Origin: a virus
Reading direction: 5' to 3' (one strand)
IMG/VR virus record: IMGVR_UViG_3300034272_001403
Coordinates: 1-22,642 of that record
Length of the DNA: 22,642 nucleotides
This document shows, piece after piece, positions 1 through 22,642 of this stretch. Both the position numbers and the translations under genes were made by a program. The notes beneath the pieces were generated by a model. It saw nothing but the letters and a program-made list of their open reading frames with translations. It searched no databases and was not told the DNA's origin. Position 1 is the first letter of the stretch; every line of letters begins with the position of its first letter.

Positions 1-2
1 CT

Positions 3-926
3 GGTAGTGGTTCATCTTCATCTACGGAAACAAAGACTGAAACCAAAACGGAGACTAAAACTGAAACGAAATCTGAATCAAAATCGGAGAGTAAATCGGA
101 AAGTAAGACCGAAGAAAAGAAAGAAGAAACAAAATCGGAAAGCAAAGAAGAAAAGAAAGAGGAATCTAAATCGGAGGAGAAAAAAGAGGAGAAGAAGGAA
201 GAATCTAAAGAAGAAAAGAAAGAGGAGAAGAAGGAAGAAAAGAAAAAAGAGGAAAAAAAGAAAGTAGCAGCTAATCCAATGATGTTAGCTAGTGATTTAG
301 CTGGTACGGAAGATGCTGAAGGTAGATATGCAGTAATGATGAGTTTTGGTGTATCTAAATCATCCTTAATGGGAGACAAATCATATTCAGCTACCGCACT
401 TATTTGGAGTACCTTAAATCAATTTGCATTGAGTGCTGGGGTTACTAAGATGGATTTTGAAGATGGTAAACTAAACGCAATACATTCATACGGAACTACA
501 TTTGCATATCTTAAAGGAACTATAATGAACCTAAACGGATATACTTGGATTAAACCACATCCTAAACACGGAACATTTGGATACAATGTGGGTGTGATTA
601 CTTTAATGATGCAAAACGCAGTTAAAGGTGGATATGATGTATCTCTAAGTGCATCAGCAGTTGGATTTTGGATGAAACCATTCCCTTATAGTAGAAAGGT
701 TACCTTAACTCCGCAAGTATTCGTAATGCAATCTCCATTAGCTTGGAACACTGTAACTGGTGGGAGTACTGTAAATAGAACGCCGGGAGCAATATTAGGA
801 TTGGGATATGATTATAAATTAAGTAAAAGATTTGGATTTTCAGCAGCTTATAGAGCAGCAATATCATTTGTACCTGAATTTTCTTTATTAAATAATATTC
901 AAATCGGGTCAAAAATGATATTTTAG
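3..926 (+). CDS. Partial gene: Glu/Lys-rich linker plus outer-membrane beta-barrel-like domain
   Basis: The reading frame is open from the window edge, so the start and any signal peptide are missing; 307 residues are visible. After a short Gly/Ser stretch, residues 8-23 are four TETK units, 24-35 three SESK units, and about 36-87 are almost only Glu and Lys with i/i+4 charge pairing, typical of a stable single alpha helix. Residues about 95-307 contain alternating hydrophobic/polar segments rich in Gly, Tyr, Ser and Thr, and the protein ends in Ile-Phe, as transmembrane barrel proteins often do. A 215-codon call starting at the internal ATG at 279 would cut off the linker; the frame continues upstream without a stop. 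The next gene also looks like an envelope protein. I infer a beta-barrel or virion/envelope surface protein with a rigid spacer. I do not recognise a specific family. Confidence 0.75.
   Translation, partial: GSGSSSSTETKTETKTETKTETKSESKSESKSESKTEEKKEETKSESKEEKKEESKSEEKKEEKKEESKEEKKEEKKEEKKKEEKKKVAANPMMLASDLAGTEDAEGRYAVMMSFGVSKSSLMGDKSYSATALIWSTLNQFALSAGVTKMDFEDGKLNAIHSYGTTFAYLKGTIMNLNGYTWIKPHPKHGTFGYNVGVITLMMQNAVKGGYDVSLSASAVGFWMKPFPYSRKVTLTPQVFVMQSPLAWNTVTGGSTVNRTPGAILGLGYDYKLSKRFGFSAAYRAAISFVPEFSLLNNIQIGSKMIF
24..263 (+). repeat. Low-complexity coding repeat (TETK)4(SESK)3 then E/K-rich
   Basis: Purine-rich, codon-level degenerate repeat within the partial gene at the left edge. The protein repeat is regular, but synonymous codons vary: the SESK units alone use TCT, TCA, TCG and AGT for Ser. 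This suggests selection on the amino-acid pattern rather than recent replication slippage. Confidence 0.85.
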
Positions 927-934
927 AATAAATC

Positions 935-947
935 AATATTTATACAC
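935..947 (+). promoter_or_regulatory. Putative phage late promoter, AATATTTATACAC
   Basis: The motif lies in the 37-base gap between the barrel-like gene and the gene at 964, ending 16 bases before its ATG. It matches the AATATTTATAnAC sequence seen before several other transcription-block heads in this window. No separate -35 element is visible. Promoter function is inferred from position and recurrence. Confidence 0.5.
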
Positions 948-963
948 ATAAATTAAATACATT

Positions 964-1611
964 ATGAAAAAATTGTTGAACTTTAAGAATATAGCAATCG
1001 TAGCATTGATTATATTCGTTTTATTGCAGTGGTTTAACCCAGGTGATATATTACCGGGTAAGAAAGTATTCATAGCTGGTAAGGCATATGAAGTAATTAA
1101 GCACGAAATTGATACTATTGATATTGTGAAAACTAAAGTGGTAACTAAGAAAGGTGAAGATATCTACCATGAAACAATCGTAGAGAAAGAAGTAATCATC
1201 CCAACAGTAATTGATACTATGGCTTTATTAAAAGACTATTACTCAAAAGTATTATACAAAGATACATTAGTTTTACCTGATTCATTAGGTATTGTTGCTT
1301 TAAATGATACTATCACACAAAACAAAATATTAGGTAGAACCTTCAACGCAAGTGTTAAGCAAAGAACTATTAAAGAAACTACAATTGTAAAAGAATTACC
1401 TAAGACTAAATTATTTTATGGTTTAGAGGGTGGATTCAACAAAGCAGATTTTGTAAGTTCAGTAGGAGCTGGTGTTTTAATCAATACTAAGAAAGATAAG
1501 ATATATCAATTAGGTTTAGGTGTTACTAACCAAACAACTGATGGTGTAAATGGTGGATTCACTCCGTATGTTAGAGGTGGTGTTTATTGGAAACTTAAAT
1601 TAAAGAAATAA
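964..1611 (+). CDS. Membrane-anchored protein with beta-rich C-terminus (unknown; spanin-like layout)
   Basis: This 215-aa protein has a basic N-terminus (MKK) and one hydrophobic segment at about residues 10-23, then an Asp-Pro-Gly-rich exit, fitting an N-terminal inner-membrane anchor with the rest in the periplasm. Residues 40-145 are charged and rich in Val/Ile/Thr. Residues 148-215 hold about four Gly-rich alternating strands (for example YGLEGGF, VGAGVLI, LGLGVTN, YVRGGVYWKL) like barrel strands. There is no Cys-containing lipobox. It follows a barrel-like gene and has its own promoter-like motif. A plausible but unproven role is bridging or disturbing the two host membranes, as spanins do at lysis; modification of the infected cell envelope is an alternative. 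I do not recognise a family. Confidence 0.8.
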   Translation: MKKLLNFKNIAIVALIIFVLLQWFNPGDILPGKKVFIAGKAYEVIKHEIDTIDIVKTKVVTKKGEDIYHETIVEKEVIIPTVIDTMALLKDYYSKVLYKDTLVLPDSLGIVALNDTITQNKILGRTFNASVKQRTIKETTIVKELPKTKLFYGLEGGFNKADFVSSVGAGVLINTKKDKIYQLGLGVTNQTTDGVNGGFTPYVRGGVYWKLKLKK

Positions 1612-1612
1612 G

Positions 1613-1927
1613 ATGATAAAATTAATGGGTATTGTAACTGGAAAGCATAAAGTAAATGAATCTTTAGATACTAAAGAAATAGTGGCTAGGGTAGCTAAAG
1701 CAACTGATAAAAATGACCATACTGGTGCAGTAATGGAATTATCAGTATTTTTAAATGATACAAAGTCTTTTAAAAAATTAGAGGCAATAGAAACAATACA
1801 TACAATAGAAGGTTCAATGCCATCGGAGATTTCTAAGTATAGAGATAACATTCTAAAAGATTTAATGAATAAATTTAAATCAAAATATGGTTCTGATGCA
1901 GCTAAAGAATTAAACGGAGCATTTTAA
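1613..1927 (+). CDS. Small unknown protein, possible prohead-processed internal protein
   Basis: This 104-aa gene starts one base after the upstream stop. The protein is mostly helical in composition, charged, with Lys-rich ends and no membrane segment. Its N-terminus (MIKL...KVNES) resembles that of the next gene (MIKLTQLNEAS). Both contain a hydrophobic-N-E followed by Ser or Ala, the type of site cut by T4 prohead protease gp21, which removes short leaders from internal head proteins. Residues 14-16 (VNE) with Ser17 would be the site here, though Val is not the classic Leu/Ile. No family is recognised; packaging into the head is a hypothesis. Confidence 0.75.
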   Translation: MIKLMGIVTGKHKVNESLDTKEIVARVAKATDKNDHTGAVMELSVFLNDTKSFKKLEAIETIHTIEGSMPSEISKYRDNILKDLMNKFKSKYGSDAAKELNGAF

Positions 1928-1938
1928 TAATAAATAAT

Positions 1939-2211
1939 ATGATAAAACTTACTCAATTAAACGAAGCATCGGAAATAAAATTCAAAGAATTAAAACCTAT
2001 TCAACAAAAACAGGTTGTGGCATTTCAAAGAGTAATTGGTGCAGACCATTCTCAAATTTTTGCTGGTATTCACGGAATGGTTGTAGATATTCCAGCAAGA
2101 GGCAATTTTGGAACTGGTTATCGTTTTGGAGCTGATACTCTTAAAAAATTATTAGCATTAAAGATTCGTTGGGTTGAAGCGGATGGTGATGTAATTTCAA
2201 TAGGATTCTAA
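1939..2211 (+). CDS. Small unknown protein with LNE|A leader-like N-terminus
   Basis: This 90-aa protein starts MIKLTQLNEAS. L7-N8-E9 followed by Ala10 fits the T4 gp21 prohead-protease consensus (Leu/Ile-x-Glu, cut before Ala/Gly/Ser), and the nine-residue leader resembles the leaders of T4 internal proteins (MKTYQEFIAE before Ala). The rest is a compact mix of helix and strand, with a Gly-rich middle (about residues 53-63) and an acidic C-terminal segment ending in GF. Its stop codon abuts the ATG of the next gene, so the two are probably translationally coupled. No known fold is recognised. Confidence 0.75.
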   Translation: MIKLTQLNEASEIKFKELKPIQQKQVVAFQRVIGADHSQIFAGIHGMVVDIPARGNFGTGYRFGADTLKKLLALKIRWVEADGDVISIGF

Positions 2212-3027
2212 ATGAAACTTTCAGAGTGCATAATCGTATCTAAAGAAATTAAAGATAAGTTTATCCTAGCTAAAAATAGAGATAGAGCTTATAATCCATC
2301 TTTAGAAATCGTACATACTATCATTGATGGTGTGGAAGTTGCATATCTACATGATTTGATAACTGATTGGAGTGAGGGTTTAAATGAAAACGGAATAGGC
2401 GTTGTAAACTCAGCACTATTAGTTGGACACGATGAAGCTGAAGCTAAGCTTGTAAAAAAAGCTGGTAAACCTGGACCTGATGGTGATAAGATGAGAAACA
2501 TCATTAAGCAACCTACTCTAATAGATGCAGTAAGAGCTGCACTATCATATAAGGGTAAGAGTGGGTTAGCTCTTAAAGGTCATACATTTGTATCATCTAC
2601 AAAACATATGGTTAGTATTGAAACTACATCAAAGCATAAGCCGGATGTTAAACTTCAAAACTCCGAATCACCTGTTGTTCGTACAAACCACGGACATATG
2701 TTCACCGATGCCGGATATACACATGGTGAGAAATATCTAAGTTCAAAGATGAGAAAGATATCAGCAGAAAAATCAGTTGATAAAGTAGAAGATTGGAAAG
2801 AAATAGCACAAGCTATGAGAAAGGAATACTTTCCAAAGAGACCGGCTCTTAATATGAAAAGAGATACGGAAGAAATGTCTACATCATCTCAAACTGTAAT
2901 GAACCTAACGGATAAGGTATTACAAATAACTTACTTTAAAGGTAAGGTAAACGAATTCAAAGGTATTAATAGACAATTGCCTGAAGGATATCAACCAAAG
3001 ATTACAATTGAAGTAATCCCAGTTTAA
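2212..3027 (+). CDS. Ntn-hydrolase-like enzyme (penicillin acylase / C45 AAT / NRDE type)
   Basis: This 271-aa protein carries the ordered hallmarks of the Cys Ntn-hydrolases that cleave amide bonds (bile-salt hydrolase, penicillin V acylase, acyl-CoA:6-APA acyltransferase). These are a candidate nucleophile Cys6; a K-N-R-D segment at 21-24, in the place of the family's R-N-x-D, with Asp24 18 residues after the Cys; a GLNENGIGVVN segment at 56-66 like the family's G-x-N-E-x-G block; and TNHG at 158-161. No secretion signal is present. In this superfamily the Cys must become N-terminal, here by removing the five-residue leader MKLSE. The gene starts immediately after the upstream stop. Substrate is unknown: acyl amides such as N-acyl amino acids, signal molecules or peptides are possible. 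Superfamily assignment is moderately secure; the activity is inferred. Confidence 0.7.
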   Translation: MKLSECIIVSKEIKDKFILAKNRDRAYNPSLEIVHTIIDGVEVAYLHDLITDWSEGLNENGIGVVNSALLVGHDEAEAKLVKKAGKPGPDGDKMRNIIKQPTLIDAVRAALSYKGKSGLALKGHTFVSSTKHMVSIETTSKHKPDVKLQNSESPVVRTNHGHMFTDAGYTHGEKYLSSKMRKISAEKSVDKVEDWKEIAQAMRKEYFPKRPALNMKRDTEEMSTSSQTVMNLTDKVLQITYFKGKVNEFKGINRQLPEGYQPKITIEVIPV

Positions 3028-3047
3028 TTTCAACATTTTAATAGAAC

Positions 3048-3060
3048 CATATTTATATAC
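3048..3060 (+). promoter_or_regulatory. Putative late promoter, CATATTTATATAC
   Basis: Copy of the recurrent AATATTTATAnAC motif with one mismatch, in the 56-base gap after the Ntn-hydrolase gene. It ends 23 bases before the ATG at 3084 and would drive the hub module. No terminator hairpin is evident in this gap. Confidence 0.5.
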
Positions 3061-3083
3061 ATACAAAATGTAAATATATTAAT

Positions 3084-3476
3084 ATGTCAACAGAATTCGA
3101 ATTATTTAAAGGTAAATCATTAAGTGGTCTTTTTGAGGATATCTACAATAACCAAGTATCAAAAAAACAAAAGATTAGTTCTTTAATTGAGGAATTGAAG
3201 AAAATGGTTAGACATGCTGGTGATATGGGAAGTTTAGGTCCTATTATTGGTGGGTTGGTGGATAGCTCAGTTAGAAATGATGACCAATTGGTTAAATTAG
3301 CAACTATTGCAACTAAACTTGTAGCAGCTGATAAAAAGACTGAAGGACAGGAAGGATTCTTATCTGCATTTGAGAAGGAGCAATTACTTAGAGATTTGGA
3401 AGATACAAAGCAAGAAGTTGAAAGGGTAGATGATTTAGAATTCGAATTAGATGAACTAAAGAAAAAAATGAAATAA
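3084..3476 (+). CDS. Small helical virion or assembly protein (unknown)
   Basis: This 130-aa protein is predicted helical. Its middle contains a Gly-rich GSLGPIIGGLVDSS segment (about 49-62). The last 30 residues are a heptad-like Glu/Leu/Lys stretch (for example VERVDDLEFELDELKK), likely a short coiled coil. It is the first gene after a promoter-like motif, and its stop is one base before the gp5-like gene, so it is expressed with the baseplate hub. A hub assembly factor or minor hub component is possible from context only; no family is recognised. Confidence 0.75.
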   Translation: MSTEFELFKGKSLSGLFEDIYNNQVSKKQKISSLIEELKKMVRHAGDMGSLGPIIGGLVDSSVRNDDQLVKLATIATKLVAADKKTEGQEGFLSAFEKEQLLRDLEDTKQEVERVDDLEFELDELKKKMK

Positions 3477-3477
3477 T

Positions 3478-4686
3478 ATGGGAGATATAATGTCACCGCA
3501 AATAGCATCATCAAATAATTTAAATTCAAATTATCAAAATGAAGATAAATTTAAAACAGACATTGGTATTGTATATGATGTTGTTTTAGATGAAACTGGC
3601 GGAAATGGAGATATTGAAACAATAGGAGCTGTTAAATTTAGATTTAACAATGATACGATTACACCAAATAATTCTTTACAATATGCACTTCCATATGATA
3701 AAAATTTTGTTACGCTTCCTGTAAAAAATGAACAAGTTCATATAATAAAAAATGGATTGGGGTATTATTATCAAAGAATACAACCAGACCAAACGCCTAA
3801 CAATAGTGCATTTATAAATCAAATATCTTTTAAATTTGAAAATACTAAAAATTCAAATATATCTGAAACTAATAATATTGAAAATTATAGAAAAGTTGAA
3901 ATCCATAAAACACCAATATCAAATAAAAAAGTATCTAACGATTATGATAAGCTTGGAAAGTATTTTACTTATACAAATGGTATTCATAAAATAAAATTAT
4001 ACGAAGGTGATACTACAATTCAATCTAGATTTGGACAATCTTTGAGATTTTCGGCTTACAATAATAATAAAAATACATTTTCTCCAACAATAATATTGAG
4101 AAACTCCGAAGCTCCAACAAACCAAACTAAACAATTTAATGTTACTGTAGAAGAAGATATTAATAAAGATGGTAGTGTTTTGGTAATGGCATCCAATCAA
4201 TATCAATTACCATTTGCAAGTACAAATATAACCAAACCAGATTCTTTTACAGATTATCCTGATAAATTAATTGGAGACCAAATACTTTTAAATTCTGGTA
4301 GACTTATATTTTCTGCAAAAAGTGGAGAAATTATATTTCATTCAAAAAGGAATTATGGGTTTATATCAGATGGTGGGATGTCAATTGATAATAAAGGTGG
4401 AATTGATGTTAGTGTTAATGACAATATTAATATTGATACAAATGGAAGGGATGTTTTATTTAAGACAGGAAATGGTGCAATATTTTTAGGTGATAATAAT
4501 TTAGAACCATTAGTAAAGGGAAACGAATTGAAAAAAATATTTGAAGAACTCATAATAGCTATTTTATCTCAAACATTTAAAACACCATCTGGACCAACAG
4601 CAGTAGGACCTGAAAATTTTAACGATTTTATTGCAATATCTGATAAATTAGCAAATATGATGAGTAAAACAAATCAAACATCTTAA
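3478..4686 (+). CDS. 5: Baseplate hub / central spike protein, gp5-like without lysozyme domain
   Basis: In this 402-aa protein, residues about 26-102 form an OB-fold-like domain as at the N-terminus of T4 gp5 and related spike proteins: the opening GIVYDVV, a strand carrying GAVKFRF, then PVKNEQVHIIKNG. Residues about 267-347 are short beta repeats (LLNSGRLIFSAKSGEIIF, GIDVSVNDNINIDTNG) typical of the triple-stranded spike helix. A helical tail (about 350-402) follows. T4 gp5 (575 aa) carries a lysozyme domain between these parts; here I see no lysozyme catalytic motif. Two enzymes are instead encoded shortly downstream. ATG at 3478 is preferred because it gives the TAATATG junction repeated at the next two genes; ATG at 3490 is an alternative. 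It would act at the tip of the tail tube. Confidence 0.75.
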   Translation: MGDIMSPQIASSNNLNSNYQNEDKFKTDIGIVYDVVLDETGGNGDIETIGAVKFRFNNDTITPNNSLQYALPYDKNFVTLPVKNEQVHIIKNGLGYYYQRIQPDQTPNNSAFINQISFKFENTKNSNISETNNIENYRKVEIHKTPISNKKVSNDYDKLGKYFTYTNGIHKIKLYEGDTTIQSRFGQSLRFSAYNNNKNTFSPTIILRNSEAPTNQTKQFNVTVEEDINKDGSVLVMASNQYQLPFASTNITKPDSFTDYPDKLIGDQILLNSGRLIFSAKSGEIIFHSKRNYGFISDGGMSIDNKGGIDVSVNDNINIDTNGRDVLFKTGNGAIFLGDNNLEPLVKGNELKKIFEELIIAILSQTFKTPSGPTAVGPENFNDFIAISDKLANMMSKTNQTS

Positions 4687-4687
4687 T

Positions 4688-5266
4688 ATGGAAAATTTAA
4701 CAAATGCAGCTCAAGGGTTAGCATCATCGGCAACTAATTTAGCACAAGGTGCAGTGTCATCAGCAACTAATTTAGCACAAGGTGCAATTAGTTCAATACC
4801 GGGAGCAGCTAATGTGGATGCTGTAAGAAATGCATTAAAAGGATTAGAAAATGGAGCAGTTGACCCAAAAGCTTTATTAGCTAGTTTGAAATCAAAATTA
4901 CCAATACCTCCAAATCTTCCTGAAATTCCTAAAAAACCAAATTTAAAAGTTTTAAAGTTTAAAGCAAAAGCGGCATTGTTTCAACTGAAGCCTAAAAAAA
5001 TGCCAAAAACTAAAAAGGAAAAAATATTAGAAAAGAAAAAACTAAAAGGGTTTGCAAATCAATTAAATTCTGCAAAAGAATCAGTACTTAATGCAAAAAA
5101 CCAAGCAGAAGCTCTTGCATCTAAAGCTAAAGGATTAGCATCACAGGCACAAGGTTTAGCATCGCAAGCACAAGGTTTAGCATCAAACGCACAAGGTGCA
5201 ATATCAAATTTACAATCACAAGCACAAAACTCGGTTTCTAATATTGCAAATAAAATAGGAGGATAA
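4688..5266 (+). CDS. Ala-rich heptad-repeat protein in hub cluster (unknown)
   Basis: This 192-aa, Ala/Ser/Gln-rich protein has two 11-residue repeats near the N-terminus (SSATNLAQGA, residues about 13-33), a Pro-rich basic middle (about 70-125, with several PKKP/KPKK clusters), and four consecutive heptads (ALASKAK, GLASQAQ twice, GLASNAQ, about residues 142-169) before a Gly-Gly end. This indicates elongated amphipathic helices, probably coiled coils, joined by a basic extended segment. It sits one base after the gp5-like gene and one base before the SGNH gene, so it is probably a hub component, plug or chaperone. No family is recognised. Confidence 0.75.
   Translation: MENLTNAAQGLASSATNLAQGAVSSATNLAQGAISSIPGAANVDAVRNALKGLENGAVDPKALLASLKSKLPIPPNLPEIPKKPNLKVLKFKAKAALFQLKPKKMPKTKKEKILEKKKLKGFANQLNSAKESVLNAKNQAEALASKAKGLASQAQGLASQAQGLASNAQGAISNLQSQAQNSVSNIANKIGG
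4724..4786 (+). repeat. Tandem 33-base coding repeat, two copies
   Basis: The 30 bases at 4724-4753 recur at 4757-4786 with one difference (CGG versus CAG context). Period 33 encodes an 11-residue hendecad. Near identity suggests a recent tandem duplication. Confidence 0.85.
5111..5194 (+). repeat. Tandem 21-base coding repeat, four heptads
   Basis: Four in-frame 21-base units start at 5111, 5132, 5153 and 5174. They encode ALASKAK, GLASQAQ, GLASQAQ and GLASNAQ. The last three are closely similar at DNA level, consistent with slippage-type expansion of a coiled-coil segment. Confidence 0.85.
5254..5264 (+). promoter_or_regulatory. Shine-Dalgarno-like AGGAGG before the SGNH gene
   Basis: AGGAGGATA lies just before the ATG at 5268, the only strong Shine-Dalgarno match I saw at a gene start in the window; other starts are preceded by A-rich sequence. 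It also encodes the last two Gly codons of the upstream protein, so it could be coincidental. Confidence 0.4.
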
Positions 5267-5267
5267 T

Positions 5268-6365
5268 ATGTCTTGGGAAATATTTAGAAAAAATATATTA
5301 AATATTGCACTTAGACCGGAAAATGTCAATAATACTGACCTTATAGCAAAAGCATACGCTAGAGAATATGATTTAGCGGTTAAGAGAGGAGGTGATGTTG
5401 TAAATAAAGTACCATTACAAAAAGGAAATATTAAAGCTATGGAAGCATATTTCAAAAAAGCTTTAGATAATGGACTTAACTATAATGAAAAATATGATTT
5501 AGTTGGTGAAATGGGAAAGGGTGTAATTGCATATTGGAGTACTCAACAAGCACCAACACCACTACTGCCGGAAAATCAACCACCCCCAACTGCAATACAA
5601 ATGAATCGTTTTCCAATACCATTAGTAACAATAGAACAATTGGTAAGTGGAGTTACGGCTAATATTGTGGTTAATTCAAATATAGTAACAAATCCCGGAA
5701 AATGGATTAAACCATTAGCGGCTATAAATAATAATCAACAAGCAAACAATAATACAGCAAGAGGTGGTAGTGGTAGTACTGCACAGCCATTGGAAGCAAG
5801 TACAACTGAAAAAATACTGTTTGTAGGAGATTCCATATCAGCAATACAAACCCCAACCGGTGAAATGGTAAGTTGGACATATCCAGCACAAGTTAAAAAA
5901 TCATTACCAAATGCAGTTGTTGATGTATTGGCAATTGGGGGTAAACAAACATCATGGATGTTACAAAATTTACCAAATCAATTAGCAACTACTAAATATA
6001 ATAGAGTTTACATATATGGGGGTACTAATGATATATTTTCTCAAATACCAATAAAAACAGTATTAAGTAATATACAAAAAATGGTTGATTTGGCAGTTTC
6101 AAATGGAGCTAAAGCATATGTTATACTTGGATACAGCACACAAAATATGGATTATACTAAAATGCCAACAACTTCATATGTAAGAAATAAAGTTGATTAT
6201 ATTCCTATGATAGAAAATTATAAAAAATATCAAGAATCAATTCCAACTACAATTACTAATGCACAATTTATAGGAATATTTGATATCGGAACATTAAGTG
6301 ATGGATTTCATCCAAGTGGAGCTCAAGCTAGACAAATTGCAAATATAATAATAAACGCTTTATAA
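5268..6365 (+). CDS. SGNH/GDSL-family hydrolase fused to hub-associated N-terminal domain
   Basis: This 365-aa protein has two parts. Residues 1-165 are a helical domain followed by a Pro/Asn-rich linker ending in a Gly-Ser stretch. Residues about 182-365 are a complete SGNH hydrolase: block I G187-D188-S189 (nucleophile Ser), block II Gly224 in IGG, block III G252-T253-N254-D255, and block V D345-G-F-H348. The family removes acyl groups from polysaccharides, peptidoglycan or lipids. In a baseplate hub cluster, a role in deacetylating surface glycan or peptidoglycan during entry is likely. No signal peptide is present, fitting a virion-borne enzyme. It starts one base after the heptad-repeat gene and overlaps the next gene by one base (TAATG). 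Enzyme-family assignment is strong; the substrate is inferred. Confidence 0.85.
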   Translation: MSWEIFRKNILNIALRPENVNNTDLIAKAYAREYDLAVKRGGDVVNKVPLQKGNIKAMEAYFKKALDNGLNYNEKYDLVGEMGKGVIAYWSTQQAPTPLLPENQPPPTAIQMNRFPIPLVTIEQLVSGVTANIVVNSNIVTNPGKWIKPLAAINNNQQANNNTARGGSGSTAQPLEASTTEKILFVGDSISAIQTPTGEMVSWTYPAQVKKSLPNAVVDVLAIGGKQTSWMLQNLPNQLATTKYNRVYIYGGTNDIFSQIPIKTVLSNIQKMVDLAVSNGAKAYVILGYSTQNMDYTKMPTTSYVRNKVDYIPMIENYKKYQESIPTTITNAQFIGIFDIGTLSDGFHPSGAQARQIANIIINAL

Positions 6366-7225
6366 TGTCGTATGTAGACCCAAATAGTAATCCAATATTA
6401 TTAGTAGATGACTTCATACGATATGCAAAAGCTCATTTACTAACTGTGTCTGGACAGGCATCGGTTCTATCTACATACCAACCACCACTACCACCCGCAC
6501 CAAGCATATGTAGATGGACTGGATATAGAATTCCAGATGTAGCATCTCCTTCGGTAGATAGTTTAACGGGTAAAACAAATTTTCAATCAGATGCTTTAGT
6601 TACCCGTGATAGGTTTACCGAAGATGTTGATTTGGAACTTGAATATAGACCAAATTTTGCTCCAAATAAATATAGTAGACCGGATGGTACTAGTGATGAT
6701 AATACAGAAAGAACATTACAAACCAGTTTTGTAGCTAGTAATACCGATGCTAAAGCAGCTGCTGAAACATATTTAGGTAGAGCTTTATCTGATAGTGAGT
6801 GGAATAGTTTAGTTTCATTAACATTTGCAGAATCTACAACAAATCAGACTGAAAGAGCTTGGGTTATGGCAACTATATTAAATAGAACTAGAATTGGTTA
6901 TACGCCTGCTGGACCTAGAAATTCAAGATTTAAATTTGCAACACTAACGGATATAATTACACAGCCATTTCAATATCAACCAATTACTGGTACAAGATTT
7001 AATCCCGGTCCTGCTCCTTCTTTCATAAATGGACCTGGTGCAAAGGATGCAAATTCAATATATGGGGCAGCTGCACAATTATTAAAAGATGTACCAAAAG
7101 AGTATATTAATTTCACATCAAATAATCCAGCTGCTTATAAAGCAGGTACAAATATTAATTATTTATATCAATTAAGGGCAAATCCAAATTCTAAAGTACT
7201 TGGAGGTACAATTTTTGCATATTAG
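6365..7225 (+). CDS. SleB-like cell-wall hydrolase (baseplate-associated)
   Basis: In this 286-aa protein, residues 1-120 are a Pro-rich, non-catalytic region. Residues about 130-286 resemble the Hydrolase_2 / SleB family of peptidoglycan lytic enzymes: candidate catalytic Glu156 in LTFAES, then ERAWVMATILNR (163-174) matching the family's A-x-V-x-x-N-R helix, then a QPFQY segment (200-204) matching its Q-x-x-Q-F signature. SleB enzymes cut glycan strands. It overlaps the SGNH gene by one base and closes the hub operon. Together they could replace the lysozyme domain missing from the gp5-like protein, with Glu156 cutting the wall locally at entry. A lysis role is less likely because there is no signal peptide and no holin-like neighbour. 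A gap of 75 bases follows. Confidence 0.72.
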   Translation: MSYVDPNSNPILLVDDFIRYAKAHLLTVSGQASVLSTYQPPLPPAPSICRWTGYRIPDVASPSVDSLTGKTNFQSDALVTRDRFTEDVDLELEYRPNFAPNKYSRPDGTSDDNTERTLQTSFVASNTDAKAAAETYLGRALSDSEWNSLVSLTFAESTTNQTERAWVMATILNRTRIGYTPAGPRNSRFKFATLTDIITQPFQYQPITGTRFNPGPAPSFINGPGAKDANSIYGAAAQLLKDVPKEYINFTSNNPAAYKAGTNINYLYQLRANPNSKVLGGTIFAY

Positions 7226-7262
7226 ACTAAATTTTGATATAATCTCAAAAATACTTTATTTA

Positions 7263-7275
7263 AATATTTATAAAC
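7263..7275 (+). promoter_or_regulatory. Putative late promoter, AATATTTATAAAC
   Basis: Exact copy of the AATATTTATAnAC motif in the 75-base gap between the hub module and the wedge module, ending 25 bases before the ATG at 7301. The rest of the gap is A+T-rich with no hairpin that I could see. Confidence 0.55.
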
Positions 7276-7300
7276 ATAACAAAACAAAGAATAGAATATT

Positions 7301-7801
7301 ATGGACATGGATAAACTATTAGAAGCCATTCAAATTCTTATTAAAGAGGAGCTTAAAGAGCAATTACCTGCTTTAATTAAGGAAGGTGTGAAGGCTGAAA
7401 TGAAAAAAATGCTATCTGAAACAAAAGTAGCACCAAAACCACAATCAAAGGGTATTTCAATGGCTAAGGCTATTTTAGGAGATGAACCAATTCAAGAATC
7501 AGTTCAAACTAAATCAGTACCAACAAAGCAATATAGCAAAAACCCAATGATTAATCAAATCCTAAATGAAACAAGAGGTGGAATACCACAAGGTGATGGT
7601 GGATTTAGAACAATGAATTTTGGACAAGGTGATATGGGTTCAATTGTAGGTGGAACTGCATTAGCTGAAAAAATGGGGTATAGTGATATGGCTAAAGGAC
7701 CTCAACCAACTGGATTGGGTGTAAACACTGGAGTAGCTGAAATAGATAAAGCATTGAATAGAGATTATTCAGAACTTGTAAAAAGATTTAAAAAGAAGTA
7801 A
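7301..7801 (+). CDS. Unknown 166-aa protein heading the wedge operon
   Basis: The N-terminal 45 residues form a charged amphipathic helix (for example LLEAIQILIKEELKEQLPALI), probably a coiled coil. The middle is low-complexity and Gly/Gln-rich (about 95-125), and the C-terminus is basic, ending KRFKKK. There is no membrane segment or signal peptide. It is the first gene after a promoter-like motif and overlaps gp25 by one base (TAATG). T4 has gp53 beside gp25-type wedge genes, but I see no LysM or other gp53 feature, so I do not assign it. A wedge assembly factor or small structural protein is possible. ATG at 7307 is an alternative start. Confidence 0.75.
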   Translation: MDMDKLLEAIQILIKEELKEQLPALIKEGVKAEMKKMLSETKVAPKPQSKGISMAKAILGDEPIQESVQTKSVPTKQYSKNPMINQILNETRGGIPQGDGGFRTMNFGQGDMGSIVGGTALAEKMGYSDMAKGPQPTGLGVNTGVAEIDKALNRDYSELVKRFKKK

Positions 7802-8232
7802 TGGCAGTAGTATTAGGAACATATATAGTAAATAGTTCAACTGAACAATTAAATGATTATGCGATAGGATTATCATTGCCACTACAAATGACATCTAATA
7901 CTTTTAACCAAACATATGATAATTTAGTACAATTAAAATCAAATGTAAGAAATTTACTTTTAACTAAAAAAGGAGAAAGAATCGGCCAACCCAATTTTGG
8001 TACTAATTTACATAGATTATTATTTGAACCAAATGATGATAGTCTTGAAGATAAAATATTCCAAGCGGTAGATTCTGCCATTAGACTTTGGCTACCTCAA
8101 TTGAGCATTAATGAGATAAATATAGAAGCAACAGATGAAATGAAAGATTTAAATGAAGTATCTGTCAGTATTACATTTACAGCTAATTATAATAGTCAAA
8201 GTTTTAAAGTAGATTTTAATATAAACGGATAA
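7801..8232 (+). CDS. 25: Baseplate wedge protein gp25 (GPW/gp25 family)
   Basis: This 143-aa protein is near the usual length (T4 gp25 is 132 aa). Residues 48-77 carry the family signature: N-V-R-N-L-L-L-T, then G-E-R (58-60), P64, F-G (66-67) and L-F-E-P (74-77). gp25 clamps the (gp6)2-gp7 wedge near the tail tube and joins the sheath initiation complex in contractile machines; the equivalent is W in phage P2. Its position directly before gp6 matches the wedge gene order of contractile phages. Start and end are set by the TAATG overlap upstream and a three-base gap to gp6. Confidence 0.93.
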   Translation: MAVVLGTYIVNSSTEQLNDYAIGLSLPLQMTSNTFNQTYDNLVQLKSNVRNLLLTKKGERIGQPNFGTNLHRLLFEPNDDSLEDKIFQAVDSAIRLWLPQLSINEINIEATDEMKDLNEVSVSITFTANYNSQSFKVDFNING

Positions 8233-8235
8233 CAT

Positions 8236-10272
8236 ATGGCACTTAATAATACAAATACAAATTTTAAAAATAAAGGAAAGGATATAAAATACCTTAATAA
8301 AGATTTTAATGCTTTTAAGGAAAATTTAATTGAATTCGCAAAAACATATTTTCCAAAAACATATAACGATTTTAGTGAGGCATCTCCTGGTACTATGTTT
8401 ATCGAAATGGCATCTTATGTAGGAGATACTTTATCTTATTATATAGATGATACATTTAAGCAATCATTGATGTTATATGCAGATGATATGCAAAGTATAA
8501 TACCATTAGCTAGATACTTAGGATATAAACCAAAAGTAACTGCACCAGCTGTAACAAAATTATCTGTATATCAATTAGTTCCTTCAATTGGGGTAAGTGC
8601 AAATAATATGCCTGATTCAAAATATTATATTAGGATTAAGGCTGGGATGCATGCTCGTTCATCTGTAAATAGTATAAATTTTATAACGAAAGATATTGTA
8701 GATTTTTCAGATGAAAATAATAGAGAAATTACAGTTTACGAAAGAGATAATCAAACGGGAGAACCAACTTATTATCTTGTAAAAAAGTATGTAGATGCAA
8801 CTGCAGGTACTGTTGTAACTAAATCATATGAATTTGATTCGTATTCACCATATCAAAGAATTGAGTTACCTGAAGATAATATAATAGAAATATTAGATTG
8901 TAGAGATTCAAATAATAATAAATGGTATGAAGTTCCATATTTAGCACAAGAAATGGTTTTCATTGAACAGCCAAATACTGAAGCAAACGATCCTGATTTA
9001 TATCAATTTAAATCAACCATTCCATTTATATTAAAAACATTAAAAACACCAAGAAGATTTGTAACTAGTATAAATGGCGATAGAACCACTACTTTACAAT
9101 TTGGAGCTGGCGATTCAACTGCATCTGATGAACAACTAATTCCAAATCTAAAAAATGTTGGATTGGGATTACCAAATTCTATTAGTAGATTAGAAGAATC
9201 ATTTGACCCTACCAATTTCTTAAAAACAAAAACATATGGTACATCGCCTGCAAATACAACAATTTCTGTTAAATATTTAATAGGTGGTGGTATTATATCA
9301 AATGTACCGGCAAATTCTATAACTACAATAGATAGTATTGAATTTGATGAAGATACAAGTTACTTCAATACACAGCAATTATCTTTATATATTAGAATGA
9401 AAGATTCAATTGCAATAGATAACGAAATTCCAGCAACTGGTGGTAGAAGTGGTGATAGTATAAATGAAATAAGAGAAAATGCATTAGCAAATTTTTCCGC
9501 ACAAAATAGAGCAGTAACTGCAAAAGATTATCAAGTTAGAGCATTATCAATGCCTTCAAAATTTGGAGCAATTGCAAAAGCATATGCAACTGCAGATGGT
9601 ACACTGGATAATAATTCCCCATCATCTATATTAGCATCTCCTAATCATTTGCAAGAATTTACCGATTTGGTGATGAGTTTTGTTAATAACCCTGATGCAT
9701 TAGAACCATCTCAAGCTGAAGTAAAAGAACAAATAACAAAATTTTTAGTTGGAAAAACTTCTAATGAAAATGAAAAGAACAATCCATTTGCAATAAATTT
9801 ATATTTGTTAGCATATGATGTAAATGGTAATATGACAAATATTAACAGAGCAGTTAAAGAAAATCTCAAAACATATTTAAATGAATACAAAATATTAACA
9901 GATGGTGTTAATATGCTAGATGGATTTGTTATTAATATTGGAATTGATTTTGAAATTATATGTTATCCAAACTATAATAAAAGTGAGATATTAATACAAT
10001 GTATAAGTTCCCTAAGAGATTATTTTTCGATAGATAATATGACATTTAATCAAACAATAAATTTGAGCGAAATTGAATTATTATTAGCTAATATTGAAGG
10101 AGTATCATCTGTACCAATGTTAAAAATAACAAATAAATGTGGTGGTAATTATGCACCTCATTCTTATAATATAGATGCAGCAACTAAAGATAAGATTGTA
10201 TATCCATCTTTAGACCCATCGGTTTTTGAAATAAAGTTTCCAGATTCAGATATTAAAGGTAGAGTAAGATAA
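8236..10272 (+). CDS. 6: Baseplate wedge protein gp6-like (baseplate J family)
   Basis: This 678-aa protein is close to T4 gp6 (660 aa). The N-terminal block at residues 46-90 (including FIEMASYVGDTLSYYID and a LARYLGYKP segment) is typical of gp6-like wedge proteins. Residues about 420-450 hold a J-type block (NRAVTAKDYQVRALSM followed by FGAIAKAYA). The C-terminal third has the beta/helix domains expected for dimer contact (about 540-640). gp6 forms the iris ring of the baseplate and reorganises on sheath contraction. It follows gp25 by three bases and overlaps the next gene by one base (TAATG). I saw no internal stop or frameshift. Confidence 0.9.
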   Translation: MALNNTNTNFKNKGKDIKYLNKDFNAFKENLIEFAKTYFPKTYNDFSEASPGTMFIEMASYVGDTLSYYIDDTFKQSLMLYADDMQSIIPLARYLGYKPKVTAPAVTKLSVYQLVPSIGVSANNMPDSKYYIRIKAGMHARSSVNSINFITKDIVDFSDENNREITVYERDNQTGEPTYYLVKKYVDATAGTVVTKSYEFDSYSPYQRIELPEDNIIEILDCRDSNNNKWYEVPYLAQEMVFIEQPNTEANDPDLYQFKSTIPFILKTLKTPRRFVTSINGDRTTTLQFGAGDSTASDEQLIPNLKNVGLGLPNSISRLEESFDPTNFLKTKTYGTSPANTTISVKYLIGGGIISNVPANSITTIDSIEFDEDTSYFNTQQLSLYIRMKDSIAIDNEIPATGGRSGDSINEIRENALANFSAQNRAVTAKDYQVRALSMPSKFGAIAKAYATADGTLDNNSPSSILASPNHLQEFTDLVMSFVNNPDALEPSQAEVKEQITKFLVGKTSNENEKNNPFAINLYLLAYDVNGNMTNINRAVKENLKTYLNEYKILTDGVNMLDGFVINIGIDFEIICYPNYNKSEILIQCISSLRDYFSIDNMTFNQTINLSEIELLLANIEGVSSVPMLKITNKCGGNYAPHSYNIDAATKDKIVYPSLDPSVFEIKFPDSDIKGRVR

Positions 10273-11339
10273 TGGCATACTATTTTTTAACAGCATCAAA
10301 AGATGCATCGGTGTATCTTCAACAACCAAACCAAAATACTGGATTGGATGAGATATTGGAAGTTAGTAAAGTTTTCTATGGTAATATTAGAGATAAATCT
10401 AGAGCATTACTTAAATTTGATGTAGGGTATCTATCCGCATCTTTAGCAAACACTTCTATATCTATGAGTTCAGCAACTCTTATTTTAAAAGAAACTAAAA
10501 GTGAAGAACTTCCATTGGAATATACATTGTATGCATATCCCATTTCTCAAAGTTGGCAAATGGGCAATGGTACTAGATTTGATGAAATATCAACACAAGG
10601 AGTAACTTGGAATTATAGAGAAGGTGATTCTACATTAGATTGGTTACCTACTAATGCATTTTTAAATACATCCACTGGTTCATATGCTGGTAAAGGTGGA
10701 GTTTGGCATAAAACACCATTCGCATATCAATCGTTTAATTATCAAACAGCTGATATAAATATGGATGTATTATCTATGCTTAGAGTATGGATTAGCGGTT
10801 CTATTTCAAATGAAGGTATGATAATAAAACACTCAGCTGAAGTTGAAGATGATTCATTGGATTATGGTATTGTTAAATTATTTAGTAAAGAAACAAACAC
10901 TATATATCAACCAAAAATAAGAATAGGTTGGGATGACCAAAAGTTTACAACAGCAGGTTTAAATCCAATAACTTCTGAAAATATTAAAGTAGGAATAACT
11001 AATTTGAAAAAAGAATATAAAGTTGGAACTATTAATAAATTAAGAATTTTTGGTAGAGATATGTATCCACTAAAAACATTTTCAAATACATTTGAATACG
11101 CTGATATAAAATATTTACCACAAACTACATATTACCAAATAAAAGATTTTAATTCCGAAGATGTGATTATACCATTTTCAGAATATTCAAAAATTAGTTG
11201 TGATTCTTCTGGTAATTATATAAATTTAAATTTAACAAATTGGGAAGCTAATAGAGCATATAAAATAGAATTTAAAATAGATTTAAATGATAGCACTCAA
11301 TTTTTTGATGATGAAATTGTATTCAATATTATAAAGTAA
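10272..11339 (+). CDS. Virion protein with N-terminal DNRLRE-like domain, gp8 position
   Basis: In this 355-aa protein, residues about 3-175 fit a DNRLRE-type beta-sandwich: the ASVYLQ opening, an Asn/Gly segment, RALLKFDV (about 43-50), then SATLILKE (about 67-74), a YTLYAY strand, and a SW...GVTW pair (about 94-117). DNRLRE domains occur in extracellular carbohydrate-active and surface proteins. Residues 200-355 are further beta-rich domains. Gene position after gp6 and size resemble T4 gp8 (334 aa), a wedge component, but I see no sequence basis to equate them. Its tail-end location suggests contact with host surface glycans or wedge stabilisation. It overlaps gp6 by one base. Confidence 0.72.
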   Translation: MAYYFLTASKDASVYLQQPNQNTGLDEILEVSKVFYGNIRDKSRALLKFDVGYLSASLANTSISMSSATLILKETKSEELPLEYTLYAYPISQSWQMGNGTRFDEISTQGVTWNYREGDSTLDWLPTNAFLNTSTGSYAGKGGVWHKTPFAYQSFNYQTADINMDVLSMLRVWISGSISNEGMIIKHSAEVEDDSLDYGIVKLFSKETNTIYQPKIRIGWDDQKFTTAGLNPITSENIKVGITNLKKEYKVGTINKLRIFGRDMYPLKTFSNTFEYADIKYLPQTTYYQIKDFNSEDVIIPFSEYSKISCDSSGNYINLNLTNWEANRAYKIEFKIDLNDSTQFFDDEIVFNIIK

Positions 11340-11343
11340 TAAA

Positions 11344-12345
11344 ATGGCAAATACAGGTTTACGAAATGAGCAATTTATTAGTGAGTTAGTCACAAGTGGT
11401 TCGTTAGCCATACGAACAAAGAATAATGGGATTCATACATTTGAAGCGTCTGTGAATGGCGGTATAATATCGGCAAAATTAAATAGACCGGTTTATAATG
11501 AAAACGAATTAGTAAAATCGGTAGATACTGTAATTATAGAATTATTACCACAAGATGTAGTTCCATTAGAAGATACAGTACCAAGAAGAATTTATAATCC
11601 TGTAACTCAATCTGTAATAGATTTAACTGTTGAGGTTATTAGATTAAATAGTGAAGTAGCAGATTTACAATCAAAAGTATCTGAATTACAAATTGTAACC
11701 GAAAGTTTACGAGTTGAAATTGATAATACAAGTATAGTAGCGGCAGCTGCAACAAATCAAGGTGACCAATCCAATTTAAAAGTACAATCAACTATTCAAG
11801 ATTTATCAAACGCAATTCAAAAAGCAACATCCGAAGCAATTCAGAGAGTATCGCTTACCGCTCGTACTCAAGCATTAGAAGAACAAAATAAAACATATAA
11901 AGAAGAAATTGAAGGTAAGGCATCTAAAATAGCAGATGGCCATAAGGGGTCTGGTGATATAACTTATAAAATAGTAAAAAGAGCAGCTCCGGATGATAGA
12001 GATTTGAGAGTAGAAGTTACTGCTGGTCTTTCTGTTAATTGGGTAAATGGTCCTGAAATTGAAATATATAATCCAAAAGATACGGCTGTAACTGTTGAAG
12101 TAAAAGAAGAAGCACAGGATTTATTAAAAGAAACTTCTCCAATAACAATCCAACCAAAAGAAACAAAAGTATTAACATTAGTAGTTGATACTGCAAAAGC
12201 TGCAACTAAAAACCCTAAGAGTAGTGGTGGTATTCTTGGTGGGGCAATTGCGGGCCAAGATAAGGATTATGATGGTAATATAATATTAAAAAATCCCGGT
12301 GGAAGTAGTACATTAACATTTAGAATGCGTAAGAAAAAGAAATAA
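11344..12345 (+). CDS. Unknown virion protein: coiled coil plus C-terminal beta-sandwich
   Basis: In this 333-aa protein the N-terminal 90 residues are mixed beta and polar. About residues 95-130 (LTVEVIRLNSEVADLQSKV and on) and 145-195 are heptad-rich and probably trimeric or dimeric coiled coils. Residues 205-333 are an Ig-like beta domain interrupted by a Gly-rich turn (SSGGILGGAIAG, about 293-304), with a basic Arg-Met-Arg-Lys tail. This layout resembles fibre or whisker proteins, but no T4 gene can be named. The start follows the upstream stop by four bases and the next gene follows by two, within the wedge operon. Confidence 0.75.
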   Translation: MANTGLRNEQFISELVTSGSLAIRTKNNGIHTFEASVNGGIISAKLNRPVYNENELVKSVDTVIIELLPQDVVPLEDTVPRRIYNPVTQSVIDLTVEVIRLNSEVADLQSKVSELQIVTESLRVEIDNTSIVAAAATNQGDQSNLKVQSTIQDLSNAIQKATSEAIQRVSLTARTQALEEQNKTYKEEIEGKASKIADGHKGSGDITYKIVKRAAPDDRDLRVEVTAGLSVNWVNGPEIEIYNPKDTAVTVEVKEEAQDLLKETSPITIQPKETKVLTLVVDTAKAATKNPKSSGGILGGAIAGQDKDYDGNIILKNPGGSSTLTFRMRKKKK

Positions 12346-12347
12346 AA

Positions 12348-13574
12348 ATGGCAATAAAAACATTTAAAGAAATATTAGAAAATAAAGGATATCGTATTGA
12401 TTCTAACGATAGACAGATATTTGAAAATGGTACTGTTCAATCTTTTTTTGGATTAAGTAATAGCGATAGTATTGAATTTATAGTATATGATTCAAATGAT
12501 AATCAGATACCTCAATCTGGATATGGTATGGTTAGATATATTCCAATGACATCGCAAAATATAGGAGATTATTTTATGATAGCAGAGGGTACATTGATTC
12601 AAAGATATAAATTTCCTTCCGAATATTTTATTGATGTACAACGATTATTGAGAGAAGCTGGTTATTCAAATGGTATATTCAAAACACAAATAACTCTTAT
12701 AAATAAAAGAGTAGGTAGTGATAATGAATTAGATAAATTATGGATATCTGAAATATCTCCATCTAGAACAGAAATAAGATTATTTCCAAATACAAAAGGA
12801 ATAGAAATAAATAAAGAACTTAGTGATAGATTTAATTTATTAATAACTGGTGGTGAGTTTAGAGATGATGTTTCAAAATTTGCAATAGAATATGTTGAAA
12901 AAATAAATCCAAGTAATATAGGAAGCTTACTTAAACAAAAATATGGAAATACTTGGTTTGAGAAATTTGTTAATGAATACAAAATACAAAGTATGGATAT
13001 ATTTTCAACGCAAGTATATAACAAATTTTTAGAATCTGCTATTAATGAATTTACTGGCAGAATTTCAGATGTAAATGATATGAACTATGGATTACCAAAA
13101 CCTTTCAAACCATCGCTTTCTTTATCAAAAGATGATGTTAGAAAAATAGTTGAAAAGCTTTTAGTAAATGCTATTAGTAAATATTTATCGATACCTGATG
13201 TAAGGTTTGGTTCTAGAAAAAACCAAAAAATGGAAAGTTTAGATACTTCCGAAAAAGTTTTACAAACAAAAACATCCGATTTAACAATAGATACATCTAG
13301 TCCAATAATTTCTAAAGCAGTATTAAAAACAGCTGCAGAAGCTTCTAAAAAATTGAGTTTTGAAAAAGCTATTCAAGAAGAAACAAACGAACCAAACATA
13401 AAACCAGCAATAGCTAAAGCTAAATTGAGACGTGATGCTTTAAATGATGGAGTATATGGTGGTAGAGTTGGAATGTCGGGTAATATGAGAATTTTGAATG
13501 GTGGTTTTAGAAATGAAGGCTTCGGAGATAATGGTTCAGTAGAAGCAATGCAAAATCAACAATTACTTTTATAA
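12348..13574 (+). CDS. Unknown baseplate-cluster virion protein (408 aa)
   Basis: This is a mixed alpha/beta protein without a membrane segment or signal. Residues 1-150 are beta-rich, including an LWISEISPSRTEIRLFP segment (about 130-147). Residues 160-285 are mainly helical. The last 110 residues are low-complexity, with Ala/Lys helices and a Gly/Asn-rich end (about 365-400). It lies between the coiled-coil protein and the giant gp7-like gene, so a role in the wedge or in attaching the distal tail proteins is likely. Its stop codon overlaps the palindromic promoter-like sequence of the next gene. Family not recognised. Confidence 0.75.
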   Translation: MAIKTFKEILENKGYRIDSNDRQIFENGTVQSFFGLSNSDSIEFIVYDSNDNQIPQSGYGMVRYIPMTSQNIGDYFMIAEGTLIQRYKFPSEYFIDVQRLLREAGYSNGIFKTQITLINKRVGSDNELDKLWISEISPSRTEIRLFPNTKGIEINKELSDRFNLLITGGEFRDDVSKFAIEYVEKINPSNIGSLLKQKYGNTWFEKFVNEYKIQSMDIFSTQVYNKFLESAINEFTGRISDVNDMNYGLPKPFKPSLSLSKDDVRKIVEKLLVNAISKYLSIPDVRFGSRKNQKMESLDTSEKVLQTKTSDLTIDTSSPIISKAVLKTAAEASKKLSFEKAIQEETNEPNIKPAIAKAKLRRDALNDGVYGGRVGMSGNMRILNGGFRNEGFGDNGSVEAMQNQQLLL

Positions 13575-13586
13575 ATATTTATAACT
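13570..13586 (+). promoter_or_regulatory. Putative late promoter within perfect palindrome TATAAATATTTATA
   Basis: AATATTTATA (13574-13583) is part of a 14-base perfect palindrome (13570-13583) that also contains the T4 late-promoter sequence TATAAATA on the plus strand. It overlaps the TAA stop of the upstream gene and ends four bases before the ATG at 13588. A transcript started here would be leaderless or nearly so, so it may instead serve another role. Confidence 0.4.
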
Positions 13587-13587
13587 A

Positions 13588-16500
13588 ATGGCAGATAATA
13601 AACGAAGTAAGAAGTTAATTGGAGGTATAATTGGTGGCGCTACTGGTGTTGTTGGTGGTACTATATCTAAATTGTTTGGTAAAAAGAAAAAATCATTACC
13701 ATCTGCCGCTAATTCTTTATTAGGAAAAGTATTTAATCAACAAGATTCTTTAGATTCTGGAAAAACAATTACAGAACAAGACACAACAACTACTGAACAA
13801 AAAAGAAATAAAAAATTAGGATTTTTTACAGATAGAAATCCTGTTGCTGGTGCTATATTACCAAATGGTGGAGTTGGTATATTAACAAATTCAGATAATA
13901 TAATCCCTCTTGGTGGAGAAGATACTGGTGGAACTGTAAATCAAAATTCAAACGTAAGTTTTAAAATATCAGCAAACCAAAATGGAGCAGCTGTATTTGT
14001 AAATGGTGAAAACACATATAAAACAACACCTAATACATTAGGATTTAGATTGTCTGATGTTGTAAAAGATGGTTCTAAAACAATTACATTACAAAAAGAA
14101 GGATATGTTTCTACAATAGCATATGTAGTAACGGCTATTCAAAATCCTGATTTCAATGAAACTGCGCTTGATAGTTATGAAAATGATTTAATAGAACAGG
14201 ATTCACTAATAAATATTGGACCAAAACGAAATAAAAGAATATATACAAAAACACCAGCTTATGTTTTTAAAATAGAAAAATATATAAATGGTATATTACA
14301 ATCGACAGATGGTACATTAGATAATAATGAAATAAAAGAATTAGTTTTTGAAGTTACCACTCAAACAGTTGGGCAAAAAAATGATTCAAATTCACCATCC
14401 ACTAATATATTAACTATTGTACTAGATGGTCCTGATAATTCTGTAATAGTTTCGAAGGATGGTGGTACTGATTTTACAAAATTACTTAAAGGAAGAAATA
14501 CAATAGTATCTGATATTGGTAGTACATATTCAATAAGTTCAACTAATTTAAATTTATATAAAGTAAATAAAATTGTTGCAACTGCAGAAGGATTTAAACC
14601 ATCTACTTTACTTCCTGAAAATGCAGAAAGTTTAACTACTAAAATAACTCTTGATTCTAACTATACTATTGATATAGTATCGGAACAATTTTCAACTGTA
14701 CAAAATACTTCTCCTATAATTCAATTTGAAAATCCAATTCAAATTAGAAAATATAATCTTAATAGTAAAACGGAATATCCAATTACTATTACTAGTTTAA
14801 ATGATTCTCCAATAACTAAAATAACAGCTTATGTAGGTGAATCTAAATTTGAATTTAATGATGTTAATTTTTTAACATCAAAGTCGGAAGGGAAATTAGG
14901 TGTGTTGAATGCAAGAAAAGGACCAGCAATAATTTCAATACCAGCCGAAGCATTTAAAACTATTGGAAATTATAAAGTATTTATAGTTCCTTCAAATGGT
15001 GATGGTGATGGTGATTCAATTCAAACTAGTATATCTGTTGTTGATGAATTTTACGTTGGTGTTCCTGATTTAAGAAATATAATATATCCATCGGAATTAA
15101 TTGGTCCAGATTATGCTGGAACAAATGTAAATTTTGATATTGAATATGAATCCGAAAATACTGATTTTGTAAGAATATATGTAGGTGATTCTGGTACATT
15201 CATACAAGAAAAATCAGATGGTAAATTAGAATTAAATTTAAAAACTCTTTTAAATGTAAGTGGTACTAATGTATCTGAAGATGAACAAACTATTTCGTTA
15301 ATTTTAAAATTAGTTCCATATAATATTAGTGGTGTTGAGCAAGTTGTTGGTAAGACGGAAGTTGTTAAAATCAATTTTAATAAAGGTACAAATCAGATAC
15401 CTAGAAATTTAGCAATTAATAGAGTTGCTGATATTTTTACATCTCAGTTAGATGATTCGATTTTTGCAAAAGAAACATCTAAATATTTAACTCACTTACT
15501 TCATTTTCCTGATGGTGATACTAAAGTAATAACTACATGGACTGGTAGTGAAGGTTCTTTGATAGCAAAATTATATGAACCAATTCCAACAACAATTCAA
15601 CCAAATGAGGAAGTTTTTATATCTAAACTTATATCAAATCCAATAGTTGAAACAGTTAGATTAATTACAGAAACAACCGAAGTTTGTAATACATTAAAAG
15701 GCCCAAACTTTTCTGTAGAACCTGATAATGGTATTGAATATCAAATATATGAAGACTTAGTAGCAAGTGGGTCTGTAACATCAACTGATTTAGTTAATCA
15801 ATATGCTAATTCAATTGGAATAGATACATCTAAATTAAATATTCAATATGTAAGTGGTTCTACTTATTTGTTTGAAAATTTTATAAATTTTAGTTCCGCT
15901 GTAGAGAGATTAGATAACTTTTTTTATAAAGTACAATTAATTGAATATTATAAAAATAAATACGAAGGACTTACTTCAACATTTATACCTCCGTATGGTG
16001 GATATGATGGTGGTATAATAACTCAAGACGGATACCAAATGATTACCGAAGATGGTATATTTGATATCCAATGGGAAGTTGCACAATATCAAGGTGTTGC
16101 TCAAATGAATGAGGCCAAAAAAATATTTGGACTATTAAATGAATTAATAAGAGGAATGGATGGTTATGAAAAATTTTTATATACATCTAATAATACATTA
16201 GCATATCCAAAAACATTATACATACATCCAACTAGTGGACTTGGTACATATATCTTAAAACAAACAACGCATCCTGATGTAATAACATGGTACTCTAATA
16301 CACTTAGTTTATCAAGTATACATGATTTGTATAATCCTAATTTATTAACAAACAATATTCCTCAATTTATAAAAGAAGATTCTAATAATAAAGATTTTTC
16401 TACATTTTTACATATGATAGGGCAGCACTTTGACATCATATGGGCTTATATTGGTGCATTATCAAGAATGAAACAAATAGAAGCTTCCGAAACAAAAGGA

Positions 16501-18939
16501 ATTGCAAATACATTGGTTCAGCATATGCTTGAATCACTTGGATGGGATACTAAAAAAGCTTTTGATTCTCAATTTTTATGGGAATATATATTTGGAACAA
16601 ATAAAGATGGTGTTCAAAAATATTCAATGCCTCTTAAAAATGCAAATGAACATGTTTGGAGAAGAATATTAAATAATCTCCCTTATATTTTAAAGCATAA
16701 AGGAACTGGTAGGGCTATGAAAGCTATAATGGCTTGTTATGGTGTACCATCTTCGTTATTAACAATAATGGAATTTGGTGGACCGCAAGACCCAACAAAG
16801 GGTGGTAGTACTAAATTTACATTTGATGATAGGACAGCAGCACTTTATTTAAGTGGTAATTCCGCCGTAAAAGTTCCTTGGAAATATAATGCAGGAAGTT
16901 TAAGTTATCCAAATTGTGTAGAGTTTAGAATACTTCCCGATTCAACTCCAAGTCCATCATATACTTTAATAAGTGGTAGTGAATGGAATTTAGATTTAGT
17001 TCAAACTACTGGCTCTTTTGTTAAATTGGAATTAAACTTTGGTGGTGATGCTAGTTCTAATCCTTACTTTGTTGCTAGTGGTCCTAATACTCCATATATT
17101 GAAACTACAATTGAATATGTGTATGGTACTGATTTAGTAACTCAAAGTTTAGATTTCCCAATTTCAAATGAGAATTATTCAAATGTAGTTATCAATAGAC
17201 ATAACTATCCTGGTAATTCTTCTTTATATGAAGTTTGGTTAGCAACATCGGATGGTAAACGAATAACAACATTTGTTAGTATGTCTATATTAACGGATGA
17301 TAATCAATGGGAGACTGGTAGTTTTTTACATTTAAGCGGAGATAACTTTAATGGTAACTTTGATGAATTCCGTTTATGGACTGTTCCATTACAAAGAAGT
17401 AAATTTGAAAATCACACATTATTCCCAGATGCAATTAATGGCAATTCATATACCGCATCAACAGCAGATTTAATATTCCGTTTGGATTTTGAATATCCAA
17501 AAGATAGAACAATTACTGAAAATATTGGAATAAAAAATGTATCTATTAGCGATAATTATGGAGAGGAGTTTGCATATGCAGAAAATATGTATTCGGCATC
17601 CGTATATCCTTATCAATATACTCCATATGAAAGAACTGTAACTGCAGATGTTCCATCTGTCGGATTTGGATTTGCAAATAAAATTCGTTTTGAAGACCAA
17701 ACATTAACAACTGACCTTTCATATAAGAATAGAGCAACTAAAAAATCATTTGACCAAGCTCCAATAGATTCAAATCGTTTAGGATTATTCTTCTCTCCAA
17801 TTAAAGAGTTGAATATGGATATCCTAAAAGCATTTGGAGAATTTAATATAGATAACTATATAGGTGACCCATCGGATGAGTATAAGGATACATATAGAGA
17901 ATTAGATACATTAAGACATTACTATTTTGAAAGATTAGATAGAAACATAAATGAATATATTCAATTAGTAAGATATATTGATAAATCTCTTTTTGATGTA
18001 CTTGCTGATTTGGCACCGGCTAGAGCAAAGGTTTCTAAAGGTTTATTAATAGAACCTCACTATTTAGAAAGAAGTAAGACGAGGTGGAAAAAACCTGAAT
18101 CTGAAAGAAATGATTATGAAAGTATCGTATCAATACAGGATAATAATGAAATAGAATCTTCATATGAATCAAAAGAAGGTAATTTAGATGCAACTAATAT
18201 AAGTAATATTACAGGTGAAAAAAATAATTACGATTCTGTAGTTGATGCTAACGATGTATATTCATTGGAAGGATTTAATCCAAATTATGATAGTACTATT
18301 GATTATAATTTTGATAACATTGTTGAAGCAAACGCACCATTTTATAATACACTTATAGAATGTCCAACTGGAGAAACATTAACTGGTGAAGTTGATTCAT
18401 TTGCATTTGAACAAATTGGAATGGAGTTAAATTCTTTAGCAAATGCTGGATTTGGATTATATGCTAATCGTGGTACTGGTATTATTAGAAAATTTGATAG
18501 TATATTTGGAAATTCGGAATCAACAGGAAGTAGACAAAATATATATCTTGTTAAAAAACAATATACTCAAAAAGTATCAACTCAAATAGCAGGATATCCT
18601 AGATCTGGGTCACAACCGGGTGAAAGAGTTAGATACGCTGATATTGATGTAATAAAATACAAATATGAAGTATCTACATTACCTTTTAGTGGAAGTATAG
18701 CTATTAGTCCCGAAATTGCTGAAATTAAAGCGTTAAATGGATATTTTCCTACACACTATAAATTTGTTAATAATTTAGGAGAAGGATTACAAAGAATGTA
18801 TTTTAAAGGCTCTTCTCAAACATCGGCAACAACACCAGATGGACTATCTCCAGTAGAAACATTTACTACTAATCCTAACATTCTTAGAGTGGCTAAGACT
18901 GGTAGAGGTAGTGGTGAACCAATACTTGAGGTTGATTAA
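13588..18939 (+). CDS. 7: Giant baseplate wedge protein, gp7/gpI-like, with PEGA-like and LamG-like domains
   Basis: This 1783-aa protein (T4 gp7 has 1032) starts with a basic-flanked glycine zipper (residues 9-30, GGIIGGATGVVGG). Residues about 124-176 look like a PEGA domain (GAAVFVNG, then ITLQKEGYVS), followed by several Ig-like beta modules to about 700. Residues about 830-1070 are helical and contain W1024-R-R-I and K1036-H-K-G-T, followed by a helix and IMEFGG, matching the conserved core of P2 gpI-type proteins, the gp7 equivalent. Residues about 1075-1300 resemble a LamG/concanavalin jelly roll (FDEFRLW at 1258-1264). Residues 1472-1498 carry a PARAKV...GLLIEPHYLER block. With gp25 and gp6 it completes the minimal wedge. 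Gene order (gp25-gp6-...-gp7) and the gpI core are the grounds; the LamG part may bind surface glycans. Confidence 0.7.
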   Translation: MADNKRSKKLIGGIIGGATGVVGGTISKLFGKKKKSLPSAANSLLGKVFNQQDSLDSGKTITEQDTTTTEQKRNKKLGFFTDRNPVAGAILPNGGVGILTNSDNIIPLGGEDTGGTVNQNSNVSFKISANQNGAAVFVNGENTYKTTPNTLGFRLSDVVKDGSKTITLQKEGYVSTIAYVVTAIQNPDFNETALDSYENDLIEQDSLINIGPKRNKRIYTKTPAYVFKIEKYINGILQSTDGTLDNNEIKELVFEVTTQTVGQKNDSNSPSTNILTIVLDGPDNSVIVSKDGGTDFTKLLKGRNTIVSDIGSTYSISSTNLNLYKVNKIVATAEGFKPSTLLPENAESLTTKITLDSNYTIDIVSEQFSTVQNTSPIIQFENPIQIRKYNLNSKTEYPITITSLNDSPITKITAYVGESKFEFNDVNFLTSKSEGKLGVLNARKGPAIISIPAEAFKTIGNYKVFIVPSNGDGDGDSIQTSISVVDEFYVGVPDLRNIIYPSELIGPDYAGTNVNFDIEYESENTDFVRIYVGDSGTFIQEKSDGKLELNLKTLLNVSGTNVSEDEQTISLILKLVPYNISGVEQVVGKTEVVKINFNKGTNQIPRNLAINRVADIFTSQLDDSIFAKETSKYLTHLLHFPDGDTKVITTWTGSEGSLIAKLYEPIPTTIQPNEEVFISKLISNPIVETVRLITETTEVCNTLKGPNFSVEPDNGIEYQIYEDLVASGSVTSTDLVNQYANSIGIDTSKLNIQYVSGSTYLFENFINFSSAVERLDNFFYKVQLIEYYKNKYEGLTSTFIPPYGGYDGGIITQDGYQMITEDGIFDIQWEVAQYQGVAQMNEAKKIFGLLNELIRGMDGYEKFLYTSNNTLAYPKTLYIHPTSGLGTYILKQTTHPDVITWYSNTLSLSSIHDLYNPNLLTNNIPQFIKEDSNNKDFSTFLHMIGQHFDIIWAYIGALSRMKQIEASETKGIANTLVQHMLESLGWDTKKAFDSQFLWEYIFGTNKDGVQKYSMPLKNANEHVWRRILNNLPYILKHKGTGRAMKAIMACYGVPSSLLTIMEFGGPQDPTKGGSTKFTFDDRTAALYLSGNSAVKVPWKYNAGSLSYPNCVEFRILPDSTPSPSYTLISGSEWNLDLVQTTGSFVKLELNFGGDASSNPYFVASGPNTPYIETTIEYVYGTDLVTQSLDFPISNENYSNVVINRHNYPGNSSLYEVWLATSDGKRITTFVSMSILTDDNQWETGSFLHLSGDNFNGNFDEFRLWTVPLQRSKFENHTLFPDAINGNSYTASTADLIFRLDFEYPKDRTITENIGIKNVSISDNYGEEFAYAENMYSASVYPYQYTPYERTVTADVPSVGFGFANKIRFEDQTLTTDLSYKNRATKKSFDQAPIDSNRLGLFFSPIKELNMDILKAFGEFNIDNYIGDPSDEYKDTYRELDTLRHYYFERLDRNINEYIQLVRYIDKSLFDVLADLAPARAKVSKGLLIEPHYLERSKTRWKKPESERNDYESIVSIQDNNEIESSYESKEGNLDATNISNITGEKNNYDSVVDANDVYSLEGFNPNYDSTIDYNFDNIVEANAPFYNTLIECPTGETLTGEVDSFAFEQIGMELNSLANAGFGLYANRGTGIIRKFDSIFGNSESTGSRQNIYLVKKQYTQKVSTQIAGYPRSGSQPGERVRYADIDVIKYKYEVSTLPFSGSIAISPEIAEIKALNGYFPTHYKFVNNLGEGLQRMYFKGSSQTSATTPDGLSPVETFTTNPNILRVAKTGRGSGEPILEVD

Positions 18940-18958
18940 TTTGAAAATATTAAATAGT

Positions 18959-18971
18959 TATATTTATTTTA
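18959..18971 (+). promoter_or_regulatory. Weak copy of the late-promoter-like motif
   Basis: TATATTTATTTTA retains the TATTTAT core but departs from the AATATTTATAnAC consensus at the 3' side. It sits in the 61-base gap before the gene at 19001 and ends 29 bases before its ATG. No terminator hairpin is visible in the gap. Confidence 0.35.
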
Positions 18972-19000
18972 GATAATAAAGAATTAAAAAACAATATCAA

Positions 19001-19624
19001 ATGGCATATTTAGATAACTCGGAAATCACAGTAGATGCAATTCTTACCAAAAAAGGTAGACAAAAATTAGCATCCGGTCAATCATTAAACATTACAAAGT
19101 TCGCTTTGGGTGATGATGAAATTGATTATACGCTTTATGAACCAGCGCATCCAAAAGGTTCAGCTTATTACGATTCAGCAATCAGAGCTATTCCTGTAAC
19201 GGAAGCATCTCCTGATGAGACTCAAGTATTAAGATATAAGTTAGTAACCCTTCCAAAAGGAACTACTCAAATCCCAACTGTAAGATTGGGTGTACCTTCA
19301 ATTAGTGTAAACCAAAGTGAAGGTGGTGTAGCATTATTACCTACAACATCTCCTGCTGGAAATACAAATGCTGGATACACTATGGTATTAGCTGATACAA
19401 GAGCTGGTACAATAACTGTAACTAGAGGAGCAACTGCAGTAGGAAGTGTACCTGTATTCTTAGGTGAGGAAATAACAACAACAGCACAAGTTGCTAGTGG
19501 TTTAGAATTTAGATTCACTCCAAATCCAAACTTAACAATTGATGTTGCAACAACTGTAACTGTATATGGTAACGAAACTGGAGGTTCTCAAACTATACCT
19601 ATCACTGTAACTTATAAAGCATAA
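19001..19624 (+). CDS. Virion structural protein with conserved tail-type N-terminus
   Basis: In this 207-aa protein residues 1-75 form a compact motif-rich region (ILTKKGRQKLASGQ, then ITKFALGDDEIDY and HPKGSAYYD), of a kind I associate with uncharacterised structural proteins of marine T4-like phages. Residues 90-207 are Thr/Val/Gly-rich beta strands, probably an Ig-like or fibre domain. It has no signal peptide or enzyme motif. It precedes a 421-aa virion-type gene by 16 bases in a two-gene unit closed by the terminator at 20931. C-ending codons are more frequent than in the giant gene upstream, which may indicate high expression. A tail-tip or neck protein is likely; the exact role is unknown. 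Confidence 0.7.
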   Translation: MAYLDNSEITVDAILTKKGRQKLASGQSLNITKFALGDDEIDYTLYEPAHPKGSAYYDSAIRAIPVTEASPDETQVLRYKLVTLPKGTTQIPTVRLGVPSISVNQSEGGVALLPTTSPAGNTNAGYTMVLADTRAGTITVTRGATAVGSVPVFLGEEITTTAQVASGLEFRFTPNPNLTIDVATTVTVYGNETGGSQTIPITVTYKA

Positions 19625-19640
19625 TAAAAAGATATAACAA

Positions 19641-20906
19641 ATGGCACTAATAAACGACCCTAATGTAACCGCCCAAATTAGAGACTTAGCTAATACGGGT
19701 ACACTGGACTCAAATGAAATTGTAGCATTGTTAAATACTGTGTTACCAGCTGGTCAGCAAATTGCTGCAGGTGCTGGTATTTCAACTGGTATTTATAAAA
19801 GATTCGGTGAATTTGATAAAGTAAACGCAAAAGTAGAAGTAGTAACAACTGGATTATGGACTGGCGATTCTGGTTCATTAACAGCATTCTATACTGCATC
19901 AAGTCAAACAACAACAAATAGTGGATACTACTATTTCAATGTATATAATAGTAATCCTGATTTAGGAGATAATGAAGAAGTTCAATTTGCAGTAGCATAT
20001 GGACATGTTAATGGTAGTGGTTCTATGAACCTTGCTGATAACGATAATGCTTTGTTAGCAACTAAAGCAACTTACGCTCAATATAGAGCAATGTTGTTAG
20101 ACCCAACTGATACTAAATTCTCATTCTTAAACTCAGCTAACGTTGCAACTGATGCAAATGGTATCTACGCAATTAACATAGCTAGAAATAGATTTAGAGA
20201 AAAGATGGATGCTGGTAACTGGTCATTAAAGATAAGAGGTACAAATGGCTTATTCACATTTATTGATAATAGTGGTAAGAAATTTGGAGATGACTTAGGT
20301 TTAAGTGGTAGAGTATTCAAAGTTGTTTCTGGTTCATTGAACTTAGGAACTGAAAACGAAGCTACTATTAAGAACGAAGCCGATACAGCTACTGACTTAG
20401 CAGTTGGTAAGCCTGTGACTGGAGAAGGATATGGTTTATTCTATCCTGATAGAGGAGTTGTTATTCTTAACGCTAAAGCAATTGGTTCTGTTGTTGGTGA
20501 TATTTTAGCACCTGCTAGAGTATATACTAAAGATGGTACTATGTTGGTAAGTGGTAGTATTAGTGGTTCTCACTCACAAGCATCAGAGCAATTTAATCAA
20601 ATTAGATTAATCAAAGCTATTGAAGCTGGAGCTGATTTTGAAGCACGTAGAACTGAAAACATTTCTACTCAACACTTCTTTGTAAGAGCAACAAATAGAG
20701 AGTTTAACTACTCTAACAACCCTACTTATGTAGATGCTGATGGATTCTTTGTAGAAGGTACATTTGAAACTGACCCTCAAACATTCATCACAACAATTGG
20801 ACTTTTCAATGATGCAAATGAATTGATTGCGGTGGCTAAAACATCTCAACCAATCGTTAAATCGTTTGATAAGGAAGTTTTAATTAAAGTTAAATTATCA
20901 TTCTAA
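19641..20906 (+). CDS. Probable abundant virion protein, C-terminal domain shared with the 284-aa gene downstream
   Basis: This 421-aa protein is mainly beta, with DNA using TTC and AAC codons much more often than the 1783-aa gene, and it sits just before a strong terminator. These are signs of a highly expressed product. Residues about 353-421 (REFNYSNNPTYVD, then ITTIGLFNDANELIAVAK and KVKLSF) align with residues about 189-284 of the 284-aa product (ENEFNVSQNPTAVD, ITTIGLYDDELNMVAVAK). An upstream pair (LFYPDRGVVIL / IFYDRGLIVVA) also matches, so the genes are paralogues over their C-terminal halves. I do not know the family function; a neck, collar or tail-surface protein fits the context. 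No membrane or enzyme features. Confidence 0.75.
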   Translation: MALINDPNVTAQIRDLANTGTLDSNEIVALLNTVLPAGQQIAAGAGISTGIYKRFGEFDKVNAKVEVVTTGLWTGDSGSLTAFYTASSQTTTNSGYYYFNVYNSNPDLGDNEEVQFAVAYGHVNGSGSMNLADNDNALLATKATYAQYRAMLLDPTDTKFSFLNSANVATDANGIYAINIARNRFREKMDAGNWSLKIRGTNGLFTFIDNSGKKFGDDLGLSGRVFKVVSGSLNLGTENEATIKNEADTATDLAVGKPVTGEGYGLFYPDRGVVILNAKAIGSVVGDILAPARVYTKDGTMLVSGSISGSHSQASEQFNQIRLIKAIEAGADFEARRTENISTQHFFVRATNREFNYSNNPTYVDADGFFVEGTFETDPQTFITTIGLFNDANELIAVAKTSQPIVKSFDKEVLIKVKLSF

Positions 20907-20930
20907 TAAAATTAGAAATAATATAAAGAG

Positions 20931-20953
20931 AACCCCCATCATTGGGGGTTTTT
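20931..20953 (+). terminator. Intrinsic terminator
   Basis: AACCCCC (20931-20937) pairs perfectly with GGGGGTT (20944-20950) around a six-base loop, followed by a short T tract (to 20953). The G+C-rich stem stands out in an A+T-rich region. It lies 25 bases after the stop of the 421-aa gene and just before the next promoter-like motif. Confidence 0.93.
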
Positions 20954-20962
20954 CATTTAAAC

Positions 20963-20975
20963 AATATTTATATAC
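20963..20975 (+). promoter_or_regulatory. Putative late promoter, AATATTTATATAC
   Basis: Exact copy of AATATTTATAnAC lying 10 bases after the terminator and ending 15 bases before the ATG at 20991. The terminator-then-motif arrangement is the strongest positional support that this motif starts transcription. Confidence 0.6.
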
Positions 20976-20990
20976 AAATCGGAAGAATAA

Positions 20991-21845
20991 ATGATTAAAG
21001 AAATTCCAAAGTCTGATATTATTGTAAGACCTATTAAGGTTTATAAAGAATGGACATTAGATGAAAACGATATTTTTCCAATTTTTGGAGAAAATGGTGA
21101 TGGTACTTTTATAGATCCTGAATACGATTCTAAAAGTCAAGAGTTTAATAAGAAGGTAATACATGCATCTATACGAAGCCAGTTTTACACAAATGCAGCA
21201 ACTGCATCTATTTTAACAGAAGTAGGTTTAAGAAAATCATATGCATCTAAAGATGAGAGAATTTTAGAAGATAATATAGCAGTATTTTCAGTACCTCAAC
21301 GATATTATGGCGAGGGTATAAAAATAGGTACAGTTGTATTAGAAGATGAGCAATTAGGTAGAATATATACTGATGATGGAAATTCAAATCTTATTGATTC
21401 TGGTAGTAATATCAAAGGTAATATCTTTTATGATAGGGGATTGATAGTTGTTGCTAAAGATATAGTTAGTGGTTCTGTTTTATCTCAATTTACTTTAAAT
21501 TTTCGCTCTACTAAAACAATATTTGAGAATGAAATATTTTTATCTGTATTAGAAAATGAATTTAATGTATCACAAAATCCAACCGCTGTTGATTACGATG
21601 GAAGTATTGGTAGAATAAAACTACATAATATACGTTCTACAATAAATCCGTTAAAGGTTGGTGGATTTGCGGATTACTTATATAGTGGTTCTGTTGACCC
21701 AACTGGTTCTTATTTAGCACCTTATATTACAACAATTGGATTATATGATGATGAATTAAATATGGTGGCTGTAGCTAAATTACCACAACCAATTAAATCA
21801 TTACCTGATTATCCAATAAACTTTATTGTCCGTTTTGATACTTAA
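20991..21845 (+). CDS. Virion structural protein, paralogue of the upstream 421-aa protein
   Basis: This 284-aa protein has an N-terminal region (1-110) that is acidic and specific to this gene. From about residue 150 (IFYDRGLIVVA) to the end it parallels the 421-aa protein, with ENEFNVSQNPTAVD (about 187-200) and ITTIGLYDDELNMVAVAKLPQP (about 243-264) before a beta-strand end (NFIVRFDT). It has its own promoter-like motif immediately after the terminator and a weak GGAAG ribosome-binding match. Mostly beta, no signal peptide. It is probably assembled with or next to its paralogue in the tail or neck. No named T4 gene can be assigned. Confidence 0.75.
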   Translation: MIKEIPKSDIIVRPIKVYKEWTLDENDIFPIFGENGDGTFIDPEYDSKSQEFNKKVIHASIRSQFYTNAATASILTEVGLRKSYASKDERILEDNIAVFSVPQRYYGEGIKIGTVVLEDEQLGRIYTDDGNSNLIDSGSNIKGNIFYDRGLIVVAKDIVSGSVLSQFTLNFRSTKTIFENEIFLSVLENEFNVSQNPTAVDYDGSIGRIKLHNIRSTINPLKVGGFADYLYSGSVDPTGSYLAPYITTIGLYDDELNMVAVAKLPQPIKSLPDYPINFIVRFDT

Positions 21846-21857
21846 ACCAAAAAGTTT

Positions 21858-21870
21858 TATATTTATATTA
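21858..21870 (+). promoter_or_regulatory. Putative late promoter, TATATTTATATTA
   Basis: Near-copy of the AATATTTATAnAC motif with the exact TATTTATA core (21860-21867), in the 40-base gap after the 284-aa gene and ending 15 bases before the ATG at 21886. Confidence 0.45.
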
Positions 21871-21885
21871 GTAAAATAGAAAAAA

Positions 21886-22185
21886 ATGTCAAAAATAGTA
21901 GATTTATACAACGCATCAAAAGGAGCTTTCAAAACCATCCCTAAAGATAAGGATGAAACTCCTTATTCAAAAGGCGGCTCTGATTCAAAAACATTAACCG
22001 ATGGTACATTTGGTCAAATTGATTTTAAAACAGGAGATAAAGAAGTATTTACTGAAAAATCTTTAAACGAAAAAAGAGGTGGTACTATTGGAGCTATGCC
22101 TGCTAGTAAACTACCAACTGGATTTGTAGCGCCAGCTTACTCACCAGGTGATAAAATTTATTCTAAGGTAGTTACAAAGAAATAA
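21886..22185 (+). CDS. Small unknown protein (99 aa)
   Basis: This is a polar, probably disordered protein rich in Lys, Gly, Thr and Ser, with no hydrophobic core, signal or membrane segment. Its start is preceded by an A-rich run (GAAAAAA) and a promoter-like motif. The next gene starts three bases after its stop, so the two are probably co-transcribed. Family and function not recognised; a minor structural or packaging-related protein is possible from position only. Confidence 0.65.
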   Translation: MSKIVDLYNASKGAFKTIPKDKDETPYSKGGSDSKTLTDGTFGQIDFKTGDKEVFTEKSLNEKRGGTIGAMPASKLPTGFVAPAYSPGDKIYSKVVTKK

Positions 22186-22188
22186 TCA

Positions 22189-22599
22189 ATGAGTTGGAAA
22201 TTTAATGGAAATATTGTTACAGAAGAAACCACACCTGAAGGTGCGATTGGATTTGTCTATAAGATAGTTGATATTAGAACTAATAGATTTTATATAGGAA
22301 AGAAATCCTTATCTCAAACCCGCAGATTGAAACCCTTAAAAGGAAAGACTCGTAAAAGAGTTGTAAAGAAAGCATCTGATTGGGAAAAATACTATTCATC
22401 AAACGAATGGATTAAATCAGAAATAAAAGCTGGAAACGCTGAATATTTCGAAAGAGAAATCATTCAATTTTGTTTTTCAAAGAAATCCTTATCATATTAC
22501 GAAATTAAATGGCAATTTCATTACGATGTCCTTGCCAACGAACAAGCAATAAACGAAAACCTTATGGGGAAGTTCTTCCGTAGGGATATTATAAATTAA
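22189..22599 (+). CDS. GIY-YIG nuclease-like protein
   Basis: In this 136-aa protein a GFVYKI strand (residues 21-26) is followed 11 residues later by YIGKKS (35-40), the spacing of a GIY-YIG domain with Val replacing Ile in the first motif. Conserved-type Arg residues (45-46) follow, then a basic loop, a DWEKYYSS segment (64-71), a candidate metal-binding Glu in YFEREI (86-91), and NENLMGKFFRRD toward the end. GIY-YIG enzymes cut DNA as homing, repair or host-degrading endonucleases. There is no intron or intein next to it and no added DNA-binding domain, so homing is not evident. It precedes an HTH gene by four bases, suggesting a DNA-processing or packaging-related role. Confidence 0.72.
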   Translation: MSWKFNGNIVTEETTPEGAIGFVYKIVDIRTNRFYIGKKSLSQTRRLKPLKGKTRKRVVKKASDWEKYYSSNEWIKSEIKAGNAEYFEREIIQFCFSKKSLSYYEIKWQFHYDVLANEQAINENLMGKFFRRDIIN

Positions 22600-22603
22600 A
22601 GTT

Positions 22604-22642
22604 ATGACAATACCTGAAATCGCAAAAAAGTACGGAATCTCC
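22604..22642 (+). CDS. Partial gene start: HTH-type protein, possibly small terminase
   Basis: Thirteen codons are visible (MTIPEIAKKYGIS) before the window ends. The IPEIAKKYGIS segment is the first half of a helix-turn-helix as seen in phage small terminase subunits and in many regulators. Placement four bases after the GIY-YIG gene, at the end of structural genes, makes terminase small subunit (gp16-like) a reasonable guess, but too little is visible to decide. Confidence 0.5.
   Translation, partial: MTIPEIAKKYGIS

Follow-up and report, generated by a model that had tools for sequence, protein, structure and literature searches.

What would a phage do with a protein that joins a long charged repeat to a putative outer-membrane barrel? 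The question is raised by the first frame of the window analyzed here, a whole virus record of 22,642 bases with 30.5% GC. This frame (3-926, plus strand), which we call OMP2, has no stop between the edge of the contig and its terminal TAG and encodes 307 residues ending in ...IGSKMIF. A Shine-Dalgarno-like motif lies ahead of 1 of the 21 main starts in the window, a Bacteroidota-like pattern. The gene is divided as follows.

3-926, plus strand: OMP2, 5'-truncated; last 307 residues of a ~495-residue protein predicted to be an exported outer-membrane barrel protein
3-23, plus strand: end of the Ser/Gly leash (GSGSSSS); an Ala/Pro/Ser leash lies farther upstream in the relative L002
24-263, plus strand: E/K/S/T period-4 polyampholyte leash of 80 residues, with near-zero net charge and an anti-helical charge pattern
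264-923, plus strand: predicted C-terminal 12-stranded outer-membrane beta-barrel with a 216-residue core (276-923) and a Phe end, from alignments, model and loop entropy

The full-length protein and its relatives

The copy in the window is without its gene start, and ~190 N-terminal residues are missing in comparison with L002, a relative whose barrel is 97% identical and which supplies the missing part. The full-length plan comprises a signal peptide, an N-domain, Ala/Ser repeats, Pro and Ser/Gly runs, the E/K stretch and the C-terminal domain. Computationally, this order is constant in all 28 distinct complete OMP2 proteins, drawn from 32 loci with the N-domain after exclusion of three duplicates and one copy cut by a contig end. 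Viral relatives numbered 38 in a first scan and 86 in a second (80 kept), and a search with the N-domain missing from the window gave 217 loci (80 kept). Their barrels go down to 32% identity with that of L002, and the barrel has a median dN/dS of 0.15 over 17 pairwise comparisons with the window. Because of these many viral relatives and this median, the OMP2 pattern is not a product of chance. The carriers are a common, widespread group of lake viruses infecting Bacteroidota. In two contigs (L084:344-2407; L100:5586-7034) the gene takes another form, one holding an in-frame OMP1-OMP2 fusion (692-residue open frame) and the other an OMP2 split by a stop; these may be either assembly errors or real.

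No Pfam, NCBIfam or PHROG model matched OMP2 with a score that passed the cut-off or carried meaning, and profiles of the N-domain and of the barrel gave nothing useful in a sequence search of the PDB. Of 34 pattern matches to bacterial homologues in a genome contig collection none was confirmed. Neither the barrel nor the N-domain found a match in the Aquirufa family (150 genomes), a weak result obtained with no positive control.

Whether the missing N-terminus held a signal peptide, a lipobox or a TM helix had been asked in the first-pass annotation, and the relatives supply the answer. A Sec signal peptide, absent from the truncated copy of the window, is present by inspection in 29/29 diverse full-length relatives, all of which carry Gln at +1 of the likely cleavage site. 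Gln after the cleavage site is described as the Bacteroidetes Q-rule (PMC5837995). With its SPI-type Q+1 and C-terminal barrel, OMP2 has no lipobox and no TM helix once the signal is cleaved, and hence is not a spanin by definition. The N-domain comprises ~66 residues with two invariant Cys and is predicted by AlphaFold to be beta/alpha in L002, where the Ala-rich residues 90-139 are predicted as helical at pLDDT < 50.

A cultured cousin occurs in Flavobacterium phage immuto. Its protein immuto35A_18 has a signal peptide and a long linker, as well as a C-terminal beta domain whose last residue is F. The N-domain is homologous to that of OMP2 (hhalign probability 94.8); for the barrel region, homology to the OMP2 barrel was not demonstrable by hhalign (probability 3.3). 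The linker is uncharged, being made of N/T/G/S with no E/K stretch. The Q-rule, the immuto cousin and a TonB-dependent receptor/lipoprotein pair matching Aquirufa together indicate that the hosts are Bacteroidota, in line with the host type first proposed, and within Bacteroidota they are probably Cytophagales or Flavobacteria.

The charged leash and the predicted barrel

The frame had been described as an 80-residue E/K/S/T run followed by a beta-patterned domain ending in Phe, and this description is confirmed. Residues 8-87 (nt 24-263) consist solely of E (30), K (29), S (11) and T (10) in a near-strict period of 4, and the net charge of the E/K stretch is held between -2 and +4. The accompanying claim of a rigid single-helix linker does not survive inspection of the charge pairs. 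At spacing i,i+4, the window leash contains 3 attractive and 47 repulsive pairs; shuffled versions have ~21 and 20, and E4K4 has 76 and 0. Pooling of 29 relatives gives 109 attractive vs 1095 repulsive pairs, L101, L105 and L116 departing from this pattern. Peptides of the E2K2 type form helices poorly. The helical charged peptides in print are of the E4K4 type, as described in PMC9281390. In the AlphaFold model of L002, the E/K stretch has a pLDDT of ~30-40, with a helix at residues 256-273 only. The repulsive i,i+4 pairing led us to reject a rigid single alpha-helix (SAH), and both the low pLDDT and the uncharged linker of the immuto cousin point the same way.

The proposed spacer spanning the periplasm fares better, as the whole leash measures 130-243 residues across OMP2 relatives and is long enough. 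We read it as a flexible, disordered polyampholyte that could cross the periplasm whichever way it pointed. Leash matches to Presenilin, TolA and other E/K-rich models were set aside as low-complexity composition.

The synonymous codon variation reported for the repeat is borne out as well. Same-residue codons four residues apart are identical in 28/57 cases, compared with 26.4 in codon shuffles, so that nothing points to the repeat having been duplicated recently as DNA. Two codon choices are enriched here, GAG (10/30 vs 12% elsewhere, p = 0.002) and ACG plus ACC (5/10 vs 9% elsewhere, p = 0.001). Rare synonymous codons are commoner in window 24-263, as if DNA repeats were selected against.

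An AlphaFold model made on L002 with a 29-row alignment has a mean pLDDT of 57 and a pTM of 0.42, with 12 strands and a pLDDT of ~65-85 over most of residues 297-493. Foldseek gave 12 matches at E <= 0.001, every one an outer-membrane barrel, with NanC as the best (3e-6). The VIA comparisons gave NalP (Z 19.0; 235 aligned, 3.4 A) and EspP (Z 18.4), whose alignments also cover the low-confidence leash helix (pLDDT < 50), as well as KdgM (Z 17.7; 166 residues, 2.3 A) and FapF (Z 17.0; 212 residues, 3.2 A).

The alignment of 73 barrel sequences offers a view independent of the model. Entropy, computed with kinship ignored, is 1.74 in the predicted outer loops vs 0.81 in the inner turns (p = 1.3e-4), and all gaps fall in predicted outer loops; such variability of alternate loops fits a barrel topology. 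Position -7 is I/V and position -9 F/I/V in 73/73 barrels, and as to the terminal aromatic of a C-terminal beta-signal, 37 of the 73 end in F and 36 in L. PF03797 matched 0/29 barrel members at E 0.1, and no other barrel family scored above cut-off. AlphaFold, Foldseek/VIA and loop variability thus agree on the outer-membrane barrel suspected at first pass; the predicted fold did not turn out to be that of a tail fibre or another non-barrel structure. As modelled, the C-terminal domain of OMP2 is a 12-stranded outer-membrane barrel.

The order of signal, passenger, linker and 12-stranded barrel, the NalP and EspP translocators as best VIA matches and predicted lumen residues that are mostly small or polar would all suit an autotransporter-like display, with the N-domain and leash threaded through the barrel and exposed outside as an adhesin or decoy. 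Type Va autotransporters (NalP 1uyn, EspP) indeed share with OMP2 an N-terminal passenger and a C-terminal 12-strand barrel. They differ in that the PF03797 profile is not matched by OMP2, and the leash helix is placed at a pLDDT below 50. Furthermore, FapF has the same barrel yet a periplasmic N-terminus (PMC5557850). We therefore see this display as possible, though on the doubtful side.

FapF, a secretion channel for functional amyloid in Pseudomonas (PDB 5o65/5o67/5o68), resembles OMP2 in its signal peptide, N-terminal domain, disordered linker and 12-strand AT-like barrel. It is unlike OMP2 in being bacterial, and the identity is 7-8%. FapF has a coiled coil that is trimeric and a plug helix that is resolved in the structure; OMP2 for its part has a two-Cys N-domain predicted as beta/alpha and an E/K-rich leash of 130-243 residues. 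The mobile linker of FapF is modelled in the same source (PMC5557850) as able to span the periplasm, and its N-terminus is shown there to be accessible only after cell lysis.

Gene neighbourhood

The following genes of the window bear on the company that OMP2 keeps.

964-1611, plus strand: IManch, with an N-terminal TM helix, a periplasmic-type middle and four C-terminal strands
7801-8232: gp25-like baseplate gene
8236-10272: gp6-like baseplate gene

In the clade of the window, OMP1, OMP2 and IManch follow in order, with baseplate genes after them. IManch adjoins OMP2 in 60/80 kept loci, making it a frequent, not a constant, partner. VIA comparison of its fold gave a best Z of 5.8, with the trimeric autotransporter anchors Hia/AtaA at ~5, which is too low to mean anything.

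A position ahead of the gp25-like and gp6-like genes could hint at a virion (tail) protein. Against this stand the signal peptide, the barrel fold and the linkage: the baseplate wedge gene lies at least 32 kb from OMP2, circular genomes allowed, in all but one of the 11 larger genomes, immuto being among the 10 (from 12 contigs, G160 and G162 were dropped as having no baseplate match, and immuto was added from annotation). The linkage led us to reject OMP2 as a tail protein, a role that we consider very improbable, and the baseplate neighbours are peculiar to the clade of the window. Hence the "phage late region" of the first-pass annotation describes this clade and is not general, as the wedge is more than 30 kb off in 10/11 genomes.

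Two further features of the window were recorded. A GDSL/SGNH hydrolase domain (PF13472, 2e-12) is present in a baseplate-region protein at 5268-6365. The motif TATAAATA, the core of T4 late promoters, occurs at 5723, 10754, 12698 and 13570, none of these being near OMP2 or IManch.

Around OMP2 in 34 other loci, an A9 gene is near in 31, a Pro/Trp-rich lipoprotein in 14, OMP1 in 12 and IManch in 5. Two-TM genes judged holin-like by eye are near in 14/34, and an exported DNA/RNA non-specific endonuclease (PF01223) lies just downstream in 10/34, e.g. L170:5731-6366. DNA on its way into the cell could be degraded by this nuclease in the periplasm. A TonB-dependent receptor with plug and barrel profiles (PF14905, PF07715) is found upstream of OMP2 in some relatives. 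It is 65% identical to an Aquirufa antheringensis receptor (L120), and the lipoprotein beside the phage receptor is 71% identical to the gene adjoining the Aquirufa receptor. Representatives of these partners are located as follows.

L030:419-1147 and immuto35A_17 (L205:8294-9007): A9 family, secreted, 240 residues; immuto35A_17 is directly upstream of immuto35A_18
L035:868-3120 and L026:2409-3605: TonB receptor and lipoprotein pair, also in L060, L082, L088, L090, L092 and L098

A9 looks CsgG-like by eye, though PF03783 matched 0/7 records at E 1 while control genomes matched, and this assignment was rejected.

Six regions (L207-L212) consist of islands of exported proteins that lead up to OMP2 and lie nearly all on one strand. 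They contain endolysin, secreted proteins of large size, lipoproteins, membrane proteins of small size and A9 in a set that varies by region, and some also a glycosyltransferase and an LpxH-like phosphoesterase. These islands adjoin a GH19 endolysin and include secreted proteins of ~550 and ~764 residues. At L013:2326-3761, a glycosyltransferase of family 2 lies beside a phosphoesterase whose LpxH-like match falls short of the NCBIfam cut-off; the pair suggests a change of lipid A or LPS. Overall, OMP2 keeps the company of envelope proteins, not of tail proteins.

Lysis is the main rival to the reading that we prefer below. OMP2 and its IM-anchored or lipoprotein partners would here form a device for lysis at the outer membrane, analogous to a spanin, with the leash reaching across the periplasm. 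The adjacency of an outer-membrane barrel gene to IM-anchored IManch in most kept loci speaks for it, as do the holin-like genes and the Pro-rich lipoproteins, each in 14/34 loci. Of 14 genomes searched for peptidoglycan hydrolases, 13 gave a match, and in 9 of these one lies no more than 14 kb from OMP2, which would also suit lysis; in L158 a GH19 endolysin is 0.6 kb away. This clustering is modest, with Fisher p = 0.005 (circular) or 0.027 (linear) and kinship ignored; the test left out G156 (GH19 below cut-off) and G155 (no match). In immuto, by contrast, the GH19 gene neighbours an annotated holin (43.7-44.7 kb), and the two are 28 kb away from the OMP2 cousin. Moreover, IManch is found in only 5/34 loci outside the window's own clade, and the holin-like genes near OMP2 match no holin family. 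We judge a lysis device to be unlikely.

The exported nuclease in 10/34 loci and a TonB receptor close to a host gene might instead point at uptake, with OMP2 as a porin that, together with these two proteins, feeds the infected cell with nutrients or nucleotides. KdgM and NanC, which are 12-strand substrate porins, share the barrel fold of OMP2, and to our knowledge have neither leash nor N-domain. The receptor and the nuclease each occur in some phages only, and neither a leash nor a conserved N-domain would be required in a mere porin, leaving uptake improbable.

A proposed role in the host envelope

In the reading that we favor, a barrel resembling FapF or an autotransporter would serve to remodel the envelope or to exclude superinfection; we assign it a probability of roughly 45% and rank it first, above lysis. 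This estimate overlaps with that for surface display, the latter concerning topology and the former role. The phage would make OMP2 in the infected Bacteroidota cell, where it would be exported by Sec and cut by signal peptidase I before Gln. It may then fold into the outer membrane with 12 strands and both barrel ends periplasmic, while the leash (Ala/Ser, Pro, Ser/Gly and E/K polyampholyte) would tether the barrel to the two-Cys N-domain. Its putative partners are OMP1 or the Pro-rich lipoprotein and the secreted A9 protein, joined in some phages by the TonB-dependent receptor and lipoprotein, by the glycosyltransferase and LpxH-like phosphoesterase, or by the exported nuclease. The exported set would remodel the host envelope, most likely hiding or replacing receptors and excluding competing phages. 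Architecture, barrel fold prediction, conservation and gene context are computational observations; that the barrel actually inserts into the membrane, on which side the N-domain lies and that exclusion is the role are inferred.

Surface remodelling against superinfection has been proposed for Bacteroidetes lake phages with LPS genes (PMC9723584), whose groups may differ from those carrying OMP2, and likewise for LPS and S-layer genes of jumbo phages (PMC7824862) and a methylophage (PMC9004378). Phage-carried outer-membrane pores are described in the form of CsgG/CsgF of pelagimyophages and methylophage Melnitz, a protein different from OMP2 (PMC7029224, PMC9004378). Among BFVD phage barrels, the outer membrane protein E1A206 of Aeromonas phage phiAS5, DUF481 and porin-like phage proteins resemble OMP2 by Foldseek similarity only, with 8-14% identity in four matches with E <= 0.001. 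Lambda Lom and the PA-2 Lc porin are also phage-encoded outer-membrane barrels. Hence barrels of this kind in phages are already known, and what is new is this barrel family with its unusual leash and widespread gene island. Its novelty follows from the missing family-model match and from the literature on phage-encoded outer-membrane barrels, TonB receptors and porins, in which no description of the OMP2 family was found in titles and abstract openings.

A bolder and rather improbable proposal makes OMP2 the gated outer-membrane piece of a phage-built export/display machine, together with small IM proteins, A9 and the lipoprotein or OMP1. If true, the large exported island proteins would reach the surface, and the infected cell would wear a virus-made coat. 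With immuto and its host in culture, the role of OMP2 can be tested by gene removal.

The usual view of virulent phages is that few of their genes are devoted to the surface of the host ahead of lysis. The widespread group of lake phages described here maintains a block of exported proteins that includes an unnamed barrel family with a range of identity down to ~32%, carried on a charge-patterned leash that resembles a rigid helix yet is not one.

Follow-up and report, generated by a model that had tools for sequence, protein, structure and literature searches.

The SGNH and SleB-like genes of the 22.6-kb window (the whole stretch of DNA analyzed here) probably encode the halves of a formerly single adaptor of ∼182 aa that lies beside the tail spike, and the two halves would display two envelope enzymes; we put the probability of this reading at about two in three. 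Judged by sequence alignment and profile comparison, the N-terminus of each protein is one half of an adaptor that relatives encode unsplit. The window is a fragment of a T4-like contractile-tailed phage with the baseplate genes gp25 and gp6 on board. Ahead of gp25, in 5' to 3' order, it encodes proteins of 402 aa (spike position), 192 aa (helical), 365 aa (SGNH), 286 aa (SleB-like) and 166 aa (Table 1). The window gp6 is 40-42% identical to its counterparts in Microcystis phage Mel-JY01 and the uncultured phage LR756508 (38-42% when Flavobacterium phage immuto is added). A preliminary description of this region had placed both enzymes in a one-base-spaced operon. One base indeed separates each of the first three genes (402-, 192-, and 365-aa), but at the SGNH/SleB junction the stop codon and the ATG overlap by 1 base. 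The SGNH and SleB-like genes were found in the same order in at least 12 further contigs, so their pairing is not due to chance, and the slot keeps its position among relatives, between the spike-like gene and gp25/gp6.

Table 1. Genes and domains of the enzyme slot and the adjoining baseplate genes, in window coordinates.
Feature	Position	Strand	Basis or remark
Spike-like (gp5-position) baseplate protein, 402 aa, without lysozyme domain	3478..4686	+	gp5 by position and character only
Helical/coiled-coil protein, 192 aa	4688..5266	+	seen with both split types (SGNH+SleB, M15+SleB)
SGNH protein, 365 aa (half A of the adaptor, then linker and hydrolase)	5268..6365	+
Adaptor half A, residues 1-149	5268..5714	+	corresponds to residues 1-127 of the 182-aa adaptor of relatives (pairwise alignment, profile)
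SGNH/GDSL hydrolase domain, ∼residues 182-365	5811..6362	+	PF13472 E = 2e-12; invariant residues
SleB-like protein, 286 aa (half B of the adaptor, then linker and hydrolase)	6365..7225	+
Adaptor half B, residues 4-58	6374..6538	+	corresponds to residues 128-182 of the unsplit protein (alignment, profile)
SleB-like hydrolase domain, ∼residues 119-286	6719..7222	+	invariant Glu156; PF07486 matches of homologues
Conserved 166-aa protein, closes the variable slot	7301..7801	+	follows the slot in nearly all relatives
gp25 baseplate wedge protein	7801..8232	+	PF04965 1.6e-13; phrog_261 6.5e-21
gp6-like baseplate wedge protein	8236..10272	+	phrog_219 1.8e-16

Two further genes of the window lie outside this slot. 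A 271-aa protein encoded 5' of the baseplate genes (2212-3027) has, by eye, the look of an Ntn-hydrolase/acyltransferase and gave no PHROG match. A 136-aa protein (22189-22599) matched phrog_447, named NAD synthetase, at 2.4e-31, with weaker matches to homing-endonuclease families; the NAD synthetase name looks doubtful for this protein.

All ORFs of 106 loci were searched with the window proteins. Many relatives encode, at the same slot, one protein that holds both N-termini in order, the shortest being 182 aa, and the two window proteins align to consecutive parts of it (Table 1). An independent profile was made from 27 unsplit proteins only, with the window proteins excluded. Model positions 1-135 of this profile were covered by the window SGNH protein (1.6e-28) and positions 130-186 by the window SleB-like protein (1.2e-16); a protein of the outgroup LR756508, absent from the profile, was matched as well (9e-5). 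The halves tile the adaptor model end to end, gapless, in 11 split loci. All residues that are invariant in the unsplit proteins (13/13) are kept across the window pair, and the exceptions at other loci are single residues. AlphaFold modeled the unsplit adaptor confidently (pLDDT 88, pTM 0.84), with the split site in a loop at ∼120-133, between a strand ending at 119 and a helix starting at 134. The non-catalytic N-terminal domains, previously described as suited to docking, are by this alignment and profile the two halves of the single adaptor of relatives. A sequencing frameshift behind the split was ruled out by the complete enzyme domain between the halves and by recurrence in a dozen contigs. 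The unsplit state of distant groups and of LR756508 suggests that the split is the derived state. A separate second fission in the same inter-domain region is seen at L072:3414-4969 and L074:9123-10678, where the helical insert is broken into two ORFs.

The adaptor gave no significant match to Pfam, PHROG, or PDB sequences. No PDB fold reached E ≤ 0.001 in a search with the adaptor model (the best VIA Z was 2.1), a result that leaves room for distant kinship. T4 gp53, gp5.1, and gp5.4 were rejected as identities of the adaptor after comparison of the profile with the single T4 sequences gave nothing, which likewise leaves room for distant kinship. By tblastn the adaptor was not detectable in named phage records; LR756508 was the sole exception, by profile. 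Fold matches to the unsplit adaptor in BFVD were A0A6J5MBZ8 (TM 0.95), A0A6J7WU27 (0.57), and A0A8S5RUZ0 (0.57), proteins of uncultured phages with the same or a similar fold, which carry no annotation and are silent on function. Since there is no match of known function, the adaptor is placed in the baseplate by gene order.

The 402-aa protein is gp5-like by position and character only, namely its gene order and a C-terminal half rich in repeats. When its profile was compared with T4 gp5, nothing was found (hhalign probability 0.4%). PHROG matches among the 22 spike-like proteins were weak: 'baseplate assembly protein' in 7/22 (best 0.0024) and 'hub and tail lysozyme' in 1/22 (0.049). The reported lack of a T4 lysozyme domain in this protein was borne out, with 0 Pfam families matching the window protein at E ≤ 1 and the lysozyme model absent from all 22 spike-like proteins examined by family search. 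The homologues align over their full length, and the sole unaccounted part is a variable linker of ∼55 residues (roughly residues 110-165), which leaves no space for a lysozyme of ∼125-150 aa. A cryptic lysozyme in the 402-aa protein was looked for and is ruled out by the absence of family matches in the 22 homologues together with the lack of space. Because 22/22 homologues lack lysozyme, there is no sign that the spike family ever had one. We concluded that the observation of the preliminary description is confirmed and its interpretation partly supported: a lytic function 'split off' from the spike is not supported, and it is the adaptor that split.

The SGNH domain is clearly a member of PF13472 (48.4 bits, above the curated cut-off of 32.9; E = 2e-12), with predicted esterase activity. 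The block I GDS serine, the conserved Gly and Asn, and the block V DxxH were all found, and G187-D188-S189, G251-G252-x-N254, and D345-G-x-H348 are invariant across nine SGNH homologues. Its PDB neighbors are generic esterases of the lipase/acetylhydrolase type (best 7.9e-7, the rest weaker). Candidate substrates could be acylated peptidoglycan, surface polysaccharide or lipid.

Catalytic motifs that look complete had been noted for both enzymes; this holds for the SGNH domain, and the evidence for a SleB-like domain is weaker. In the window, the SleB-like protein matched neither PF07486 (Hydrolase_2/SleB-CwlJ; curated cut-off 27 bits) nor, significantly, any other family. PF07486 was matched by 10/13 SleB-like homologues (best 1.9e-5) and by four of five unrelated large proteins with the same domain (2.6e-4 to 8.5e-3; 17-22 bits). 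In an alignment of the SleB-like domains with one another, Glu156, the candidate catalytic glutamate, is invariant in 17/17; the LNR segment (N173, R174) is also invariant. The window copy is predicted to be a divergent SleB-like hydrolase. Its AlphaFold model is poor (pLDDT 38), and searches of PDB sequences and bacterial genomes with the domain confirmed relatives in neither. The domain likely acts on the cell wall, since every cargo identified in relatives is a hydrolase of peptidoglycan type. Phage SleB-like enzymes have been termed amidases (PMC7344957), which makes the earlier term 'glycan cleaver' an assumption.

A SleB-like domain 48-52% identical to that of the window also ends large proteins of otherwise unrelated phages (L019:4155-8477, L022:3888-8516, and L025:6060-8516). 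These proteins reach 1441-1543 aa, and L018, L021, L023, and L024 also carry the domain. In L022 the gene directly upstream encodes a 101-aa baseplate wedge/LysM-type protein (phrog_7145); fusion of the domain to large proteins beside such a gene points to the tail tip.

Several other enzymes were found on the adaptor. Besides SGNH and SleB-like domains, Pfam identified M15 (L016, 4e-10), M23 (L029, 7e-6), GH24 lysozyme (L036, 1e-11), CHAP (L040, 5.6e-10), and GH19 (L096, 1e-4, just under the cut-off). The remaining relatives have a helical insert at the A/B loop, a C-terminal helical extension, or none, and in many relatives the adaptor has no recognized enzyme. Cargo changed between close relatives. 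L037 (M23) and L036 (GH24) are 93% identical in the spike, 78% in the adaptor, and 89% in the 166-aa protein. L038 (no cargo) and L040 (CHAP) share 97% in both spike and gp6 and 80% in the adaptor, and L093 (a cargo without family match) and L096 (GH19) share 89% in the spike and 97% in gp25. In L016 and L017 an M15 peptidase stands in place of the SGNH domain and the SleB-like partner is kept, at 66% identity between the window and L016. By these sequence comparisons, the slot holds a carrier whose enzymes can be exchanged, while its flanking genes remain as much as 97% identical. A quick 66-row tree built from the genes for the spike, the 166-aa protein, gp25, and gp6 requires no fewer than 14 changes of architecture; the tree has one long-branch join, so that the count serves as a guide. 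The clade of the window has nine rows, and its sister group comprises the M15+SleB phages and unsplit M23 and GH24 phages; the unsplit ones may have lost the SleB-like cargo, or this cargo may have been gained twice. When nine longer relative contigs (fragments) were searched for lysozyme or M23 elsewhere, only the adaptor-borne M23 was found.

Among the relatives, L086:2986-5010 encodes a 675-aa adaptor whose helical insert holds an extra domain of ∼180-200 residues with no significant family match. L088:9796-10692 (also L089, L090, L093, and L094) has, where L096 has GH19, a C-terminal cargo of ∼300 aa that matched neither Pfam nor PHROG; this cargo is possibly an unrecognized wall hydrolase. 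The 192-aa helical protein occurs only with the split adaptor. It and its equivalents are fast-changing, with Ala/Gln repeat units whose number varies among close relatives (192 vs. 199 aa). That this coiled-coil protein is the relocated helical insert was ruled out by hhalign, as it is unrelated to the inserts of relatives.

In the arrangement that we favor, half A would bear the SGNH acyl-esterase and half B the SleB-like cell-wall hydrolase, and the permissive cargo sites of the adaptor would be the inter-half loop (∼120-133) and the C-terminus. Within the virion the two halves most probably rejoin, which would give two enzymes per adaptor position at the tail tip. Upon sheath contraction the enzymes would loosen the envelope locally, and the spike and tube would pass. 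The retained invariant residues, and the position of the split in a loop of the model, suggest that the halves come together again. Action at entry is expected because the enzymes are fused to a protein of the baseplate operon and are not placed with a holin. The tiling of the halves, the conserved adaptor residues, the catalytic motifs, the gene position and the cargo exchange are observed; that the proteins are in the virion, that the halves pair, and that the enzymes are active and work at entry is inferred. The further proposition, that fission in the inter-domain loop turned a one-enzyme holder of an unrecognized adaptor family into a self-assembling two-part holder with two envelope enzymes at the same tail-tip point, has in our estimate an even chance of being correct.

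The order in which the envelope would be attacked can be read in more than one way. The preliminary description proposed a dedicated two-step wall-entry pair, in which the SGNH enzyme de-O-acetylates peptidoglycan and the SleB-like enzyme then cuts the glycan. The two domains co-occur in every SGNH split locus, and an M15 peptidase domain can fill the SGNH position, which suggests a position facing peptidoglycan. The same M15 replacement (L016/L017), however, indicates that the SleB-like enzyme needs no esterase partner, and the PDB matches of the SGNH domain are to generic esterases. We consider the two-step scheme unlikely in this dedicated form; it is one of several options, possible and not favored over the alternatives. 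Alternatively, the SGNH enzyme may act ahead of the wall, on acylated surface polysaccharide or outer-membrane lipid, with only the SleB-like enzyme attacking peptidoglycan. In phage tails, SGNH esterases often serve to deacetylate polysaccharides (for example PMC8471582, PMC9569702), and the closest PDB matches of the window domain are of the lipase/acetylhydrolase type. Those known deacetylases, however, are tail-fiber or spike enzymes, whereas the carrier here is a baseplate adaptor, and the identified adaptor cargos of relatives are all of peptidoglycan type. We regard action ahead of the wall as a real possibility, somewhat short of an even chance.

Encoding by separate genes would also be consistent with halves that no longer meet, each docking by itself, as a tag, at its own site on the baseplate. 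Full retention of the invariant residues in the window pair, the location of the split in a modeled loop, and the constant adjacency and order of the two genes all argue against such tags, which we consider quite improbable. It is very improbable that the SleB-like protein is a lysis endolysin instead of an entry enzyme. In Vequintavirinae, SleB-like genes beside a putative holin are the proposed lysis genes (PMC7344957), and phrog_938 ('endolysin') matches two SleB-like members. The window protein, however, bears half of a baseplate adaptor, its gene sits between the spike and gp25 genes, and the same slot in relatives holds other wall hydrolases. Re-paired halves that hold both enzymes at the tail tip are the arrangement that we prefer over independent tags and a lysis function.

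Phage-tail enzymes are well known and are usually a fixed part of one protein. Close relatives that swap wall enzymes on one carrier, while the baseplate stays nearly constant, allow the question of how the drilling tool of a phage is fitted to the host. A natural split of the carrier would show a virion gaining a second enzyme without a second docking site, and the split carrier would offer a natural pattern for putting chosen enzymes on tail particles. In the open-licence literature we found no description of the adaptor family, of enzyme exchange on it, or of a natural split giving two enzymes.

T4 gp5 has its lysozyme (GH24) built into the spike polypeptide, mid-chain (PMC3004832). In both systems a wall hydrolase, predicted in the case of the window, belongs with the spike in the hub operon and lies close to gp6; in the window, however, the spike has no enzyme and a separate adaptor carries exchangeable ones, with no sequence similarity detected between the two systems. 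In phage CBB and RaK2-like phages, the lysozyme-domain proteins CBB_238-240 adjoin gp25 and a gp5-like protein (PMC5259590), similarly within the baseplate cluster. A split adaptor was not described there, and the CBB gp5-like protein still ends in a lysozyme domain. In the Vequintavirinae, CB7_83 has a distant Hydrolase_2/SleB-type domain (PMC7344957) and lies beside the putative holin (lysis), whereas the window domain is fused to half of a baseplate adaptor. Microcystis phage Mel-JY01 (PP395634) has a GH19 'putative chitinase' between the spike-like gene and gp25, but the adaptor profile did not match this protein. The modularity of virion-associated lysins is established (PMC8310338). Those lysins have modular catalytic domains on structural proteins, and gene position and cargo exchange support a like arrangement in the present system; the difference is that here one adaptor family has two cargo sites, several enzyme exchanges, and a fission that would give two enzymes. 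What is new here is the adaptor family, the case-by-case enzyme exchange on it, and the natural split that yields two enzymes.
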